Shown piece after piece: positions 1-64,000 of a DNA stretch of 64,000 nt. Made by a program: the position numbers and the translations under genes. Position 1 is the first letter of the stretch. Every line of letters begins with the position of its first letter. Source of the DNA: a virus; IMG/VR virus record IMGVR_UViG_3300042892_002669, positions 1-64,000 of that record; one strand, written 5' to 3'. Below the pieces are notes generated by a model. That model did not search any database, was not told the DNA's origin, and saw nothing but the letters and a program-made list of their open reading frames with translations.

Positions 1-124
1 ATTTAAAGTCAAGTATGATATTGGCTGTTCTGATGTCATTGTCCTTCAATCGTTTGGTAACAGTCATTGCTTCATCAACTTTGCCATCAGGTCTTTTAAA
101 GTAGGTAATCAGTAAGTATCTCAT
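1..124 (-). CDS. Conserved small protein, N-terminal part only
   Basis: The reading frame opens with ATG two bases after the gp44 stop codon and runs off the left edge of the window after 41 codons (begins MRYLLITYFKRPDGK). It is co-directional with gp44, so it probably belongs to the clamp-loader operon and is translated by coupling. I see no domain. Similar short proteins follow clamp-loader genes in aquatic T4-like phages as I remember them, but the function is unknown. It is not obviously gp62 or RegA, which follow gp44 in T4. Confidence 0.6.
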   Translation of the reverse strand, partial: MRYLLITYFKRPDGKVDEAMTVTKRLKDNDIRTANIILDFK

Positions 125-126
125 AA

Positions 127-1053
127 TTACAGTGAGCTTAATTCACATAAGGTAGCAGCCAAGCTGATCTCCGGGATACCAACCAATGGCAAATTGGCCA
201 GTCCATTGCGTATAACAATAATAGCAGCATCTTTTTCATCTGGCGACTTGCCCCAAAGATCCAAGTTGTTGTACATCCACTGATAGGTATCTTCCAGTCT
301 GGTGGGATACAATTGCAAGTACTGCATCAGTGTCTTGCGACCTTCCAGTATCTTGCCTGCCTTAAACATATCAGTTGCTTCAATCAACAATTCATCTTCG
401 CTGTTGCCCACAGCAGCCAGTGATTGCAGTTTACCATCTGAACTGTTTACCTGCAATTGATTCAGGCATTTGCGCAAGTCTGGATAAGTGCCACGCACAT
501 AGCTGTCCAATGTGTCAATATCAAATTCCACTTGCTCGGCCAGCAACACTGTGGCTGCTCGTGCAGTGAATTCTGCTCGGTCAGTTTTGGTGATATGAAA
601 CTCGTGACAGCGTGATTTGAGTGCGGGAATGATTCTGTGTTGATAGTTACAAGTCAATATAAAGCGCACTGTTTGGTGATATGATTCCATATCGTTACGC
701 AGCGCTGCCTGTCCCTGCGGAGTAAGATAGTCTGCTTCGTCTAGCAAAACAACTTTAAACTTACCAAAGGGAATAGTCTGCACAAATCCAATGATCTTGT
801 TTCGGACAACATCAACTGAGTTCTCACGACTGGCATTGATTTCCAATACATCGTAGTCTTCAATTCCCAATTCATTGATCAATACCTTGGCCAATGTGGT
901 CTTGCCTGTACCTGGATCACCACTCAACAACAAGTGAGGAATACTGTCATCACGTATCCAACCCTGCACCTGCTGGCGCTGTCGGTCATCAACGAACACG
1001 TATTCTGCTACAGTAGAGGGACGATACTTTTCAACCCACAGCTTATTTTTCAT
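127..1053 (-). CDS. 44: Clamp loader large subunit (gp44-like AAA+ ATPase)
   Basis: This 308-residue protein is the ATPase of the sliding-clamp loader, which opens the gp45 ring and places it on primer-template DNA. It has a Walker A GDPGTGKT at residues 45-52, a DEAD-type Walker B at 105-108 and the SRC arginine-finger motif at 147-149, all typical of RFC small subunits and T4 gp44 (319 residues). The N-terminal LWVEKYRP is the classic RFC-box start. Its ATG overlaps the previous stop as ATGA, so translation is probably coupled. A candidate small subunit (gp62-like) lies far away at 46743-47339. Confidence 0.96.
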   Translation of the reverse strand: MKNKLWVEKYRPSTVAEYVFVDDRQRQQVQGWIRDDSIPHLLLSGDPGTGKTTLAKVLINELGIEDYDVLEINASRENSVDVVRNKIIGFVQTIPFGKFKVVLLDEADYLTPQGQAALRNDMESYHQTVRFILTCNYQHRIIPALKSRCHEFHITKTDRAEFTARAATVLLAEQVEFDIDTLDSYVRGTYPDLRKCLNQLQVNSSDGKLQSLAAVGNSEDELLIEATDMFKAGKILEGRKTLMQYLQLYPTRLEDTYQWMYNNLDLWGKSPDEKDAAIIVIRNGLANLPLVGIPEISLAATLCELSSL

Positions 1054-1379
1054 CGCTTTAATGCCTCAAATGTGATAATTCTACCAATTGCTTCGCCCAA
1101 ATCTTCTTCAGCTTTAATGATGTGTAATGACACATTATGTGAATCTGCTTTATTATCGTAGTGACGTATTTCCAAGATGTTTCCACCACTGGCTGGATAC
1201 AGCATAAAGGTGATACCCTCAGCTCCGGGAGTTTTCTGCCCACTAGTACTAATAGCATTGATACGATGTCTATGGTGACGCATCATGGAAGAATTATCCG
1301 TAACTGAGCCTTCTTCCTCCTCCTCCAACATATTACCCTGTCTGGCCCAGGCCGCCAACTTACGTTTTAACCAATTCAT
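1050..1379 (-). CDS. Conserved hypothetical protein, 109 aa
   Basis: A small basic-to-acidic protein starting MNWLKRKLAAWARQG with an EEEEE run near residue 19 and a His/Arg-rich patch (MMRHHRHR) near 33. The second half (LYPASGGNILEIRHYD) looks like a compact beta-rich fold. It lies directly after the GroES-like gene and overlaps gp44 by ATGA, so it is in the same operon. The family is not recognised. The conserved position beside the clamp loader suggests a role in replication or early takeover, but that is inference. Confidence 0.7.
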   Translation of the reverse strand: MNWLKRKLAAWARQGNMLEEEEEGSVTDNSSMMRHHRHRINAISTSGQKTPGAEGITFMLYPASGGNILEIRHYDNKADSHNVSLHIIKAEEDLGEAIGRIITFEALKR

Positions 1380-1742
1380 TTAATATACCTTATCACTCAT
1401 TGTTTGATCCTCAACTGGTTCATCACTGACCATGAGAATGTCTTTGATATCTACTTTGCGTATGGTTCTTTCACCACTAGCGTCTTCAATTTTGATACCA
1501 CGAGTCCAACGACCGTGACTTACCAGAATGTATTCACCAACTTTCAAGTGCTCCTGTTCAGGACCCACTGCATAGATTTTACACCATCTGGGTCTGATAC
1601 CACTCAGCTTGGTGTCATCGTTTAGTAGTAGGATACCACCAGTGGTTAGGCGCTCGCTAAATATCATATCGGTTACAATAACCGAATCCTTTAATGCCTT
1701 GAGTTCATTGACTCTGTGTGCTTGGAACGCTGATTCTTTCAT
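1380..1742 (-). CDS. GroES-like co-chaperonin (gp31/GroES fold)
   Basis: The protein has the GroES layout: LKALKDSVIV at the start, a TTGGILLL stretch where the mobile loop ends, VGPE in the middle and VGEYILVSHGRW near the end, matching vGd.Vl of GroES. It would cap host GroEL, perhaps to fold the phage capsid protein as T4 gp31 does. The longer reading frame begins with a TTG at 1778 inside the promoter. I choose ATG 1742 (120 aa), which lies 7 bases after a perfect TATAAT. A classical Shine-Dalgarno sequence is absent, so the message is probably leaderless. Confidence 0.7.
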   Translation of the reverse strand: MKESAFQAHRVNELKALKDSVIVTDMIFSERLTTGGILLLNDDTKLSGIRPRWCKIYAVGPEQEHLKVGEYILVSHGRWTRGIKIEDASGERTIRKVDIKDILMVSDEPVEDQTMSDKVY

Positions 1743-1749
1743 AGTCTCT

Positions 1750-1778
1750 ATTATAGTTAGGTTAGTTGGTAATATCAA
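1750..1778 (-). promoter_or_regulatory. Sigma70-type early promoter for the GroES-like gene
   Basis: TTGATA (1773-1778), a 17-base spacer and TATAAT (1750-1755). The start codon at 1742 is only 7 bases downstream, so the transcript should start at or next to the ATG. The -35 box overlaps the stop of the upstream gene. Confidence 0.75.
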
Positions 1779-2161
1779 GTGTTTTGGTTATCTTGGTCAG
1801 TATCCTCATCTAATTGCTCAAATTCTCTCTCAAGTTCGGTCAATTCGTCAGGATCTATTTTTGGTTTGGTTGCTGCTTTAGTTGCAGTGGTTTTGGTTGC
1901 AACAGGCTTGGCTGCTATTACTGGCTGTGGTGCAGGTGCCGCAGTACCAGTCACATCGCTGGCCATTGCTCTAGCATCAATTGTATTATTATATACTCCA
2001 CTTACTCGTTTGTTGTTGTCATGTATAACATTGCCATGGCTATCTAGTACATCTCCACGGGCATTTACATTCATGTTACCCACCGCCCTTACTTTTTCAT
2101 TTTGTGCCTTGAGTGCTGCCATATCTATGTTCTTACCCATTGCTGTGCTGTATTTTGACAT
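1775..2161 (-). CDS. Conserved hypothetical protein, 128 aa, disordered C-terminus
   Basis: The N-terminal half (MSKYSTAMGKNIDMAALKAQNEKVRAVGNMNVNARGD is the region, residues 1-37) is the conserved part. The middle is rich in Ala, Pro and Thr (residues 70-100) and the tail is very acidic (LTELEREFEQLDED). A strong AGGAG Shine-Dalgarno precedes the ATG. I recall similar proteins in cyanophage and pelagiphage replication clusters, with no known function. The acidic tail could bind a protein partner or mimic DNA; this is inference. Confidence 0.7.
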   Translation of the reverse strand: MSKYSTAMGKNIDMAALKAQNEKVRAVGNMNVNARGDVLDSHGNVIHDNNKRVSGVYNNTIDARAMASDVTGTAAPAPQPVIAAKPVATKTTATKAATKPKIDPDELTELEREFEQLDEDTDQDNQNT

Positions 2162-2170
2162 ATATTTCTC

Positions 2171-2677
2171 CTATTTTAAAAACTCGTCGATTGACAAGTC
2201 GTAATGCAAGCTATTTATTCTGTGTACCCCTATGCAGTACAAAACAAAACTAGCTATACTACTTCCCCTACCCACTCCCCACAAGACATTGTTACTGCGC
2301 ATGGTATCCACTAGGTATTTTAAATACCTGAGCATGGGAAACAGTCCACGTTCTTGGAACATGATCAGTTCTTGTCCTGCTCTCTGTAGTTCACTGTCAG
2401 CCTTACACTGATCCAATACATATTGGGCAATGTCTATGTTCTTGTATTCCGCAGGCATATACCAATTTAATTGCATTGACCGATCAAACTGCTTGATATC
2501 TACTTCTGGTTGTTGATAAACTGTTATTCTTGGTGCGTTAACCAACTCCAGTACTTCGTCAAAGGAAATGGGTTCCTCGACCAGTACCTGGTGGATTTTA
2601 GCGTCTGGATCTTGTAGATACACTGCACACAAATCAGCTGGTGTGAGTATCTGTTGTCCGTATAAATCAGTTCTCAT
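2171..2677 (-). CDS. Pol III alpha (DnaE)-like fragment, GRGS half of the palm
   Basis: The last third reads WGVGRGSSIASFVLY followed by IGVHRINSLHYDL and ends DEFLK. This is the bacterial DNA polymerase III alpha segment GPGRGSAAGSLVAY ... DPL.Y.L.FERFL, which in DnaE runs directly into the catalytic PDFDVDF. The gene stops exactly at that junction. The missing continuation is encoded at 44410-44979. No PHP domain or tau-binding region is present. I use ATG 2677 (168 aa; GRGS at 136-139) because the longer start at 2701 lies within the promoter. A 6-base distance from the -10 box to ATG predicts a leaderless message. Confidence 0.75.
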   Translation of the reverse strand: MRTDLYGQQILTPADLCAVYLQDPDAKIHQVLVEEPISFDEVLELVNAPRITVYQQPEVDIKQFDRSMQLNWYMPAEYKNIDIAQYVLDQCKADSELQRAGQELIMFQERGLFPMLRYLKYLVDTMRSNNVLWGVGRGSSIASFVLYCIGVHRINSLHYDLSIDEFLK

Positions 2678-2683
2678 TTGACT

Positions 2684-2712
2684 AGTATAACACCTAATCA
2701 AACAAATAGCAA
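2684..2712 (-). promoter_or_regulatory. Sigma70-type early promoter for the Pol III alpha-like fragment
   Basis: TTGCTA (2707-2712), a 17-base spacer and TATACT (2684-2689), with ATG 6 bases downstream at 2677. The -35 region lies just beyond the end of the 204-residue gene. Confidence 0.7.
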
Positions 2713-2715
2713 CAG

Positions 2716-3330
2716 TTATTTTTCCGGTTTGTTGTCAAAACTGGCAAATACTATTTCACTGGATGAACCAGTAAAGGGCAATATGTCTTCTTCCCAACCC
2801 AAAAACAAATCATCCCAAGTAGATGAACTCTTGACCAATTTAACTACCTTTTTGGACTTGTTGTTTTTTGTCAGATTGTTTACCTTCAAACTGCTTTCAT
2901 TCCACCAACCCTCTTTGACAAACGGTCCCACAGTTTCTTCTACGCTGTGGTGACAGTTTACCCCATCACTGAGTTTAGAGGTTATGGCTATGTCAGTTAC
3001 AGTCAATCTGCCGTCAGTTATTGCGTTGATTTTTAACAACAGCATGATTCCTATTACCTGATCGTAGGGTAGTTCAGGTAGAGTACATATCTTTAAATCA
3101 GCATCCATGTACTTTTGGATCATTTCTGTGTCAGTTTCATCTATAAAGATAGTGCTCTCCAATGCTTTGTCAAACAAGTGATTTACTCTGTCCAGTGCTA
3201 TGTTTTGCTCACGCACATTGGTGGATTCTACCGTAAAGTGTATGTCTGCATCGTATGAGTTCATAAAGAACACACCCTTGAAGTAGGCTCCAGATTGGAA
3301 ACTAAAGGTACGACTTATTCTTGCTGTCAT
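2716..3330 (-). CDS. Conserved hypothetical protein, 204 aa
   Basis: The N-terminus (MTARISRTFSFQSGAYFKG) and central part look like a globular alpha/beta protein. The C-terminus is basic and then acidic (NNKSKKVVKLVK, then WDDLFLGWEEDILPF). The start overlaps the stop of the 79-residue gene by ATGA. The FSFQSGAYFKGVF stretch faintly recalls T-fold pterin synthases, but their metal-binding histidines are not visible, so I do not assign that function. It sits between structural genes and the replication cluster. Confidence 0.65.
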   Translation of the reverse strand: MTARISRTFSFQSGAYFKGVFFMNSYDADIHFTVESTNVREQNIALDRVNHLFDKALESTIFIDETDTEMIQKYMDADLKICTLPELPYDQVIGIMLLLKINAITDGRLTVTDIAITSKLSDGVNCHHSVEETVGPFVKEGWWNESSLKVNNLTKNNKSKKVVKLVKSSSTWDDLFLGWEEDILPFTGSSSEIVFASFDNKPEK

Positions 3331-3566
3331 TTTTTATTTTCGCCTGAGATGTTGATTTGGCCCTGCACGTTGCGCTTCTCGTACATTGCGTCTATGCGTT
3401 TGGTATATTCTACGTTGTAGCTTTCTATTACCATGCGCAGTTGCTGAATCATGGTTGCATTTTGCATTCTTAATGCAAATGACATCTTGCTCTGGAGATC
3501 ACCAATAGTTTTGGTGAGTTCGTCCATAGTTTTGTCAGATAGATCGTTGATGAATGGATGTTGCAT
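3327..3566 (-). CDS. Conserved small coiled-coil protein, 79 aa
   Basis: Starts MQHPFINDLSDKTMDELTK and is predicted almost entirely helical, with heptad-like spacing through residues 10-65. Proteins of this size and opening sequence occur in many aquatic T4-like phages as I remember them; the role is unknown. It overlaps the next gene by ATGA and starts 5 bases after a late-like box. Confidence 0.7.
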   Translation of the reverse strand: MQHPFINDLSDKTMDELTKTIGDLQSKMSFALRMQNATMIQQLRMVIESYNVEYTKRIDAMYEKRNVQGQINISGENKK

Positions 3567-3571
3567 CCATA

Positions 3572-3579
3572 TATTTAGT
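3572..3579 (-). promoter_or_regulatory. Late-like box ACTAAATA
   Basis: Variant of the T4 late octamer (TATAAATA), 5 bases upstream of the ATG at 3566. It overlaps the stop of the upstream structural gene. Confidence 0.4.
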
Positions 3580-4610
3580 TAGTAGGCGCTGGGTGAAATT
3601 CTTTTCCATATGGGACTCGCGCCATTTGTGTAGCTATTAGTGCATACATAAACATAATCTGCATCTACTTTTACTGCACCATGAACATCTGTGATATCAC
3701 CGGTTGGTAGCTGGCGCTTGTATGCTGCTGCATTTAGTGTGACCAATGCATCAGCAGTTAATGTCAAACTGGTATTGCTTGCTATAGAAGCCACTGTACC
3801 AATAACACTATTAGTTGAATCCAATATTACTCTACCCGCCACCAATTCAGTAGTAAACAGGGTGCCCACACCCACCACTGTACCCGAACTACCCACTGTG
3901 GTGATGGTGCCAGTGGCAGTCACATTGGAGACAGTGGGCGTACCTGCTAACACTACCTGTGATGCTCTTTGGCTTCTGTTTACTGGAACGATTTCCATAG
4001 TAGTACCGCAATCCAGCGTACTGATCACGTAGTGCAGTTGATTTACTCCGGCTGGGATAGTTAATGTGTTAGTATAGGTTACATTAGTACCCGGTATTGC
4101 TACGTTAGAACTATAATTTTCCAACAGTCTGGCGCTGGCAGTCATTCCATTAGTAGGTATCGAATTAGTAAGTGTAGTCTCTGGTAGTGTAATCATCGCG
4201 GCTGAGTTTGCAATAGTGAGAACTAGTTGCACATTGCTCTGTGTACCACTGGGTGCCCATCCACCGAAATCAATTGTGGTGTTACCTGTTATTGTACCGT
4301 AATGCACATCAGCTAAATTGACATTTACTTTTTGTGTCTCTGCAACATTTGTACCCAGATTATATGTAGTTGCTCTAAAGCTTTTTACCAGTGCGTTGCT
4401 GATTAACGTGTTGGCCATGTCATTGTTCAAGTTGATGCCTGTTAATCCAGACTTGACAATTGCTTTATTTTGTATATCAGTTATTTCTATGCTGGCAGTG
4501 TCAAGACTGTTCTTTAAGCTGGCAAAGTTATCACGAAAGCCCTGGCTATTGTTATTGACCCCAGGTACAGGATAGTTTGAATTAATTCCGTTAGTGTTTA
4601 TTGCACTCAT
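3579..4610 (-). CDS. Virion appendage / fibre-like protein, 343 aa
   Basis: The N-terminus (MSAINTNGINSNYPVPG, then NNSQGFRDNFASLK) matches a short anchoring module shared with the 704- and 264-residue appendage proteins in this window. The body is Thr/Val/Asn-rich beta structure with repeats such as TITTVGSSGTVVGVG, as in fibres. The C-terminus (YVYVCTN ... PIWKRISPS) is a small Trp-containing beta module also found in the sheath and neck proteins. It probably sits on the baseplate or a tail fibre. Exact position is unknown. Confidence 0.7.
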   Translation of the reverse strand: MSAINTNGINSNYPVPGVNNNSQGFRDNFASLKNSLDTASIEITDIQNKAIVKSGLTGINLNNDMANTLISNALVKSFRATTYNLGTNVAETQKVNVNLADVHYGTITGNTTIDFGGWAPSGTQSNVQLVLTIANSAAMITLPETTLTNSIPTNGMTASARLLENYSSNVAIPGTNVTYTNTLTIPAGVNQLHYVISTLDCGTTMEIVPVNRSQRASQVVLAGTPTVSNVTATGTITTVGSSGTVVGVGTLFTTELVAGRVILDSTNSVIGTVASIASNTSLTLTADALVTLNAAAYKRQLPTGDITDVHGAVKVDADYVYVCTNSYTNGASPIWKRISPSAY

Positions 4611-4635
4611 ATTGTTTTCCGTTGTGTCAGTTGTG

Positions 4636-4643
4636 TATTTAGT
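4636..4643 (-). promoter_or_regulatory. Late-like box ACTAAATA
   Basis: Lies 25 bases before the ATG at 4610, with a GGAAAA Shine-Dalgarno between them. It is a variant of the GATAAATA box used by other virion genes here. Confidence 0.5.
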
Positions 4644-4647
4644 TCAA

Positions 4648-6801
4648 TTATTTGGGTAGTATTGTTTTTCTGGGGAACAACACATAGAAGTCATGCATAT
4701 CTATTGGATCAGGTGCCGGAGTTGAACTGGGTAGATTTAACCATTCTGGTTTACTCAAATAGCTGTTGTAATCAAAGGTTGAACTCTTGTCTACTGCATA
4801 TCTGTCTATCTGGAAATAAATCTCATTTAACTTGTGATTCCAGTCATTGTTTATATTGTCCACTACAGCCTGAGCATAACCAGGTTTGGTATAACAGACT
4901 ACCCATGCTTGTGTATATCCCAAAATACTGCCATTGGGTTGTTGACTGCGCATCCATCTGGGCAACAATTGACTGTCATAATTTTCGTCCAGTACACTGG
5001 CTATCTGCTTTCTCATGTTGGCAAAGCTGGCAGGATATACTGTTATAATAGAACCTGGATCTAAACTGGTAGAATAATCAATATTGTTTGTGTCATCACG
5101 CTCATAACTGTCGTATATGTTATTTTGTTTAGTATCCCACGGACCCTTGTTTAAATTGATATACTTGGGCCATCTGATCTTTTGCGCTACGCTGGTACCA
5201 TCTGCCTTAGCCAAGCTGTCAATGATCTCACTGTAAACAACTTCATGCAACACATTGCCCAGTTCATCTTTGGCCACTGCTGTCTTTAGTGGTCCCAGGG
5301 TAACGCTTCTCCAATAATGACTTAGGTCGATAGCTGACACATACTGCTCAATGGTACTGGCATTTATTCCATATACTTGCACGAACTTTACCTCTTTGGC
5401 TTTTCCAAAATATACATCATCTGGTCTGTACAGATATTCGGTAGGAATCAATGCGTCATCAGTTAACAGTGAATCTATTATCTTTCTGTCTGATAGGTTG
5501 GTAGTGGCCTTGAAATACATGTTGTCAGTGGGCACAGCAAAATACTGTTTGACAGTGACAGTGAATGTTCTGGTACTGCTTATCAGTGGATAAAAGGGAG
5601 CATATGCTCTGATGGTAAAGTTGAACACAGTGCTATCACCATGTGATAGAACTTTATTAGTTGGCTGATTGACTACCTTACCCAACAACTGTCCATTCTT
5701 GGCCAGTTTAAGGGCAGGTGGTAAATCACCGGATACCACTTCATAGATTAAATCAGCATCAGCAGTTGCCGACACTTCAAATTCTGATATGGTGTTGTTG
5801 TTAATGGTTCCTAAATTTTCGGCGGTAGTCCAGGTTACATTTGCACTTAGGTTATTGGCAACCCTGACAGTAAATGTCTGTACTTTGCTTGAATGTGTTG
5901 AATTACTCACTCTAACACTGTACTGATAATCGTTTATACCAAATTTACTCAGAGTAGGATTACCAGTTATCCAACCAGTTACTGGATCACCTATTAGCCC
6001 CATGGGTAAGTCAAGATATTCGTAAGTTAGTACATCTTTGTCAAAATCATGGCCTATTATCTTAAAGGTAAAATAGTTTCCACTTTGTGTAGTGGGAACG
6101 TGACCATCTTGTACGTAATAATCGTGATAGGGATCTTGCTTGTCTATGACGAATGTCATGGGCATATAATTTAATATTGCGGGAACTCTACGAATAGATG
6201 CACTGGCCAATTGAACGTTTTCTACTACGATATTATACTCAATTAAGGAAGAACCGGCGTCAGTGGTCAACTGTAATGTGAACGTACTAGTGATGGTGGT
6301 GGGGTTACCGTTAACTGATAGTGGAGGCATTGGGTACCCACGTATCAATCCATATTGATTCATTTCTAGTCCAGCTGGCAGTGCACCTGAAACTACACTG
6401 ATAAGTGCACCTGGATATTCTGTCATGCCAATGTACTCAACTTGATACTCTATCCATACTGAGTCAGTGGTGCTAATCAGTGTGCCTGGTGTGGCTACAA
6501 ATGAGGGCACTGCTCGCTTTAATATGGTAATAGAAAATGTGCGGTCGCTGATAATGCCCAAATTATCTGTGGCTCTGACAGTAAACGTACTTGTAGCATC
6601 CACGTTTGACTCATTTGGCCTTCCTCTGATCACGCCCAGCTGATCTATTGTCATATTGGCGGGTAGTGCACCGTTTAATAAGGTGAACGTTAAGCTGCTG
6701 GCAGGGTAAGTGGGATCAGCCAGCAATTCTATTCTGCTGACTCTATCTGAACTGTAAGATCCCAAACTACCCTTGGGTGTTAACCAAATTGGCTGAGCCA
6801 T
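4648..6801 (-). CDS. Large virion protein with Ig-like (He_PIG) repeats, 717 aa
   Basis: The first roughly 420 residues contain three or four Ig/cadherin-like domains, each with the signature LP.g(L/M)..(D/N).(G/L)G.I.G.P (for example LPANMTIDQLGVIRGRP and LPAGLEMNQYGLIRGYP). The C-terminal 290 residues form a different domain (HYWRSVTLGPLKTAVAKD, SFANMRKQIASVLDENYDS), which I recall as the conserved part of a large cyanophage virion protein. It probably forms a baseplate or fibre element whose Ig domains bind glycans or neighbouring subunits. It is transcribed with the endolysin, which lies 5 bases upstream. Confidence 0.75.
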   Translation of the reverse strand: MAQPIWLTPKGSLGSYSSDRVSRIELLADPTYPASSLTFTLLNGALPANMTIDQLGVIRGRPNESNVDATSTFTVRATDNLGIISDRTFSITILKRAVPSFVATPGTLISTTDSVWIEYQVEYIGMTEYPGALISVVSGALPAGLEMNQYGLIRGYPMPPLSVNGNPTTITSTFTLQLTTDAGSSLIEYNIVVENVQLASASIRRVPAILNYMPMTFVIDKQDPYHDYYVQDGHVPTTQSGNYFTFKIIGHDFDKDVLTYEYLDLPMGLIGDPVTGWITGNPTLSKFGINDYQYSVRVSNSTHSSKVQTFTVRVANNLSANVTWTTAENLGTINNNTISEFEVSATADADLIYEVVSGDLPPALKLAKNGQLLGKVVNQPTNKVLSHGDSTVFNFTIRAYAPFYPLISSTRTFTVTVKQYFAVPTDNMYFKATTNLSDRKIIDSLLTDDALIPTEYLYRPDDVYFGKAKEVKFVQVYGINASTIEQYVSAIDLSHYWRSVTLGPLKTAVAKDELGNVLHEVVYSEIIDSLAKADGTSVAQKIRWPKYINLNKGPWDTKQNNIYDSYERDDTNNIDYSTSLDPGSIITVYPASFANMRKQIASVLDENYDSQLLPRWMRSQQPNGSILGYTQAWVVCYTKPGYAQAVVDNINNDWNHKLNEIYFQIDRYAVDKSSTFDYNSYLSKPEWLNLPSSTPAPDPIDMHDFYVLFPRKTILPK

Positions 6802-6806
6802 TTATA

Positions 6807-7424
6807 TTATCCTAATAACTTCAATGCAAGTTCATAATGATGTTTACGGTCTTCCAATCCAATAGTACCACCATTGATGCGTTTGGTTAATCCAGTAAAA
6901 TCGTCGTTGTCGCAGTACTTGTTTAGGTTGTTGTTGTCCCAGAACCAACCTGCACTGCTAACAGCGCCTTCTGGTGTCTCCAAGTATGCAACTGTTTCGT
7001 CTATGCTGATGCCCAAGTCTGCAGCAAATTTGGTGTAGTTTTGTTTACCAGTCAGTTGAATCAATCCACGACCACAGAATTTATATCCGTCACCGCTGGC
7101 TTCATCACCATTGCCCATACGATTAGCATATACTCTGTTTGCAATCTTTGCACCTTGTTTTTCATATTGTTTGGCGATAGCATCATCTGCAAAATATTTT
7201 TTGAATGTGGTTCTTAATCCTTTTGCACTATAACCCAAATTCTCTTTAACGAAATTAAAGCCACCTGATTCGTGTGCTACCTGTGCTACAAACGCAGCGG
7301 CGCGCTTTTTGTTTATATACATGTCATAGTATTCTGCTGTTTCATGCAGAGATTCAGCATACTTCTGCAATACTGCAGGTTTAGTTTTTGGGCACAGTTG
7401 TTTTAATAAATCTAGTGTAATCAT
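6807..7424 (-). CDS. Endolysin, glycoside hydrolase family 19 (chitinase-like)
   Basis: A 205-residue lysis enzyme of the GH19 chitinase-like type, cutting peptidoglycan glycan strands at the end of infection. The catalytic region shows AQVAHESGGF with Glu52, then GLRTTFKKYF, then ANRMGNGDEASGDGYKF and CGRGLIQLTGKQNY, all hallmark motifs of phage GH19 endolysins. There is no signal peptide or membrane segment, so it would need a holin; the 73-residue membrane protein at 13676 is one candidate partner. It lies within an appendage-gene operon. Confidence 0.93.
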   Translation of the reverse strand: MITLDLLKQLCPKTKPAVLQKYAESLHETAEYYDMYINKKRAAAFVAQVAHESGGFNFVKENLGYSAKGLRTTFKKYFADDAIAKQYEKQGAKIANRVYANRMGNGDEASGDGYKFCGRGLIQLTGKQNYTKFAADLGISIDETVAYLETPEGAVSSAGWFWDNNNLNKYCDNDDFTGLTKRINGGTIGLEDRKHHYELALKLLG

Positions 7425-7435
7425 CAGTTTTTCCT

Positions 7436-9550
7436 TTAAATTCTTCCTATAGCCACTTCAATTATGCCACTGGCACCTGAGAAGTTTTCTAGGCTCTTGC
7501 CTATCACAGTGCCTATCATGGGACTGGTAAATGCAGTGGCTATGCCTTCTCCTGCACTCACTATCATATCGCCCTTGTGTATAACGCCAGTTACTCGTAC
7601 TGGTACTCTACCCTGCAGTGCAACTGCAACAGGAAACTCACAGTTAATGTTAGTGTTCATCACATATGAAGGATCAGTGGTGACCACGCCTGCTACTCGG
7701 TTACTCATTGCAGTGTTGCATGTGGTGATCTCATATTCGCCGCCAAACTCTACCACTGTGCCTGGTTCAATGTTTTTATCTGCTGCATAGTACTCAGCCA
7801 AGTCTGCACCAATGGTGGCAAATACAGATCCTGCTGTCAATTGCCAGTTACCGGTAAGCAGACCCGGTGTGGTATTAGCACCAGTTGTTATAGAGCCAAC
7901 AGTTATCTCAGCCGCGGTGACCAGATTGGCAACAATGGCATTGGCATCTATATTTTCAAGAATACTTATATTGGGTGCGTATAGATAACCCAAGTTTGAG
8001 TTGAAACTTATATAGGGATTGGTTTTGATCTGCAAGTCACCAGTTGGATCACTGACGAAACTGACAAAGTAAGTACCAACCCCAACTGAGTTAGGTGCGA
8101 AATCAAACAAAGCTATGTTTGACTTGTAACTTAAATTAGCTGACTCCACTGTACCGAACACATTGGCAGCTTGTATATTACTTATATAGCCGCCGTCGCC
8201 CAAAAAGTAATTGGCGATCACGCTATTGCCTAAACTGGCGCTGGCGCCAGTTACAATAGGACCCACTACATATAAGCTATCCAAATCACCAACACTGGTG
8301 ATAGCAGGTTGCGCTGCTGTTGTCACTGTGCCTGCTGTAGTTGCAGAGTTAGCAACATTGGCTGACTCTGCGTGGCTTGCGTTAGCTACAGTGCCTATCA
8401 CACTATTGGCACTTAGATTAACTAATCCTGCCCCGTTACCACTAATAGAAGCAGTGGTGATACTAACTGCAAACATATTGGAGAGCACAGTGTTTTCAGC
8501 AACGGTTAAATTACCAGTGCTTAAATCTTGATCAACTATTATGTTACCAGTAGTAACCAAGTTGCCCACTGTGGTGGTGCTAGTTACGCTTAATTGAGAT
8601 AACGTGCCAACACTGGTTATGTTGGGTTGATCTGGATTAATAACTGTTACTGATTGAGTACTCAGATCAGCAAAACTGGCCGCGTCAGCAAAGGATGCTG
8701 AGCTGGCAGTGGCCACAGTTCCTGTGATATTAGCTGCTTGGATGTTACTCAAGTTGTTTCCACTGCCTATGAAGTAATTGGCAATAAGTGCATTACCCAA
8801 ATTGGCATTGGTTGCAGTAATGTTACCAGTTACAGTTAAACCAGAGAGTGTTCCAATGCTGGTAACATTTGGCTGAGCTGCAGTGGTCAATATGCCAGTT
8901 ACATAATTTGCAGTGAGTAAGTTGCCGGCCGCTACGTTTTGTGAGGTGATGTTACCTATTACGTTCAGTGTGGTCTCGTTCCAAGATAACTCTGAACTTC
9001 CACCGATTGTGCCCTGCTTGTTGTATAGGATACTGGTGTTACTTGAGGGGCTTGTGTATGCTGCAGCGTCAACTAAAGCTGCAGTAACATTACCCAAGAA
9101 AGTGGGAGCAGTGATATCGCCAGCAGAGGTTAATGATGTCAGTGTGCCCACTGTGGTAATATTGGGTTGCGAACTAGAATTGCTAGCTAACGTGCCCACT
9201 AAGTTACCAGTTGCTACCACGTTCACAGTGGAAATTGTATTTGCCAATGTAATCACAAAAGGAGTTCCACCTTGTGTGATAGTGGCTGAGTTACTGGTGG
9301 CTGTACCTATACCAACTAACAAACTGTTGCCTGTTTTCAACGTAACATTGGCTATGTTTGCTGCCAATACTACACTGCCCAAGTCTAATGTTTGGGTTAG
9401 TCCTGTACTGGCAACTATTCCGGTTACTCCGTTGATAGCTACAGAATACAGTTCTGTAATGTTGTCTTGTGTCTTTGCAAATGCTGCTCTTATAGAATCT
9501 GCATTTGCATCATTGGGGAATGATCCGAAGTCAATTGTTTGTTGTGACAT
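7436..9550 (-). CDS. Tail fibre-like repetitive protein, 704 aa
   Basis: The N-terminus (TIDFGSFPNDANADSIRAAF) is the virion-anchor module seen in other appendages here. Residues 60-500 are degenerate repeats of the type AQPNITSVGTLSQLSVTG ... ANYFIGSGNNLSNIQAAN, forming extended beta structure. The last 150 residues (DLAEYYAADKNIEPGTVV ... GRVPVRVTG ... KGDMIVSA) resemble the chaperone or peptidase-G2-like C-terminal domain that helps fibres trimerise and may be removed by self-cleavage. The repeats are related, even at DNA level, to those of the 1633-residue protein at 30151. It is probably a host-recognition fibre. Confidence 0.8.
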   Translation of the reverse strand: MSQQTIDFGSFPNDANADSIRAAFAKTQDNITELYSVAINGVTGIVASTGLTQTLDLGSVVLAANIANVTLKTGNSLLVGIGTATSNSATITQGGTPFVITLANTISTVNVVATGNLVGTLASNSSSQPNITTVGTLTSLTSAGDITAPTFLGNVTAALVDAAAYTSPSSNTSILYNKQGTIGGSSELSWNETTLNVIGNITSQNVAAGNLLTANYVTGILTTAAQPNVTSIGTLSGLTVTGNITATNANLGNALIANYFIGSGNNLSNIQAANITGTVATASSASFADAASFADLSTQSVTVINPDQPNITSVGTLSQLSVTSTTTVGNLVTTGNIIVDQDLSTGNLTVAENTVLSNMFAVSITTASISGNGAGLVNLSANSVIGTVANASHAESANVANSATTAGTVTTAAQPAITSVGDLDSLYVVGPIVTGASASLGNSVIANYFLGDGGYISNIQAANVFGTVESANLSYKSNIALFDFAPNSVGVGTYFVSFVSDPTGDLQIKTNPYISFNSNLGYLYAPNISILENIDANAIVANLVTAAEITVGSITTGANTTPGLLTGNWQLTAGSVFATIGADLAEYYAADKNIEPGTVVEFGGEYEITTCNTAMSNRVAGVVTTDPSYVMNTNINCEFPVAVALQGRVPVRVTGVIHKGDMIVSAGEGIATAFTSPMIGTVIGKSLENFSGASGIIEVAIGRI

Positions 9551-9570
9551 GTCTATTTTACCTTATAGAG

Positions 9571-9578
9571 TATTTATC
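9571..9578 (-). promoter_or_regulatory. Late promoter box GATAAATA
   Basis: Lies 20 bases before the ATG at 9550, directly after the terminator of the 1343-residue gene. It starts the fibre-endolysin-appendage late operon. Confidence 0.7.
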
Positions 9579-9602
9579 GCTATTAATAAACTTATCGTAA
9601 CC

Positions 9603-9632
9603 AAAAAAATAGCCCGGAGAACCGAGCTATTT
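9603..9632 (-). terminator. Rho-independent terminator
   Basis: Hairpin with ten paired bases (AATAGC(T)CGG, loop TTCT, CCGGGCTATT; one G-T pair) followed by a run of seven T on the minus strand. It ends the 1343-residue gene transcript. Confidence 0.85.
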
Positions 9633-9647
9633 TAGACTGCACGTGTA

Positions 9648-12600
9648 TTACTTTAATCCACTTAATTTCAAGAATTCAGCCATTAAGTCATTGGATTCAC
9701 TTACTTTTACTGAAGTATGTGGCAATGTGGTTTGATCGCGCTTTCTTCTGTTCAATCCACCAGATATAGTGTTCATCATAAAGTCTATATCTTGGTCAGC
9801 TTGGTCATCGGCTGAATTGGCATAGCTTTCTTCAACTTGTTCTTCAACTTCGTCTTTTTTAGATTTCTTTCTCTCATCACGAGCAGCATCCCATGAAGCT
9901 TTATCGTTATGATCTCCGCCCCAATTTTTTGGATTATCAGGATTTTCGTCATCTTCTTCGTCGTGTTCTTCGTATTCATCAGGATCGTCAGCTCTGGCTT
10001 CGTCTACCATTTGACCGTGTTCGCAAGAGCCTTCAGACATGCCACATTCATTGCATGAGCCTGATTCTTCTTCGTCGCTGGATTCTTCATCTGCGTAGTC
10101 GTCACTGGATTCGTCTGATCCAATACCTGACATCTTTTTCATCAGTGACAACATATCGTCACCACCTGATTCACCATCATCAACAGTGATAAGCGCAGTT
10201 CCTTCGTGGTCTTGATCACCTGACATGGGCACACCATAGTTAGAGAACTTGGTTGAGTCTTCTTGCTTGTTGCCCATGCCGCCTAAACCAGCGTTTCTCA
10301 TGATAGCCATGACTTCTTGTGCATCTGCACCCGAAGCAGTAACTGAGATAGTGTCATCTCCCTGATCGCCCTGTGTGGTGGATATAGTTAAACTTTCAGT
10401 TAATAACGAATTCAACTGTCTATTCCAACTTTCTAATTGTGTGTCCATATTTTTGCTTTCCTTAACATCAAAGTGTTTGTCGCCCAGTGTAAATGACTCT
10501 TTACCTGCAGCCTTTGCCATTTTTGCTGCATAAGTAAATGGACTTTCTTCTAATTCAGCTTCATCAATCTCTGACTTGCCTGTGGCAAATCTACCTAAAC
10601 CTGTACCTATATCAGATACATCTTTCTTGAATATGCTGAATGCGCCTTGTTTTTCTTTACTGCATTCACTTGCGGGCCAAACGTCCATGTCACCTGAAGC
10701 GGTGTGTACAAAACACTTGTCGCCTTCAACACGATCAACAGTTCCAGCAGTACCTCTCCAGTACACTGTTTCACCTGAATCAAATGCTTCTGGCAGCATG
10801 GCTGTTTCTGATGTTATCTGTGGTGCTCCCATGTCTTCTTGGAATCTGTTATATACCCATTGATGTGGATCGCCTGTACGTGCTTTGGCTATGCCATATG
10901 GAATCTCACCGCTGTCAAGGTAGTAATCAAACAGGGCCTCATATAAATCATCATCCATGTCCATATCTGGATTGGCCATGAACTGTTTGACTTCATGCTT
11001 GAATCTATTGGTAACATGCGCCAATGTATCATGCGAGTCTTCCATATGAATGCCTTCTTTGACAGTTTTCTTTGCTCTTAGTGCAGCAAAATCTTTAGCA
11101 TCTAATTTACCTTTTGGTGGGGCAACGTCAAGTTTCTTTTGACCACCTTTAAGACCTTCAAGTAAATCGTCGAGTGCGGCTGAATACGCCATGTGTACAA
11201 ATTCTTGTGTGTCTGGATGATTGCCACCTATTGTCCAATCCATTCCAGAAATATTGTCACTGTCAGGATATATAGTAGCAATTAATCCATTACTAAATTC
11301 TAATACCCACGTGCCGTCATCACCAGGAGGACCAAATGCAAATTCTAAATCTTCTGCGTTCGTTCTTAATGACCCCTGTTTTGTTGTACGGTTTGCCTTC
11401 ATTCCAGGATCATCACTGATGTTCATGGGAGTAATATCAAACTTGGGTAGATAACGTTTATCGTGTTTTGATCTGCCAAACATGCCTTCGTCTTGCTCGT
11501 CAATCTTTTTAGCAATTTTGTGTGCCTTGACAATTGTGCTTTTCTTCAGTGGAGGCTCGTCATCTGCTGCTTTCTTAGCCACTGCCATACCAATTGCATA
11601 TTTGTTTTTGGCTTTGGCTTCATTGATAGCTGCTTCTGATGATTCAATCCAATCTTTCAAACTGGATTTCTTCTCTTTGTACTCTGGGCTGCCCTTGGGT
11701 GGTTTGTCTGACAGTGTATGTCTGGTTACCTTGGTTGGGTTTGCTTTTGCATAAGATTTGCTCTCTTTATCTGAGGCACGCTTGGCAGCAGTGTCTTTTG
11801 GATTGGTAGCAACTACGTCACCCTTTGGACGACCACGCCCTTTTTTCTCAGCTGGCGCTTTGGAAACTGTAGTACCAGTATCTTCATCATCTGAGTCACC
11901 TTGGTATTCAGCGCCATAGCTGCCTGAATACTTCTGTCCCTTGATGTCAGCCATTTTAGCTTCGTTCATTGATATAGCATCCATGATGCCAAACATTTTT
12001 TTAAAGTCCATACTCATATGTGTTTCCTTAGATTCCTTTGTTATATTACTTAACTGCTTGATGTGCGCTAGTGCATCATCGCCTTCTTTTACTTGAGATT
12101 TGTCGCCGAGGCCAAAAAAGTTTTTAACTGCAGACAAGTTCCTGTCTCCAGATGCTTTTTGATCTGCTGCTTGTTGCGCAGCCTTTTCGGCGCCTGGATA
12201 CTGTTTGCCATAGTTGCTTTTGTTACTGTCCCATGCAATTTCATCGGGGCTTCTGGTAGTGTACAGGCCGCCAGTGCCAGTAGTTGTACTACCACCAGTA
12301 CCAGTACCTACAACTTGTGCTCCTGGTTCCAGTACAGGTTTGCCAGCGCCGGCTTGTGCTGCACGTAATTCAGTTGCTGCATCGGCAGGACTCATGCTAC
12401 TAATATTTGCTGGCAATGGCATTTTTGCATTTTGTGGTTCAATTATATTAGGCTGCATTGTATTGTTACTACCGCCGCGAGTTGCTGGCTGACTGGTAGT
12501 AGTATCTTCACCTGATTTATAATTGGGATTTGGTTTTCCGCCTACATATTGATATTCTGATGGTGTTGGACCACCAGCTGTTGCACTTGCTCTATCCGCT

Positions 12601-13679
12601 GTAGCTTGAGCTTGACGTTTGATGTTAGCTGATGCATTATTCGTAGGTGCCACTGGTTTAACTGCGGCCACCGGTGGTTGTTCACCAGTTGTAGTAGTGT
12701 TGCTACCCCGAGGAGCTTGTGCAAGATTTGATTGTGCTGCAATTCTTTCTCGCTCTCTACTGGCAGCATCAGGTCTTGCTGCGATTGCCAGCTTGGATGG
12801 TGGTGGCTTGACTGCAGGTGTTACCTTAGCTGGTATTGGCTTTGTTGGTAACGCCGCGTTAGGTGTAGTATTGAGCGGATATGTTCTTGACGGTAAACTT
12901 GCATTGTTGGCTGGCTCAGAGGCTGACCTCACCGGTGCTGCAGGTGTTGTTGCTACTGGTGCTGCAGGTGTTGTTGCTACTGGTGCTGCAGGTGCAGGTG
13001 CTGCGTTGGATGTGTTTGGTGCTGCGTTAGGTGGTGTTGTTGCTGCAGGTGCTGCAGGTGCTGTTGCTGCCCCAGAAGGAATCGCACCATACAATGCTTC
13101 TTTAGCAGCATCGTAGGCAGAAACGGCCGCGTATCCCAAGGCGCCAGCGCCGGCTAATGCCTTTTTTGGATTGTTCCATGCCAATTTTGCGGCATCAACT
13201 GCTCTGCTGGTTGCACTGGGCGTGTTCGCAGCCAGCGCAGCTTTCGCAGCTTTAGCATCCATAGCAGCTTGAATCTGTGGGGGTATTCGTTCATTCTTTG
13301 CACTTGCATTACTAAGATCGCCTTTTGTTGCGGCGGCTTTATCAGTAGCAGCCTTCTCAGTAGCAGCTTTCTCAGCAGTAGCAGCTTGGGCCGGCTTGGC
13401 CTTGGCAGCAGCTGGATTAACTAATATACTTTTTCCGGTATTAGCATTAGTCGAACCAGTTGGTACTGTATTTAATTTAGCTGTTGCAGGTTTAGCTTGT
13501 ACACCAAATTTGGACTTAAAATTAGGGTTGTTAACTTTACCTCCACCGCCACCTCCTGGAAAACCGCCTCCACCTAAATCAGGTGACATGAATGGATCTC
13601 CCCGGTGAGGGCTAGATTTTCCTAGATCACCCATGTATGTGTCGGCGTACGCCTCAGACAATATATTCTTGATCTTCAT
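9648..13679 (-). CDS. Giant low-complexity protein with capsid-targeting N-terminus, 1343 aa
   Basis: It begins MKIKNILSEAYADTYMG. The LSE|A site matches the capsid-targeting peptides of T4 internal proteins (for example MKTYQEFIAEA) cut by the prohead protease. Residues 60-480 are Ala/Pro/Thr low complexity with an eight-residue AAPVATTP repeat. The rest holds several small domains separated by candidate cleavage sites (AINE|A, VKE|G, LLTE|S, VDE|A). Near residue 1190 an acidic stretch surrounds a Cys/His cluster (CNEC, SCEHG) that may bind metal. It ends EFLKLSGLK. Likely a prohead-internal polyprotein or core component; function unknown. Confidence 0.65.
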   Translation of the reverse strand: MKIKNILSEAYADTYMGDLGKSSPHRGDPFMSPDLGGGGFPGGGGGGKVNNPNFKSKFGVQAKPATAKLNTVPTGSTNANTGKSILVNPAAAKAKPAQAATAEKAATEKAATDKAAATKGDLSNASAKNERIPPQIQAAMDAKAAKAALAANTPSATSRAVDAAKLAWNNPKKALAGAGALGYAAVSAYDAAKEALYGAIPSGAATAPAAPAATTPPNAAPNTSNAAPAPAAPVATTPAAPVATTPAAPVRSASEPANNASLPSRTYPLNTTPNAALPTKPIPAKVTPAVKPPPSKLAIAARPDAASRERERIAAQSNLAQAPRGSNTTTTGEQPPVAAVKPVAPTNNASANIKRQAQATADRASATAGGPTPSEYQYVGGKPNPNYKSGEDTTTSQPATRGGSNNTMQPNIIEPQNAKMPLPANISSMSPADAATELRAAQAGAGKPVLEPGAQVVGTGTGGSTTTGTGGLYTTRSPDEIAWDSNKSNYGKQYPGAEKAAQQAADQKASGDRNLSAVKNFFGLGDKSQVKEGDDALAHIKQLSNITKESKETHMSMDFKKMFGIMDAISMNEAKMADIKGQKYSGSYGAEYQGDSDDEDTGTTVSKAPAEKKGRGRPKGDVVATNPKDTAAKRASDKESKSYAKANPTKVTRHTLSDKPPKGSPEYKEKKSSLKDWIESSEAAINEAKAKNKYAIGMAVAKKAADDEPPLKKSTIVKAHKIAKKIDEQDEGMFGRSKHDKRYLPKFDITPMNISDDPGMKANRTTKQGSLRTNAEDLEFAFGPPGDDGTWVLEFSNGLIATIYPDSDNISGMDWTIGGNHPDTQEFVHMAYSAALDDLLEGLKGGQKKLDVAPPKGKLDAKDFAALRAKKTVKEGIHMEDSHDTLAHVTNRFKHEVKQFMANPDMDMDDDLYEALFDYYLDSGEIPYGIAKARTGDPHQWVYNRFQEDMGAPQITSETAMLPEAFDSGETVYWRGTAGTVDRVEGDKCFVHTASGDMDVWPASECSKEKQGAFSIFKKDVSDIGTGLGRFATGKSEIDEAELEESPFTYAAKMAKAAGKESFTLGDKHFDVKESKNMDTQLESWNRQLNSLLTESLTISTTQGDQGDDTISVTASGADAQEVMAIMRNAGLGGMGNKQEDSTKFSNYGVPMSGDQDHEGTALITVDDGESGGDDMLSLMKKMSGIGSDESSDDYADEESSDEEESGSCNECGMSEGSCEHGQMVDEARADDPDEYEEHDEEDDENPDNPKNWGGDHNDKASWDAARDERKKSKKDEVEEQVEESYANSADDQADQDIDFMMNTISGGLNRRKRDQTTLPHTSVKVSESNDLMAEFLKLSGLK
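12934..12994 (-). repeat. 24-bp tandem repeat coding for AAPVATTP
   Basis: Two perfect 24-base units (12934-12957 and 12958-12981) and a partial third lie inside the 1343-residue gene. They code for the eight-residue Ala/Pro/Thr repeat of its low-complexity region. Copy number may vary by slippage. Confidence 0.9.
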
Positions 13680-13897
13680 TTTCTACTACCTCTAGCGTCT
13701 AATTTTTCTTCTATTCTAGCCAACTGCTGTTGTACTGCAGTTAATTTTTCATTAGTGGACTGTGCTTTAACAGTGATCACTTCTACCTTTTTGTCTAAGT
13801 CAGCCATGGCAGTGTTCATGGTCATGTATCCTGTGCCACCCAAACTACAGGCGCCGATAACTATCCAAGTCAACTGGCCGGAGCTGAAGTCTATCAT
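13676..13897 (-). CDS. Small membrane protein with coiled coil, 73 aa
   Basis: One hydrophobic segment at residues 9-27 (LTWIVIGACSLGGTGYM) is followed by a coiled coil (KVEVITVKAQSTNEKL, QQLARIEEKL) and a basic tail (ARGSRK). The gene overlaps both neighbours by ATGA-type junctions. Similar proteins occur in aquatic T4-like phages as I recall. The single membrane segment and small size would fit a holin or spanin-like lysis factor, but that is a guess; a virion membrane-contact protein is equally possible. Confidence 0.7.
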   Translation of the reverse strand: MIDFSSGQLTWIVIGACSLGGTGYMTMNTAMADLDKKVEVITVKAQSTNEKLTAVQQQLARIEEKLDARGSRK

Positions 13898-14487
13898 TTT
13901 CTAGCTCCAGTGGCTGGCTTAGGAGGACGACTAACACTGGTCATTGGACTCTTGGTTTGTATGTTCTCTTTAGATTTGTTGGGCGCTGTGGGTGTTTTAT
14001 CACCTGCATAGTCAATAGTGACGCTTGGTTCTTTGGGTAACACTTTATCCAAATATTGATTGCCATAGTCTTTGTTTGCCTGCTCTGCGCCACTGTCAGT
14101 CTCATATGGACTGGTTATCAATGGGCTTGCCTGATTGGCGTATTGATCATTCTCACTGTTGATGCTGTCATCGTACTGTGAAGAAATCACTCTCACTGAG
14201 TTTATATTCTTACCCAACAATTGAGCCATTTGCTGAATCATTGGTTCAGTGGCAGGGTACTTGAACTCTGCTTTAAAGATATGAACTGACTCGTTTTTCA
14301 GATCAGGAAAGCCGTATGGGTCTTTCATGATGGGGATAGTTTTTGGATCGCTGACACTAACTGGATCAAATTTGTTCAAGTTGTACTTGAACATTTCAAT
14401 AAAATTCTTATCGAGATCACCTGCTATCTTAATAGTGTAATGGTATGTTCTTACACTTTCAGTTAAATATTGACGTAGACTTTTCAT
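13894..14487 (-). CDS. Protein with capsid-targeting-type N-terminus, 197 aa
   Basis: I choose ATG 14487, which has an AGGAAA Shine-Dalgarno 8 bases away; the longer frame from 14517 would start inside the late box. The resulting N-terminus is MKSLRQYLTESVRTY, where LTE|S fits the T4 capsid-targeting and cleavage motif. Residues 15-90 look like a folded alpha/beta domain (YHYTIKIAGDLDKNFIEMF, VHIFKAEFKYPATEPMI) resembling ferredoxin-like folds. The C-terminal 70 residues are Pro/Lys/Ser-rich and disordered. It could be an internal head protein that is packaged and injected; function unknown. Confidence 0.65.
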   Translation of the reverse strand: MKSLRQYLTESVRTYHYTIKIAGDLDKNFIEMFKYNLNKFDPVSVSDPKTIPIMKDPYGFPDLKNESVHIFKAEFKYPATEPMIQQMAQLLGKNINSVRVISSQYDDSINSENDQYANQASPLITSPYETDSGAEQANKDYGNQYLDKVLPKEPSVTIDYAGDKTPTAPNKSKENIQTKSPMTSVSRPPKPATGARK

Positions 14488-14506
14488 GGTTTGTTTCCTA
14501 TTAGTA

Positions 14507-14998
14507 TTATTTATCACTATTGGTGTTTTTGTTTGCCAATAACATTTTCAGCAGTTCGTTTCTATCAAGTACACTGCCCGTTCCCAATGGCGTAGATTCT
14601 ACTTCTTTGGTCTTTTCTGTGGTTTTTTGATCTAATGCTGCTTTTTTAAGCTGCAAGTCAATCATTTTTAACTTTTTATTCAATTTAGCTGTTTTTGCAG
14701 TGATTGCATGCCCCAACATACTGCTGGCACTGTTAAATATCTCACTGGCAAATCTGCTGTCCACTTGCATTCCCAGTTCCATCAAGTCATCAAAGCTTTC
14801 TTTGGCTAACTGTGCCAGTTCATCCATCTCAGCATCGCTGGCTTCTAACCCTCGTACCTGGGGTAATGCACTTTCTATTTTTTCTAAATTTGAATATGCC
14901 TGAGTAGTAACTTGCTCAATTGCCTGCACTTGGTCAGACTCACGCTGTGGTGCAATATCTTCTGGCAATTCAAACAATTCTGAAAGTTTCTTTGTCAT
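14507..14998 (-). CDS. Helical protein, terminase small subunit (gp16-like) candidate, 163 aa
   Basis: A helical protein with a central region (FASEIFNSASSMLGHAITAK) between acidic N-terminal and charged C-terminal parts. Length (T4 gp16 is 164) and the all-helical layout fit the terminase small subunit, and head-completion and tail genes follow upstream. No diagnostic motif is visible, so the call rests on size and context. The large subunit gene lies 43 kb away at 57497, which is unusual for the pair. A different head-associated role is possible. Confidence 0.45.
   Translation of the reverse strand: MTKKLSELFELPEDIAPQRESDQVQAIEQVTTQAYSNLEKIESALPQVRGLEASDAEMDELAQLAKESFDDLMELGMQVDSRFASEIFNSASSMLGHAITAKTAKLNKKLKMIDLQLKKAALDQKTTEKTKEVESTPLGTGSVLDRNELLKMLLANKNTNSDK
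14508..14515 (-). promoter_or_regulatory. Late promoter box GATAAATA
   Basis: Lies 20 bases before the ATG at 14487, overlapping the end of the 163-residue gene. Its place decides the downstream start codon. Confidence 0.65.
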
Positions 14999-15016
14999 AC
15001 TACTCCTATATAGTAG

Positions 15017-15024
15017 TATTTATT
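15017..15024 (-). promoter_or_regulatory. Late-like box AATAAATA
   Basis: Lies 18 bases before the ATG at 14998; a GGAG Shine-Dalgarno lies between (GGAGTAGT). The box touches the stop codon of the gp4-like gene. Confidence 0.55.
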
Positions 15025-15461
15025 TACTTTTTTTTACCATTATAAAAAATGTCGTCTTCAGTTATTACTCTAAACACCAATCCCTGACTCTTACAATATG
15101 CATGGGCTGCTTGCCATTTGGCATGATTTACTGCCACCACTGCTCGGTCAGACACACTGGCCTTTTTACTTTCAATGATACTTTGTTTTTTTGGCTTGAT
15201 CTCCACTACTTCAGCTATTTTACTTCCATATTTGTTTTGATACACTACCACAAAGTCGGGAATGTAATTTGCAATTTTGCCTGTAAGCGGATTACGATAG
15301 GGTATTTTAATAGACTCACTGGCCCAGTTTAACACATTGGGATTGTTGTCAAGGAATGTCATGAATGTGAGTTCCCAACCTGATCTGAATCTGGGCTTGT
15401 GGTTGCCCAAATACTTTTCAGTGTTTTTCACTTCGTATATTCCCTGCGCAAAGCGTGACAT
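15024..15461 (-). CDS. 4: Head completion protein gp4-like (PD-(D/E)XK nuclease fold)
   Basis: Strong layout match to T4 gp4 (50/65): YLGNHKPRFRSGWEL near the start, LNWASESIKIPY, a YIPDF strand with the catalytic Asp and EIKPKK as the E-x-K motif, then NHAKWQAAHAYCKSQG and FRVITED. 145 residues against about 150 in T4. This nuclease-fold protein acts at the portal vertex after packaging, probably trimming DNA and finishing the head so that tails can join. It overlaps the 121-residue gene by one base. Confidence 0.9.
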   Translation of the reverse strand: MSRFAQGIYEVKNTEKYLGNHKPRFRSGWELTFMTFLDNNPNVLNWASESIKIPYRNPLTGKIANYIPDFVVVYQNKYGSKIAEVVEIKPKKQSIIESKKASVSDRAVVAVNHAKWQAAHAYCKSQGLVFRVITEDDIFYNGKKK

Positions 15462-15826
15462 TATATCACTATGTTTCGTTGAATTGCTTGATTTGGTTGA
15501 GGTGCTGAGCTTACACCATATAGTGTAGCCTTTGATTTTATACTGTTAAGATAGTAGGCCATGATAGCATTCATTTCTAGGCCACTCTTGCCCTTGATCT
15601 CATCCAGCAGCGTTAACACATGGTAACCAGTCATGTCTGCTATTCTGAACAAAAAAATTGTAAAGTTAGTGGCAATAGTATTGCTGTCACTCACGCTTAT
15701 AAAGTAGCTGCGAACTACGTCATACTCAGCAGCACCAATAGGTACGGTGTTGTCAAAAGCCTGCTCAAATTGTCTGGTGTCACTGTCCTGATTGGTGGTT
15801 GGTGCGCTGTCTAGTGTTTTACTCAT
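15461..15826 (-). CDS. Conserved hypothetical structural-cluster protein, 121 aa
   Basis: The C-terminal 70 residues are the conserved part (FRIADMTGYHVLTLLDEIKG, LEMNAIMAYYLNSIKS, ending NQAIQRNIVI), mostly helical. The N-terminus is polar and probably flexible. It lies between the tube-like baseplate gene and gp4, an order I recall from cyanophage genomes. It probably has a role in head or tail assembly; no family function is known to me. Confidence 0.7.
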   Translation of the reverse strand: MSKTLDSAPTTNQDSDTRQFEQAFDNTVPIGAAEYDVVRSYFISVSDSNTIATNFTIFLFRIADMTGYHVLTLLDEIKGKSGLEMNAIMAYYLNSIKSKATLYGVSSAPQPNQAIQRNIVI

Positions 15827-15849
15827 TGTGTTACCCCAAGTGTATGTTG

Positions 15850-15857
15850 TATTTATT
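15850..15857 (-). promoter_or_regulatory. Late-like box AATAAATA
   Basis: Lies 23 bases before the ATG at 15826 and touches the stop of the upstream tube-like gene. Confidence 0.55.
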
Positions 15858-16965
15858 TGGTGCCGTTATACACTGGGAAATTAAATGCACTGTTTCTATT
15901 GGGAGTGCCTCTGGCTGCATCTGATACTCCACCCAACAAATCACCTTTTACTGCATTGAGTAAACCACCTGATTTAAAGGTGTTGGCTGTTCTGCCTGCG
16001 GTTTGAACTGCACCCAGAATGTTGCCACTGGCCAAGTCACTGACAATTGAATCAACTCCATCAACTAGGCCGCCCTGCCCCAATATAGTACCATTGGCGC
16101 CGGCACGTGCTATAGGACTCACTGTTTTATCATAGTGTGCAGGATTTGCAAAATCATCCAAGCTGGGATCTCGACCATCAATCGCGCCTGCTGCATACTT
16201 GACAGTTTCATACCCAATGGTCATGCTATTTTCCATTGTACCACCTGCTTCACTGTAACTGTAGGTGTCATGCTTAAAACCAGTTATCATTGGATTTATC
16301 AACGTGTACATCGATACATTGTGCTGGTTAAATCCATGTATTCTGATTGATTTAAAAAACGGCACTTTACTCATACTCAATGAGCCAGCCAACTGAGATC
16401 GTTGATCTGCCGCGCTTTCGCCTATGTAACCCCAATCAACTGATTCCATATCATAATCATATATATTTCTTTTATTGTAATCTATTTTTTCTGGACCACG
16501 ACTCACTTGACGGCTGGAATCCATTCCCACTTTAGTGGCATCTTTATAATAGTAAGTGTAATAGTTATACCATAGTTGTCTGATCAAGTTGGCATTGTCA
16601 TCATGAAACGTAATGTTGATGTCATCATACTTGATTTTAGTTTGTACAATACGCTTTCTATTGTACTGATTCATAGTGTGAGTATCAAACGTGAAGGCTG
16701 GCAATTGAATTGTTTTTACTGCCAATCCAAATTGGTTGTCAACAGGAAATGCTGCGTTAGTGGGATCGATTAGATTGGTGTTTATATCAAAGTATACATG
16801 AAATAAAAACTTAAATTTAGGACTATATGAATAACTGTCAGTTCTAAATGTCTTTGACGCATGTTGAAAATCGCGCAGGTAGTCGTTGCCAAAGAACCCT
16901 TTGGCAACTCCACTCAACGTTCTACCTACTGAATCTCCTAATAGATTCTCGATAAATCCGGCCAT
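15853..16965 (-). CDS. Baseplate tube-like protein (gp48/gp54-type), 370 aa
   Basis: Residues 45-130 look like the tail-tube fold (PKFKFLFHVYFD, VKTIQLPAFTFD, RIVQTKIKYDDINITFHDD), where strands of neighbouring subunits form the inner barrel. T4 has two such proteins that cap the baseplate and start the tube, gp48 (364 aa) and gp54 (320 aa). The C-terminal 100 residues are Gly/Ala-rich. The gene directly follows gp19, fitting a tube-initiator or cap role. I cannot say which of the two it is. Confidence 0.65.
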   Translation of the reverse strand: MAGFIENLLGDSVGRTLSGVAKGFFGNDYLRDFQHASKTFRTDSYSYSPKFKFLFHVYFDINTNLIDPTNAAFPVDNQFGLAVKTIQLPAFTFDTHTMNQYNRKRIVQTKIKYDDINITFHDDNANLIRQLWYNYYTYYYKDATKVGMDSSRQVSRGPEKIDYNKRNIYDYDMESVDWGYIGESAADQRSQLAGSLSMSKVPFFKSIRIHGFNQHNVSMYTLINPMITGFKHDTYSYSEAGGTMENSMTIGYETVKYAAGAIDGRDPSLDDFANPAHYDKTVSPIARAGANGTILGQGGLVDGVDSIVSDLASGNILGAVQTAGRTANTFKSGGLLNAVKGDLLGGVSDAARGTPNRNSAFNFPVYNGTK

Positions 16966-16971
16966 TGAGAA

Positions 16972-17607
16972 TTATCTTCCGCCGCCGATACCAGTTACTG
17001 TAGTACCACCGAATGCACGACCAACTTGTACGCCAACACCTGAACTTAATGGTGATTGGATTGCGTTGTCGAATCTAATTGCCAACTGCATAGTGGCCAT
17101 TTCACTTGAACCGTAGTTCAAGTTGTTATAGTTCACTGACTGCAAGAAGCAACCATATAGTTCCCATGTTTCTAGTACGTTGGGTGTTAATGTACCATTA
17201 CCACCGTCTAGAACTTCGTAGTTTACCTGAAACTTATAGTCTTGTCCAGTAGCAGCACTGGCTTGCTCAACAAAGTCCATTTGTTTCTGCAATTGCTGAC
17301 CTACCAATTTGGCTACGCTACCAGATGCGTCATCACGCAAGTTGATAGTAGTAGCTGCCCATTCATGTTTACCTGCCAAATACATTTTACTGTTGTAGAT
17401 GTCAATTGGAATTTCAGAGAAACTCACTGAAGGACGAGTGACATCCATTACTTGTTTGGTTAACTCTTGGGTAGAACCACCTACCCCAAAGTTTAAAAAC
17501 AATGCTCTAAAACGATATTGTAGCTTGGGCATCAACAGACCTTGAGAACTAGCTGTATTATCCGCCCCTACGGTCATATTGAACAATGATTGTGATGCTG
17601 TTGCCAT
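16972..17607 (-). CDS. 19: Tail tube protein (gp19-like)
   Basis: Forms the inner tube of the contractile tail. The layout fits gp19: PKLQYRFRALFLNFG, VTRPSVSFSEIPIDIYNSK, KHEWAATTINLRDD and late strands WELYGCFLQSVNY and MATMQLAIRFDN. At 211 residues it is longer than T4 gp19 (163), mainly through N- and C-terminal additions. It follows the sheath gene with its own late box and a GGAG Shine-Dalgarno. Confidence 0.9.
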   Translation of the reverse strand: MATASQSLFNMTVGADNTASSQGLLMPKLQYRFRALFLNFGVGGSTQELTKQVMDVTRPSVSFSEIPIDIYNSKMYLAGKHEWAATTINLRDDASGSVAKLVGQQLQKQMDFVEQASAATGQDYKFQVNYEVLDGGNGTLTPNVLETWELYGCFLQSVNYNNLNYGSSEMATMQLAIRFDNAIQSPLSSGVGVQVGRAFGGTTVTGIGGGR

Positions 17608-17626
17608 GTTTAAATCTCCTTAATAT

Positions 17627-17634
17627 TATTTATC
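17627..17634 (-). promoter_or_regulatory. Late promoter box GATAAATA
   Basis: Lies 19 bases before the tail tube ATG at 17607, with AAGGAG between. Confidence 0.7.
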
Positions 17635-17663
17635 TATGAATTTATGCTCAGGTTCTGAACAAT

Positions 17664-20600
17664 TTATTGTCCAGATAATGCTGCGATTCCACCTGTGTTC
17701 AACACACGAACTGGAATATAGATAAATTCTGCTGCTTTTGTTGGTTCAATTGCAATGTCAATGTGCAACTCATTTCTGTCAATGACAGCAGGAGTGTTGT
17801 TAGATCCATCACATACTACCAAGTAATCATATAAACCGCGTTTGCTAACTAAATCAACAAACAGAGTTTGTACCACTGCTGCTATCTGACTGCGTGTCAG
17901 TGCATCATTGGGTTCAAATATGAACGGACGAGTGATTGACTGTAATCTTTCGCGGATATAGCAAATCAGGCGCGCCACATTTGTACGATCCAATGCACTA
18001 CTAGTGGCTTTACTGTTCTTGTTACCATAGTTCAATAAGCCAATACCAGTGAATGATGCCAATGGATTGATTTGATTGGTGTACAGAACGTCACGAATTG
18101 CATTACGATTCTTCACTGATTGGAATTCACCAGTCAATGCATCAATGTAACCAATACTAGTGGCGTTGTCGATAGTACCACGACGAGTACCAGCTGCTGC
18201 TAACCAAGGATAAGCGATTCTGTCATTACGTAAGAATGTACGCAGCATCATGTGACTCGCTGGCACTACTACACTTGTTCCGCCGGGTTCTGTGGCGATA
18301 CCACTTGGATAGAATAAGCCCATGTACTCATCACGTGTAACCAAACCATCTTCACCTGATCCGGCAGCACCAACTGTGTTGTTGGCCCAAGCTAACAAAT
18401 CAGATGCCTGATCAGATAATCTTAGTGGAGTATCACCAATGATGTAGGCAGTGTTATTTCTCTCGTTGTTTAAGCCAACCATTTCAGGTTGCAGCTCAGG
18501 ATAACCTGGGCATGCCATTAGGTTCATGAATGTGTCTTCTTCACGAATCGCCATGTTAGTTGAAATTGCTGATTTCATTGCCACTGTTACCATGTGACGT
18601 TGAGCCTTGCGACCCATATATGGACTTCCATCAGTCTTTAGTCCACTGGCAGATACCCATGCATCAATCATGATAGGCAGCGATTGATCTGGGAAATTTG
18701 CTGCAGTAAAGTAATTGGTTCTGTATTGCTTGACATTGTACCCCGAACGGCGTGTGTTGAACAACAACATACCCTGTGGGTACAATCCTGCAGCAGGAGC
18801 ATCTAAATCCAAATAGTTGCTTACCAGCAGGCTAGCAATGCTTGGAATAGGATCATTTGCTGGATCGATATCGCTAGTACTACCCCAACGAGCGTCTGCA
18901 AATAAGATACCGTCATTGGTAGTTTGATCAGTTACATCAATTTTCACCCAAGTATCTATTCCATCTGACGACTGCCAGCGATATAGTGCTGGATAGTTTT
19001 CTAAATCGTTTGAATCTAACCATAAGTCACCGTAAGCTAGTGCAGAAACGCCATCTGACTGCACAGTTGGTGCATCTGTTGCAATTATTGGGCCGGCGCT
19101 GTCAGTGCTGTTAAGTCCACTTGAGATCGGGTTTCCTTGGTTGTCATATGCAGTGTTACGATATCCGATCCATGCACCTTGCTTTTGGATCATAATATCT
19201 ACTTGATCTATAACGCTATAGAACCAATTGGTTTTGTTTAATGGTGCCTTTGTAGGGGCGCCCTCATTGGCAGTGTATGCGATTCTGTTCCAATTGCTTG
19301 CACCCAAGTAATAACCCAAGTTAGGAGCTCCTGAAACGTATGCCACACCAATTACGCCATTGCTGTTCATGATTGGACCAACTCCAGCTACTGCAGTTGA
19401 ATCCAATTCAGTTACTGTCAATGTTAAGTCATTAGTAGGAGTAGTTCCACCCAATTGATCACCAGAAATAACTATCAGATCGCCAACTGAATAGTCAATA
19501 CCAGCACTGGTAATACCATCGATCATATATGTTTTGCCTGATGCAAACACATTGAACACCGCATTTGATCCGGCAGCGCCGCCTGTTGGACGAGTTGAGC
19601 TGGTTTGCTGTGCTGAGCTATTGGTGATGCTGGCTATGTGCCTACGACTGATGCCAGTGGTTGCACCAAGGATAAATCCTGCGGCCTCTAGTACAGCTTG
19701 ATTAGAGTTGTTACCAGGTACGCTTAGTACAATCTCACCACCCAGAGTATGGGTTAGTTGTATGGCGCCACCTGCTGTAACTGCTGCTGTGGTATTTGGA
19801 ATACTCGCGCCTGACCATGCAGTGACAAAATCAGCAGCAGTCTCACCTGGAATTACCAATGTGTAGGGAGTACTCAACACGGCAGAACCAACTGTTGAAA
19901 CTCTGACTACCAACTGATCGCCGTATGTAAATGTAGGATTAGTTATGGTTCCTGTTACCACTGTAGCGCCCTTAGTGGTACGCTCGTACAAGTAAACTGG
20001 GCTACCTGGAACTGCCATGGCCATTGAGTAGTCACCAACTACGGTGCCTGCTGCAATATTCTTACCGCCTGCTCCATCTAATTGATAGTTTGCATCAGTG
20101 ATGCTTGTATATAGTTTTACATTTTTCTGAACGAAGGATTCAGTAGTGCTGCTATATTGTGCTAGCACTGTGCTGATACCAGCTCCAGCTGCACTGGTCT
20201 TAATCCAAACAGATCCGGTTGGGCGTGGGCTGGTTTGCCCTGCGGTCCACATTGGCATTTCTGCTGAAGTACCGTAGGCTATGTCAGGTTGATAGTACTT
20301 GGTTGTAGAACTTAATCCCAAGTAGTCTAGGATTGTTTCTGTTGTGCCACCGTAGGTTGCTGAGCTGAATTGAATGAATGATTCTTCAGCTGGCGAGGAA
20401 GAATATACTACTACATATTTACCGGAACTGTCTATTCCTGCACTGATTCTGTCCAATCCCAATTGATTTATGTCATTGGCAACGTCAACTGCTGTATTAC
20501 CTGAAACGGTAACTGTCACGTTATATTCGTCATTTACATTTATAGTAAAAGTGCTACCAACAATATTCAATTGCTGTGATGAGCTTAGATCGCCGCCGAA

Positions 20601-21311
20601 GCTAGCTAGTCTGATGTCGCCTGTTCCAGTGGCAGTTGGTATAGAATTTAACCATGCATCACCACCTAATCGGATCCATTGGTTAAACGAATTCTTATAA
20701 AAATATTGTGCTTCGTTTAATGGATCAGGTAATTGTGTATATCTAGCATCAATTGCGTAGTCGCCTATATTACCTATAGTGTTCTTGGGAGTGTCACCTG
20801 ACATAGAATCGTCGAGGGTTATCACAGTTGGTATCTTGTTGGTAAACTTGCCAGTTGACTGGTTGAATTCGTAAATTCCCCATGCACTTGAAGTGGTGTC
20901 TAACCAGTAGGTTCCATTTGCTGGCGCGCCAGTTGGACGTCCAACTGCTCCCACCAGGCTGGCTAGGTCAATATCTGCTCTCAGTACGTAGCAACGGTTA
21001 GTTATACTCATCAATGAGTATGCAGCTAATAAACCATATTCATTTAACTCGTACCCCTGAATAGGAGTTCCGTCTGTAGTCTTGTAAAAGAATGGGTTTC
21101 CGTATAAGTTGACCAAATCACGCGATGATGATATCAGGGTTAATTTGTTAGCGTTGGCAGAGGTGGTAGCTACTGCTACGCCAGTTCCTGCTGCATTTGT
21201 CTTATTCTGTGCAGTTGCAAGAATGATAAGTGGTACTGAATTAGAGGCTGCTGGTGCGTATTGACTTTGGTCAATGATGGTTACTTCTACGCCTGGGGAT
21301 ACTAATGCCAT
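17664..21311 (-). CDS. 18: Tail sheath protein (gp18-like), enlarged, 1215 aa
   Basis: The contractile sheath subunit. The N-terminus (LVSPGVEVTIIDQS) and the C-terminal domain (YPWLAAAGTRRGTIDNA, YTNQINPLASFTGIGLLNYGNK, RLICYIRERLQSITRPF and FIYIPVRVLNTGG) are typical of gp18. T4 gp18 has 659 residues; here roughly 550 extra residues in the middle form beta-rich inserts with repeated Trp modules (GTYWLDTT, GDLWLDSN, GSVWIKTS). These should face outwards on the sheath. One flagellin-like repeat (FTINVNDEYNVTVTVSG) is also visible. Start supported by AAGGAAA upstream. Confidence 0.93.
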   Translation of the reverse strand: MALVSPGVEVTIIDQSQYAPAASNSVPLIILATAQNKTNAAGTGVAVATTSANANKLTLISSSRDLVNLYGNPFFYKTTDGTPIQGYELNEYGLLAAYSLMSITNRCYVLRADIDLASLVGAVGRPTGAPANGTYWLDTTSSAWGIYEFNQSTGKFTNKIPTVITLDDSMSGDTPKNTIGNIGDYAIDARYTQLPDPLNEAQYFYKNSFNQWIRLGGDAWLNSIPTATGTGDIRLASFGGDLSSSQQLNIVGSTFTINVNDEYNVTVTVSGNTAVDVANDINQLGLDRISAGIDSSGKYVVVYSSSPAEESFIQFSSATYGGTTETILDYLGLSSTTKYYQPDIAYGTSAEMPMWTAGQTSPRPTGSVWIKTSAAGAGISTVLAQYSSTTESFVQKNVKLYTSITDANYQLDGAGGKNIAAGTVVGDYSMAMAVPGSPVYLYERTTKGATVVTGTITNPTFTYGDQLVVRVSTVGSAVLSTPYTLVIPGETAADFVTAWSGASIPNTTAAVTAGGAIQLTHTLGGEIVLSVPGNNSNQAVLEAAGFILGATTGISRRHIASITNSSAQQTSSTRPTGGAAGSNAVFNVFASGKTYMIDGITSAGIDYSVGDLIVISGDQLGGTTPTNDLTLTVTELDSTAVAGVGPIMNSNGVIGVAYVSGAPNLGYYLGASNWNRIAYTANEGAPTKAPLNKTNWFYSVIDQVDIMIQKQGAWIGYRNTAYDNQGNPISSGLNSTDSAGPIIATDAPTVQSDGVSALAYGDLWLDSNDLENYPALYRWQSSDGIDTWVKIDVTDQTTNDGILFADARWGSTSDIDPANDPIPSIASLLVSNYLDLDAPAAGLYPQGMLLFNTRRSGYNVKQYRTNYFTAANFPDQSLPIMIDAWVSASGLKTDGSPYMGRKAQRHMVTVAMKSAISTNMAIREEDTFMNLMACPGYPELQPEMVGLNNERNNTAYIIGDTPLRLSDQASDLLAWANNTVGAAGSGEDGLVTRDEYMGLFYPSGIATEPGGTSVVVPASHMMLRTFLRNDRIAYPWLAAAGTRRGTIDNATSIGYIDALTGEFQSVKNRNAIRDVLYTNQINPLASFTGIGLLNYGNKNSKATSSALDRTNVARLICYIRERLQSITRPFIFEPNDALTRSQIAAVVQTLFVDLVSKRGLYDYLVVCDGSNNTPAVIDRNELHIDIAIEPTKAAEFIYIPVRVLNTGGIAALSGQ

Positions 21312-21365
21312 TTTAAAATTTCCTTTATGTTATGATTTTGAGGGTTAACTCCCTGTTGATAGTAT

Positions 21366-21373
21366 TATTTATG
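21366..21373 (-). promoter_or_regulatory. Late promoter box CATAAATA
   Basis: Lies 54 bases before the sheath ATG. The leader has a small inverted repeat (GGGAGTTAACCC) and AAGGAAA. The box is divergent from the TATAAATA box at 21420. Confidence 0.6.
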
Positions 21374-21419
21374 TTTATTTCCATAAAACACGTGGTTGCT
21401 ACTCTTTATAAAGAGCTGC

Positions 21420-21427
21420 TATAAATA
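21420..21427 (+). promoter_or_regulatory. Late promoter box TATAAATA
   Basis: Exact T4 late consensus, 5 bases before the ATG at 21433; the transcript would be leaderless. Confidence 0.7.
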
Positions 21428-21432
21428 ACAGT

Positions 21433-21780
21433 ATGAACCGACCCATGTGCCCAGTATGCAACAAAAATCACTGTGCTGCCAACTATTATCGCAAAGGAGT
21501 GCGGTATTTTCGCAGTAAATGTGATGACTGTATCCGCAAGAACAAAGGCATACGCCCAGCTGTTCCTACTTGGAAGAAGCTGGGCTATACCAAAAAGACT
21601 GGCTGTGACTTATGTGGGTTTAGAAGAATATATGACAGTCAAATGGTAGTATTTCACGTTGACGGTAACTTAACTAACAATGAGTTAGTGAATCTACGTA
21701 CCATTTGCTTAAATTGTATTGAAGTGGTAAAGCGCAAAGAACCTATTTGGAAGCTGGGTGATTTAGAAATTGATCCCTAA
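21433..21780 (+). CDS. HNH-like zinc-binding protein, 115 aa
   Basis: Three CxxC knuckles are visible: CPVCNKNHC near residue 6, CDDC near 30 and CDLCG near 56. The second half (FHVDGNLTNNELVNLRTIC, then LNC) follows the HNH pattern HHIDG...NNE..NL..LC..CH, but the first catalytic His is Phe and the last is Ile. It is therefore an HNH fold that has probably lost or changed nuclease activity and may bind DNA instead. It lies alone on the plus strand between sheath and kinase genes. Its stop overlaps the convergent kinase gene stop. Confidence 0.7.
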   Translation: MNRPMCPVCNKNHCAANYYRKGVRYFRSKCDDCIRKNKGIRPAVPTWKKLGYTKKTGCDLCGFRRIYDSQMVVFHVDGNLTNNELVNLRTICLNCIEVVKRKEPIWKLGDLEIDP

Positions 21781-22409
21781 CAGGCCATGATAGTTTTTAT
21801 CTTGGTGTGTAAATCATCTATCGTGCCATCATTTTCAATTTCATAGTCATAGTGTAATCCCACACTCATGTACTCGCTGGGGTGAATCTTGGCATCCCAA
21901 AGACGGCTCTTTGCCAGTATCCAGCCAATGTGGGCATCTCCCCTGTTGACTGCAACTGCGTCATCGTACCAAATGGGTTTAGGCCCTCGTGTGATTCTGA
22001 TGGTTGTTCCGCCGGCTCGCTTGATAGCAGCAAGTTCATTGGGGAATCTGGTGTCAGTGATTACGATATCATCTTTGCTTTGTGTAATCTTGTTTTCTAG
22101 GCTGGCGATCCAAATGTCGTCATGAAAATGATTGCGAGCCACTTCAGTTCCCCAGTGCTGCAATACCCATCTGGGAGTTAGTTCAGGAATACCCAGTCGT
22201 TCACTCCACCAGGGATCAACTTGTTCTCGCCATTCACGACTGTATGTGGTGTTTCCTTCAAGTAGAGTGCGATCCCATCCAAATATATATGAGACCGCAT
22301 CTTTTAATGATCCTGCAAAGCTTTCTTTTTTGAATCCATGAAATGAAGTCAGATAGTTGGCTACTGTATCTTTGCCTGAACCGATGAATCCAGTGACGCT
22401 AATAATCAT
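21777..22409 (-). CDS. 1: Deoxynucleoside monophosphate kinase (gp1-like)
   Basis: Phosphorylates dNMPs to dNDPs for phage DNA synthesis. It starts MIISVTGFIGSGKDTVANYL with a P-loop at residues 7-14 and continues with FGWDRTLLEG, REWREQVDPWW, WVLQHWGTEVAR and VITDTRFPNE (Walker B/LID region), as in T4 gp1 (241 aa). The early promoter and GGGAG Shine-Dalgarno upstream fit early expression. Confidence 0.92.
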   Translation of the reverse strand: MIISVTGFIGSGKDTVANYLTSFHGFKKESFAGSLKDAVSYIFGWDRTLLEGNTTYSREWREQVDPWWSERLGIPELTPRWVLQHWGTEVARNHFHDDIWIASLENKITQSKDDIVITDTRFPNELAAIKRAGGTTIRITRGPKPIWYDDAVAVNRGDAHIGWILAKSRLWDAKIHPSEYMSVGLHYDYEIENDGTIDDLHTKIKTIMAC

Positions 22410-22431
22410 ATTGCTCCCAAGTTATGTGACT

Positions 22432-22460
22432 ATTATATCGCACAACAGCAATAATGTACA
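22432..22460 (-). promoter_or_regulatory. Sigma70-type early promoter for dNMP kinase
   Basis: TGTACA (22455-22460), a 17-base spacer and TATAAT (22432-22437). The -35 box is the weakest of the set. A leader of about 20 bases carries GGGAG before ATG 22409. Confidence 0.65.
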
Positions 22461-22477
22461 GCGTTTAGGTTACTAAA

Positions 22478-23242
22478 TTAGCCCTGAACCCAAGTCAGTG
22501 GTTGCGAATAGTCCACGTATCTGCGTAGGTCTTCCAGTAGCTGTGCTTGCAGGGCTGCACCTTCAGCTTTCAATGCAGTACCGTTCAGCGTAGTGCCGCC
22601 ACCAGGTCCCACGATGCTGGCAAACTTCTCACGAGCCTCACCCAGGGTGAGTTTGAGTTGGCTGAATACCCAGTCACCTATCCAAACCCCTGATCCTGGA
22701 TCTTGTAACAGTGTTGATTCAGGTTTTTGAGTATCAGCCCAAACCAATATCTTTTCTCCGGATCCCTTGGGGTCACGCACCAGTCTTATCTGTTTAGTCA
22801 CTGGGTTGAATGTGAATACCACATATCCACCAAACATACGTGCAGCTAACTCAATATAGCCAGCATAAAAGTCATATGTGGCTAATCCGCCTGCATAGTT
22901 GTAGTTTAACAGATAGGTATTTAAGATTGCGCTGCTGAATGGGTCAAACGAGCTGGATGCAGGTCCTGTTTCCAGACCAATGGTTCTACGGAATACTTGT
23001 CTGACATTGATGAATTCATCTGGCAACGTATAAGTGTCCATTTTAGCTTCCAGTGTCAACAGAGTGTATGATTCTTCTGTTGCGTTCTGGGCGCGTTGTC
23101 TATAGACTTTTATTGCATATTTGTACGCAGCTTCATAGTGTTCAGGATCTAATTCTAAGTCTACGATACCGTCACCCAACCTGTATCGTAGATTGTCAAA
23201 TAGTTCTTGCTTTAATTCTTGAAGTGTAAGTGCTGATGCCAT
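22478..23242 (-). CDS. 13: Neck protein, gp13-like, 254 aa
   Basis: The N-terminal part (LQELKQELFDNLRYRLG, DPEHYEAAYKYAIKVYRQRA, TYTLPDEFINVRQVFRRTIG) follows the gp13-type head-closure pattern of a structured N-terminal helix pair and beta sandwich. T4 gp13 has 309 residues and forms the neck ring with gp14 after packaging. A candidate partner gp14 is encoded at 25607 on the other strand. The C-terminal helix (AQLLEDLRRYVDYSQPL) is also typical. Confidence 0.65.
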   Translation of the reverse strand: MASALTLQELKQELFDNLRYRLGDGIVDLELDPEHYEAAYKYAIKVYRQRAQNATEESYTLLTLEAKMDTYTLPDEFINVRQVFRRTIGLETGPASSSFDPFSSAILNTYLLNYNYAGGLATYDFYAGYIELAARMFGGYVVFTFNPVTKQIRLVRDPKGSGEKILVWADTQKPESTLLQDPGSGVWIGDWVFSQLKLTLGEAREKFASIVGPGGGTTLNGTALKAEGAALQAQLLEDLRRYVDYSQPLTWVQG

Positions 23243-23265
23243 AGTTGTATGCCCTGTTTATACTG

Positions 23266-23273
23266 TATTTATC
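23266..23273 (-). promoter_or_regulatory. Late promoter box GATAAATA
   Basis: Lies 23 bases before the ATG at 23242 of the gp13-like gene, so that gene is split from the upstream early operon. Confidence 0.65.
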
Positions 23274-23290
23274 AGGCATACCAGACAAAC

Positions 23291-23866
23291 TTATCTCCAT
23301 TTGGGACCATCAAACCAAGCTGCAACTGAGTGTCTGGTGCCCTTGGTAACTGGCGTGGCTGCATGGTATATAAAGCTGGGAATGAATATCACAGTGCCCT
23401 GAGTTCTGATTTCCTGTGGAACCATCTGTTCCATAGTGGTTTCATACAGTTCAAAATTACCACCCTCATATGTGTCTGGATCAGTTAGTTGTATGATGCA
23501 CGAGAGTTTTCTATGATACTTGGGATCGTTGTTTATCCAAAATACATCTTGATGCCTTTTGTACTCTCCCTGAACAGCCTCATCGTATTCAGCCAGTTGT
23601 AGATAACTGAGTTTAGACAAGTGAAAATCAAACCAAACATCATTTGCCTGCAATGCCAGCTTCCACAGTTCATCAAACAAGAATTTAAAATTCTCATTGT
23701 CCTGTTGTATAAATCTCACTGAACCTCTGCGAAATTCAGAGTTGATTATGCTATTGGCCACTCCCATAGAGGGAGTTTCTGCGGGGATAGACAATCCCTG
23801 AGCTAAGATATGATTGCATATGTCTGGACTAAAGTGTCCCTTAAAGTAACACCATTCACCCTTCAT
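23291..23866 (-). CDS. 2-oxoglutarate/Fe(II)-dependent oxygenase, 191 aa
   Basis: The double-stranded beta-helix has the iron ligands in KRHQDVFW (H-x-D) and FIYHAATPVTKGTRHSVAAW (distal His and the Arg that binds 2-oxoglutarate). The likely start is ATG 23866, right behind the MazG stop with GGAG nearby; the longer frame to 23977 would overlap MazG by 110 bases. This prolyl-hydroxylase-like family is common in aquatic T4-like phages. The substrate (protein, nucleobase or small molecule) is unknown. Confidence 0.88.
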   Translation of the reverse strand: MKGEWCYFKGHFSPDICNHILAQGLSIPAETPSMGVANSIINSEFRRGSVRFIQQDNENFKFLFDELWKLALQANDVWFDFHLSKLSYLQLAEYDEAVQGEYKRHQDVFWINNDPKYHRKLSCIIQLTDPDTYEGGNFELYETTMEQMVPQEIRTQGTVIFIPSFIYHAATPVTKGTRHSVAAWFDGPKWR

Positions 23867-23867
23867 A

Positions 23868-24296
23868 TCAAATGTCTCCAGCTTGACGATTTTCGCTGTA
23901 GTGTGGGTCAAAGTTGCCACCTGGATAGCGTGACTCAAGCTTTCTAACGTTCTCTGCAATAACATCATTGGGATCAAGATTCAACGCACGACAACTATTG
24001 ATCCAGTACCACATAATGTCCCCTAATTCACGCTTCATATGGAACACGTTTTCATCAGTAAGTGGCTTACCCTGAAACAGCATCTTTTTTGGTATCTCGC
24101 AAAACTCTCCAGTTTCTGCTGCCAACCCCAGTGCGCCTGTAATCAACAATGGCACATTGATAGTGGGCCCATGATCGTTGCCGTCCCAGTTACCATCCAG
24201 TTCATCCAGTCTGTTCATAAACGCAGTAAGATCAGTGCTGGGTTCGCTGGTCACGGCTCCCACAAATTCGCTGTATTTGTTTAAATCAATATTCAT
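23868..24296 (-). CDS. mazG: MazG-like nucleotide pyrophosphohydrolase, 142 aa
   Basis: Hydrolyses nucleoside triphosphates to monophosphates; in cyanophages it has been proposed to alter (p)ppGpp or dNTP pools. The metal-binding helix pair is seen as GLAAETGEFCEIPKK (ExxE) and KRELGDIMWYW (ExxD), followed by LDPNDVIAENVRKLESRYP, a standard MazG ending. It overlaps the upstream 397-residue gene by one base and is followed after one base by the oxygenase. Confidence 0.88.
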   Translation of the reverse strand: MNIDLNKYSEFVGAVTSEPSTDLTAFMNRLDELDGNWDGNDHGPTINVPLLITGALGLAAETGEFCEIPKKMLFQGKPLTDENVFHMKRELGDIMWYWINSCRALNLDPNDVIAENVRKLESRYPGGNFDPHYSENRQAGDI

Positions 24297-25489
24297 TAGA
24301 ATGCCTTTAAAATTATAAGTGAGTCATTAAATCTACCATTTGGCGTAGTAGCAGTTGCCTTAATTTCTTTGAAGTATTTACGTGCAGCTGGCTTGCTGCC
24401 CATGATTTCTTTGATGGCTTCTGCTGGCTTGCGCAATGTCTTTACTTCACTAGTTGACGTATCAAATCCCAGTAGAGTGTTGCCCTTGACTGTGAATGTT
24501 TTGCTGTAATCATCCGCAATATAGTGATGCAGTTTACGTTTGGCAGTGTCGTATACCCACGCCTCACTTGCACCATGCAGCTTAGTAGGATGTACACTAA
24601 CCAAATCCAGTTTGGCTGCAACATCTTTAAACTCCCGCAAGTACTTGAGTTTGCTCACAATCTTTTCTACCGGCACTGCCTTGCGAGCACGTGGGGTACG
24701 TGCAGTTTTCTTTACGCTGATATAGCTGTTGAGGTCACTTAATACACCATCAATAAACTTGATGATATTTTTAAGTTGAGTTTTTGTAAACTGATTGTAG
24801 CCCTCAGTTAGCAGACTGTCTTTGCTCTCCAGTACTTCTTCAAACTCAGCCAGCTTTTTCTTCCAAACACTGGCAACCAGTGGGATATGCTGTGGCATCA
24901 CATTTCGTTTGGCCAACTCGTCCATTGGGCGCAGTGAGTGTGTTGACTTGGCACCAGCTGCAATGTATTCATCAAACAGTCCCTCAATCTCACCGCAGGC
25001 TTCACTGGCTTTTTCGCGCAAGATTTCCTGAATGTTGGGACGATTAGCCGTTTCAACTTTGTCTGCCGGTGCCTCTTCTGCAGACTTAAAGCCAGACTTA
25101 AAGATGGTCTCGGGTTTAGAAACAGTGAGCAACAGTCTGGTGATTTCATTTTGCAGTGTTGCCTGTTCGTATTCTGTTAACTCAAGTCCTCTGAGTGTCA
25201 TACGCGACAGCCAGCACAGTGTAGTTAGTACTTCGCTTTCAGGCACTTTGTGCATTTGCTTGGCATCAGCTTTTCTGTCATTGTTTTCCAGATACTGAAT
25301 CAGCAAGTCCTTGCCCTCTTTGCGGCCATAGAATCGGTTGTACCAATTGAATGCACGTGACAGAGTAGAACTCCTAACCACTGTTTCGGGCTGAGTTTCA
25401 AAGCTGGGTTCTTCACCCATGTATTTGGTATCTACGTCTTTGGGGTTCAGTGCTTTTACCATTGTGTTGATGGACGATTTGCGTGTCAT
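24296..25489 (-). CDS. Conserved hypothetical early protein, 397 aa
   Basis: The ATG at 25489 has a strong AGGAG 5 bases upstream; an earlier ATG at 25504 has none. The protein is helical and charged, with AFNWYNRFYGRKEGKDLL near residue 45, a Lys/Arg-rich hinge (KKTARTPRARKAVP) near 265 and a C-terminal beta part (GNTLLGFDTSTSEVKTLRKP). I recall homologues in cyanophage genomes without a function. The promoter and operon with MazG place it in early metabolism takeover. Confidence 0.75.
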   Translation of the reverse strand: MTRKSSINTMVKALNPKDVDTKYMGEEPSFETQPETVVRSSTLSRAFNWYNRFYGRKEGKDLLIQYLENNDRKADAKQMHKVPESEVLTTLCWLSRMTLRGLELTEYEQATLQNEITRLLLTVSKPETIFKSGFKSAEEAPADKVETANRPNIQEILREKASEACGEIEGLFDEYIAAGAKSTHSLRPMDELAKRNVMPQHIPLVASVWKKKLAEFEEVLESKDSLLTEGYNQFTKTQLKNIIKFIDGVLSDLNSYISVKKTARTPRARKAVPVEKIVSKLKYLREFKDVAAKLDLVSVHPTKLHGASEAWVYDTAKRKLHHYIADDYSKTFTVKGNTLLGFDTSTSEVKTLRKPAEAIKEIMGSKPAARKYFKEIKATATTPNGRFNDSLIILKAF

Positions 25490-25516
25490 GTCTACTCCTG
25501 TCATTGTTTGTGTTAC

Positions 25517-25545
25517 ATTATAGCATAGTACTTATTAAATTGCAA
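25517..25545 (-). promoter_or_regulatory. Sigma70-type early promoter of the MazG operon
   Basis: TTGCAA (25540-25545), a 17-base spacer ending TGC (extended -10) and TATAAT (25517-25522). It is divergent from the late box at 25578, so early and late transcripts leave this 117-base gap in opposite directions. Confidence 0.75.
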
Positions 25546-25577
25546 CCTAATGTTGTATAAACACAACACCCGTTGGG

Positions 25578-25585
25578 CATAAATA
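25578..25585 (+). promoter_or_regulatory. Late promoter box CATAAATA
   Basis: Lies 21 bases before the gp14 ATG at 25607 and should drive gp14, gp15 and possibly the Nudix gene up to the terminator at 29071. Confidence 0.6.
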
Positions 25586-25606
25586 CTAGACTATTGGAAC
25601 CCATAA

Positions 25607-27244
25607 ATGCCTAAATTATCGCTATACCGCTCCCAAAAATCCAACGATTACAAGTTTTTTGACAGGAATATCGCTGAGCTATTCACCGTTGGCGGTACTG
25701 ACCTGTTTATACATAAGTATTTGGGTCCAAGTGACCAGGGTCCAACCACTTCATTGAGCCAGCCCAGATATGACAAACTTGATCCCACCAATATACAAGA
25801 TTTATTGTTTTTAGAGAATCGTGACCGCAAATATGATAGCAATATTTACAGATTACGTGGGCACTACAATACCCAAAATTTGGACTTTGATTTGAGTCAA
25901 TTTGGATTGTTTTTGAACAGTGATGTCATATTCATAACAGTTCACTATAACACCATGATAGAACTGATTGGTCGTAAGCTAATAGTGGGTGATGTATTTG
26001 AACTACCTCACTTGACTGACTATCACCCACTGAACGAAAAGATACCCACTGCACTGCGCCGATACTATCAGATCACTGATGCCAATTTCGCCAGTGAAGG
26101 CTTCAGCAGCAGCTGGTATCCTCACTTGTGGCGAATCAAGTGTGAGCCACTGGTTGACAGTCAAGAATTCGCTAACATATTGGATAAGCCTGTGGCACAA
26201 GATAACTTTTTGGGTGACTGGGACAAGACTACAACTTATGTTCCAGGCTATGTGGTCAGCTATGGTGACAAAAATTACATGCCCAAGCAAAATGTACCAG
26301 CGGGCATCCCCTGCACTGATACAACCTATTGGCAACTGGATATCGCTGACAGCTTGAAAGATATCTTGGGACGCTATAACAAGAATTTACAAATCAATGA
26401 AGCCATGATCAGTGAGGCCACCAGAATCGTACCAGCAAATGGATACGACAGAAAGCAACTGTACTTGGCTCCACTCAATGAGTACAATGAACCTGGCGCC
26501 GCCAAAAATGTTATCATACGCAGAGGCACTCCTGAAACAACTGTTAACTCTATTGAGTATGTAAACGGCAACATACCCATCGTTAGAATAGCCGCCGCGT
26601 CATTGAATAATATCAATGCATTAATGGACTCCACTGACTTGTTGGCATCATTCGTCAAACTCAGCTTGACTATAACCACTGTAATGCCTGAAAGAACTGA
26701 AAATGGTTCAGGTAGTGTGGAGCCAGACATCGTGCTGTCAGTGAAAGCACTGGGACCAATTGACATACCATATGGCACAGTAGACAACATAAATTCCGGC
26801 AGTGATGCCAGTGTTGATTCAGCCTCGTTTAATTCAGATGTGTTTCAAATAACTGAAGTACAAGACTTCCGCGCTGACGCCGACCCCAGGTTTAAGTTTG
26901 TAAAGAAAGAAACTGCCAGAGGCTTTGGATACACTGATGGCTATATGGCAGGCGAGGCTGCAGCACCAAACGGAGAACCATTTGGATCAGGCATCACCTT
27001 CCCCACCAGTGCCAAAGTTGGTGACTATTTCTTGAGAATGGATTACTTGCCTCAGCAGATGTTTCGTTGGGACGGCAATTTATGGGTTAAGATTTCTGAA
27101 GTCACCAGGGTGGAATCTGGATCCAACTCCAACCAAACGCAAATGGGCAGCTTTGTTAATAACAGCAATGTGACTGCTACATTGAACGGGCCTATCCCAG
27201 AGAAACAGGCACTATCAACAATTTTAAATATTACACCAGACTAA
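25607..27244 (+). CDS. 14: Neck protein gp14-like, enlarged, 545 aa
   Basis: The first 190 residues follow gp14 (LFTVGGTDLFIHKYLG, LIVGDVFELPHLTD, RRYYQITDANFASEGFSSSW, YPHLWRIKCEPL). T4 gp14 has only 256 residues. After it comes a Trp module (LGDWDKTTTYVPGYVVSYGDKNYM) close to the small chitin-binding (CBM5/12) fold, and near the end another (GDYFLRMDYLPQQMFRWDGN, then LWVKIS). The additions are probably exposed on the neck. The protein joins head to tail with gp13. Confidence 0.82.
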   Translation: MPKLSLYRSQKSNDYKFFDRNIAELFTVGGTDLFIHKYLGPSDQGPTTSLSQPRYDKLDPTNIQDLLFLENRDRKYDSNIYRLRGHYNTQNLDFDLSQFGLFLNSDVIFITVHYNTMIELIGRKLIVGDVFELPHLTDYHPLNEKIPTALRRYYQITDANFASEGFSSSWYPHLWRIKCEPLVDSQEFANILDKPVAQDNFLGDWDKTTTYVPGYVVSYGDKNYMPKQNVPAGIPCTDTTYWQLDIADSLKDILGRYNKNLQINEAMISEATRIVPANGYDRKQLYLAPLNEYNEPGAAKNVIIRRGTPETTVNSIEYVNGNIPIVRIAAASLNNINALMDSTDLLASFVKLSLTITTVMPERTENGSGSVEPDIVLSVKALGPIDIPYGTVDNINSGSDASVDSASFNSDVFQITEVQDFRADADPRFKFVKKETARGFGYTDGYMAGEAAAPNGEPFGSGITFPTSAKVGDYFLRMDYLPQQMFRWDGNLWVKISEVTRVESGSNSNQTQMGSFVNNSNVTATLNGPIPEKQALSTILNITPD

Positions 27245-27253
27245 GGAATACAC

Positions 27254-28624
27254 ATGGCAGCTTACTTCAATGACAATCAGATACGCAGATTTCTAATTCA
27301 ATTTGCGCGTATCTTTTCTGACTGGCAAGTTACTAAAGGCAAAGATCCAGCAGGCAACGATATATTAGTTCGTGTGCCCATTATGTACGGCGACAGTAGT
27401 CGTCAAGCTGCAGCTATTATAGCCAACAACAGTGCCAGCAGCATGCCCAGTGCGCCCCTGATTACCTATTATATAACAGCAGTAGAGTACGATCAAACCA
27501 GAACTCAAGATCCCTATTTCATTGACAAGATGAGTATAAGAAGAAGAAACTGGAATACTGAAACACAAAGCTACGAGAATGTACAGGGCGATGCGTTCAC
27601 TGTAGAGCGTGTGATGCCAGTTCCCTACACTCTGAGAATTTCAGTTGATTTTTGGACCACTAACTACAATCAGAAACTTGAACTCATTGAGCAGTTGGGC
27701 GTGTTGTTCAACCCCAGCATGGAGTTACAAAGCACAGACAACTTTATTGACTGGACCAGCTTGAGTGTAGTTTACCAAGAAGGATTAACATTCAGTTCAC
27801 GCTCAATACCACAGGGCACTGGCAATCCAATTGACGTATTAACTTGGAAATTCTACATGCCAATTTGGATAAGCAGCAGCGCCAAGGTCAAGAAGCTGGG
27901 CGTTATCTACAAAATTATTGCCAGTATATTCAAGGGCAACGCACTGACTGACATGCAGGACGATGACCTGTTGTTGGGTACCAGACAGAAAATTACACCA
28001 TATGGCTATAAGGTATTGCTGTTGGGCAACTCATTGCAGTTGTTGCCCAATTATGCCACAGCCTCGCCCAGCAATTCCACGTTGGATACGCCTGTTAGTC
28101 CTGATACTGATCTGGGCTGGACAGCCTTTTTGAACCTGTATGGTAAAGTAAAGCCAGGCATAAGTCAGATATGGTTACAGAATCCAAACATGACCACTGA
28201 CATAGTTGGCACTGTTGCATTTAATCCATCGGATGACCGACTGTTGATATTTGATATTGACACTGCGACTTTACCACAGGATACACTGGATCCAGTAGAC
28301 AGCGTTATTAATCCTCGCAATAAATATCCAGACAATGGATTGCCCACTGTGGCAATGGGACAACGCTATCTGGTAATTGATCAGATTGGCAGCGCTGATG
28401 TCAATCCTGCAGATAGTCCGTGGGGTTCACTGATAGCCAATCCCAACGACATAATTGAATACGATGGCGCCAATTGGACAGTGGTGTTTGACAGTGCATC
28501 TTCCACACGAGTAGAATTTGTCAAGAATTTAACCACCATGGTACAATACAGATATCAAGATAGTGCATGGGTGAAAAGCTATGAGGGGTACTACGCTCCT
28601 GGAGATTTCTCTGTAGTAATTTAA
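27254..28624 (+). CDS. 15: Tail completion and sheath stabiliser gp15-like, enlarged, 456 aa
   Basis: The N-terminal 200 residues match gp15: FNDNQIRRFLIQFARIF, RVPIMYGDSSRQAA, PYTLRISVDFWTTNYNQKLEL and the tail end of the core LTWKFYMPIWISSSAKV. T4 gp15 has 272 residues and caps the completed tail where it meets the neck. Here a C-terminal addition of about 200 residues includes IIEYDGANWTVVFDS, related to the Trp modules of gp14 and sheath. It starts 9 bases after gp14, in the same operon. Confidence 0.85.
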   Translation: MAAYFNDNQIRRFLIQFARIFSDWQVTKGKDPAGNDILVRVPIMYGDSSRQAAAIIANNSASSMPSAPLITYYITAVEYDQTRTQDPYFIDKMSIRRRNWNTETQSYENVQGDAFTVERVMPVPYTLRISVDFWTTNYNQKLELIEQLGVLFNPSMELQSTDNFIDWTSLSVVYQEGLTFSSRSIPQGTGNPIDVLTWKFYMPIWISSSAKVKKLGVIYKIIASIFKGNALTDMQDDDLLLGTRQKITPYGYKVLLLGNSLQLLPNYATASPSNSTLDTPVSPDTDLGWTAFLNLYGKVKPGISQIWLQNPNMTTDIVGTVAFNPSDDRLLIFDIDTATLPQDTLDPVDSVINPRNKYPDNGLPTVAMGQRYLVIDQIGSADVNPADSPWGSLIANPNDIIEYDGANWTVVFDSASSTRVEFVKNLTTMVQYRYQDSAWVKSYEGYYAPGDFSVVI

Positions 28625-28654
28625 GCAGTGCTCGTTTTGATGATAAATCAATAT

Positions 28655-29080
28655 ATGAGCAAAGTTGAAAACACATCAGCAGGAATATTCTTTTACTGTG
28701 ATAGCACGGATAGATTTTTATTCCTGTTGAGAAACGATGAAAAGAACAATGGATTCTGGGGAATACCTGGCGGCAAATTAGAAAATGCTGAAACACTCAG
28801 TCAGGGATTGGCTCGTGAATGTCAAGAGGAAATCGCATTCTTTCCCACCAATGCCAAACTGGTTCCCATTCAGAAATTCGTAAACAACACGTTTACCTAT
28901 CATACATTCTTTTGTACGATACCAGATGAGTTTATTCCAGTACTAAATGATGAGCATGTGGGATACTGTTGGGTTGATGTGCATCATTATCCTAAACCAC
29001 TGCATCCAGGGTTATTTAACACTATCAACTTTGATGTAGTGCAAACGAAATTAAAAGAACTTACAAAAAAAGCCGCATAA
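28655..29080 (+). CDS. Nudix hydrolase, 141 aa
   Basis: The Nudix box reads GKLENAETLSQGLARECQEE, i.e. GX5EX7REUXEE, with Ala instead of the last Gly. It probably hydrolyses nucleoside diphosphate derivatives such as oxidised dNTPs, NADH or RNA caps; the substrate is not readable. Starts at 28628 (GTG) and 28640 (ATG) are possible, but ATG 28655 gives the usual family beginning (MSKVENTSAGIFFYC). A GATAAATC sequence at 28642 may be a weak late box. The stop codon lies in the terminator loop. Confidence 0.88.
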   Translation: MSKVENTSAGIFFYCDSTDRFLFLLRNDEKNNGFWGIPGGKLENAETLSQGLARECQEEIAFFPTNAKLVPIQKFVNNTFTYHTFFCTIPDEFIPVLNDEHVGYCWVDVHHYPKPLHPGLFNTINFDVVQTKLKELTKKAA

Positions 29081-29092
29081 GCGGCTTTTTTG
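29068..29092. terminator. Bidirectional rho-independent terminator
   Basis: Perfect hairpin AGCCGC-ATAA-GCGGCT (29071-29086), flanked by A-run on the left and T-run on the right, so it can end both the plus-strand Nudix transcript and the minus-strand transcript of the 317-residue gene. Confidence 0.92.
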
Positions 29093-29108
29093 TATACTAT
29101 AGCTTAGA

Positions 29109-30062
29109 TTAAGCGTTAGTGATTCTTACAGAAACATTGGCCACTGGTGATCCAAATGTCCATTGTGCAGGTGAGTCATCAGCAAACTGTGTTCCAGTAT
29201 TGGCAACTACCACAGCCTTGTGGTTACTGATTTTAACTACCCAGTATGTACCACCAGCACTGTCAGTTGCAACAATAGCCATTTGGCCTGCTGCACTTGG
29301 AGTTGCTGCAACCAATGAGCATACTTCTGTGCCATCTGTTGTTTTAACTTTAAAGCGACGAGCATTTTTCTGACTGATAATATCAGCAGTTTTGTTTGAC
29401 CCACCAGTAACATACGCGGTTGGTACGATAGCATTTTCTTGATTAGTACTTGAACTAACATTACCTGTATCAACGGTTAATGTGACAGTTGGTACACCAA
29501 CTGCTGTTCCACCTGTATTAGTACCAGCTGTAGTCCAAGATAATGTAGGTACTGCAATATAACCAGAACCTTTTTCAACTGTAGTAATACTCTTAACACG
29601 ATACTTTACAGTGGCTTGTTGCTCACCGTCACCACCGACGATTTGATATGATGTTTCGGCTGTAGGAACTGTTGTAAACGAACCACGGTTAACTGGAACC
29701 ATAACTTGAACTTCACCTTGACCAGAGCCAACTGCTGTAATGTTAAGAGTAACACCAGCTAAACCTGTCAATGTTGTTGCGCCTCCAGTAGTAGTAACAT
29801 AACCGTTACCAGCTAGACCGTTTTGAGATACAATGCTTTCAACTTCCCAAACTACTGTAGCAGTAGCTTGTACACCAGTAGGTAGTGATGGTGCTGGGAT
29901 TACTAGTTGCGGTTGTGAATAAGTAGCATTGATAATTAAGCTACCTTTTTGTACTGCCAATGTATAATCAGCTAAACCTTCACCACCAATGCCATCATCA
30001 GCGCTGGTTGTAGTGCCAATGTTTCTATTACCAAAATATTTCTTATTTAACGGACGTCCCAT
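29109..30062 (-). CDS. Virion structural protein, 317 aa, probably abundant
   Basis: Starts MGRPLNKKYFGNRN and then is Thr/Gly/Val-rich beta structure (KRGSG-type turns such as VEKGSGYIAVPTLSW). I recall this N-terminus from aquatic T4-like virion proteins. It is a single-gene unit: late box, an 80-base leader with two hairpins, AAGGAG and a strong terminator, as expected for a highly expressed virion part. Could be a head or tail decoration protein; the location is unknown. Confidence 0.75.
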   Translation of the reverse strand: MGRPLNKKYFGNRNIGTTTSADDGIGGEGLADYTLAVQKGSLIINATYSQPQLVIPAPSLPTGVQATATVVWEVESIVSQNGLAGNGYVTTTGGATTLTGLAGVTLNITAVGSGQGEVQVMVPVNRGSFTTVPTAETSYQIVGGDGEQQATVKYRVKSITTVEKGSGYIAVPTLSWTTAGTNTGGTAVGVPTVTLTVDTGNVSSSTNQENAIVPTAYVTGGSNKTADIISQKNARRFKVKTTDGTEVCSLVAATPSAAGQMAIVATDSAGGTYWVVKISNHKAVVVANTGTQFADDSPAQWTFGSPVANVSVRITNA

Positions 30063-30142
30063 TTGTTTCTCCTTAGTTAGTTAGCGTTCTAGGCCTACGC
30101 AGTGGGTTACTGCATAAACTCTCAATTAAGAGTGAACATGTC

Positions 30143-30150
30143 TATTTATC
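30143..30150 (-). promoter_or_regulatory. Late promoter box GATAAATA with structured leader
   Basis: Lies 80 bases before the ATG at 30062. The leader contains CTCTTAATTGAGAG and GCAGTAACCCACTGC inverted repeats and an AAGGAG site. The length is unusual among late genes here. Confidence 0.65.
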
Positions 30151-33100
30151 TTATACGCCTATCGGATTAGGTCCGCCTGTGGGCACACTAGTCATAGTTA
30201 TCTTAAATTTAGCACCGGTTGAGTTGTTTATGATGTACAACCCGTCACTACCTGGCATCATGGTCCAAGTGTTAGCTTCATTCTTCATGGTAACATCACT
30301 GACATACAAGTTCTTCCAATGCAGATCAAGAGTTGGAACAACAGCAAGTATCAAGTCATTTACACCATCTGTGCCGTTCAATGCACTACCAAAAATAGTA
30401 ACTGTGTCATTAAATGTTAGAGTTGAGCCAGATGAAGTTGTACTATCAGCCGCAGCCGTTAGGGTTAAAGTGTTAGTTAAACTGTCAATAGTTACTACTC
30501 GTTGTCCAGAAGTAAATCCAGCGCCAGTTACTGCCATTTGTTGTGTAATACCCGAAATGTCATTCACCACAAGTGATATGCCTGTTGTGTTGACAAAAGT
30601 TTTATTTATGGAAGCGTATCCCGAACCTAATGCATTAATCCTAACTTTATACACCTGTCCGCCCACGCTAGCCGGAGTTGTATATACTTCAAATGATGCG
30701 TCCGCGCCCGACCCACTGGTAGCTACCAGTGGGTTCAACTCACCAGTGGGAGAAGATTGTGACACTATCCATGATTCGGCGAAAGTTTTAGCCGCGGCCG
30801 GGGTACCGGAGATAATATCTAATGAAGCGATTGATCCAGCTTTGGCACCTAAATTTTGTGAGGCTGTAGTACCAGGCACAACACTACCAACTGCATCAAC
30901 TGTTGTTGTTTGATATCCACCATTCCAAATAGTTACTTTATTATCCTTATCATTTACTCCTAATCCACTGCCTTCCATATATGGATATGCAATAAAATCT
31001 GCATTTGTATCAGATAGCATAGTGAATCCATTGGTCAATGACGTAAAATAGATACCATGTGTGGCACCGTGATAGCCAGTAATTGATACTAAATCAGGAT
31101 CCCAAATTAAACTAGTATTATCGCCAGGGATTGTGTACTGTCCATCCTTGTGTACAGTTAGTCCAAGTAGTGACCCAACACTGGTGATAGCAGGCTGTGC
31201 TGCTGTTGTCACTGTGCCAGCAGTAGTTGCAGTAGTGGCTGAACCAGCAGTAGTTGCGCTGGTAGCAGTTGCTACAGTGCCCACTACATTTGAAGCATTC
31301 AAGTTGGTTAAGGCGGCGCCGTTGCCTGAGAATAAATTGGCAGTTAATCGACCGGTGGTTTTGGCATATGTTAGCTGCGAATCACCACCAAAGGCTCCTG
31401 CATCATTAAATTGTACCTGTTGCGATGCGCCGCCTGGATTCACATCAGGTTGAGCTACCCAACTTAGTATTCCAGTGCCATCTGTTTGTATCACATACCC
31501 TGCAGTACCGCCGGTGATGGTTACGTTGGACAATGGTCCCAGATTAGCCAGTCTGGTTACTATCAGATTGCCATTGGATGTCAGATTGCCGTCTACTCTT
31601 AGTTCGGTCAATATGCCCACACTTGTTATACTGGACTGCGCACTGGCAGTGACTGTGCCTGCTGTAGTTGCGCTGGTGGCGCTGGCTACTGTGCCTGTTA
31701 CATTGGCTGCTGGAATACTGGTCAAGCCAGCAGCGGAACCGTAGAATGCAGTGGCTGTTAATCTGCCAGTGGTTTTATCAAAGGTCAATGCTGAGCTTGT
31801 GTTGGACACACCACTATCATTGAATTGAACTTGTTTATCTGAGCCTGGTGCTGATTTAGGATTCTGCCACGACAACACACCTAAGCCGTCAGTGGATAAC
31901 ATATAACCAGATGTTCCACCTGTGATGGTGACATTGGCCACTGCGCCTAAATTGGCAGTGCTGGTTGCTATTATATTTCCACTTACATTACCAATGAAGT
32001 TGCCTGCACGAACATTGCCCAGAGTATTGAATGTTACAACGTCACTTGCTACACTTACGTTACTGCCAAATACAAATTCTCCAGCATTGTTATCCCAACC
32101 CATGAATGCATCAACTGGCTCAGTGGTAAAATAATGTAATAGCTGACCTCTGTCTTTACCATCATTGCTTTCTAATACACCTGTTGTATTTCCGCCTTGC
32201 TCTATAATTGGATCTTTAACAACCATGGTTTCCACATTGGCAGTGATAGTAACACCACTAACTGTTAGGTTGCCGCTGATTGTGGCATCGCCTGCTGCTA
32301 AAGTGCCAACAGTTGATAAGTTGCCTGCTGTTGCTGTGCCAGTAACTGACAAGCTGGTTAATGTACCAACACTTGTAATGTTAGGTTGTGCTGGCGTTGT
32401 TACAGTTCCTGCGGTAGTTGCAGTACCTGCAGTGGTCGCGCTGGTTGCTGCTCCGCTTAGTGCGCCTACAAATGTGGTAGCTATTATCGCGCCATTGGCT
32501 AAGTTGGCCGAAAAACTGGCATTAGACAAGTGTGCGTAGTTACCAGTGGTAGTATCACTGATAAAAGGAATATATGCTGTGCCAGTGTTGGTCAATGTGG
32601 TTAATAGTGCTGCTGCATTGGTTGCATTGGCAACTGCACCACTTACGTTGGCGCCTGTTACTGCATTGGCTGTGGTTGCATATGTAGCCAAGCCAACCGC
32701 ACCTGAAACATTAGAACCTGTTACTGCGTTGGCAGTGGCTGCGAATGTAACTTCACCTGTAACGTTAGCGCCTGCTATTGAAGTTAGCCCTACCCCGTTT
32801 GCGATAATATAATCTACGCTTAATGTTTTGGTTGAATTATTATAAGTTAATCCTGAGCTGCCGGCAAAACTACCAGCACTATTAAATTGAACTTGGGTAT
32901 CGTCGCCACCTGGGGTAGTTTCTGAACCACCCGAACCTGCTGATTGTACTACCCAACTTAAATTACCGCTACCATCCGTTCTCAGTACATATCCAGCAGT
33001 ACCACCAAGTATTCTAACATTGCTCACTGCACCCAGACTTATATTTGCACCTGAAAGAGATACATTGCCTATGCTTGTTAAACTGGTCAGTGTACCAACA

Positions 33101-35052
33101 CTTGTGATATTTGGTTGTGCGTTTGTATAAACCGTACCTGCGACTAGTGCATTAGCTACCTGTCCAGTAATATTGGTACCAACGATTGACTCAGCACTGC
33201 CTGCTATAACTGCACGAACCGCATTGGCTACGAAGCCGGTTACGTTAGCACCTGCTACTCGGTTTGATACGTTTGCAAAACTAACAGCACCAGTTACGTT
33301 AGCACCTGCTACTGCGTTTGCAGTTGTTGCGAAACTTACTGCGCCTGATACATTAGCACCAGCTACGCTGTTAGCCGTAGTTGCGAAAGCCACTGCACCA
33401 GTTACGTTAGCACCTGTTATATTAGCTAGACCGGCGGCGTTTCCACTAAATGTGGAAGTCAATACGCCTGTTACTTTATCAAAAGTTAATTTATTATCGG
33501 CGCCGATTGAACCATTGTCATTAAACTGGACTTGCGTGTTGATTCCAGACGCTACCGCAGTTCCCAGCAGTGGGGGTTGCCAAGACAGGGTACCGTCACC
33601 TGCAGTGGTCAGTACATAATTAGTGCTGCCGCCTAAAATCTTTACATTGGCAACTGGACCTAGATTAGCGACTCCATCAACGTGTAATGATGTCAGATTG
33701 CCCACTGTAGTAATATTTGGTTGGGCAGCAGTGGTTAATACTCCAGTGAAGTAATTGGCAGCTATCAAATTGGCGGCGCTGATGTCACCGGAACTCAGTG
33801 TAACATCACTCATGGTAACACTAGTGGCATCTGCAGTTATCTGTTGAGTACCGATAAAAATAGACTTGCCGGTGGACATGTATACGTCTTTCCAGCGTTG
33901 AGCGGGAGATCCTAGGTCATATGTTAAGTCTATGCTTGGTATCAAACTAGTGGTTACATTGCCAGTTACGTTCAAGTCTTTAACATTGGCTGTGCCAGTG
34001 GTTGTTAAGTTTCCTGCTGTCAAGTTGCCAGTTACTGTGGCAATATTGCTTATGATTACGTTATTGGCGTTAACATTGCCTGTTATGTTTGCTGTAGTGG
34101 TAGCAGTGATGCTGGTAAATGCACCGGAGTTGGCTGTAACTGCACCAATCGCACCAGAGAACGATCCCTTAAAGGTATTGGCCGCTACGTTTTTGGTAGC
34201 TGTTATGTTTCCAGTTACTGTTAATAAGTTGGTAACTCTGTTAAATGCTAGATTACCAGTGGCAACGAATACACCAGAACCATCACTTATTTGTATTTGA
34301 TTGTTGGCTCCTGCTGACGCACCGGTGCCAGCCGCAAAGAATGCAGCGGTGGCTACACCACTATCAGCTACATATGCAGTGAATGCAGTGGCGTTTACTT
34401 GTTTAGTTGGGTCATTAAAATCTATGCTGGTATATAGGGCAAATGTGTTTGATGTTAGTACTTGAGCAAAGTATTTGTTGGTTCCCAGTTCACCAGCAGT
34501 TCTGATTTGAGTCATGCCATCAACATCAACGATAGTGACCGGAACACCGGTGCTCAATTGATTTGGTGTAACTGTGGTAACTACTGCAGGATTGGTTTGT
34601 GATATGTCTGCAATATCATATGTTACTACCCCTGCATTGGTCCAAGTTAAGTTACCTGTACCATCAGTCTGTAGTACATAGCCATTGGTTCCACCCAGTA
34701 TCTTTACATAGTCTGATTCGCCTAAATTGATATCAACTGTGGAAGCTGGGCCACCGCCGTTTACCCAAGCATAGTCTTTTGCTACCAGTAGTTGACCATC
34801 AGTTAAATCAGATACGTTAAATGTAGTATTGGCTGCGCCATCAATTTTGGCAAAGTTTAGCAGCGAAACTTCAGTTAGTACCTCTGTTTGAGTGGTAGTT
34901 CCACCCTCAGCTGGTGGATGCAATGTTGGATCATTGCCTATATATAGTCTGCGTTCGTCTGTGGCAAAGCCAAGCTCGCCCTCAGATAATTGGGGTAAAT
35001 CTACGTTAGCCCCAGTGCGGTGTTGAATCCTTGAAATCTGTATGATTGCCAT
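30151..35052 (-). CDS. Giant tail fibre, Mtd-type N-terminus and repeats, 1633 aa
   Basis: The N-terminus (IQISRIQHRTGANVDLPQLS, then EGELGFATDERRLYIGN) matches the N-terminal domain of Mtd-type receptor-binding proteins, which joins the fibre to the tail. The body holds at least six long imperfect repeats, each with NV.ILGGT.GYVL.TDG.G.LSW, then QVQFND.G.......LTFDK, then ANVTG.VA.A and PNITSVGTLTSL. The C-terminus (WKNLYVSDVTMKNEANTWTM) is a separate tip. Probably the long host-recognition fibre. It has its own late box 28 bases upstream. Confidence 0.8.
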   Translation of the reverse strand: MAIIQISRIQHRTGANVDLPQLSEGELGFATDERRLYIGNDPTLHPPAEGGTTTQTEVLTEVSLLNFAKIDGAANTTFNVSDLTDGQLLVAKDYAWVNGGGPASTVDINLGESDYVKILGGTNGYVLQTDGTGNLTWTNAGVVTYDIADISQTNPAVVTTVTPNQLSTGVPVTIVDVDGMTQIRTAGELGTNKYFAQVLTSNTFALYTSIDFNDPTKQVNATAFTAYVADSGVATAAFFAAGTGASAGANNQIQISDGSGVFVATGNLAFNRVTNLLTVTGNITATKNVAANTFKGSFSGAIGAVTANSGAFTSITATTTANITGNVNANNVIISNIATVTGNLTAGNLTTTGTANVKDLNVTGNVTTSLIPSIDLTYDLGSPAQRWKDVYMSTGKSIFIGTQQITADATSVTMSDVTLSSGDISAANLIAANYFTGVLTTAAQPNITTVGNLTSLHVDGVANLGPVANVKILGGSTNYVLTTAGDGTLSWQPPLLGTAVASGINTQVQFNDNGSIGADNKLTFDKVTGVLTSTFSGNAAGLANITGANVTGAVAFATTANSVAGANVSGAVSFATTANAVAGANVTGAVSFANVSNRVAGANVTGFVANAVRAVIAGSAESIVGTNITGQVANALVAGTVYTNAQPNITSVGTLTSLTSIGNVSLSGANISLGAVSNVRILGGTAGYVLRTDGSGNLSWVVQSAGSGGSETTPGGDDTQVQFNSAGSFAGSSGLTYNNSTKTLSVDYIIANGVGLTSIAGANVTGEVTFAATANAVTGSNVSGAVGLATYATTANAVTGANVSGAVANATNAAALLTTLTNTGTAYIPFISDTTTGNYAHLSNASFSANLANGAIIATTFVGALSGAATSATTAGTATTAGTVTTPAQPNITSVGTLTSLSVTGTATAGNLSTVGTLAAGDATISGNLTVSGVTITANVETMVVKDPIIEQGGNTTGVLESNDGKDRGQLLHYFTTEPVDAFMGWDNNAGEFVFGSNVSVASDVVTFNTLGNVRAGNFIGNVSGNIIATSTANLGAVANVTITGGTSGYMLSTDGLGVLSWQNPKSAPGSDKQVQFNDSGVSNTSSALTFDKTTGRLTATAFYGSAAGLTSIPAANVTGTVASATSATTAGTVTASAQSSITSVGILTELRVDGNLTSNGNLIVTRLANLGPLSNVTITGGTAGYVIQTDGTGILSWVAQPDVNPGGASQQVQFNDAGAFGGDSQLTYAKTTGRLTANLFSGNGAALTNLNASNVVGTVATATSATTAGSATTATTAGTVTTAAQPAITSVGSLLGLTVHKDGQYTIPGDNTSLIWDPDLVSITGYHGATHGIYFTSLTNGFTMLSDTNADFIAYPYMEGSGLGVNDKDNKVTIWNGGYQTTTVDAVGSVVPGTTASQNLGAKAGSIASLDIISGTPAAAKTFAESWIVSQSSPTGELNPLVATSGSGADASFEVYTTPASVGGQVYKVRINALGSGYASINKTFVNTTGISLVVNDISGITQQMAVTGAGFTSGQRVVTIDSLTNTLTLTAAADSTTSSGSTLTFNDTVTIFGSALNGTDGVNDLILAVVPTLDLHWKNLYVSDVTMKNEANTWTMMPGSDGLYIINNSTGAKFKITMTSVPTGGPNPIGV

Positions 35053-35080
35053 AGTATAGTTCTTATAAGAAGATGTATAC

Positions 35081-35088
35081 TATTTATC
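35081..35088 (-). promoter_or_regulatory. Late promoter box GATAAATA
   Basis: Lies 28 bases before the ATG at 35052 of the giant fibre gene. Confidence 0.65.
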
Positions 35089-35107
35089 AAACTTTTTGAG
35101 GTTTATT

Positions 35108-35794
35108 TTATAGCAGTTTCATGTAATATTGCTCTACTCGTCTGAACCACAAGTCAACATAGCTGTCAAACTCGTTGCCTTCAACCACAAACTCCAGATA
35201 TTGAAAGTCAGGAGTACACATGAAGATAACACCCTTGCGGATCTTGGTTCCATGCAGTTCATTGTGTGCTGTGGCATATGCAGCAGACTGTACAAAGTAG
35301 TCAGTGATCCATTCACGTTTTTTGACTTTATTGCTCTGTTTGTGGTCCATGATGGCTTCGTCGCCATTGTGTACGCCACACAAATCAGTGGTACCTGCGT
35401 ATATCTTGGGGAAGTATAATGGCACTTCTACACCCCAGTATTCATTGCAGTTGACCAGTCCTTTAGAAATAATCTCTTTGGCCATGGTATGGCTTTGTAG
35501 ACTGTATGGATTAGTGCCTGGGTCAGTTAATATGCCAGTCTTGATGTAATCCTCAAGATACTTGTGCATGCGTGTGCCGCGGCCCGCAGCTTCGGTGGTA
35601 ATCTCCTGTGCTTTCTGCACACCCACACGCTTGCGCCACTCATGCAGTGCTTGTTTGCTTTCCTCTGTTTTAGTTGCGTCTAGGATTGTTGTTACGCTGG
35701 GTAGTTTTTCACCGTCTGGTGTAGCGTATTTGCGGGAACCGTCAATGGTTTCTCGGTTGATGCTTACATATTTGAATTTGTTGGGAGTGTACAT
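35108..35794 (-). CDS. PD-(D/E)XK (Cas4/RecB-like) nuclease, 228 aa
   Basis: Motifs are clear: SVTTILDATK near the start, GRGTRMHKYLEDYI, then GTTDLCGVHNGDEAIMDHKQ with the catalytic Asp...Asp-x-Lys, and YFVQSAAYATAHNEL. This single-strand exonuclease family is widespread in aquatic T4-like phages, probably in recombination or in host DNA breakdown. No Fe-S cysteine cluster is seen, so it is not a full Cas4. The gene has its own early promoter whose spacer holds a perfect palindrome, and the ATG is 6 bases from the -10 box. Confidence 0.85.
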   Translation of the reverse strand: MYTPNKFKYVSINRETIDGSRKYATPDGEKLPSVTTILDATKTEESKQALHEWRKRVGVQKAQEITTEAAGRGTRMHKYLEDYIKTGILTDPGTNPYSLQSHTMAKEIISKGLVNCNEYWGVEVPLYFPKIYAGTTDLCGVHNGDEAIMDHKQSNKVKKREWITDYFVQSAAYATAHNELHGTKIRKGVIFMCTPDFQYLEFVVEGNEFDSYVDLWFRRVEQYYMKLL

Positions 35795-35800
35795 GTAGCT

Positions 35801-35829
35801 ATTATATTATGTTTTGTAACATAATGCAA
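35801..35829 (-). promoter_or_regulatory. Sigma70-type promoter with palindromic spacer
   Basis: TTGCAT (35824-35829), 17-base spacer and TATAAT (35801-35806). The perfect inverted repeat TTATGTT-TTGT-AACATAA (35807-35824) fills the spacer and looks like an operator. Confidence 0.75.
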
Positions 35830-35838
35830 CGCATTTGG

Positions 35839-36159
35839 TTAAACGGTGAAACTTGACCCACATCCACATGCAGCTTTTACATTGGGATTTTTAATTACGA
35901 ATTCTGCGGAAGTCAATGTTTGTTTGTAATCAACTTCTGCTTCTTGTAGGTATTGCATTGATATTGCATCTACTACTACGCTGATTCCATCTTTGTCAAA
36001 TCTTAAATCATCTTCTTCAATTATATTTTCTAGAGAGAATCCATATTTAAATCCTGAACAACCACCGCCCTCAACGAAAATTCGCAGCATGGCATTGGGT
36101 TCATCCTCATTGATGATTGATTTGATTTTTGATACTGCTGAGTCAGTTATTGTTATCAT
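35839..36159 (-). CDS. A-type iron-sulfur carrier (IscA/ErpA/HesB family), 106 aa
   Basis: Carries the three family cysteines: EGGGCSGFKYGF (Cys near residue 34) and the C-terminal ACGCGSSF pair. Starts ITITDSAVSKIKSI, as usual. It would deliver Fe-S clusters to apo-proteins, and is an auxiliary metabolic gene known from marine T4-like phages. The gene follows the 108-residue gene with an ATGA overlap. Likely phage client proteins are not obvious in this window. Confidence 0.95.
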   Translation of the reverse strand: MITITDSAVSKIKSIINEDEPNAMLRIFVEGGGCSGFKYGFSLENIIEEDDLRFDKDGISVVVDAISMQYLQEAEVDYKQTLTSAEFVIKNPNVKAACGCGSSFTV

Positions 36160-36482
36160 TTGGCTGCACGTTTAGCCATTTTTGAAACTATGGATTCTGC
36201 TTCATCAGGTTCAATCACTGCCGCTTGAGCACGCTGTCCTTTAAAGATAACGTCATTGCCCTTGATGTCATCTATGATATTTTTTAAAGGATCTTTTTTA
36301 ATCATATCATAGATGTCAGAACGGTCTATAATGATATCATTGTCTTTTAGCAGAGACAACAATGTACCAGTGGTCATGGGTTTGTCTGAGTTGGTATCAG
36401 CCATACGTGACTTAAGTTGACTGACTACTGCAATCAACTTAGTACGCAATGGATCGTCATCACCAAATTCACACAATAACAT
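36156..36482 (-). CDS. Conserved helical protein, 108 aa
   Basis: The order is RTKLIAVVSQLKSRMADT, TGTLLSLLKDNDIIIDRSDIYDM and IKKDPLKNIIDDIKGNDVIF, ending in a basic helix (SKMAKRAAK). I recall homologues at the same place in many aquatic T4-like genomes, without a function. The two short helices read like a winged-helix or degradation-tag adaptor, but no motif proves this. It overlaps the upstream head-type protein gene by TAATG. Confidence 0.7.
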   Translation of the reverse strand: MLLCEFGDDDPLRTKLIAVVSQLKSRMADTNSDKPMTTGTLLSLLKDNDIIIDRSDIYDMIKKDPLKNIIDDIKGNDVIFKGQRAQAAVIEPDEAESIVSKMAKRAAK

Positions 36483-37189
36483 TACTTGCGCTTTCCGCGA
36501 CCAATGCTGGGAGCTGGGACTTCTTCTGGTTCTTCAGGCATTTCTGCACTGGCTTCCATATCTGGCATCTCTGCTTCTGGTTCCATTGGCATTTCACCCA
36601 TGTCACCCATGTCGCCCATCTCTCCACCAAATGCTGCGGCTGATTCTTGACCAGTAACCACGTTCATTGCGCCTTGTAGGCCCACTTTGGCTTGTTGCAG
36701 TGCTGCGCCCAGTGTGCTCAGTGCCTCAGTTGCTTGACCGTTGAACTGTTCGCCTTCATTGGTTCCGATCTCACTGTTAACACTGTCTACCACTGCTGGT
36801 AATTCTTTGACTAACATATCAGAAATGTTTTCAATCATTTTCTGAACAGTGTCAATCATGTCTTTGGCAGCTAGAACAACTTGAGCTTGTTCAACTCCTT
36901 CGTTCTCTACCACGATTCTGGCATTGTAGATTGGTCTAGCCTTTAATTCACCATACTGATGAAGTAGTGCTTGTTCCATAAAAATCAGCTTGAGATAAGC
37001 TGGATTTTGCTCGCTTTGATGAATGCGATTGGACTCTTTGGTTTCTTTAATCAGAGTTTTTACTTTGGTGAGCATATTCTTTGTCTCGGACAAAGATAAT
37101 TTCTCAAAGTTTGCTGTGGTATTAAAGTTCTCTTTAAGAGCTTTTTTAGCCATTTGGCTAGGCTTGTTGTTAAATTCGGTAAGTTTCAT
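36482..37189 (-). CDS. Conserved head-associated candidate, acidic Met-rich tail, 235 aa
   Basis: I use ATG 37189 (MKLTEFNNKPSQMAKKALKE); the upstream frame begins with TTG at 37201 without signal. Residues 15-170 are helical (FMEQALLHQYGELKA, QVVLAAKDMIDTVQKMIENI, ISDMLVKELPAVVDSV). The C-terminus is a low-complexity GEMGDMGDMGEMPMEPE tail followed by a basic end (GRGKRK). An acidic, helical, late-expressed protein would fit a prohead core or scaffold part, as in T4 gp22/gp67/gp68, but homology is not visible. Function inferred from composition and promoter only. Confidence 0.6.
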   Translation of the reverse strand: MKLTEFNNKPSQMAKKALKENFNTTANFEKLSLSETKNMLTKVKTLIKETKESNRIHQSEQNPAYLKLIFMEQALLHQYGELKARPIYNARIVVENEGVEQAQVVLAAKDMIDTVQKMIENISDMLVKELPAVVDSVNSEIGTNEGEQFNGQATEALSTLGAALQQAKVGLQGAMNVVTGQESAAAFGGEMGDMGDMGEMPMEPEAEMPDMEASAEMPEEPEEVPAPSIGRGKRK

Positions 37190-37214
37190 AGTTTTTCCCA
37201 AAATACTTATAATG

Positions 37215-37222
37215 TATTTATC
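37215..37222 (-). promoter_or_regulatory. Late promoter box GATAAATA
   Basis: Lies 25 bases before ATG 37189; drives the head-type candidate, the 108-residue gene and perhaps the Fe-S carrier. Confidence 0.65.
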
Positions 37223-37232
37223 ATTGTTTAAA

Positions 37233-37709
37233 TTATTTGCGTGGAGTTTGGCTGAACTTGGCCAACTGCCATCGCTTGGTTGCTATTACGTATGACTCCA
37301 TCTCAGTTGTTATAATCTTGCGTTTACGCCTATCTTCACACAGCTTGTTGAAATATATAAATTTAGTGGCTGGATCTTTGGCTTTTTTGTCAAATCTTTC
37401 ATATAACTTGATGTTTAGATCAATGCCTGACAGTGATCTGTCCAGTTCCAATATTCTGTTGGCTTCATAGTGAGATCCACGATGATCCAATGTAGCCCAG
37501 GTAACTGCATATTTCAATGAGCTGATTTGGTGGGTATAATCCAACGATATCTTGTGTACCGAATAGCAGCTATTTTCTGGTTCTATCATATACTTCTCAA
37601 ACAATCGGTAGCCATTGCCATCTTCTATGATAATGCTGTTCTTCAGATTATCGTATGTTTTGGCATTCAATACACGTTCAAATGCCTGGAACAGTTCCTT
37701 CTCATTCAT
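37233..37709 (-). CDS. Conserved hypothetical protein, 158 aa
   Basis: The protein has an N-terminal helix (MNEKELFQAFERVLNAK), a beta part (KNSIIIEDGNGYRLFEKYMI) and a long C-terminal helical half (ANRILELDRSLSGIDLNIKLY, YFNKLCEDRRKRKIITTEM). The ending KRWQLAKFSQTP is conserved in homologues I remember from cyanophages. It overlaps the 151-residue gene. Function unknown; the position among late genes suggests a virion or assembly role. Confidence 0.7.
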   Translation of the reverse strand: MNEKELFQAFERVLNAKTYDNLKNSIIIEDGNGYRLFEKYMIEPENSCYSVHKISLDYTHQISSLKYAVTWATLDHRGSHYEANRILELDRSLSGIDLNIKLYERFDKKAKDPATKFIYFNKLCEDRRKRKIITTEMESYVIATKRWQLAKFSQTPRK

Positions 37710-38157
37710 TTGTCAATACCTCAAAGTGTATGTTCTTGAGTTGTGGAGAACTGGACAGAAACAATGGCAGTTTATCGTATTCATTGTTTATTTTGATCAT
37801 GGGCACACTATCGCAGTCCATGTACAATGCCCCCAGATTATTGTCGTCCACGGTAAAAACGCCCACGTGGTTGACGTAGAAATTAAACTGCCAAATCTTC
37901 ACAGTTTTCTTTTCTGTGTACCCTGACCCAAACTGTGCAAAATCTGACAACTTCATCTCTGCTACAATTGGTTCACTTATGTTTTCTGGCTGCGCCCTCA
38001 GAGAGATCACCTGCACGATAGTGTCAAAGTTGCTCTGCATATTGCGTTTATTCTGCCACACAGCCGCACTCTCCGCTAAATCCAACGGAGGCTTACGACT
38101 GACTATGTTAGTTTTTGTTATATTGAATAAAGTATAACATCTGATATTCATGCCCAT
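37702..38157 (-). CDS. Conserved hypothetical protein, 151 aa
   Basis: Contains NIRCYTLFNITKT near the start, WQNKRNMQSNFDTIVQVISLRA, and DSVPMIKINNEYDKLPLFLS later. I recall this as a well conserved protein of aquatic T4-like phages without a known role. The start ATG at 38157 lies 4 bases after a late-like box; a second ATG two codons later is possible. It is transcribed with the 158-residue gene. Confidence 0.7.
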   Translation of the reverse strand: MGMNIRCYTLFNITKTNIVSRKPPLDLAESAAVWQNKRNMQSNFDTIVQVISLRAQPENISEPIVAEMKLSDFAQFGSGYTEKKTVKIWQFNFYVNHVGVFTVDDNNLGALYMDCDSVPMIKINNEYDKLPLFLSSSPQLKNIHFEVLTNE

Positions 38158-38161
38158 ACTG

Positions 38162-38169
38162 TATTTAAT
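38162..38169 (-). promoter_or_regulatory. Late-like box ATTAAATA
   Basis: Lies 4 bases before ATG 38157 and just after a terminator, so a promoter is expected here. The second base differs from the usual box. Confidence 0.45.
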
Positions 38170-38173
38170 AGAG

Positions 38174-38203
38174 GTAAAAAAACCCGAAATTAATTTCGGG
38201 TTT
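38174..38203 (-). terminator. Rho-independent terminator
   Basis: Perfect 11-bp stem AAACCCGAAAT-TA-ATTTCGGGTTT (38180-38203) followed by seven T on the minus strand. It ends the single-gene transcript of the 128-residue protein. Confidence 0.93.
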
Positions 38204-38221
38204 CTTGTAGAACGGCTTAGA

Positions 38222-38608
38222 TTAAGCTAAAGTGAAGCCACCAGTGGTAACATCAACTGCAGCTAGTGCGAAGCTGTCAACTGTGCCCAATGCACGAACA
38301 GCGACTTGCAATGCAGCAGCAGTCCAAGCAGCAGCTGGGTACAGAGCGATGCTCATGATGCCATCTGCATTAACTTGATACATGTGAACAGTAGCCAATT
38401 GTGTTGCTGTTTTGATTACTGAATCAACTGCACTGTTAACACCCAATTTTGCTGATGGATCAGCTTTCAAGTCAAGCTTGAAGAAATCAAGCTTAGGACC
38501 AGCGATTTGAACTGGGATACCAACTGCTGTTGCGCCTGAACCATTGGTTTGGTCGATTGCGAATACTGGCTTTACATCACCGTGAGTTTGTAATAGATTG
38601 TTTGACAT
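38222..38608 (-). CDS. Small virion protein, probable decoration protein, 128 aa
   Basis: A compact Ala/Val-rich protein (TNGSGATAVGIPVQIAGPKL, FFKLDLKADPSAKLG, then AVDSVIKTATQLATVHMYQV) predicted beta sandwich plus helix. The gene is monocistronic, with late box, AAAGGAAA and a near-perfect terminator, suggesting very high late expression. It would fit a capsid decoration or other high-copy virion protein. It is too small and unlike gp23 to be the major capsid protein. Confidence 0.65.
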   Translation of the reverse strand: MSNNLLQTHGDVKPVFAIDQTNGSGATAVGIPVQIAGPKLDFFKLDLKADPSAKLGVNSAVDSVIKTATQLATVHMYQVNADGIMSIALYPAAAWTAAALQVAVRALGTVDSFALAAVDVTTGGFTLA

Positions 38609-38649
38609 TTTATTTTTCCTTTAAAAGTGAGTCATGCAGACTCTACTTT

Positions 38650-38657
38650 TATTTATC
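38650..38657 (-). promoter_or_regulatory. Late promoter box GATAAATA
   Basis: Lies 41 bases before ATG 38608 of the small virion protein. Confidence 0.7.
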
Positions 38658-38675
38658 ATTTGTGTACGAAAAGGG

Positions 38676-39827
38676 TTACCTACCAGCTAAATTTTGACGA
38701 CTGAATCCCATTCTGTCTACAAATTTTAAGTTGTTGGATACAAACCCCTCTTGTGTCTGTGTACCATCCTGTAAGTATCCCTTTATAGGACCAACTTCAG
38801 CTTGTTTTGCCAATTGATCGACTACCAGCATCTTTAGCTTGTACAATTGAACCCAAATGATGAACGCAGCCTTGACTTCGTTCTTTTTAGTGGGCAGATA
38901 AGCCAACAACTTGGCTTTCATGGTTTCAGTGAAGGGTCTGGATTGCACAAACTGCAAAAAATCAGAACCCATGCTGTTCAAGTTTCCAGCTACGATTCTC
39001 TTGTTCACGTATACAGTAAACAGTCCAGCAAAAGCAGTTCTGGCCTGAGGAGCACTGTTGAATAAGTCATCTACCATGGGACCATAGGTTTGTATGGCCT
39101 GTTCAGCAGCTTTGGACAGTGTGGTGTTTAATTTTAGTTTGGGAGGGTTTGGCATTGCACTGGGCACAATAGCAACATTGCTGACATTTTGCAAGCTGCC
39201 TATTCCACCATTTAGTGTGACTGCATCATCGGTGCTCATTGCATCGGCTTCTATAAACTGATGCACTGCAATGCCTGCTACTTTTTTATCAAACAGCTTG
39301 CCCAATTCACTATCTTGTTCTACTGTATAGGTAATACCATTGGGATTAGCCCTAAAGGTGTACATACCATCTTGTGCTTGCAGCGGGCTACTAAACAACA
39401 GGTCTCCCCAATAGTACCCAGGCTGCTTGGGTGTTGCTCGTTCAAGTCCGGCCCAAATAGATCCTATGATCTTGGTCAGATCCGATCTGACTACTCCACG
39501 ATCTACATCATACTTGGCAAATTGCTGCGGAGTATATATGGTTCTACCAACTCCACCAGCTTTGTTGAACATGTGCTTGTCCATGATACTGAATCTACCA
39601 GCAGAATCTCTGCCAAATATCAGTGCAGGATATCCATCCCATTTAATAGTTACAGTTTTGGGATTTTGCACTGTGGCCAGTATTGATCTCAGTGCAGCTT
39701 GTGCACCACTGGATCCAGCAGTAAATATCAAATCCTCTGGGTGATCCAGATGTCCTTTGGCTTCAGTGACTGGTACTGTGTTTATTTGCTCTAATTTTTC
39801 AATTAAAGATGAGATGTCTTCGCTCAT
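38676..39827 (-). CDS. KWDG-motif protein (nucleotidyltransferase/ligase-like), capsid-targeting N-terminus
   Basis: The sequence HLDHPEDLIFTAGSSGAQAA leads to VTIKWDGYPALIFG, which looks like the KxDG nucleotide-attachment motif of DNA/RNA ligases and capping enzymes. Later GYYWGDLLFSS and the C-terminal QEGFVSNNLKFVDRMGFS resemble motifs III to V (EG.V....K). Near the N-terminus PVTE|AKG fits the prohead-protease site. ATG 39827 follows the previous stop by one base; an ATG at 39842 is also possible. It may be a packaged nucleotidyltransferase, loosely like T4 Alt in delivery. Activity is unproven. Confidence 0.6.
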   Translation of the reverse strand: MSEDISSLIEKLEQINTVPVTEAKGHLDHPEDLIFTAGSSGAQAALRSILATVQNPKTVTIKWDGYPALIFGRDSAGRFSIMDKHMFNKAGGVGRTIYTPQQFAKYDVDRGVVRSDLTKIIGSIWAGLERATPKQPGYYWGDLLFSSPLQAQDGMYTFRANPNGITYTVEQDSELGKLFDKKVAGIAVHQFIEADAMSTDDAVTLNGGIGSLQNVSNVAIVPSAMPNPPKLKLNTTLSKAAEQAIQTYGPMVDDLFNSAPQARTAFAGLFTVYVNKRIVAGNLNSMGSDFLQFVQSRPFTETMKAKLLAYLPTKKNEVKAAFIIWVQLYKLKMLVVDQLAKQAEVGPIKGYLQDGTQTQEGFVSNNLKFVDRMGFSRQNLAGR

Positions 39828-39828
39828 A

Positions 39829-40518
39829 TTATAATCTTGCATCCTGTTGTTGTTTAATAGCAGCAGTCAATTTTACTAAATCAGCATCTGACAATTTAGG
39901 CAGTAAATCTGAAACTGATTTTAGCGACACTGTTCCTGCTTCTGCGGCTGGTGTTTCTTCCTTAGGAGTACTTGCTTTGATTGCTTGGAATAGCAATTCG
40001 CCAATGTCCTTAAGTTCGGCTGTGCCACGGGTAGATTGGTAATTCTTTGCCAGCTGGTTACACAGATTCATTATGTCATAATCGTACGGTGCTATATTTA
40101 CTCCGGCGGCGTACTGTTTGATAACCTTGTTCAAGTATCCTGCCAGATCAAATTGATCTGGGCTGGTTCCTGATTGCAGGATACGTTGATTTTCTGCCTT
40201 GACCGCATCATAGTTGGGATCCGTGGGGTTAATCGTCTTGCCCCCATAAACTACAGGTTGGTTGGCCGCAATAGCCTGCATATTTTTCTGTGCTACTGTA
40301 TAGGCTTGCTGTTGTTTTTGTATTTTGGGCCACACAATAGCTAACATGCCGCCGATTTTTTTGGTAAATTCACCGATAAAATGACTTTTTTTCAGAGCAT
40401 CTTGTGCATATGTGGCACCCTTTGAGTATCCGGCTGCTGCTCCCAAGGTGCCTATTCCAGCCTTGATCCAATCAGTGATTGCTTCATTAATTGTGCTGTC
40501 AACTTCCTGGAGTTTCAT
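39829..40518 (-). CDS. Protein with capsid-targeting-type N-terminus, 229 aa
   Basis: Begins MKLQEVDSTINEAITDW, where INE|A fits the capsid-targeting peptide and cleavage motif. A Gly/Ala-rich hydrophobic helix follows (IKAGIGTLGAAAGYSKGA), then helical segments (FDLAGYLNKVIKQYAAGV, YDIMNLCNQLAKNYQ) and the tail LPKLSDADLVKLTAAIKQQQ. Gene order with the KWDG protein and the presence of the same N-terminal signature suggest both are packaged together. No function known. Confidence 0.6.
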   Translation of the reverse strand: MKLQEVDSTINEAITDWIKAGIGTLGAAAGYSKGATYAQDALKKSHFIGEFTKKIGGMLAIVWPKIQKQQQAYTVAQKNMQAIAANQPVVYGGKTINPTDPNYDAVKAENQRILQSGTSPDQFDLAGYLNKVIKQYAAGVNIAPYDYDIMNLCNQLAKNYQSTRGTAELKDIGELLFQAIKASTPKEETPAAEAGTVSLKSVSDLLPKLSDADLVKLTAAIKQQQDARL

Positions 40519-40753
40519 CTTTTTTCCGTATGCTTTTGCTGAATTTGGTCTGGTCTTTGCTTTTTATTGCACTGAGTAACTTACGTTCCAAAATACTAGC
40601 CCGGTCAGCATCATAGTGCTTGTTGATCATTTCTAGCAAATTGATCGCACTGGTGATAATGTTGTTGGCGCGGCTCTCTATGATATGACTAGTATCACGT
40701 TTGTCGCTCATAGCTTCCAGTTCTTCTAGTAAACTTTTTGTTTTTCGTTCCAT
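40499..40753 (-). CDS. Conserved small helical protein, 84 aa
   Basis: Start set at ATG 40753 (MERKTKSLLEELEAMSDKRD) because AGGAA precedes it and the longer frame begins inside the late box. The central helices (ESRANNIITSAINLLEMINK) and basic C-terminus (KFSKSIRKKDE) recur in homologues I remember from cyanophages. It overlaps the 229-residue gene by 20 bases. Role unknown; late expression suggests the virion. Confidence 0.65.
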   Translation of the reverse strand: MERKTKSLLEELEAMSDKRDTSHIIESRANNIITSAINLLEMINKHYDADRASILERKLLSAIKSKDQTKFSKSIRKKDETPGS

Positions 40754-40773
40754 ATTCGGTGTTCCTGTAAGTA

Positions 40774-40781
40774 TATTTATC
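40774..40781 (-). promoter_or_regulatory. Late promoter box GATAAATA
   Basis: Overlaps the gp41 stop codon and lies 20 bases before ATG 40753; it starts a late operon of three genes (84-aa protein, 229-aa protein, KWDG protein). Confidence 0.65.
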
Positions 40782-42192
40782 ACTTTTTAAGACTATTGAG
40801 CATTGCCCTCAGTTTTGTACTCTGCACTTCCGCTACCACTTTCTTCTCCGGGGCTGCATCCATAACTTCACTTACATGAGTAGGACTAACTACTTCACTG
40901 GAAACCTTGAATTTACTCATAATTTGATTGGCTGATGACTGTTGATTATTGGCTGCATAATCGTCAGTTCCAGGGTCAGTAATTCTAAGTGTTTCTATGT
41001 TAAATTCTAGGTCAATCTTCTGTCCAACACCACTACTGCTTCGGGTTTTCATCAATTGAATCTGATATTGACCACGCTCGCGCATACTTCTACTGGTAAA
41101 GATACCTATCACGTTATCTGCTGTGTTGATCTTTGAGATACCACCACTAATATGACTGTGATCAAATTCAATTTCTTCCACTGCGCTACGATTCAACTGA
41201 CTGGCTGTTACCAACAACACATTCAATTCTTTGGCTAGATTTCTAATTTCTTCTGCTACATACTTGTCTTTAATGAACAAATCACTGGGGCTTACTTTAG
41301 CACTCACTGGCATCAACAAGTCCAAATAGTCAATACACAGGAAGTCCACTTTGAAGTTGGCTTGGATTTGCAGTTCTTTGCAATAAGCCCTGATATCATT
41401 CACTGTACTCTGTGCTGGCATATACTTGATACGAAAGTCACCCGACTTCTTGGCAGTCATTTTGACTTTCATTTCAACTGTGTCTAGTTCTCTGAAAATA
41501 TCTCTGGCACCCACTGAAGTAACCATGCTGTCAATACGCATTGCACTCAAGCCTTCACTGAGTTCCAGTGTTAAGTATACGCCACTGAGTCCTTGCTGTG
41601 CCCAGTTCACTGCAAGATTTTGCATGAACAAGCTTTTACCTGAGCCAGATCCGCCTGCAAAGATTTGTAGTTCTCCACGATTGAATCCACCATACAGTGC
41701 TTTGTCTAGCACTGGCCAGCCTGTACTGACCTGTCCATTGTTGTTCTTTAGTTTCATCAGGCGAGCACGAGGATCAGAAAAGTAATCAGTACCCATGTCT
41801 TTGCTAATACTGATCTGAACTGCGTCTTTAATCAGTTTCTCCACAGGATCATAATCACCCTTCTCTAACAAGTCGGCTGATTTCAGAATGGCACGTTCTA
41901 GTTCTTGTCGTTTGGTAAACTGTTCAAACTCATCCAGAAACCATTCACAATGACCTTCACCCAAGTCGGCCACTGGCTCTAAATCAACACTGCATGATGC
42001 AGCGATTTGACCAGGTTCAGGCAGCGTGTTATATTTCTCAGTGTGTTCCTTAAAGAATTTAACAACAGGTTTCAATGCCTTATCAAAGTTTTCAGGATTT
42101 ACTATGTTGGATACTCGGGTGTATAATTCACCGTCAGTAACCATCATGCGCAAAAACAACTTCTGAACTTCGAAATTATAATCTTTTAACAA
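40780..42192 (-). CDS. 41: Replicative DNA helicase (gp41-like, DnaB family)
   Basis: Hexameric 5'-3' helicase of the replisome. RecA-type core: STGWPVLDKALYGG, Walker A GGSGSGKS near residue 180, LTLELSEGLSAMRIDSM, Walker B-like FLCIDYLDLLMP, the ASQLNRSA sensor and the KTRSSSGVG arginine finger. 470 residues, T4 gp41 has 475. The start is a TTG at 42192 with AGAGGAAA just upstream, inside the end of the primase gene, so the two are translationally coupled. Good family agreement of the N-terminus supports the TTG. Confidence 0.95.
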   Translation of the reverse strand: MLKDYNFEVQKLFLRMMVTDGELYTRVSNIVNPENFDKALKPVVKFFKEHTEKYNTLPEPGQIAASCSVDLEPVADLGEGHCEWFLDEFEQFTKRQELERAILKSADLLEKGDYDPVEKLIKDAVQISISKDMGTDYFSDPRARLMKLKNNNGQVSTGWPVLDKALYGGFNRGELQIFAGGSGSGKSLFMQNLAVNWAQQGLSGVYLTLELSEGLSAMRIDSMVTSVGARDIFRELDTVEMKVKMTAKKSGDFRIKYMPAQSTVNDIRAYCKELQIQANFKVDFLCIDYLDLLMPVSAKVSPSDLFIKDKYVAEEIRNLAKELNVLLVTASQLNRSAVEEIEFDHSHISGGISKINTADNVIGIFTSRSMRERGQYQIQLMKTRSSSGVGQKIDLEFNIETLRITDPGTDDYAANNQQSSANQIMSKFKVSSEVVSPTHVSEVMDAAPEKKVVAEVQSTKLRAMLNSLKK

Positions 42193-43150
42193 TATTTTTC
42201 CTCTGCATTTCTATTTTTATTTTACTAGTGGTCGCACTCTGTAGTATACTTAACAGAGTGGGAAACTTGCCATATTTAATTACTGCATCATTAACATCTT
42301 TTATCTCATCGTGCCAACTGGGTATGCTTACACTGTATCCCAACTCTATGGCTCGTTCACACACTGCCATACCTGGCTTGTCTCTGTCAGGAACAAATAT
42401 AATTTGACGATTCAGTTGTCTCAGTAACCTTGATTGCATGTCACTGATATCATTGTGCATCAATGCGCAACCATCTATACTCAGTGCATCAAATATGCCT
42501 TCAACCAAGATACACACTTGCCAGTCTGCCTTCTGTTGATCGTAACCAAATACATATCCCGGTTGTTGATCGTTGATGTACTTGGGTATTCTAGTGTCCA
42601 AGAATCTGCTGGTATTGCCCACTATAGTGTTTTGATAGGTATATGGTACTATAACTCGGTTACTGTTTCTGCCAGTGGCAGTGGGTGATACAAAGAATTT
42701 GAACTCTACTGGATTTACTTTTCTAGACAACAGGTAGTCAACATAAACTTTATGCTGTGGGTTGGTCAAATCTAACGGTTCACTGTCAGGCAACTGAGTT
42801 TGTTTAAAGTGTAGGGGCTTTTCTTTTTTAAACTTCTTGGTAAAGTCCAATAGGTCTTTGTTCTGCAGGCTTTCCAAGTTCCAGCGTTGTATCTGTTGTT
42901 GATCTACGCCGCACCAAGTTAGAAAGTCTCTGGTTTTCTTACTTAGACTGTTGCCAATTTCCAGATTACAACTGTATCCACAATTGAAACAATGATATAC
43001 CCAATTGGCGCCTTCAGTAAACTTGATGCCACCGCGCTGCCGTCTGTCCACGGTGTGACCGCGCTTGTCGCAGCAGGGCGCATTGAAGCTATGCCAGCCG
43101 CTGCCGCTTACTTTCTTCTTACCAGGAACAATCAATAAAATATCAAACAT
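42176..43150 (-). CDS. 61: DNA primase (gp61-like)
   Basis: Makes RNA primers for lagging-strand synthesis with gp41. The N-terminal zinc-binding part shows NAPCCDKRGH and YHCFNCGYSC, followed by RGG and the Toprim region: NSNRVIVPYTYQNTIVG, CILVEGIFDALSID (Glu of Toprim) and FVPDRDKPGMAVC (DxD). 324 residues against 342 in T4. ATG lies 6 bases after an extended -10 promoter. Confidence 0.93.
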   Translation of the reverse strand: MFDILLIVPGKKKVSGSGWHSFNAPCCDKRGHTVDRRQRGGIKFTEGANWVYHCFNCGYSCNLEIGNSLSKKTRDFLTWCGVDQQQIQRWNLESLQNKDLLDFTKKFKKEKPLHFKQTQLPDSEPLDLTNPQHKVYVDYLLSRKVNPVEFKFFVSPTATGRNSNRVIVPYTYQNTIVGNTSRFLDTRIPKYINDQQPGYVFGYDQQKADWQVCILVEGIFDALSIDGCALMHNDISDMQSRLLRQLNRQIIFVPDRDKPGMAVCERAIELGYSVSIPSWHDEIKDVNDAVIKYGKFPTLLSILQSATTSKIKIEMQRKNIVKRL

Positions 43151-43156
43151 GCTAGT

Positions 43157-43165
43157 ATTATAGCA
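43157..43165 (-). promoter_or_regulatory. Extended -10 promoter for primase-helicase operon
   Basis: TGC-TATAAT (-10 at 43157-43162), ATG 6 bases downstream. No good -35 hexamer at 17 bases, so it would rely on the extended -10 element. Confidence 0.55.
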
Positions 43166-43198
43166 TACTGTAAGACAAAAGTATAGCAGTGTGGTATC

Positions 43199-43975
43199 TT
43201 ATCTTACCAAAACTCCAGCTACATCACCTGCTGTGCCGGCAAATTCTATACGATAGAATGGATGAGCACCATTGGGAATAGTATAGCCAATTGTAGTTGA
43301 GTTGGTGCTGTATGTGTAAACATCATCAATTGCATACCAATCACCTTGCACCTCAGTGGACGCTTGCAATTGTACCGTACCGGTATAATTACTGTATGCT
43401 ACCTGCATGGTAACAGTGGAGTCTGATGCCAATTGAAATACACTGCTATAAAAGGTAACCGCCACGTTTCCAACTGGATATTGGTGACTGGGTATCCCAA
43501 CTATCTGGGATGGTACGAATTCGGGCAGTATGCTGTCTAGTACCTGTATTACTCCACTGGCGGTGGTGTCTGAGTCTGCAAACACTGGGTACCCAGCTTC
43601 AGTTGATCCAGAGTCTTTCCACTCCAATGAGTACCTGCACATTTGTGATGTGATTGTATTCAACTCACCGTCGGTGACTTCTAATATAGCAATACCAGTT
43701 AATGGCAGCGCACCCAGTGTTGGATCAGTACTAAGAGCTTTGGTCATTAGTACACTCTTATTGTCATCACTGAGCAATCTGAACGATATTTCTTTTCCAG
43801 TGACATCAACTGGCTTTTGCTCTTGGTTTAAAAATTGGAATTGAATCTTATTTTTAACGCCCTTGTGCAATTTAATGGTTTTTGCGTACACGTTTTTGTA
43901 TCTCCTAGCTGAGTTTCCATGCGAAACCACTACCGTTTGTCTGGGGGTATAGTAATAAACAGAGGTTGAGTACAT
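43199..43975 (-). CDS. Virion structural protein, 258 aa
   Basis: The N-terminal region (TIKLHKGVKNKIQFQFLNQE, then QKPVDVTGKEISFRLL) is a beta sandwich similar in style to baseplate-upper-protein domains. The C-terminal part (STEVQGDWYAIDDVYTYSTN, IPNGAHPFYRIEFAGTAGDV) is a second beta domain used in many phage appendages. It has its own late box and lies alone between replication genes. Probably a baseplate or fibre component; position unknown. Confidence 0.7.
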   Translation of the reverse strand: MYSTSVYYYTPRQTVVVSHGNSARRYKNVYAKTIKLHKGVKNKIQFQFLNQEQKPVDVTGKEISFRLLSDDNKSVLMTKALSTDPTLGALPLTGIAILEVTDGELNTITSQMCRYSLEWKDSGSTEAGYPVFADSDTTASGVIQVLDSILPEFVPSQIVGIPSHQYPVGNVAVTFYSSVFQLASDSTVTMQVAYSNYTGTVQLQASTEVQGDWYAIDDVYTYSTNSTTIGYTIPNGAHPFYRIEFAGTAGDVAGVLVR

Positions 43976-43994
43976 GCGAATTAGTCCTTTACAC

Positions 43995-44002
43995 TATTTA
44001 TT
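43995..44002 (-). promoter_or_regulatory. Late-like box AATAAATA
   Basis: Lies 19 bases before the ATG at 43975. A divergent GATAAATA box lies 24 bases away for the plus-strand gene. Confidence 0.55.
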
Positions 44003-44025
44003 AAATTTTTCGGTAATAGTTCCAA

Positions 44026-44033
44026 GATAAATA
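44026..44033 (+). promoter_or_regulatory. Late promoter box GATAAATA
   Basis: Lies 19 bases before ATG 44053 of the single plus-strand gene in the replication block. Confidence 0.6.
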
Positions 44034-44052
44034 TCCGTGAATATTGAACCTT

Positions 44053-44430
44053 ATGCATAACGAGTTTTTCACTAACCTAACTGCCAACCATCCATTTATC
44101 ACGGTCTGTTCCTATTCGGGACAAGATTATGTGGGTATAATCCAAAACCGTGATGATATAGTCACCACTATGTACGATTATGGGGCTATCGTAACCAATC
44201 CATTGCGTGAAAAGTTCCTAGAATTAGGGGACATTTGGTGGTGGGAAAGCAACAGACTGACGCCCATTAACCTGTTTCTCAAGGATGATTGGTCTGTGTT
44301 CAAGCAGTACTTGCGTACATTCAACAACAAAAGTCTAAACGTGCTGCATGGCCCAATCTGTAGCATCAGCGAGCTGAGCAAAAAGAAATCCAAACGTAAA
44401 TCTATTACCCTAGTCCGGCGTCTTGGATAA
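44053..44430 (+). CDS. Conserved hypothetical late protein, 125 aa
   Basis: Start at ATG 44053 (MHNEFFTNLTANHPFITVCS); a TTG three codons upstream is also possible. Contains YVGIIQNRDDIVTTMYDYGA, LGDIWWWESNRLTPINLFL and a basic end (SKKKSKRKSITLVRRL). I recall this as a strongly conserved protein of aquatic T4-like phages, always as an isolated gene, without a known function. Its end overlaps the convergent Pol III alpha-like fragment by 21 bases. Confidence 0.75.
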   Translation: MHNEFFTNLTANHPFITVCSYSGQDYVGIIQNRDDIVTTMYDYGAIVTNPLREKFLELGDIWWWESNRLTPINLFLKDDWSVFKQYLRTFNNKSLNVLHGPICSISELSKKKSKRKSITLVRRLG

Positions 44431-44979
44431 CAAGTTCATGTGTACTACAACCAGATGGGCGTAGCCGATTGCATGCGCTTTCTTAAAACTGTACCCTTCA
44501 TCGTTCTTATCCCACACTGTCTTTGCAACTTCGCTCCATGCTTTGCCTATCAAATGCTTTTTTGCTGGTCTGATCAGTGCTAAAAACATGGCCAGTCTGG
44601 GAATACTGTTCACTGGCTCTGGCATCTTGCGTAAACTATTGTAGTGATTACTCAAGTGCAACAGTCGGCTGACGAAAGCACTGTCATTCAACTGCTTCCA
44701 ATCAGGTTCCCGCATCAGTGATATTAACTCTGCTTCATCCTTGATTAAATTGTACACGTGTACATTCAGCAAGTCTAACTTCAAGTAACCACGTTTATCT
44801 GCCTCAGTGTAATCAATATTGGCCATGCTGTTGACTGCATCATAGGGTATGTCAGTTATATGCACGCCAGTGGTGTGCTTGCGCATGGGAGTGACCTTGC
44901 GCATGGCTGCAGGAATATGCTTGATATGTTCAAGTATCTTGCTGCGATCACCAAAGTCAATATCAATGTCAAAGTTCAT
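44410..44979 (-). CDS. Pol III alpha (DnaE)-like fragment with catalytic aspartates, 189 aa
   Basis: The protein begins MNFDIDIDFGDRSKILEHI, the same as the DnaE motif PDFDVDF with two catalytic aspartates (here D6 and D8). Later motifs are KHTTGVH (34-40, DnaE KHAAGV), GYLKLDLLNV (66-72, DnaE KFDFLGL, third catalytic Asp at 69) and YSFKKAHAIGYAHL (163-176, DnaE GFNKSHAAAYAL). It continues exactly where the fragment at 2171-2677 stops. No PHP, OB or clamp-binding parts are visible. ATGA overlap with the exonuclease gene. Confidence 0.8.
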   Translation of the reverse strand: MNFDIDIDFGDRSKILEHIKHIPAAMRKVTPMRKHTTGVHITDIPYDAVNSMANIDYTEADKRGYLKLDLLNVHVYNLIKDEAELISLMREPDWKQLNDSAFVSRLLHLSNHYNSLRKMPEPVNSIPRLAMFLALIRPAKKHLIGKAWSEVAKTVWDKNDEGYSFKKAHAIGYAHLVVVHMNLLSKTPD

Positions 44980-45524
44980 GGCTGCATCACGCCTGCATCA
45001 ATTAGTTTCCTGTATGCCCTCTGTACCACAATAGCCTGACGTTCTGCATCTTCTACTGCTTTGTGTGTGGTAACATGTCCACCATCTTTTAGTTTAACTC
45101 CAGCAACTTCATACAGAGTTCTGGTGTCTCTCACTGTGTAGAAGGGCCATGGGCATCTGATATCCAGTTGCGCCCAGGCATTCTCCATGGCCACACAGTC
45201 AAACGCTGCACCATTACTCCACACTGCTCGCTTGTTCCAGCAAAACTTGTAAAGCTGTTGCATGGCATCACGAAAAGGAATTCGGCCTTGGTCTCCCATG
45301 GCCTCCTGCTGTGCTGCCAGACTTTGTGTACCCCACCACCTGAGTGTATCTTCATTGATTGTTCTGTTGAATTGCTCAGTTTGTTCTTCAATGGTGGGGC
45401 GCAATTCCAGTCGTTCCACTACGCCAGTTCCCTTGGGATCAAATCTGACCGCACCAATAGTAAGTATGACACAGTAAGGACTTGTGTCTAAACTTTCAAT
45501 GTCAATCATTATATCAGTTGCCAT
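44976..45524 (-). CDS. dexA: DnaQ-type 3'-5' exonuclease (DexA-like), 182 aa
   Basis: Exo I motif MIDIESLDTSP (Asp and Glu), Exo II NGAAFDCVAMENAW and Exo III HKAVEDAERQ (His and Asp), as in RNase T, Pol III epsilon and T4 DexA (227 aa). TLRWWGTQSLAAQ matches the DexA-type middle region. T4 DexA degrades single-stranded DNA and is not essential. Here the gene overlaps the Pol III alpha-like fragment by ATGA, suggesting a joint complex like epsilon with alpha. Confidence 0.9.
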   Translation of the reverse strand: MATDIMIDIESLDTSPYCVILTIGAVRFDPKGTGVVERLELRPTIEEQTEQFNRTINEDTLRWWGTQSLAAQQEAMGDQGRIPFRDAMQQLYKFCWNKRAVWSNGAAFDCVAMENAWAQLDIRCPWPFYTVRDTRTLYEVAGVKLKDGGHVTTHKAVEDAERQAIVVQRAYRKLIDAGVMQP

Positions 45525-45527
45525 ATA

Positions 45528-45770
45528 CTAACTCCATCTTAATACAAAAAAGGTTACTTCTTGATTCGTTGAAAATTCCAGTGTCATTCCTGTTATTGAT
45601 TCTTTACCATTTGCTAGAGTAGCGTCACACCATTCTTCTAATTCTGTTAAGTGCTCATCCCAATACACGTAATCAATCAGCAATACCCAATGATCAGCCT
45701 GACACGAAGGAAATGCCACTGTCTTAGGACATACAATGAATTTAAGTTTAGAATCTATCTTTTTTATCAT
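45528..45770 (-). CDS. Small hypothetical protein, 80 aa
   Basis: Starts MIKKIDSKLKFIVCPKTVAF and continues WVLLIDYVYWDEHLTELEEW; a compact mixed alpha/beta protein with aromatic-rich middle. It lies in the operon between the metallopeptidase-like and exonuclease genes with short gaps. The family is not recognised. Confidence 0.65.
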   Translation of the reverse strand: MIKKIDSKLKFIVCPKTVAFPSCQADHWVLLIDYVYWDEHLTELEEWCDATLANGKESITGMTLEFSTNQEVTFFVLRWS

Positions 45771-45784
45771 TTAGATAATTAGAA

Positions 45785-46066
45785 TTACTCACCGTTTACC
45801 AGTTGCTGATTGTCCGATACCAACGCCAACAGTGCATGAGCAGTGAATGTGACCTGCTCCTCAGACAACTTTAAGTTGTAGGCATGATCCAGCATGTGCA
45901 GCACTTCGTGATACACTGCTATTTTTTTAGTTTGATCAGTCATTGTTTGATTGATCCAAATCTCCTGGGTGTTGAAGTTGGCCAGCCCCACTCTGCCTTC
46001 CATTTCTTCAGCAGTCTTGAGTAAGATTTCGTACCGCAATCCACATATTTGTATATTATCTATCAT
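45785..46066 (-). CDS. HExxH metallopeptidase-like protein, 93 aa
   Basis: The helix KKIAVYHEVLHMLDHAYNL contains HEVLH, the zinc motif HExxH, and the next helix LSEEQVTFTAHALLALVSDN offers the third ligand Glu. This is the minimal core of ImmA/IrrE-like peptidases. In phages such proteins may cut a repressor or a host regulator, but nothing here shows the target. It is the fourth gene of the early operon beginning at 47842. Confidence 0.75.
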   Translation of the reverse strand: MIDNIQICGLRYEILLKTAEEMEGRVGLANFNTQEIWINQTMTDQTKKIAVYHEVLHMLDHAYNLKLSEEQVTFTAHALLALVSDNQQLVNGE

Positions 46067-46069
46067 AGT

Positions 46070-46765
46070 TTACCATTTCAATTCTGTCATCAATTGTTTT
46101 ATTTCATCTGCTTTGTCAACTTCTTTGCTAAATTTAATAGCCCACTGCACTGGATTAATGTAGTCGTAGACCATCTTAACTTGGTCATGAGCCAACTCAT
46201 CCAGCAGTTTAACACCACTTTCACTTTGATACAACACCCATGGGCTAATTCGTCCAGTGGTGATAGCATAGCATATCTTGTTTCTGTTACCATAACGCAA
46301 GTAATCATTTGGTTGTAGTTTTTCAGCTTCAGCCAAATCCAAACAGTGTGACACCGTGCGTGTCACTGCATCCAATGCATTCTCAGTTTTGGTATATTCC
46401 AATAGGAACTTGGTATAGTTTGCATCACTGGTCCATGTATCCAACTTGATATTTTCTTTGAGCAAGAAGTCTACGAATCTGGACACGTTCACGCAATTCA
46501 TTGCCACACTGTAGGCGCCAAATTTTACAAAAGCAGTGTAATAGGCAGACTTGATAAACTCCTCATATGTACGAACTTTTTTACTCAGGCTATTTTTAGT
46601 GTAGAATTGCAACCAGCTTTGAAATCCTATTTGATTGCCCCTACGGTCTCTCTCCAACCAACGATGTTTATACTCACATATGTGCTTGAGTAATGTACTC
46701 TCACGCACAAAGCTCCTGTTACAAAATTCACACGAGTGCTTGTCAGTTGCCGCGATCTTGCTCAT
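46070..46765 (-). CDS. Zinc-finger protein, 231 aa
   Basis: The N-terminus carries a C2H2-like finger (HSCEFCNRSFVRESTLLKHI, then CEYKHRW), and the remaining 190 residues are helical (YEEFIKSAYYTAFVKFGAY, TSDANYTKFLLEYTKTENAL, NPVQWAIKFSKEVDKADEIK). I remember this architecture as conserved in cyanophage replication clusters, with no known function. It may bind nucleic acid. Its start overlaps the gp62-like gene by 23 bases, indicating translational coupling. Confidence 0.75.
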   Translation of the reverse strand: MSKIAATDKHSCEFCNRSFVRESTLLKHICEYKHRWLERDRRGNQIGFQSWLQFYTKNSLSKKVRTYEEFIKSAYYTAFVKFGAYSVAMNCVNVSRFVDFLLKENIKLDTWTSDANYTKFLLEYTKTENALDAVTRTVSHCLDLAEAEKLQPNDYLRYGNRNKICYAITTGRISPWVLYQSESGVKLLDELAHDQVKMVYDYINPVQWAIKFSKEVDKADEIKQLMTELKW

Positions 46766-47339
46766 ATTGTTCTATTTCTTCGTCTGTTATAATATCATTG
46801 AGCACACCAATGTCAGCTAATTTTAGATTGGGAAACATAGTTCCCAAGTAGAATTTACGCCGTTGTTGTTTTACAACTTCTTCGCTAACTGCTTTTATAT
46901 TTTCGGCTGATTCTTTAGTATATATTTTTGCATAATAGTCAGACACTTCCTTGACTGTTGCTTTGTCTTTTAACAGAGAAACTGCTGCCCTGATATGCGG
47001 GATATACTGATGGAACTGTTTTCCCAACTTGGGACTGGCTGCGCACAACATCAACCACTGCAGTTTACTGTGCTTGGCTATTGCCTCATTTAACAGATAC
47101 GTATTGGCATGTTTCTCCAAGCTTTGCAAGTAGTACTGTTGAATGCCACTGCTGGCTTTCACTGCACTCATCCAATGAGCCAGCATAAAGGGCACAAACT
47201 TTTTACGCTGTTCATCAGTTAACCTGTCATAGTAATCATAGTCTTTTCTGTCCAATGCATCCAGTGCAGGAAACAATGGGAAGTCAGTGTCTGTGAACTT
47301 TTCGTCAGCCGAGGTTTTTGTTGTCTTTGCTTTTGCCAT
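46743..47339 (-). CDS. 62: Clamp loader small subunit candidate (gp62-like), 198 aa
   Basis: A helical protein with FVPFMLAHWMSAVKASSGIQ, LNEAIAKHSKLQWLMLCAAS, KQFHQYIPHIRAAVSLLK and the DYYAKI step, in an order that resembles T4 gp62 (187 aa; MVENALSQFP, MAAVPRGKRYGKWAKL, LLAKRYQV). Sequence likeness is weak, so length, composition and the need for a partner of gp44 carry the call. In T4, 44 and 62 are adjacent; here they are 46 kb apart. It could be an unrelated replication protein. Confidence 0.45.
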   Translation of the reverse strand: MAKAKTTKTSADEKFTDTDFPLFPALDALDRKDYDYYDRLTDEQRKKFVPFMLAHWMSAVKASSGIQQYYLQSLEKHANTYLLNEAIAKHSKLQWLMLCAASPKLGKQFHQYIPHIRAAVSLLKDKATVKEVSDYYAKIYTKESAENIKAVSEEVVKQQRRKFYLGTMFPNLKLADIGVLNDIITDEEIEQYEQDRGN

Positions 47340-47842
47340 CAGAATGCCTGGTTATAATCTACAATCTCACAATTTCTACTGACTTCTTTAACAAAATATA
47401 TGCATCTGGGTTTAGGACCATCTTCAATTGGCACACACAAGAACTGACCATTCTTCAATCTGGGCGCATACCAAGTTACATCATGGTAGATATCAATTAT
47501 CTCAATCTCACAGAACGTGGGCTTGAAACTGGTGAGAGGATTGAACTCAAATACCTTGAAGCCTCTGTCATTGATACTGGTAAGTGGCAGTGTTTCCAAG
47601 TCACCCAATTCTGGTTCGCCAATCAACACTTGCCAATCAACTGGCATCTTGATTATTTTTTCTGCGATTCGTAGTACCAGTGCTGGACTGTTAAATGATT
47701 CTAAAAAGATCAGGGGAATGTAATGATAGTCAACGTTTGCTGGATTACTGTTATCCAAAATAGCAAAGCGCAGGTCATCTATTTCTTCCGGAAGAGTTTC
47801 AAGATTGTAAGCGGAGTTGTTGTCTAGTGTAAGAATTTTCAT
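47339..47842 (-). CDS. Conserved hypothetical early protein, 167 aa
   Basis: A beta-rich protein with YIPLIFLESFNSPALVLRIA, PVDWQVLIGEPELGDLETLP, LTSINDRGFKVFEFNP and CIYFVKEV near the end. I recall close relatives in aquatic T4-like phages at the head of the replication operon. The function is unknown. ATG lies 6 bases after the -10 box, so the message should be leaderless. It overlaps the next gene by one base. Confidence 0.75.
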   Translation of the reverse strand: MKILTLDNNSAYNLETLPEEIDDLRFAILDNSNPANVDYHYIPLIFLESFNSPALVLRIAEKIIKMPVDWQVLIGEPELGDLETLPLTSINDRGFKVFEFNPLTSFKPTFCEIEIIDIYHDVTWYAPRLKNGQFLCVPIEDGPKPRCIYFVKEVSRNCEIVDYNQAF

Positions 47843-47848
47843 GTTATT

Positions 47849-47877
47849 ATTATAGCAGTATATTAGGAGTAAGTCAA
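47849..47877 (-). promoter_or_regulatory. Sigma70-type early promoter of the exonuclease/Pol III alpha-like operon
   Basis: TTGACT (47872-47877), 17-base spacer and TATAAT (47849-47854), ATG 6 bases downstream. It should drive seven co-directional genes down to 44410. Confidence 0.78.
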
Positions 47878-47879
47878 TC

Positions 47880-49337
47880 TTATCGGTACTTTAATTTTTC
47901 TACAGTAAATGGATAGTTAGCATCCTTGTAAAATTCTTTCCGCTTGGTCAGGTGCCGCTTGGCAAACTTACAGCTACTGGTTATATCCCAGATCATCACA
48001 TGATCTTTGTCTTCAGCTTTTCGGATACCTCGACCAATCGATTGTATAACCCGAACGAAGCTTTTTCCAGGCTCAATAAGAACAAGGTTAAAGATACGGG
48101 GTATATTAATACCCACAGCAGCAACACCGTAAGTTGCAATAATAATTTTACCAGTACTTGTCGCAATTTCATCATATTCTTCTTTCCTTTCAGTTAATTT
48201 TGTTTCGCCACTTACAAACACACTATCAGGCAGTCTGCTAATTAGTTCTTTACCAGCATTGACACGATCTACCAGTACCAGAGTATTTCCGGTAGCATTG
48301 ACCTTGAGAATCAACTCAGCCATTGTATCCAGTCGGTCAGTGTCTTCCAGTAAATGTTTCAACTCACTCTGATAGTTACTGAACTCCACAGTGTCCTGCA
48401 GTTGTACAATATTTACATGACACTGTGCCAGTACGCCTCTGTCTTGCAATTCACTGGCCGATAATTTGTTGGTAACTGCACCAATACTTACCAGCAGTGA
48501 TAGCTGTTGTGATTTCTCTTTTGGAATAGTTCCAGTCAATCCCCACCGAATGGGTACTTTAGCAAATGGACCAGTCAACATTGTTTTTAGTGCATCGGCC
48601 TGCGCCATGTGCGCTTCGTCAACCATGATGCATACCACATCTTCAATAAAGTCTACGATTGAGATTTCAGCTTCACCTGATTTAGTTGCCTTCATCATGT
48701 TGTTAAGGCTTTGCCAAGTGCATATGGTATGCGTCTTGCCAATGTCTTTGCGATCACCAAAGTAAACACCCACATCCAATCCCAAGTTGATGTAGTCTGC
48801 TTCAGTTTGTACCACCAAACTCTTGTTGGGTACGATAACAATGCTACGACCATATTCTTCTACACTTTTGCTCAATGCAGCGGTGATCAGAGTTTTGCCT
48901 GCACCAGTGGCCACTTCTTGCATACTCTGTGGGTTGGCCAGAAAGTCGTTAACAATGGACACTTGATAGTCACGAAATAAAACTGGATCGCCTGCTCGCG
49001 GGTGACCCACTGGCCATGTTTTGTCGCTGAATGTATCTTCTGTTATCTGTGTAAAATTGAAATGATGAGTGTGCTCTCGCAAATCTTCCAATTCAATATC
49101 GTAGCCAGCGCTGTCAAGCACTGGCAAGATTTCTTCTAGTAGATTTACATAAGTAGAGCCACCCAAGCTGAAATAACTGACCTTGCCATTCCATCTGCCC
49201 AGTCTCACTGATGGCAAATATCGGGCGCCAGGTACATCAAACTCAAACATCTTCATTAACTTTCTGCGTTCTGCTACTTCCAGGCCAATCAGCTTGCAGT
49301 TTACTTCATCTTGTATTATTATTTTACATTGACTCAC
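47880..49337 (-). CDS. uvsW: DNA helicase UvsW-like (SF2)
   Basis: T4 UvsW unwinds R-loops and branched DNA and drives the switch from origin to recombination-dependent replication. Here: N-terminal DNA-binding domain (RLGRWNGKVSYFSLGG), LFRDYQVSIVNDFL (Q-like), Walker A ATGAGKT near residue 143, VDEAH, GLTGTIP, and motif VI QSIGRGIRK. 485 residues against 503 in T4. The start is GTG at 49337 with AAGGAT 10 bases upstream. Confidence 0.95.
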   Translation of the reverse strand: MSQCKIIIQDEVNCKLIGLEVAERRKLMKMFEFDVPGARYLPSVRLGRWNGKVSYFSLGGSTYVNLLEEILPVLDSAGYDIELEDLREHTHHFNFTQITEDTFSDKTWPVGHPRAGDPVLFRDYQVSIVNDFLANPQSMQEVATGAGKTLITAALSKSVEEYGRSIVIVPNKSLVVQTEADYINLGLDVGVYFGDRKDIGKTHTICTWQSLNNMMKATKSGEAEISIVDFIEDVVCIMVDEAHMAQADALKTMLTGPFAKVPIRWGLTGTIPKEKSQQLSLLVSIGAVTNKLSASELQDRGVLAQCHVNIVQLQDTVEFSNYQSELKHLLEDTDRLDTMAELILKVNATGNTLVLVDRVNAGKELISRLPDSVFVSGETKLTERKEEYDEIATSTGKIIIATYGVAAVGINIPRIFNLVLIEPGKSFVRVIQSIGRGIRKAEDKDHVMIWDITSSCKFAKRHLTKRKEFYKDANYPFTVEKLKYR

Positions 49338-49349
49338 AGTGAGTTATCC

Positions 49350-50408
49350 TTAATAGCCTATTGGCGTGTTATCAGTTAACGAAACAATCTTGCCGGCAAA
49401 CTTGCCGCCAGCGTGTTCAAAATCAACAGTGCCCAATTGAATCAGGATGGGCATCTGATGAGTTCTGGCCAACAGTTCATTTGAAATAGTTTCTTTAACG
49501 GTTCGTATAGTGTTGGTGTTGTGTGCGATTCCCAACTCAGCCAACATGTGTTCAACTGGTTCGGCGCTGATATAATTACTATATGGATTAAGATACAGCA
49601 CATAGTCACACTCTACACTTTTAAGTAACAGTGCCAGTTCATCCATATTATGGATGTTATGTTGTATATTGGTGTTTACAGCAAAACTTAATTTGGTCAC
49701 AGTGTCAGTGTCATTGGCATCAGGTGCTATCTCTTGTTGTAACTGTGGATCAATAGCCACTCCACATGCAGCGAGCTTGGCTATAGTGGACCAGTCAGTT
49801 GACAGTTCCAAGTGTTTCAATGCAGTGTCCAATTGTTCAGATGTAGCAACTATATACAACCTGCCATTGATTCTGGTCAGTGTAGGTTCCCAATACTTGC
49901 AGTTTTCATATAAGGAGACTTCATTGAGTATACCAGTTATCGTATCGCAACAGGTGAATTCAGTGTAGTGCTTGCGAACCATGTCAACAATCAGCTTGAG
50001 CGAACGTAATCCAAACTCAGCGTAGTAATACTTTTCAGTTTGATGCCACTGCATTACACCAAGTGCCCTAAATTCTTTTACAAAAGAATCTTTGTAGGGA
50101 CTGCGCAATATGATAGTGTCAGAATCTACCTTTATATTTGGTACGGTGAATTCACTGGCACTGGGAATAATTTTAGTTGACCAGGGCAGTGCGGCCAGTG
50201 CAGCAACATCATACTCATATTTGGTAAACTGTTTGTGATATTTTAGCAGCACTTTTTTAAACAGTGCAGCTTGATTGGTAGTGATTGGCTTTCTGGACAA
50301 GATATTAGTCACTTGCAAACTGTGCAAAAATCTCTTGTCGTAAGAGCCCAGACTAATGTGCGTGAGCAATAACTCTAGCACTTCTTCCGCATTGTGTATT
50401 CTGTTCAT
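49350..50408 (-). CDS. Conserved hypothetical protein, HARP-like region, 352 aa
   Basis: The middle (SPYKDSFVKEFRALGVMQWH and TEKYYYAEFGLRSLKLIVDM) resembles the HARP domain of annealing helicases such as SMARCAL1, which recognises forked DNA. The rest has no recognised motif. It directly precedes UvsW in the operon, 12 bases away, and a two-gene unit giving HARP-like plus SF2 motor would mimic a split annealing helicase. The HARP likeness is weak and judged by eye. Confidence 0.6.
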   Translation of the reverse strand: MNRIHNAEEVLELLLTHISLGSYDKRFLHSLQVTNILSRKPITTNQAALFKKVLLKYHKQFTKYEYDVAALAALPWSTKIIPSASEFTVPNIKVDSDTIILRSPYKDSFVKEFRALGVMQWHQTEKYYYAEFGLRSLKLIVDMVRKHYTEFTCCDTITGILNEVSLYENCKYWEPTLTRINGRLYIVATSEQLDTALKHLELSTDWSTIAKLAACGVAIDPQLQQEIAPDANDTDTVTKLSFAVNTNIQHNIHNMDELALLLKSVECDYVLYLNPYSNYISAEPVEHMLAELGIAHNTNTIRTVKETISNELLARTHQMPILIQLGTVDFEHAGGKFAGKIVSLTDNTPIGY

Positions 50409-50415
50409 GTGTTCA

Positions 50416-50444
50416 ATTATACAGTGTATTCATAAAAAATGCAA
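50416..50444 (-). promoter_or_regulatory. Sigma70-type early promoter of the HARP-like/UvsW operon
   Basis: TTGCAT (50439-50444), a 17-base spacer and TATAAT (50416-50421), with ATG 7 bases downstream at 50408. Confidence 0.78.
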
Positions 50445-50455
50445 CATAAATGGAA

Positions 50456-50477
50456 ACAGGGAGCTTGCGCTCCCTGT
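50456..50477 (-). terminator. Terminator-like hairpin
   Basis: Perfect 9-bp stem ACAGGGAGC-GCAA-GCTCCCTGT behind the AAA+ gene. The following T-run is short (TTTCC), so termination may be partial. The next promoter begins 12 bases further on. Confidence 0.65.
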
Positions 50478-50494
50478 GGACACTTGCAAAAATA

Positions 50495-51529
50495 CTAGCG
50501 TTTCATACATGTACTAACTGCAAGATTGCGCCAGTTATTTGGACTGATCTTAACTAAGTCTGCAATTTTCAAACACATACGCAAACTTAATTCATGCACT
50601 CTATTTTTATTTTCAGCAATAAAGTCCAGAATCATATCAGCTTGCGCTGCTTCAAACGCATAGTCTTTAAACAGCCCGCCATCTGCATCACGATGCACTT
50701 GCTTGATACGCAACATCTTGTCACGCTCAGTATCAATCGTCAAATCTAAAAAGTGACAACGACTTTGCAATGCTTCCAAATGATCTTGCAATTTCTTGCT
50801 CTTGACATTCTCAAACTTCAAGTTAGTGATAAAGATTGCACTGCCGTGAAAATCAAATTGATCTGGGATTCCCTCACGACGAAGCAATGCGCTGTCACTG
50901 TTCCAGCAGATTTTACGGCGCTTGCCTGAATCAAGTGCTGCTTTCAGAATGTTCAGTGACAAGTCATCTTGAAATACGCTGTCACAGTCATCAAACACCA
51001 GAATGTTTTTCTTGTCACTGAATTTGTACAATTGTGCGTACAAGCCCAGTGCAGTCATTGCACCTTTTACAATCTCATAACGAACACGCTTGCCAGCAAG
51101 TTTGTCAAACATGCTAGCTTTTTCTAGCTGAGTTTCAACACCATAGCTTTTGCCTACACCCGGCGGGCCTGAAACAATCATAGCACGAATATCACTGTTG
51201 ATACATGCGCCCGTCATTTCATCAAGTACCGCAAAACGGGTAGCAATGCGATCCATTGCTTGTTCATCTGTTTCTACTGATTTAATTTCTTTTGCTTTAA
51301 ATGCAATAACGTCTGTTGTCACTTCTGCACTCCCGTCTAAATATTGAATATCGCTGATTGAATCTACTTTTACTCTGACGATCTCATTAGCATGATCGAA
51401 TTGCCCATCGTTTTGCACTGTTACATAATTTGCATTCTTGCCAGTTTGATAGCCCTTGACTAACGTGAACACTTGATTTACTACACGACTGTTACGATAC
51501 TGTCCGGAGATGATATTAATAGTTGACAT
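50495..51529 (-). CDS. AAA+ ATPase, 344 aa
   Basis: Walker A GPPGVGKS and Walker B ILVFDDCD are clear, followed by FHGSAIFITNLKFENVKSKK (sensor 1) and LQSRCHFLDL. The start is ATG 51529 (MSTINIISGQYRN) with GGAAGC upstream; the longer frame begins inside the promoter. Homologues are common in aquatic T4-like phages. It could be a remodeller of recombination or replication complexes, but no direct evidence exists. It has a perfect consensus promoter of its own. Confidence 0.82.
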   Translation of the reverse strand: MSTINIISGQYRNSRVVNQVFTLVKGYQTGKNANYVTVQNDGQFDHANEIVRVKVDSISDIQYLDGSAEVTTDVIAFKAKEIKSVETDEQAMDRIATRFAVLDEMTGACINSDIRAMIVSGPPGVGKSYGVETQLEKASMFDKLAGKRVRYEIVKGAMTALGLYAQLYKFSDKKNILVFDDCDSVFQDDLSLNILKAALDSGKRRKICWNSDSALLRREGIPDQFDFHGSAIFITNLKFENVKSKKLQDHLEALQSRCHFLDLTIDTERDKMLRIKQVHRDADGGLFKDYAFEAAQADMILDFIAENKNRVHELSLRMCLKIADLVKISPNNWRNLAVSTCMKR

Positions 51530-51563
51530 TGTTTGCTTCCTTATGTAGTTATCAATACTGTGT

Positions 51564-51592
51564 ATTATACGTGATATGTGATTTACTGTCAA
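51564..51592 (-). promoter_or_regulatory. Perfect consensus sigma70 promoter for the AAA+ gene
   Basis: TTGACA (51587-51592), a 17-base spacer and TATAAT (51564-51569). It shares the first 12 bases (TTGACAGTAAAT) with the next promoter at 51870. Confidence 0.85.
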
Positions 51593-51602
51593 CTAAATTG
51601 TC

Positions 51603-51836
51603 TCAAAATACGGCACCCTTGAATTGCTCATAGTCATAGAATGCTACTAACTTATCTTGTTTAAAATACACTGCGATGCCACCCAAATCGTCACATGCGT
51701 CATAATCTGTAAATTCACGCTCAAACCGGTCTTGCAAATCATTGATTGAGTTGCTATCTACATAAGAATCTTCAAAATCATGTGTGTACGTAGCGCTGTT
51801 AATAGTGTTGCTTTCAACGTCAGTGATATCTCTCAT
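51603..51836 (-). CDS. Small acidic hypothetical protein, 77 aa
   Basis: Start at ATG 51836 (MRDITDVESNTINSATY), preceded by GGGAGC; the longer frame has no signal. Strongly acidic, ending DDLGGIAVYFKQDKLVAFYD. A perfect consensus promoter lies upstream, implying strong early expression. A small acidic early protein could be a host-takeover inhibitor, but this is only inference from composition and promoter. Confidence 0.65.
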   Translation of the reverse strand: MRDITDVESNTINSATYTHDFEDSYVDSNSINDLQDRFEREFTDYDACDDLGGIAVYFKQDKLVAFYDYEQFKGAVF

Positions 51837-51869
51837 GTTTTTTGCTCCCAATTGATTAGTTAAGTACAC

Positions 51870-51898
51870 ATTATAGCAGACTGTGCATTTACTGTCAA
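51870..51898 (-). promoter_or_regulatory. Perfect consensus sigma70 promoter for the 77-residue acidic protein
   Basis: TTGACA (51893-51898), 17-base spacer ending TGC (extended -10) and TATAAT (51870-51875). Confidence 0.85.
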
Positions 51899-51933
51899 GT
51901 GTGTCTTTTTAGCAACATATTGCTAATTTAGCA

Positions 51934-52389
51934 TCAAATACTGGCGTCTTCCATACCCGCTGTACGCAGTCTGGTGATATGACCCAGCATGAAGTTTTTA
52001 CTTTCAAGCCCTTTCATAACACCCAGCCAACGATTGCGAATCAGTGCCACTTCGTTGATGATAGTTTCAAAGTCAATGACTTCATCTTCGCCGTCCACAT
52101 ACTTCTCAGCATCTCTGCTGGTGAGTACACGATTGTATGCTTCCAAATATTTCTGGAAGTGTTTGCGTCTGATCTTTCTAAGCTGGATGTTCAGAAAGTT
52201 CAGCACAGCCTCAATCTCTTGTAGTTGATTGAATCTGTGCTCGGTGACGCCAGGCAATGAAGCAAGATTTTTTTCAATGTTACCAAAGACGCCAACATCA
52301 CGTTTGGCGTTGCCCAGTTCATTTTCATAATGTAAAATGAAATCAGGTATTGATGCTAGGTCTCTGTTAACTGTTGTATACCAATCCAT
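51934..52389 (-). CDS. uvsY: Recombination mediator UvsY-like, 151 aa
   Basis: UvsY loads UvsX recombinase onto gp32-coated single strands. This helical protein has FNQLQEIEAVLNFLNIQLRK, HFQKYLEAYNRVLTSRDAEK, YVDGEDEVIDFETIINEVA and the C-terminal NFMLGHITRLRTAGME, the last like T4 UvsY FAIKHIQDMRAFEAG. T4 UvsY has 137 residues. Position two genes after UvsX supports it. Confidence 0.8.
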   Translation of the reverse strand: MDWYTTVNRDLASIPDFILHYENELGNAKRDVGVFGNIEKNLASLPGVTEHRFNQLQEIEAVLNFLNIQLRKIRRKHFQKYLEAYNRVLTSRDAEKYVDGEDEVIDFETIINEVALIRNRWLGVMKGLESKNFMLGHITRLRTAGMEDASI

Positions 52390-52401
52390 TGCTGTTTCCT
52401 A

Positions 52402-52647
52402 TCAATAAGGTTCGTCTTCGTCTTCGTCGTACTCGTCCAGATCATCGTCCAGTTGATCCGCATAAACTTTTAATGCAGTGGCAATGTCTTTGTCGCCACG
52501 GAAAGCAAATGCTGCCTTGATATCTGTGGGATCAGCATTATTTTCTATCATGTAATGCACGATAGAATCTGCTGCATCCTTGCGTTCATTGAAATCAATA
52601 TGATTACGCAACACTTCCCAAACTTCTGCAACTATATCTAAATTCAT
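52402..52647 (-). CDS. Conserved small acidic protein, 81 aa
   Basis: Helical N-terminal part (VAEVWEVLRNHIDFNERKDA, ADSIVHYMIENNADPTDIKA) and an extremely acidic end (DQLDDDLDEYDEDEDEPY). The gene is placed between UvsX and UvsY with a TAATG overlap, as in other aquatic T4-like phages I recall. It may regulate UvsX or bind UvsY, by position only. Confidence 0.7.
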   Translation of the reverse strand: MNLDIVAEVWEVLRNHIDFNERKDAADSIVHYMIENNADPTDIKAAFAFRGDKDIATALKVYADQLDDDLDEYDEDEDEPY

Positions 52648-53753
52648 TAGACCATCTCCTGTTCAATTGCTGGGTCATCTGTTTGTTCAACTTGGTCAAC
52701 CACTTCCTCATCTGGCGTTGCCGTTGATTTTTTCACACCATTGCTAAATTCAGTCATCACGGTGTCCAAGCAGTTGTTCTCATTTGATTCCCAACCCTTG
52801 CGGAACTGCTTGATAACAACACCATCGCCAGTGGTGTAAGACAATCGGTTGCCTTCTTTGGTGAGCAGTCCATTTTTCTCAAACAAGTCAAGCAAGCCCG
52901 AATATGGATTCATACCAGTGCTGTATGGAATCTTGATCTGCAGAGTTTCAAAAGGTTTGGCGTATCGTGTTTTCATAATCTTACATGCGGCACGAATACC
53001 ATTTACTTCTGAGACCTTGTTACCATCTTCATCTTCTTTGAGCTTGAGCTTCTTCATTGCAACCAGAATACTACTTGCGTATACGAAGCCCTGACCACCA
53101 CTTACTTTATCATCTGGATCAAACATATCCTGACTGGCGTATGTGTGATTGGTAGCTACCATACCAATGTTCAAGCTACCAAACATATTTACTGAGTTAC
53201 GTACAAGTGAGGCCAGTGCTTTGGGCTTACGACCCATGTCACCTTTCATGTCACCTGCTTCAAACTGATTAACGTCAGTTGGAGTCAGTAACATGCCCAA
53301 ACTGTCAATAACAAACAATACTTTTGGACGATCTTCCAAAGGCAATGTCTTGTAATCTGTTACAAACTTGCTTACTGTTTTAGCCACATCGTCAATCATG
53401 GCCATGTTTAATTTTAATAGTTTATCTTCACCGGTGTCAACGCCCAGATCATGCAACCACTTTTCATCTAGTGCATTTTCCGAATCGATGAGAACCACAA
53501 AGATACCTTGCTTTTGTGCGTGTCTAACCAAGTTGCCACTGCATATAAAGCTTTTCCCTGATCCAGATTCACCAGCAAATACAGTGACTTTGCCCAAAGG
53601 AACGCCTTTGTTAAAATCACCACTGATAAGATAATTGAGTGCATAATTTCCTGTACTGATCCAATCGGTTGGATCATTAAAACCTATACTAAGACCATCG
53701 ATGCTCTTAGTAATTTCCCGTCTAAATTTTGATACGTCAAATGGCTTTGCCAA
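52647..53753 (-). CDS. uvsX: RecA-like recombinase UvsX
   Basis: Strand-exchange protein of phage recombination. ISTGNYALNYLISGDFNKGV leads to Walker A GESGSGKS near residue 60; then DSENALDEKWLHDLGVD, Walker B-like VLFVIDSLGMLLT, VATNHTYAS and SGGQGFVYASSILVAMKK. 368 residues (T4 has 391). The C-terminus is acidic (ATPDEEVVDQVEQTDDPAIE), as usual. Operon order UvsX, small acidic protein, UvsY. Confidence 0.97.
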   Translation of the reverse strand: MAKPFDVSKFRREITKSIDGLSIGFNDPTDWISTGNYALNYLISGDFNKGVPLGKVTVFAGESGSGKSFICSGNLVRHAQKQGIFVVLIDSENALDEKWLHDLGVDTGEDKLLKLNMAMIDDVAKTVSKFVTDYKTLPLEDRPKVLFVIDSLGMLLTPTDVNQFEAGDMKGDMGRKPKALASLVRNSVNMFGSLNIGMVATNHTYASQDMFDPDDKVSGGQGFVYASSILVAMKKLKLKEDEDGNKVSEVNGIRAACKIMKTRYAKPFETLQIKIPYSTGMNPYSGLLDLFEKNGLLTKEGNRLSYTTGDGVVIKQFRKGWESNENNCLDTVMTEFSNGVKKSTATPDEEVVDQVEQTDDPAIEQEMV

Positions 53754-53768
53754 TTTATTCTCCTAATT

Positions 53769-53993
53769 TCATTTATTAGTACGATACACGTTATTGACCT
53801 TTTTGTCAATAATTTCCGGGCACTTGTCAGCAATAACATCAATATCCCAATCATTTGGAAAGTGTCTGAGTGCTGTTCTTGCCCTATCTCTAACCATGCC
53901 AGGAACTCTGGGTGTTTTACCAGGGTCGCACAGTTCTTCTAATAGTTTTTTACCCTGCTTAATGGCGAGGTATCTTTGGTCTGGAAGTGTCAT
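53769..53993 (-). CDS. BPSL0761-like small protein, 74 aa
   Basis: The sequence MTLPDQRYLAIKQGKKLLEE continuing CDPGKTPRVP, then RDRARTALRHFPNDWDI, follows a small family of bacterial and phage proteins (BPSL0761-like; pattern MTLPDER...TPRVP..VR.RAR.LLRHYP). The function of the family is unknown. It lies between gp32 and UvsX, in the recombination operon, 15 bases before UvsX. Confidence 0.75.
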   Translation of the reverse strand: MTLPDQRYLAIKQGKKLLEELCDPGKTPRVPGMVRDRARTALRHFPNDWDIDVIADKCPEIIDKKVNNVYRTNK

Positions 53994-54005
53994 GTAATTC
54001 TCCTA

Positions 54006-54028
54006 AAGAAGGGGAACACAGTTCCCCT
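54006..54028 (-). terminator. Terminator-like hairpin after gp32
   Basis: Perfect 8-bp stem AGGGGAAC-TGT-GTTCCCCT followed by TCTTT. It lies just behind the gp32 stop and may lower transcription into the recombination genes. Confidence 0.7.
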
Positions 54029-54038
54029 GTCTTATACT

Positions 54039-55037
54039 TTATACCTTAGCCTGGCGTGAGCGAATCATTGCCAAAATATCTTGGGCTTTGTCGCTTGACG
54101 GTGCTGGAGCTTGTGCAGCGACTGCTGCGGGTGGAGTTTCAAATTGGTCGTCACCTGTCCAAGGAGCAGTAGCAGGTGCTGCTGCAGGCTTGCTGGTTAC
54201 CACTGTTTCAAATGTATCAGTGGCGGCCTTGACTGCACCAGCTGGTGCATCCAAACCATATGGACGATAGTATGCACCCCAACGTTCGTTGTCGTAGGGT
54301 TTACCATCCACACTTGCCTCAAACATTTCTTTCATGATGCGCAGTTCTGCTTCACCAGGTTTCTTTGGCAAGAATTCTGACAGATTGAAAAGACCATGTG
54401 CTTCAATTGCAGCTTGTTCAGCCTCAGTCAATGCACTTTCTTTACGACTCCAAGTTGAAGTGCTATAGTCTGCATAGCCACCCTTGGATGTTTTAGTCAC
54501 GCGGAAATCAAGACCCTGCATGTAGTCAGTGGGCAGGTTTTCCATTTCAGGATCCATCAAGCTGGACTTGATAATGGTAAAGATTTGTGGACTGATGATG
54601 AAACGACGAATTGGATTCGCAGGAGCCTTGTCATCACCAATTGGATTCTGACGTACAAAACCCTGAAACAGGTAGCTGCGTTTCTTCCAGTACTTGTTGG
54701 CCATTTCTTTCAATGACTCATCTTTGTACCAGGGACGTACTTCTGCCAAGATTGGGCAGCTATCGCCATACATTTCTACGCATGGAACTTGTACCACAAC
54801 TTGTTTGCTATTGCTATCACCCTTGACACCATTGAATGGCAGCTTGATTACTTGACGCTCTACCCAGAAGAAAGTGTTAGCTGCGTCACCGTCTGGTAAG
54901 AAACGAATGGTAGCGTTGGTACCTTCTTCCATATTCCAATGGGCGTAGATTGAGTTGTCGCTTTGGGTAGGGGATGCTGATGATGATTTGTTTTCTTGTG
55001 CCGCGATACGGGCACGAATTTCTGCTAATGAAGCCAT
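54039..55037 (-). CDS. 32: Single-stranded DNA binding protein (gp32-like)
   Basis: Coats single strands and organises replication and recombination. The N-terminus (SLAEIRARIAAQ) is the basic self-association part. The core has IYAHWNMEEGTNATIRFLPD, then FFWVERQVIKLPF and VPCVEMYGDSCPI, and SYLFQGFVRQNP, as in cyanophage gp32. Only two Cys in the zinc region are seen, fewer than T4. The C-terminus is Ala/Pro-rich, ending SSDKAQDILAMIRSRQAKV. The leader has a hairpin and both early and late promoter elements. Confidence 0.93.
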   Translation of the reverse strand: MASLAEIRARIAAQENKSSSASPTQSDNSIYAHWNMEEGTNATIRFLPDGDAANTFFWVERQVIKLPFNGVKGDSNSKQVVVQVPCVEMYGDSCPILAEVRPWYKDESLKEMANKYWKKRSYLFQGFVRQNPIGDDKAPANPIRRFIISPQIFTIIKSSLMDPEMENLPTDYMQGLDFRVTKTSKGGYADYSTSTWSRKESALTEAEQAAIEAHGLFNLSEFLPKKPGEAELRIMKEMFEASVDGKPYDNERWGAYYRPYGLDAPAGAVKAATDTFETVVTSKPAAAPATAPWTGDDQFETPPAAVAAQAPAPSSDKAQDILAMIRSRQAKV

Positions 55038-55081
55038 GATATTTCCTTTATATTAAGATGGTCTTTGTTTTTTATTGTCGC

Positions 55082-55098
55082 TACTTCACTATGAAGTA
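55082..55098 (-). promoter_or_regulatory. gp32 leader hairpin
   Basis: Perfect TACTTCA-TAG-TGAAGTA stem in the leader, followed by an A-rich single-stranded stretch before AAGGAAA and ATG. T4 gp32 represses its own translation by binding a leader pseudoknot plus an unstructured stretch, so a like role is plausible. Confidence 0.5.
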
Positions 55099-55102
55099 AC
55101 TA

Positions 55103-55139
55103 ACGCAGACACTATTATAACAAACAATAGCATCTGCGT
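55103..55139 (-). repeat. Inverted repeat flanking the gp32 -10 box
   Basis: ACGCAGA at 55103-55109 and TCTGCGT at 55133-55139, seven perfect pairs around the TATAAT. Could be an operator or a stem that forms only in DNA. Confidence 0.5.
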
Positions 55140-55142
55140 CAA
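55114..55142 (-). promoter_or_regulatory. Sigma70-type early promoter for gp32
   Basis: TTGACG (55137-55142), 17-base spacer and TATAAT (55114-55119). The leader is about 70 bases. Confidence 0.8.
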
Positions 55143-55145
55143 GTA

Positions 55146-55153
55146 TATTTATC
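55146..55153 (-). promoter_or_regulatory. Late promoter box GATAAATA upstream of gp32
   Basis: Lies four bases upstream of the -35 box of the early promoter. The two promoters together would keep gp32 expressed in both phases. Confidence 0.5.
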
Positions 55154-55191
55154 CCAAATGGGACAAATAGATTTTTTTACTGCAGTTTTTA

Positions 55192-57468
55192 CTACTTTAT
55201 TAACCCAGATAGTCTGCGCATTGCAGCCAACTGGTCAGTACTCTCGTCTACACCAACCAGATCGCCTGGTTTGGCACTAAGAAAATCTCCCAATTCTTCT
55301 GCACCACGGCCCCGTTTACCACTTTGATGTTTCCATTCAGAACCAACACGAACAATTTTATCACCGTCGTCATTTACATAAACACGACTGTCGTCCGTGT
55401 AGTACCCAAAAGAATTTAGGGTCGATATCAGAGTATCTTTTGACTCAGAGCCTTCCGACACACCTTGCTCTTTATTTGCTAACTGGTCTAACTTGTCATA
55501 GCGGTCAAAATGCTTCTTGGAAGTTTTGGTATCGCCCTTCATACTGGCATCTTGTGACTTGGCAATTTCTTGTCCAGCACGACTTTTAACATCTTGACCT
55601 GTAGCCAAACGCTTGATATCTTTTCCCAAGCCCTCCGCCACACCTTGCTCTACTGGTCGTTTGAAATTTGGACGAGGTGCTTTACCACTCAGAAACTTCC
55701 CAACATCGGACCAATGACCCACTACTTGGCCTTGTTTGTTTAGTGCTACGATTTTATCATCTTTTTTCGTAATAGTATATCCACTACTTTTAGCCTGATC
55801 TTTCCAATCATACCAACTTGTAAACTTATCAGATTCATTCAATGAGCCTTCCGCTACACCTTTTGTGACCCGAGCAACACCTACCTGCTGATCTTTTGGC
55901 TCAATTGGCTGTTGACCTTGTTCTTGTTCCTTGCGCTTTTTTGCAGCCAGGTCTGCCACGCTACCTTTGCGAGGCTTTTTTGCACCGTAACTGAATGGAC
56001 CAGCCTCCGCCACACCTTCTTTGGGTTCCTGTCTGTCGTACTGACGTTGAGCGCGAGCCTGACTATCATCGGGAAATTGATGGGGTTTCTTGGGTGATTG
56101 GTATTGGTCACCGCGAATGCCTTTGTACACACGCTCACCAGTTTCAGGATCATCCTCGTAGTGATGACGTTCACCTGGACGTAAACTCTCTGCCACTTCT
56201 GGAGTCATGGGTCTTTCAATCTTGTCTATCACACTGTGCATGCGATGGTCATCCGATTGTTCCATCCAATTGATAATGGTTTCAACTGCATCTGCATCAG
56301 GATCTTGCTCTGACAATTCTTCCAGTAGGCCGTTCAACTGATCATCTTCCAAGTTTACCGAAGCCAACATTGCTTTTGCATTCATTGCATTTGGCCCAAC
56401 CACAATCTCATCACTCAACATGCCTGCCAAATCATCCAACTGAGGCATACTCTTGGGTGCTAATCTTTCACTGACCAATTGATCGGCCCACTCTGACAAT
56501 TCAGATATTTCAGCCACTTCATTCATAGAATTGCGACCTCGGCTGATCTTGGACAATATGGGCATGGCGCTTTCTATTCTTGGATCCAATGTGGCGTTCA
56601 TAAACATCTCACTGAGATCCGCACCAGCTGCGTCTTCTATTAGAGTGGGTGACCAATTGTCAAAATGTTCATTGTAGCCACGCTTGCCTGCCATTTTGCG
56701 CAATGACTCACGCAACTGCAGATAGTGTTCAGTGCCTTCTGTGACCAATTGTTGTGTGCTTTCATTGAACTGACCATTTTTAGTGGCTCTGACAAAGCCT
56801 GCCATTTTGGTATAGTCTTCGCACATCTCTCGGATATGATTCCAACGCTCGTCGTTTGGTAATCCACCTTCAGCTATGTGTCTGGCGAAAGGTCTGGCCA
56901 ATCCAGGTTTGGTAGTTGGTGCCAGTACTCGTTCACCCAATGAGTTCTCAATAAAGATTTGAGCAATGTTTCTGTAGCGTTGCTCACCTTCTTCTATTTT
57001 GCGGGTGTGCTTGATCACCATCTTTACTGTGGGAACTGCATCGCTGTAGCTGCCTGACTTGCCCATGGGGTAGTAACCCTCATCCAGTTTTTTTGTGTTT
57101 TCTCTTTTTGCCATATCGTATTTTAAATTGTCAATATCACTTAATTCAAATTTGCTTACTTTACCAAATGTCAGTTTGCGCAATCTGGCAGTTAGTTCGT
57201 GGAAACTGAGCATGCCATCATCAGTTGAACCAGCTGGACTCCCAGCAACGTCATCCCCAAAGTACAGTGTAAGTTCACCAGTGCCGTCGATTCCTATAGT
57301 GATAGTTCCATAGTTTTCTCCGTCTTTGATAAAGTTAAACTGAAACACATCGGCGTCATCGGTTATAGCCATTTCTTTGCCCGACGAATCCAGCATGGTT
57401 GGCTTGTATCCGTTGGTCTTCAAGAACTTGAACACTGTGGCTTTTACTGAGTTTTGGTTAATTGGCAT
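55192..57468 (-). CDS. Modular polyprotein with GVAE junction repeats, 758 aa
   Basis: The N-terminal domain (ATVFKFLKTNGYKPTMLDSS, then FQFNFIKDGENYGTITIG) is followed by a helical middle (residues 150-430). The C-terminal third is built from small units separated by GVAEAGPF, GVAEGSLN, GVAEGLGK and GVSEGSES. These junctions fit the T4 prohead protease rule (hydrophobic-x-Glu|Gly/Ala). One unit (TSWYDWKDQAKSSGYTITKK) and another (LISTLNSFGYYTDDSRVYVN) look like independent small folds. It ends AAMRRLSGLIK. Possibly processed in the capsid and injected. No known function; late box upstream. Confidence 0.65.
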   Translation of the reverse strand: MPINQNSVKATVFKFLKTNGYKPTMLDSSGKEMAITDDADVFQFNFIKDGENYGTITIGIDGTGELTLYFGDDVAGSPAGSTDDGMLSFHELTARLRKLTFGKVSKFELSDIDNLKYDMAKRENTKKLDEGYYPMGKSGSYSDAVPTVKMVIKHTRKIEEGEQRYRNIAQIFIENSLGERVLAPTTKPGLARPFARHIAEGGLPNDERWNHIREMCEDYTKMAGFVRATKNGQFNESTQQLVTEGTEHYLQLRESLRKMAGKRGYNEHFDNWSPTLIEDAAGADLSEMFMNATLDPRIESAMPILSKISRGRNSMNEVAEISELSEWADQLVSERLAPKSMPQLDDLAGMLSDEIVVGPNAMNAKAMLASVNLEDDQLNGLLEELSEQDPDADAVETIINWMEQSDDHRMHSVIDKIERPMTPEVAESLRPGERHHYEDDPETGERVYKGIRGDQYQSPKKPHQFPDDSQARAQRQYDRQEPKEGVAEAGPFSYGAKKPRKGSVADLAAKKRKEQEQGQQPIEPKDQQVGVARVTKGVAEGSLNESDKFTSWYDWKDQAKSSGYTITKKDDKIVALNKQGQVVGHWSDVGKFLSGKAPRPNFKRPVEQGVAEGLGKDIKRLATGQDVKSRAGQEIAKSQDASMKGDTKTSKKHFDRYDKLDQLANKEQGVSEGSESKDTLISTLNSFGYYTDDSRVYVNDDGDKIVRVGSEWKHQSGKRGRGAEELGDFLSAKPGDLVGVDESTDQLAAMRRLSGLIK
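55450..56016 (-). repeat. Four short repeats coding GV(A/S)E(A/G)
   Basis: Copies at 55450-55464, 55630-55644, 55846-55860 and 56002-56016, spaced 180, 216 and 156 bases (whole codons). The first two share AAGGTGTG with CGGA. DNA likeness also at wobble positions suggests recent module duplication. Confidence 0.8.
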
Positions 57469-57490
57469 AATAGGTCTTATTGTAATATTG

Positions 57491-57498
57491 TATTTATC
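57491..57498 (-). promoter_or_regulatory. Late promoter box GATAAATA
   Basis: Lies 22 bases before ATG 57468 and overlaps the terminase stop codon. Confidence 0.65.
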
Positions 57499-59050
57499 AA
57501 CTCATCACTGCATAGAAGGGCAGCGGGGGCAGGAATTCGTCATAATCTCTGATTTGAGTCTCCAATTCCATGTGAAAGCTGCCCAATTCTTGTATCATTC
57601 TGACTATCAGTAGCGTAGACATGACCAAATCATCAGTTTCTCCCGATTTTGCTGCATAACTGCCACCATGGGCCACAAAAGTCTTGAGTTCACTTATCAG
57701 ACTGCGGCTGTTTATCTTCATCTTCTTGGATTCTATCAACTGCTTTAGCTTGGCGCATGCTGCCAGTTTACTCTTGTTGGTGGTGTTAAATCCCTTGCGT
57801 TTTTTAACTCCAGACTCCGTTAGCATGGTGCCAGGTATGTTGTGCTCACCATATTCATGCAGCGACACATTGGCAGCTTCGCCTATACTATTGTTTTCCA
57901 AACTGTAATAGATATTGTTTGGTTCGCCCGTACATTCAACTATGTACTTGATAATCTGCGTGATCAATTTAACTTGCTCGGGGATCGCGGTTTTGTTGTG
58001 CTTCCATTCACCAATCTGGGTAGTGGAGTTTGCTTCAAATATTTGTATAGCCGCTGGATCGCCACCAGTGCCCAAACTTGGATCCAGTCCAATAACATAA
58101 ATGTTGCCTTTGGTTGGTTGCTTGTACCAACGAATTTGTCCCTGTCTGGTAGTGGGTTCAACTCCTTCAAGTTCAAACAGTGCATTGGCATTGATCAGTG
58201 TTTCATCTGCAATGATAAATTCAATTTCCATTTCACGACGGAATCTGTCATCACCCAACTGTGCTCGCATACTGGTAGCCCAGGCTTCATCACGTTCAGG
58301 ATGTGATCTCCAAGTGGCTTTGTACGCACGGAATCCATTGATGCCCAATTCTGTTTCGTTGCCATACTCATCTTCACATTTGTTTGCACCTTTCCAAATC
58401 AGTGCAAATTGATCTTCGTCACTGTTTGGTGTGCTGGTTATAATTGCTTTACCACCAGTTGATAGTGTTGGAGTAATGGATGTCCAGAACTCTTTGGCTA
58501 TGGTTGGTCTTACGAATGCAAACTCGTCCAAGTACAGTAGTGAGATAGATAGACCACGACCTGTGTTTTCAGTTGTAGTTGCGCTTATGATACGACTGCC
58601 GTTGTCAAAGTCTATGTTACCCTTGTTGTAGGTGACCGCCCCTGCTTTAATATGATGAGGACAATTCTCATATGCATATCTTACACGAGACATGATTTCT
58701 TGTGCGCCTGCATATTTGTGCGCTGCAATCAGTATAGTAGTATCAGGTACAAACATAGCGTACCACAAGAGGTAACCTGCGGCACTGGTTGATTTACCTG
58801 TTTGTCGTGCCATCAAGCTGATACTGAATCGGTAATTATGATAAGTGTGTATCAGTTCTTTTTGGAAATCCCATGGATGATAGAGCAAACTGCCGCGAGT
58901 TGGATGCTGTATATAGAAGAAATTGTCCATGAAGTAGAGATATCCCATGATGGGATCACTACATTTTACGAAATCGTCCAGTTGCTGTTGATTGGCAAAC
59001 GTGGTTTTCTCGTAAGGAGTTTTTATTAACGCGGTGATATTTGTACTCAT
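57497..59050 (-). CDS. 17: Terminase large subunit (gp17-like)
   Basis: DNA-packaging motor and headful nuclease. Walker A ARQTGKST, motif around TTILIAAHKYAGAQEIMSR, Walker B SLLYLDEFAF and coupling motif ITSTPN in the ATPase; then the RNase H-like nuclease with YVIGLDPSLGTGGDPAA and SLENNSIGEA. 517 residues, shorter than T4 gp17 (610). The ATG is 6 bases after a TCTAAATA late box, so the message may be leaderless. Confidence 0.96.
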   Translation of the reverse strand: MSTNITALIKTPYEKTTFANQQQLDDFVKCSDPIMGYLYFMDNFFYIQHPTRGSLLYHPWDFQKELIHTYHNYRFSISLMARQTGKSTSAAGYLLWYAMFVPDTTILIAAHKYAGAQEIMSRVRYAYENCPHHIKAGAVTYNKGNIDFDNGSRIISATTTENTGRGLSISLLYLDEFAFVRPTIAKEFWTSITPTLSTGGKAIITSTPNSDEDQFALIWKGANKCEDEYGNETELGINGFRAYKATWRSHPERDEAWATSMRAQLGDDRFRREMEIEFIIADETLINANALFELEGVEPTTRQGQIRWYKQPTKGNIYVIGLDPSLGTGGDPAAIQIFEANSTTQIGEWKHNKTAIPEQVKLITQIIKYIVECTGEPNNIYYSLENNSIGEAANVSLHEYGEHNIPGTMLTESGVKKRKGFNTTNKSKLAACAKLKQLIESKKMKINSRSLISELKTFVAHGGSYAAKSGETDDLVMSTLLIVRMIQELGSFHMELETQIRDYDEFLPPLPFYAVMS

Positions 59051-59056
59051 AATGAG

Positions 59057-59064
59057 TATTTAGA
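59057..59064 (-). promoter_or_regulatory. Late-like box TCTAAATA
   Basis: Lies 6 bases before the terminase ATG. The CTAAATA form recurs at 3572, 4636 and 62169. Confidence 0.5.
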
Positions 59065-59091
59065 TGTCGGGTGTAATCGGGTAATAAAATA

Positions 59092-60150
59092 TTACGCCGC
59101 GGTCAGTGTGATGTATTTTACTACTGGCCCGTGATTTCCTGCCCAACCGCCGGTATCAATACCAGTAAGACTGATTGCCGCAGAAGTAATAGTATTGAAT
59201 GTTGCGGGGATTTCACTTCTATTAAGCGTCAATGTAATATCAGTGAAATTTTGAGGAGCGTTTGAAGTTCCTGTAGTTTTTGTAATTACTGTGCCACCTG
59301 AAATGTTTTTGTAAACCACTGTAAAATTATAAGTGTCGATTTGAGTGTAGCCGCCAACAGCCTTATCATCATGTCTTAGATTCACAACAGCAGTAAATGT
59401 GCTTGCATCAGCAGTCACGCTTGACACTGTAACATTGCGGCTTAATGTTCTTGATGTAAATGAGAAATAAAGCTCACCGTTATATAATGCAATTTGAGAC
59501 CCGGCGGTATATGAATAAGTTCCGAAGCCGCCACTAGCAGTCCATCCAGTAGTTCCGCCACTAAAATCTGAGTTAGTAATTAATTGTTGCGGTGTCATTG
59601 TTGGCGTAAGACTAGTATCATTGGTAGTAATAGTACTGCTTGTAGCAACAATAGGTCCACTTATTGATACTGTGCGAATTTGTAACGCATAATTTTCAGA
59701 TCCTTCGGTTAATGTATCAGCTTTTAAGTCAAATGATACCGTACCTGATCCGCTATTAATTGTAAAACTACCCGATGGTAAACTACCACTAACAAAGTCT
59801 GCGCCAGTAACACTACCTGTTACGGTATAATATAAAGTAGTTCCATCTGTTACATTAGTGGTAGTAATATCAAATGCTGTTCCTAACCCAGTACCTTCGT
59901 CAACTGAATTAGCACGTGATGCTACACTGTAACTTGGTGGTGGAGGACCTAATGTCCATGGACGACCGGAAACTAATCCACTAGGATGTGATTGTACACT
60001 AACATCATTATCTGAATAAACTGAAGGTAGTAAAGTTGTGTCTAGTGTACTAGGGCGACCATCTGTCGCACGTTTAGTAATTGCCGCAGTTAACTTAGCA
60101 TTTTGCTTTGCTTGTTTGGTAGATAGTGTTGAAATTCCATTAATGGACAT
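59092..60150 (-). CDS. Virion appendage with Calx-beta-like domain, 352 aa
   Basis: The N-terminus (STLSTKQAKQNAKLTAAITK, then RATDGRPST and PSVYSDNDVS) is a module I recall from many aquatic T4-like appendages. Residues 80-180 resemble Calx-beta (VDEGTGLGTAFDITTTNVTD, then FTINSGSGTVSFDLKADTLT), and the last 160 (LITNSDFSGGTTGWTASGGF) resemble a carbohydrate-binding beta sandwich. It probably binds host glycans or decorates the virion surface. Confidence 0.72.
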   Translation of the reverse strand: MSINGISTLSTKQAKQNAKLTAAITKRATDGRPSTLDTTLLPSVYSDNDVSVQSHPSGLVSGRPWTLGPPPPSYSVASRANSVDEGTGLGTAFDITTTNVTDGTTLYYTVTGSVTGADFVSGSLPSGSFTINSGSGTVSFDLKADTLTEGSENYALQIRTVSISGPIVATSSTITTNDTSLTPTMTPQQLITNSDFSGGTTGWTASGGFGTYSYTAGSQIALYNGELYFSFTSRTLSRNVTVSSVTADASTFTAVVNLRHDDKAVGGYTQIDTYNFTVVYKNISGGTVITKTTGTSNAPQNFTDITLTLNRSEIPATFNTITSAAISLTGIDTGGWAGNHGPVVKYITLTAA

Positions 60151-60151
60151 G

Positions 60152-60433
60152 TTATTTTCCTAATGGCTTTTCGCCGGTTAGATATGGTCTACTAAACCAT
60201 AGTTGGAACCATTCGGGAGTACCTGGCTGTATATTGTGCTGCTTCATCAGGTTACCTTTTTCAGTGCCAGTCACACTGATGTTGATCTCACCGCCCACCA
60301 CTTGAGGAGTGATACCACTGAGTTTCTTCAAGTCATCTAATGTGGTATCAGTATTTTGTTCCATGGAGGGAACGGACTTGAGCTTGTCAAATCCGTTCAT
60401 TATACTAGATTGTTTCCATACATCAAATGACAT
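60152..60433 (-). CDS. Conserved small protein, 93 aa
   Basis: The C-terminal part (LMKQHNIQPGTPEWFQLWFS, RPYLTGEKP) is the conserved piece I recall from aquatic T4-like phages. The middle has TTLDDLKKLSGITP, a short helical motif also found at the ends of the 1343- and 758-residue proteins. ATG 60433 lies 4 bases after a late box; a second ATG at 60400 is possible. Function unknown, probably in the virion. Confidence 0.65.
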   Translation of the reverse strand: MSFDVWKQSSIMNGFDKLKSVPSMEQNTDTTLDDLKKLSGITPQVVGGEINISVTGTEKGNLMKQHNIQPGTPEWFQLWFSRPYLTGEKPLGK

Positions 60434-60437
60434 ATAG

Positions 60438-60445
60438 TATTTATC
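60438..60445 (-). promoter_or_regulatory. Late promoter box GATAAATA
   Basis: Lies 4 bases before ATG 60433, so transcription would begin at the start codon. Confidence 0.6.
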
Positions 60446-60448
60446 AGA

Positions 60449-61141
60449 TTACTTGATATCTAGAGGCCTTGCTTTGGTAGCTACGATACAATAGTATTTT
60501 TCTCTTACTTCTTGTTTGGAGCCGTCTTCATTCTCACCCACAGCCAAATCAAATTCTAATGTGTTGAACGTATCAATATTAAAACCAGTTCGTTGTAATA
60601 GTGCCGTCAATTGAGTAGAACCCAATATACTATAGTGATTCAAGTTAGTTTCGTGCTGTCTGTCACATTCAGGAGCAGGAACTTCAATATAAATCTTGCT
60701 ACCCTGTTTTAGCACACGGTTATATTCCATTAAACTAAAGATAGGATATGGACTGTGTTCCAGTGAGTGGCGAAGGAAAATAAAGTCAACACTTTCGTCA
60801 TAGTATCCTTCTTTTTGCGGAAGAAAACTCATGTCATAAGTCTTGATAGTGTGTCCTTTATTTTTACAGATTTCAATGTCGCCAGGACTGAGGGTGACTC
60901 CCACCAAGTTGGTATATCCTCGCTGTTTCATTTCGTCTAGAAAATATCCAGGACCGCAACCTAAATCTAGTATAGCTGCATCTTTTGGTAATGCAATTGG
61001 ATCTATATATTCGTTTACTACTTTGGTGGTAAGTTGTTGATGGAACCCGCTTTCACCTTCTTCGTAAATGTGGCAATTTACCAACCATTCGTAGTAGAAT
61101 TTAAGTTTAACGGTATCAAATACAGTGTTTATGTCAATCAT
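60449..61141 (-). CDS. SAM-dependent class I methyltransferase, 230 aa
   Basis: Motif I is ILDLGCGPGYFLDEM near residue 57; GVTLSPGDIEICKNKGHTIK and FIFLRHSLEHSPYP follow as motifs II and IV-like, then the conserved HxLEH pattern and GSKIYIEVPAP. This is the Methyltransf_11/UbiE-like group, which modifies small molecules or sugars rather than DNA. The target is unknown; in aquatic phages such genes may alter surface glycans. It directly follows the homing endonuclease gene with no gap. Confidence 0.88.
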   Translation of the reverse strand: MIDINTVFDTVKLKFYYEWLVNCHIYEEGESGFHQQLTTKVVNEYIDPIALPKDAAILDLGCGPGYFLDEMKQRGYTNLVGVTLSPGDIEICKNKGHTIKTYDMSFLPQKEGYYDESVDFIFLRHSLEHSPYPIFSLMEYNRVLKQGSKIYIEVPAPECDRQHETNLNHYSILGSTQLTALLQRTGFNIDTFNTLEFDLAVGENEDGSKQEVREKYYCIVATKARPLDIK

Positions 61142-61759
61142 TTATAGTTCTCTCTTTTTACAGTTATCAAAATGCCATCGTTGCATTACCCCAGAGCCAC
61201 CTAAGGTATTACAATGAGGACATACTATTTTGGGTTTTGGTTTACCTGCATTTGCTTCGCTATTTTTCCTTTTCCATTCATCTGATTGTACTTTTCCGAA
61301 GTTGGGATTATTAACACCAGTGCGAAGTTTATTTTTTGCGGAAAGGTCAGGTCGGGCGATTCCGCGTTTTTTGTTTGCTCTTTTATTTTTGTGTTCTGAC
61401 GATTGTGGACCATATGGGGGTCTTTTCCCTCGCATTTTGTCTAATGATTTTTCAGTGTGTTTTTCTCCCAAACGACATGGTCTATTATCATTGTTGTGTT
61501 GGTTGAAACTTCGTGGGTCATTTTTAGCGTCAAGAAGCTGTAGAATTTCTGTTTCTAACTGATAGATGTCTTTAGATTCACCCTCACAAATTATTTGACG
61601 AGACCACTCAGTGGGATTGGACAGTATAAGAGGTTTTACTTTTTTACTACTGCATAAGTAGCCATCATTTGGGTGGCAACCAATAGCATACCGTGAGCCA
61701 ATATACCAGCTGAGCGTTGGGAGGTGCGTCCATTTGTAAACATAAGCAATCGTTTTCAC
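61142..61759 (-). CDS. GIY-YIG homing endonuclease (Seg-like), 205 aa
   Basis: A GIY-YIG module at the N-terminus (IAYVYKWTHLPTLSWYIGSR), an NUMOD3-type region (GVNNPNFGKVQSDEWKRKNS) and a C-terminal zinc finger (VCPHCNTLGGSGVMQRWHFD, then NCKK). T4 carries several free-standing homing enzymes of this kind, which spread by cutting related phage genomes. The site near the methyltransferase may be its insertion point. No own promoter is seen. Confidence 0.88.
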   Translation of the reverse strand: MKTIAYVYKWTHLPTLSWYIGSRYAIGCHPNDGYLCSSKKVKPLILSNPTEWSRQIICEGESKDIYQLETEILQLLDAKNDPRSFNQHNNDNRPCRLGEKHTEKSLDKMRGKRPPYGPQSSEHKNKRANKKRGIARPDLSAKNKLRTGVNNPNFGKVQSDEWKRKNSEANAGKPKPKIVCPHCNTLGGSGVMQRWHFDNCKKREL

Positions 61760-61791
61760 TAATATACTTATTCAAGGAATCACACACTGAA

Positions 61792-62163
61792 TTATTTTCC
61801 AAATCCCTTAAAGGCCATCATGGGACTTGACTTGTTGGTACTGTCCAATTCCTCACTCTTTAGATCACCTTTGTTAAGGTCTTGGTAATCGGCGCCTGCC
61901 GCTTTGTAAGCCTGCTTGAGCATTTTTTGCTCTACATCAGTGTATGGATGAGCCGTTCTTTGCTTACCCACCCAGCTGGTTGAGTTGATGTCTATAGGAT
62001 TGGTTCCATCTGCACAAGCCGCTGCCATCATCACACGATTAAGTGTGTAATCACTGTTTGCTTGTTCCTTATCGTGAAACAAATTAAGACCTTTTGTGGC
62101 CTTTTGTTGGCGTTTGGTAATCTTACCTTTTTTGGCTTCGCCTATGAATTCTTTTGCTCTCAT
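61792..62163 (-). CDS. Small protein with capsid-targeting-type N-terminus, 123 aa
   Basis: Begins MRAKEFIGEAKKGKITKRQQ. EFIGE|A is the closest match here to the T4 internal-protein signal (QEFIAE|A). The remainder is conserved in aquatic phages I recall (SDYTLNRVMMAAACADGTNP, SWVGKQRTAHPYTDVEQKML, KQAYKAAGADYQDL) and basic-helical. It may be an internal head protein injected with DNA. GCTAAATA lies 5 bases before ATG. Confidence 0.65.
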   Translation of the reverse strand: MRAKEFIGEAKKGKITKRQQKATKGLNLFHDKEQANSDYTLNRVMMAAACADGTNPIDINSTSWVGKQRTAHPYTDVEQKMLKQAYKAAGADYQDLNKGDLKSEELDSTNKSSPMMAFKGFGK

Positions 62164-62168
62164 GATAG

Positions 62169-62176
62169 TATTTAGC
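62169..62176 (-). promoter_or_regulatory. Late-like box GCTAAATA
   Basis: Lies 5 bases before ATG 62163, overlapping the end of the 264-residue gene. Confidence 0.5.
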
Positions 62177-62966
62177 TGTTTATTTGGTAAGTGATAGTAT
62201 GTACAATTGTGGTGTCTAGTAATGGACTAACAGTCAATCTCATGTTGCCACCTGCAATAACTGCATCATATGTGGTTACTGGGCTTCCAGCAAACAGAGT
62301 TCCATATACTGAATGTCCTACTGTAGTGCCATTGTTATTTTTTCTCACAGACACAGTGGCCAATTGACTGTTTTGCGAACCAGTTTCACGTGAGCTTACT
62401 TCAAACTTGCCATTGTTAAATGATGCCAGTGGTAATTGATAGACGATTTGATTGGCAGCGTTATTTGCAGTAGTCACTGTCAGCGAATTCAGTACAGAAT
62501 TACCGTATGTGATGCTGTTTTGAACTGACAAACTGCCCAAACTCAGGTCAGGCTTAACATTGGATCCAGCAACACTAAAGCTAATTGAGTTGCCCACTTC
62601 TGTTACTTGTACGTTGCCAATACGCAATGCAGTTGAGCTTAAGTACAAGTTGCCAATGGTGTTGCTGGCGCTGCCTATGCTTATGGTGTTAGCAACCAGG
62701 GGAATTAGATTAACTCCCAAATTTAATCTGCTATTGCCACCATCAAGTGCCAGGTTACTAGTACCCACAAACGAATTTGTAGTTACGTTACCCACTGTGG
62801 CAGATGTTTTGAATTGCAATGCTCCATCAGGTCCAGTGGGATTTAGCCCACTAGTAGTGTTGGCAGTGTCTACGAAATTGTTGTTGATTTTTATAAATGC
62901 TACTCTGACTGGATCGCCTGTTCCGTCGTTGGGTAGTTCACCTACATTAATTAGTTCATAAGCCAT
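62172..62966 (-). CDS. Virion appendage / fibre-like protein, 264 aa
   Basis: Begins MAYELINVGELPNDGTGDPV, then RVAFIKINNNFVD, the anchor module shared with the 704-residue fibre. The body has IGSASNTIGNLYLSSTALRI and TVTTANNAANQIVYQLPL, and the end is a beta sandwich (AVIAGGNMRLTVSPLLDTTI). It probably is a fibre or baseplate part. Confidence 0.75.
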   Translation of the reverse strand: MAYELINVGELPNDGTGDPVRVAFIKINNNFVDTANTTSGLNPTGPDGALQFKTSATVGNVTTNSFVGTSNLALDGGNSRLNLGVNLIPLVANTISIGSASNTIGNLYLSSTALRIGNVQVTEVGNSISFSVAGSNVKPDLSLGSLSVQNSITYGNSVLNSLTVTTANNAANQIVYQLPLASFNNGKFEVSSRETGSQNSQLATVSVRKNNNGTTVGHSVYGTLFAGSPVTTYDAVIAGGNMRLTVSPLLDTTIVHTITYQINS

Positions 62967-62987
62967 ATGGTTGTCCCAGTTATAATG

Positions 62988-62995
62988 TATTTATC
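62988..62995 (-). promoter_or_regulatory. Late promoter box GATAAATA
   Basis: Lies 21 bases before ATG 62966. A divergent GATAAATA box at 63019 serves the nuclease gene. Confidence 0.65.
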
Positions 62996-63018
62996 GGTTT
63001 GATTTCCAAATTGCAGTT

Positions 63019-63026
63019 GATAAATA
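63019..63026 (+). promoter_or_regulatory. Late promoter box GATAAATA
   Basis: Lies 21 bases before the nuclease ATG at 63048, with TTTAGGAG in between. Confidence 0.65.
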
Positions 63027-63047
63027 GTAGACTATTTAGGAGATTTC

Positions 63048-63860
63048 ATGCGTAAGTTATTGTTAGTTTTACTTCTGGTCAGTTCAGGTGCCCATGCTTG
63101 GACACAGCGTCCACCCCAACCTGTACAAAGCTGCCAGGTACATAGCCCATATGGCTTCCCGCAGAGTGCGGTTCCAGTGTCTCCCATATGCAGACAAGCA
63201 TACTTGGTGGGCTATGATCCTGTGGTTAAAATGCCCAGATATGTAACATATGAGCTGTTGCCAAACAACGCATTGGGCTGCTGGCCACGAACTAACGCAT
63301 TCACCGCAGATCAAAGCGTAGTGAATGGGCCGCGCCCAGATGACTATGCAGCTACTGGCTACGACAAAGGGCATGCAGCACCGGACGGTGACTTGAGTTG
63401 GGATCAACAGGTAGAATATGAGTCATTTCTCATGACCAACATGTTCCCACAAGCAGGATCATTGAATCGCGGTATCTGGAAGCTGTTGGAAACCAGTGTT
63501 CGTGGTTGGGCTGTTCAATTGAAGCAACCACTGACCGTGTATGTTGGTGCAGTGTACAATGCGCAAGACAAAAAGATTGGCAGCGGAGTAGTTGTTCCGC
63601 ATGCATTCTACAAGATAGTGGTAAACAATGCCACTGGACAAGTAGCAGGATGGATGTTTCCGCACACTGCACCATACCCCAACTTGGGCAATGACTTGAC
63701 TAAATTTCGTATGCCTGTTGCACAGATTCAACAGTTAGCTGGAGTTAAGTTTGGATTTCCTGCGAAAGCACAAGAAATAGCACCTGGTAAAGAATGGCCT
63801 GTGGACTATGGAGCATTAACACAAGCCAAACGTGCCAAGTGCAAGGGCAGCGTTGAGTAA
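63048..63860 (+). CDS. Secreted DNA/RNA non-specific endonuclease (NUC family), 270 aa
   Basis: It has a clear signal peptide (MRKLLLVLLLVSSGAHA, cleavage after HA), so it should act in the periplasm or outside. The catalytic motif is DKGHAAPDGD (His), with SLNRGIWKLLE carrying the Mg-binding Asn, as in Serratia nuclease-type enzymes. Cysteine residues near 29 and 48 could form a disulfide. It has a late promoter and strong AGGAG. Convergent with the partial gene at the right edge. Confidence 0.92.
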   Translation: MRKLLLVLLLVSSGAHAWTQRPPQPVQSCQVHSPYGFPQSAVPVSPICRQAYLVGYDPVVKMPRYVTYELLPNNALGCWPRTNAFTADQSVVNGPRPDDYAATGYDKGHAAPDGDLSWDQQVEYESFLMTNMFPQAGSLNRGIWKLLETSVRGWAVQLKQPLTVYVGAVYNAQDKKIGSGVVVPHAFYKIVVNNATGQVAGWMFPHTAPYPNLGNDLTKFRMPVAQIQQLAGVKFGFPAKAQEIAPGKEWPVDYGALTQAKRAKCKGSVE

Positions 63861-64000
63861 TTACTTGCCAGCGTTTTCGTAGATATTTTTTTGTATTTGA
63901 TACCAATCTTGCCAGCCATTGACCAACACTGCACATTCATGATAGGATGTGTAGTTGTTGGCAACTGTTTTGGCAACATCAGATAACGTGGGATCGTCAT
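63861..64000 (-). CDS. C-terminal part of a hypothetical protein
   Basis: The last 46 codons of a minus-strand gene enter from the right edge and end at 63861, directly against the nuclease stop. The visible part includes DVAKTVANNYTSYHECAVLV and NGWQDWYQIQKNIYENAGK. No family is recognised. Convergent genes with no terminator between them. Confidence 0.55.
   Translation of the reverse strand, partial: DDPTLSDVAKTVANNYTSYHECAVLVNGWQDWYQIQKNIYENAGK

Follow-up and report, generated by a model that had tools for sequence, protein, structure and literature searches.

The window analysed here is a stretch of 64,000 nucleotides from an IMG/VR virus record of 77,105 bases. On its minus strand lies a long gene, hereafter the window gene, which follows the gene for the large terminase subunit and precedes a gene for a gp32-like single-stranded DNA-binding protein (Table 1). 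This order is near-identical to that of the Pseudomonas jumbo phage PA5oct, where one extra gene stands between the terminase gene and the homologue gp278. Residues 1-345 of the window protein match a virion structural protein of the PA5oct group (tblastn, ~24% identity, E ~1e-12), and residues 140-272 match PHROG 13484, a head and packaging family (profile search, E 2.2e-8). Both the PHROG 13484 membership and the position after the large terminase gene correspond to the PA5oct-type arrangement. The source is an uncultured T4-related giant phage and the window gene is its head-protein gene. A Pfam scan found no domains in the window protein. Neither an S77 protease gene nor a gp23 gene was found in the 77-kb record, probably because it is a fragment.

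Table 1. Features of the window gene and its neighbours. Positions refer to the window; hxE denotes hydrophobic residue, any residue, glutamate, and an arrow marks a putative cut position.
Feature	Position	Strand	Remarks
Terminase large subunit, neighbour	57497..59050	-	51% identity with the enzyme of PA5oct (Pseudomonas jumbo phage) and its kin
Whole ORF, 758 aa	55192..57468	-	virion-protein anchor and module string
N-terminal domain, residues 1-130	57079..57468	-	predicted propeptide, ends LDE↓; 14.4 kDa, pI 4.9
Conserved anchor core GYYPMG... and linker, residues 131-488	56005..57078	-	40.6 kDa
Junction 1, GVAEA (E488)	56016-56002	-	
Module M1, residues 489-540	55849..56004	-	5.6 kDa, pI 9.9
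Junction 2, GVAEG (E540)	55860-55846	-	
Module M2, residues 541-612	55633..55848	-	predicted folded; 8.1 kDa, pI 9.3
Junction 3, GVAEG (E612)	55644-55630	-	
Module M3, residues 613-672	55453..55632	-	6.6 kDa, pI 9.3
Junction 4, GVSEG (E672)	55464-55450	-	
Module M4, residues 673-742	55243..55452	-	ends VDE↓
Conserved C-terminal tail, residues 743-758 (STDQLAAMRRLSGLIK)	55195..55242	-	preceded by hxE↓S; kept in orthologs
gp32-like ssDNA-binding protein, neighbour	54039..55037	-	PHROG 1192, E 3e-63

We compared the window gene with an ortholog set of 58 loci, mostly 48-57% identical. The anchor and the short C-terminal tail were kept in the orthologs, and the stretch between them varied from ~60 to 660 residues and contained differing modules. 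The AF2 model of the window protein was weak overall (mean pLDDT 54), with folded blocks at residues 1-126, at residues 145-270 and in M2 (pLDDT 71-90 over residues 541-590). A low-confidence stretch at residues 127-144 separates the first two blocks and spans the putative cut site in front of the anchor; all four junctions likewise sit in low-confidence segments that are predicted to be disordered. The anchor fold had no PDB match below E 0.1, and its matches in BFVD were uncultured phage proteins, one of them named 'large polyvalent protein-associated'.

The window protein begins with MPINQNSVKATVF and contains no hxE in its first 16 residues, so that it has no short capsid-targeting leader. 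Such leader-like starts were present in three other minus-strand ORFs of the window, of 123 aa (61792-62163; MRAKEFIGEAKKGK, which has an hxE↓A site and resembles the capsid-targeting leaders of T4), 1343 aa (9648-13679; MKIKNILSEAYADTY) and 207 aa (13894-14517; MKSLRQYLTESVRT). The 123-aa and 1343-aa ORFs had no PHROG match, and the former may be a single-module internal protein. The minus-strand region 61142-61759 looked GIY-YIG endonuclease-like by eye, and is possibly a homing nuclease near virion genes.

The initial annotation had described four GV(A/S)E(A/G) junctions in the C-terminal third of the protein, with coding DNA that is alike even at silent positions. We confirmed these junctions, which lie 52, 72 and 60 residues apart. 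The first and last are A and S variants (GVAEA and GVSEG), and the serine codon TCG of GVSEG differs by one base from the alanine codon GCG. The junction word, CAAGGTGTGGCGGAAGG, translates as Q-GVAE↓G. When up to 3 mismatches were allowed, the word AAGGTGTNNCGGARGSCT had four copies in the window, all within this gene, whereas 0.8 were expected and none of 100 shuffles of the window gave four copies.

The likeness at silent positions extends far past this gene. For an unbiased codon set we used loci fetched by protein similarity, not by the DNA word. In these loci, the GVAE codons were GGT in 27/27 cases (background 0.60), GTG in 23/27 (background 0.12, p=9e-18) and GCG in 19/27 (background 0.06, p=8e-18); the p-values here and below are indicative, because shared descent among the loci remains after removal of near-duplicates by sequence. 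A scan of viral contigs for AGGTGTNGCNGARGGCT yielded at least 120 stretches, most of which encode GVAEG in long ORFs, often 2-7 times. At ~100 further junctions in the scanned ORFs, which were themselves outside the scan, we found GGT in 96%, GTG in 88% and GCG in 86% of the cases, compared with 45%, 25% and 11%, respectively, elsewhere in the scanned ORFs. There was barely any conservation flanking the word.

Silent positions conserved far above codon usage, together with exchange borders that fall at the word (see below), could indicate that the word is mainly a DNA element, such that the modules are selfish or site-specific in-frame cassettes and GVAEG is a tolerated translation. The distribution of the word makes this quite improbable. 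The fetched loci contained 172 distinct copies of AAGGTGTGGCGGAAGG, every one of them read as GVAE within an ORF that was long or end-cut, and none occurred in non-coding DNA or in another frame. In 20 virus records, near-copies numbered only 1-7 per record and were grouped in few arrays, and a reversed control pattern gave zero hits. Moreover, the words share no common flanking sequence, those of one gene resemble each other no more than those of different genes (0.858 vs 0.855), and relatives keep hxE↓G without the word.

The same low copy number, few arrays and in-frame position led us to reject a Chi-like general recombination signal. Concerted evolution of the words within a gene was also unsupported (identity 0.858 within a gene vs 0.855 overall, null SD 0.006). 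In bacterial and archaeal genomes (257 Gb) the 19-mer gave 7 scattered, unrelated chance matches, and it was not found in plasmids. Because of the conserved silent codons, the single frame of 172/172 copies, the low copy number and the mere chance matches in bacteria, we conclude that the word is virus-specific, rare per genome, and under constraint at the DNA as well as the protein level.

Two contigs contained repeated word pairs. In contig G011 (of locus L041), two pairs (54990-55308 and 62359-62677), with words 303 nt apart in each, stand in mirror order and opposite orientation, possibly owing to an inverted duplication of the module array or to an assembly artefact. In contig G026 (of locus L174; 524,565 bases), an identical word pair with 381-nt spacing occurs at 176504-176900 and at 524057-524453. 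The second pair stands at the very end of the contig, and the repeat is possibly a duplicated locus or terminal redundancy.

The suggestion of the initial annotation that modules are shuffled at the DNA level is now strongly supported. Our search for GVAEG modules in other phage genomes revealed that units are exchanged: three modules (M2, M3 and M4) recur in further phages, where they belong to other proteins and have different neighbours. Copies of M2 were 81-97% identical (loci L196, L201 and L205) and copies of M3 79-90% identical (loci L211-L217), in each case between other modules. The DNA of the M4 copy in locus L208 was 97-100% identical over ~180 nt, with different modules on both sides, and therefore points to recent transfer. 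DNA alignments of modules showed ~90-100% identity, beginning at one word and ending at the next. Over all module ORFs, 38% of the starts and 48% of the ends of blastn matches fell at a junction, versus 6% of random points, and 38/57 module clusters were flanked on either side by at least two different neighbours. A close copy of M1 starts the module protein of locus L079, right behind a leader that ends in hxE↓A (LDE↓A) without a GVAE junction; leader and copy read MFVNDIFKKLDE↓AGPFRS..RRGSVADLAAKKRREQERGKQ. Internal modules had a median length of 81 residues and a median pI of 8.25, compared with 6.14 for other ORFs. Exchange of these modules extends over hundreds of aquatic phages.

The Pfam content of the scanned relatives was limited to GNAT, LysM, cytidylyltransferase-like, GP88 and DUF domains. 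An ART-like reading of one module (locus L105, YLYHAT...) was unsupported, with no PDB sequence match and an AF2 mean pLDDT of 35. The module KSRYxVWPSAYASG was found in at least ~600 viral contigs, and modules common with loci L034 or L037 in >350 cultured phage records, nearly all of them cyanophages.

Each junction had further been proposed to fit the cleavage rule of the T4 prohead protease. The rule for T4 gp21 is L/I-x-E (PMC9026906). The junctions conform to hydrophobic-x-Glu, but their valine at P3 makes this a relaxed fit to the strict rule. Motifs of the hxE type are frequent in such acidic proteins, and counts of hxE followed by a small residue were dropped as evidence: the C-terminal regions of the orthologs had 168 vs 75 in shuffled sequences and the N-terminal anchor 191 vs 76. 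Because the anchor is as enriched as the module region, such counts prove nothing alone.

The position of the sites is more specific. Directly before the GYYPMG anchor core, [LIV]xE↓G was present in 57/57 orthologs (ISE 33, LDE 19, VDE 3, IDE 1, IKE 1), with a free middle residue (P2), and PA5oct has VSE↓S at the corresponding position. Just before the C-terminal tail, hxE followed by a small residue occurred in 27/33 distinct sequences, again with a free P2 (VGE, VTE, VKE, VSE, VDE, MAE, VLE and LPE). Anchor and tail sites lack the DNA word, and therefore what they share is the protein pattern. In locus L212 (1036-5115), ~820 residues of modules are inserted between ISE↓ and ↓SYYPMG of an otherwise conserved protein. 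The KSRYxVWPSAYASG module had hxE at most 5 residues upstream in 41/61 distinct segments, compared with 12% of randomly chosen positions in these ORFs; about a third of its starts had a GKGSG-type or other linker upstream and no hxE. Free variation of the junctions among relatives was seen by half: their number and wording vary, but hydrophobic-x-Glu before a small residue is mostly kept. In locus L206, too, modules stand within the anchor core or immediately in front of it, at an ...E↓(G/S)YY site, and are not confined to the C-terminus.

Signal-like sequences provide a second line of evidence. The Tat-like RRxF[LIV] motifs in module ORFs all (4/4) begin 2-7 residues past a junction, for example GVAE↓DLSRRGFLKGAGAAG, and locus L055 has a sub-threshold Pfam TAT_signal. 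Of 73 hydrophobic segments, 11 begin 2-14 residues past a junction, where 3.3 were expected (indicative p=0.001). Export signals function at N-termini, and mid-chain signals are therefore difficult to account for without a cut immediately upstream. Capsid-targeting-like N-termini were found in 24/58 module proteins and in 128/806 other proteins (indicative p=9e-6).

Tat- or Sec-like signals stand right behind GVAEG-type junctions in long ORFs at loci L055, L094, L114, L116, L016, L084, L090, L109 and L120, and their sequences suggest that such modules may be meant for export in the new host. At locus L016, a cytidylyltransferase-like protein contains a GVAEG junction and, behind this junction, a Sec-like signal module.

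The modules could instead act in one chain, as an uncut modular virion protein in which the junctions are flexible linkers and their DNA is a recombination seam. Whole multi-domain phage and plasmid proteins exist (N4 virion RNAP, ArdC and TraC1; PMC5512222), many module borders of cyanophages are GKGSG or lysine-rich linkers, and the disorder predicted around the junctions would suit linkers as well. Nevertheless, we consider an uncut chain unlikely, because hxE↓G with a free P2 is kept at two word-less places (anchor and tail), because Tat- and Sec-like signals occur mid-chain right behind junctions, and because the modules of locus L212 are inserted at the anchor core's own hxE site. Several things hence point to a chain that is likely cut at its junctions, namely the anchor and tail sites, the post-junction signals and the co-occurring S77 protease described below, with the valine at P3, outside the L/I rule, on the opposite side.

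An S77 prohead protease gene beside a gp23-type capsid gene was found in 5/25 word-bearing records, all >119 kb. The capsid proteins of these five phages read ...HLAE↓NATAGATSAGN..., which we take, from an alignment by eye, to stand at the maturation site of T4 gp23; LAE↓N/S would then be the capsid maturation site in word-bearing phages. The other 20/25 word-bearing records searched, many of which are probably fragments, had no detectable S77 protease. This would fit cleavage outside the prohead by another protease, either a host enzyme or one that acts after injection. We regard that as highly improbable, since glutamate at P1 with a hydrophobic P3 is the gp21-type rule and since five large contigs do have the S77 protease adjoining the gp23-type capsid gene.

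The initial annotation had also placed the modules in the capsid, and this part gains support by analogy from relatives in virions. For PA5oct gp278, a relative of the anchor, the annotation as virion protein is based on ESI-MS/MS. S-CREM2 gp160 (record 128342-129235), which carries the modules, corresponds to ORF160, and this protein was detected in the virion proteome with 7 unique peptides and 13.1% coverage (PMC10665884 Table 3). S-SCSM1 gp029 carries the modules as well and is annotated as 'virion protein'. For homologous module proteins of other phages, virion membership is thus established from published or annotated data. In cultured T4-like cyanophages the same modules lie in one ORF, several of these near terminase genes (Syn9 gp114, S-SM2_109 and S-SCSM2R_117). 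Cytidylyltransferase/NMNAT-like proteins recur in cyanophage virions (PMC3037559, PMC10665884, PMC9602691, PMC9146016). Residues 17-70 of S-CREM2 gp160 (L229:2584-3477) match PHROG 696, 'major head protein' (E 5e-10); its N-terminus is a head-protein fragment serving as leader of a module chain.

The locus and its relatives present a string of modules, a DNA word, exchange of modules between genes and phages, and conserved hxE sites before small residues. We think it fairly probable that they represent a cargo polyprotein on a head protein, cut by the prohead protease and subject to cassette exchange at the DNA level. The product of the window gene would be a T4-type head (virion) protein that acts as carrier, and the small, mostly basic modules between the conserved core and the conserved tail would form its cargo bay. 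Each module border would be a hydrophobic-x-Glu site followed by Gly, Ala or Ser, mostly encoded by one fixed DNA word. We infer that the chain enters the prohead as a fusion with the head protein, where the phage's S77 (gp21-type) prohead protease would cut behind the glutamates and yield separate small proteins with new N-termini. The predicted products are a 14.4-kDa N-terminal piece, a 40.6-kDa core, basic proteins of 5.6, 8.1 and 6.6 kDa (pI 9.3-9.9) and a 9.4-kDa C-terminal piece, the latter shorter by 16 residues at its end if VDE↓S is cleaved as well. The modules would be kept in the head, be ejected into the next host with the DNA, and act on that host. Because the borders carry the same ~16-nt word, modules can be exchanged, gained or lost in frame by recombination in the phage, which may proceed through single-strand annealing or a UvsX-type reaction inside the word.

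A wider version is plausible, and we advance it more tentatively. Aquatic T4-related phages may possess a general cargo system in which the fixed word CAAGGTGTGGCGGAAGG defines cassettes, the prohead protease cuts the polyproteins and some modules are exported. Recombination would then assemble multi-effector polyproteins that are cut inside the capsid for delivery, and Tat or Sec signals exposed only by the cut would route modules to the envelope of the newly infected cell.

If cargo cutting takes place as proposed, the cargo of very many uncultured phages could be read out from a 16-nt word and a single rule, cleavage after GVAE, comparable to the way in which capsid-targeting leaders revealed the internal proteins of T4. 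It would show how proteins carried in the virion, and possibly directed against defences, pass between phages as in-frame cassettes. It would also help to explain large families of unknown role (PHROG 727 and DUF6321), and would offer a naturally occurring linker with which phage heads could be loaded with several cargoes.

Parts of this arrangement are already known, namely injected gp21-processed internal proteins in T4, polyvalent proteins, and multi-site prohead cutting in jumbo phages. The T4 internal proteins IPI and IPII are basic proteins of ~8 and 10 kDa (PMC9026906), and an injected anti-defence role has been described for Ip1-3 (PMC9026906, PMC12373910). The predicted M1-M3 (5.6-8.1 kDa, pI 9.3-9.9) recall IPI and IPII in size and charge. 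More generally, the window gene would resemble IPI-III and Alt in its predicted small basic proteins, in putative maturation with glutamate at P1 and in a repertoire that is swapped between related phages. However, the T4 proteins are encoded by one gene per protein, each with a 10-residue leader, and are gp21-processed and injected, whereas the window protein has no such leader and is a virion protein to which several modules are strung, separated by sites that resemble cleavage sites and marked by a fixed DNA word.

Polyvalent proteins combine several host-directed domains in one phage polypeptide and have been likened to polyproteins (Iyer et al. 2017; PMC5512222). Like the cargo proposed for the window gene, they are thought to be packaged and injected. 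They contain embedded peptidase domains or stay uncut, and draw on a defined set of large domains. In contrast, the window protein has no embedded peptidase, its modules are mostly ~50-150 aa and most borders carry a nucleotide word; Pfam recognised no effector or peptidase domain in it that would indicate membership of this class. In phages SPN3US and phiKZ, head proteins (gp53, gp54 and others) are cut after a motif ending in glutamate (AXE↓ in SPN3US), sometimes at multiple sites (PMC10052503). There, N-terminal propeptides are removed, fragmented and mostly lost, whereas the pieces of the window protein look like conserved and exchanged cargo.

The PHROG 727/DUF6321 proteins of cyanophages (Syn9 gp114, S-SM2_109 and S-CREM2 gp160), several of which are encoded near terminase genes and which are annotated as unknown, share modules (KSRYxVWPSAYASG, DUF6321 and others) and the chain layout with the proteins described here. 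Their borders, however, are hxE↓K/G or GKGSG, without the GVAEG DNA word. Our literature search found no paper containing 'GVAEG' or 'DUF6321', and none that joins phage, polyprotein, prohead protease and internal proteins. Compared with the known systems, the new element, of which we found no description in the literature searched, is that exchangeable cargo modules follow one another in a chain and that a single nucleotide word, which also encodes a prohead-protease-like site, forms their borders. This points to a mechanism, not described before, by which small virion-carried proteins are assembled and traded.
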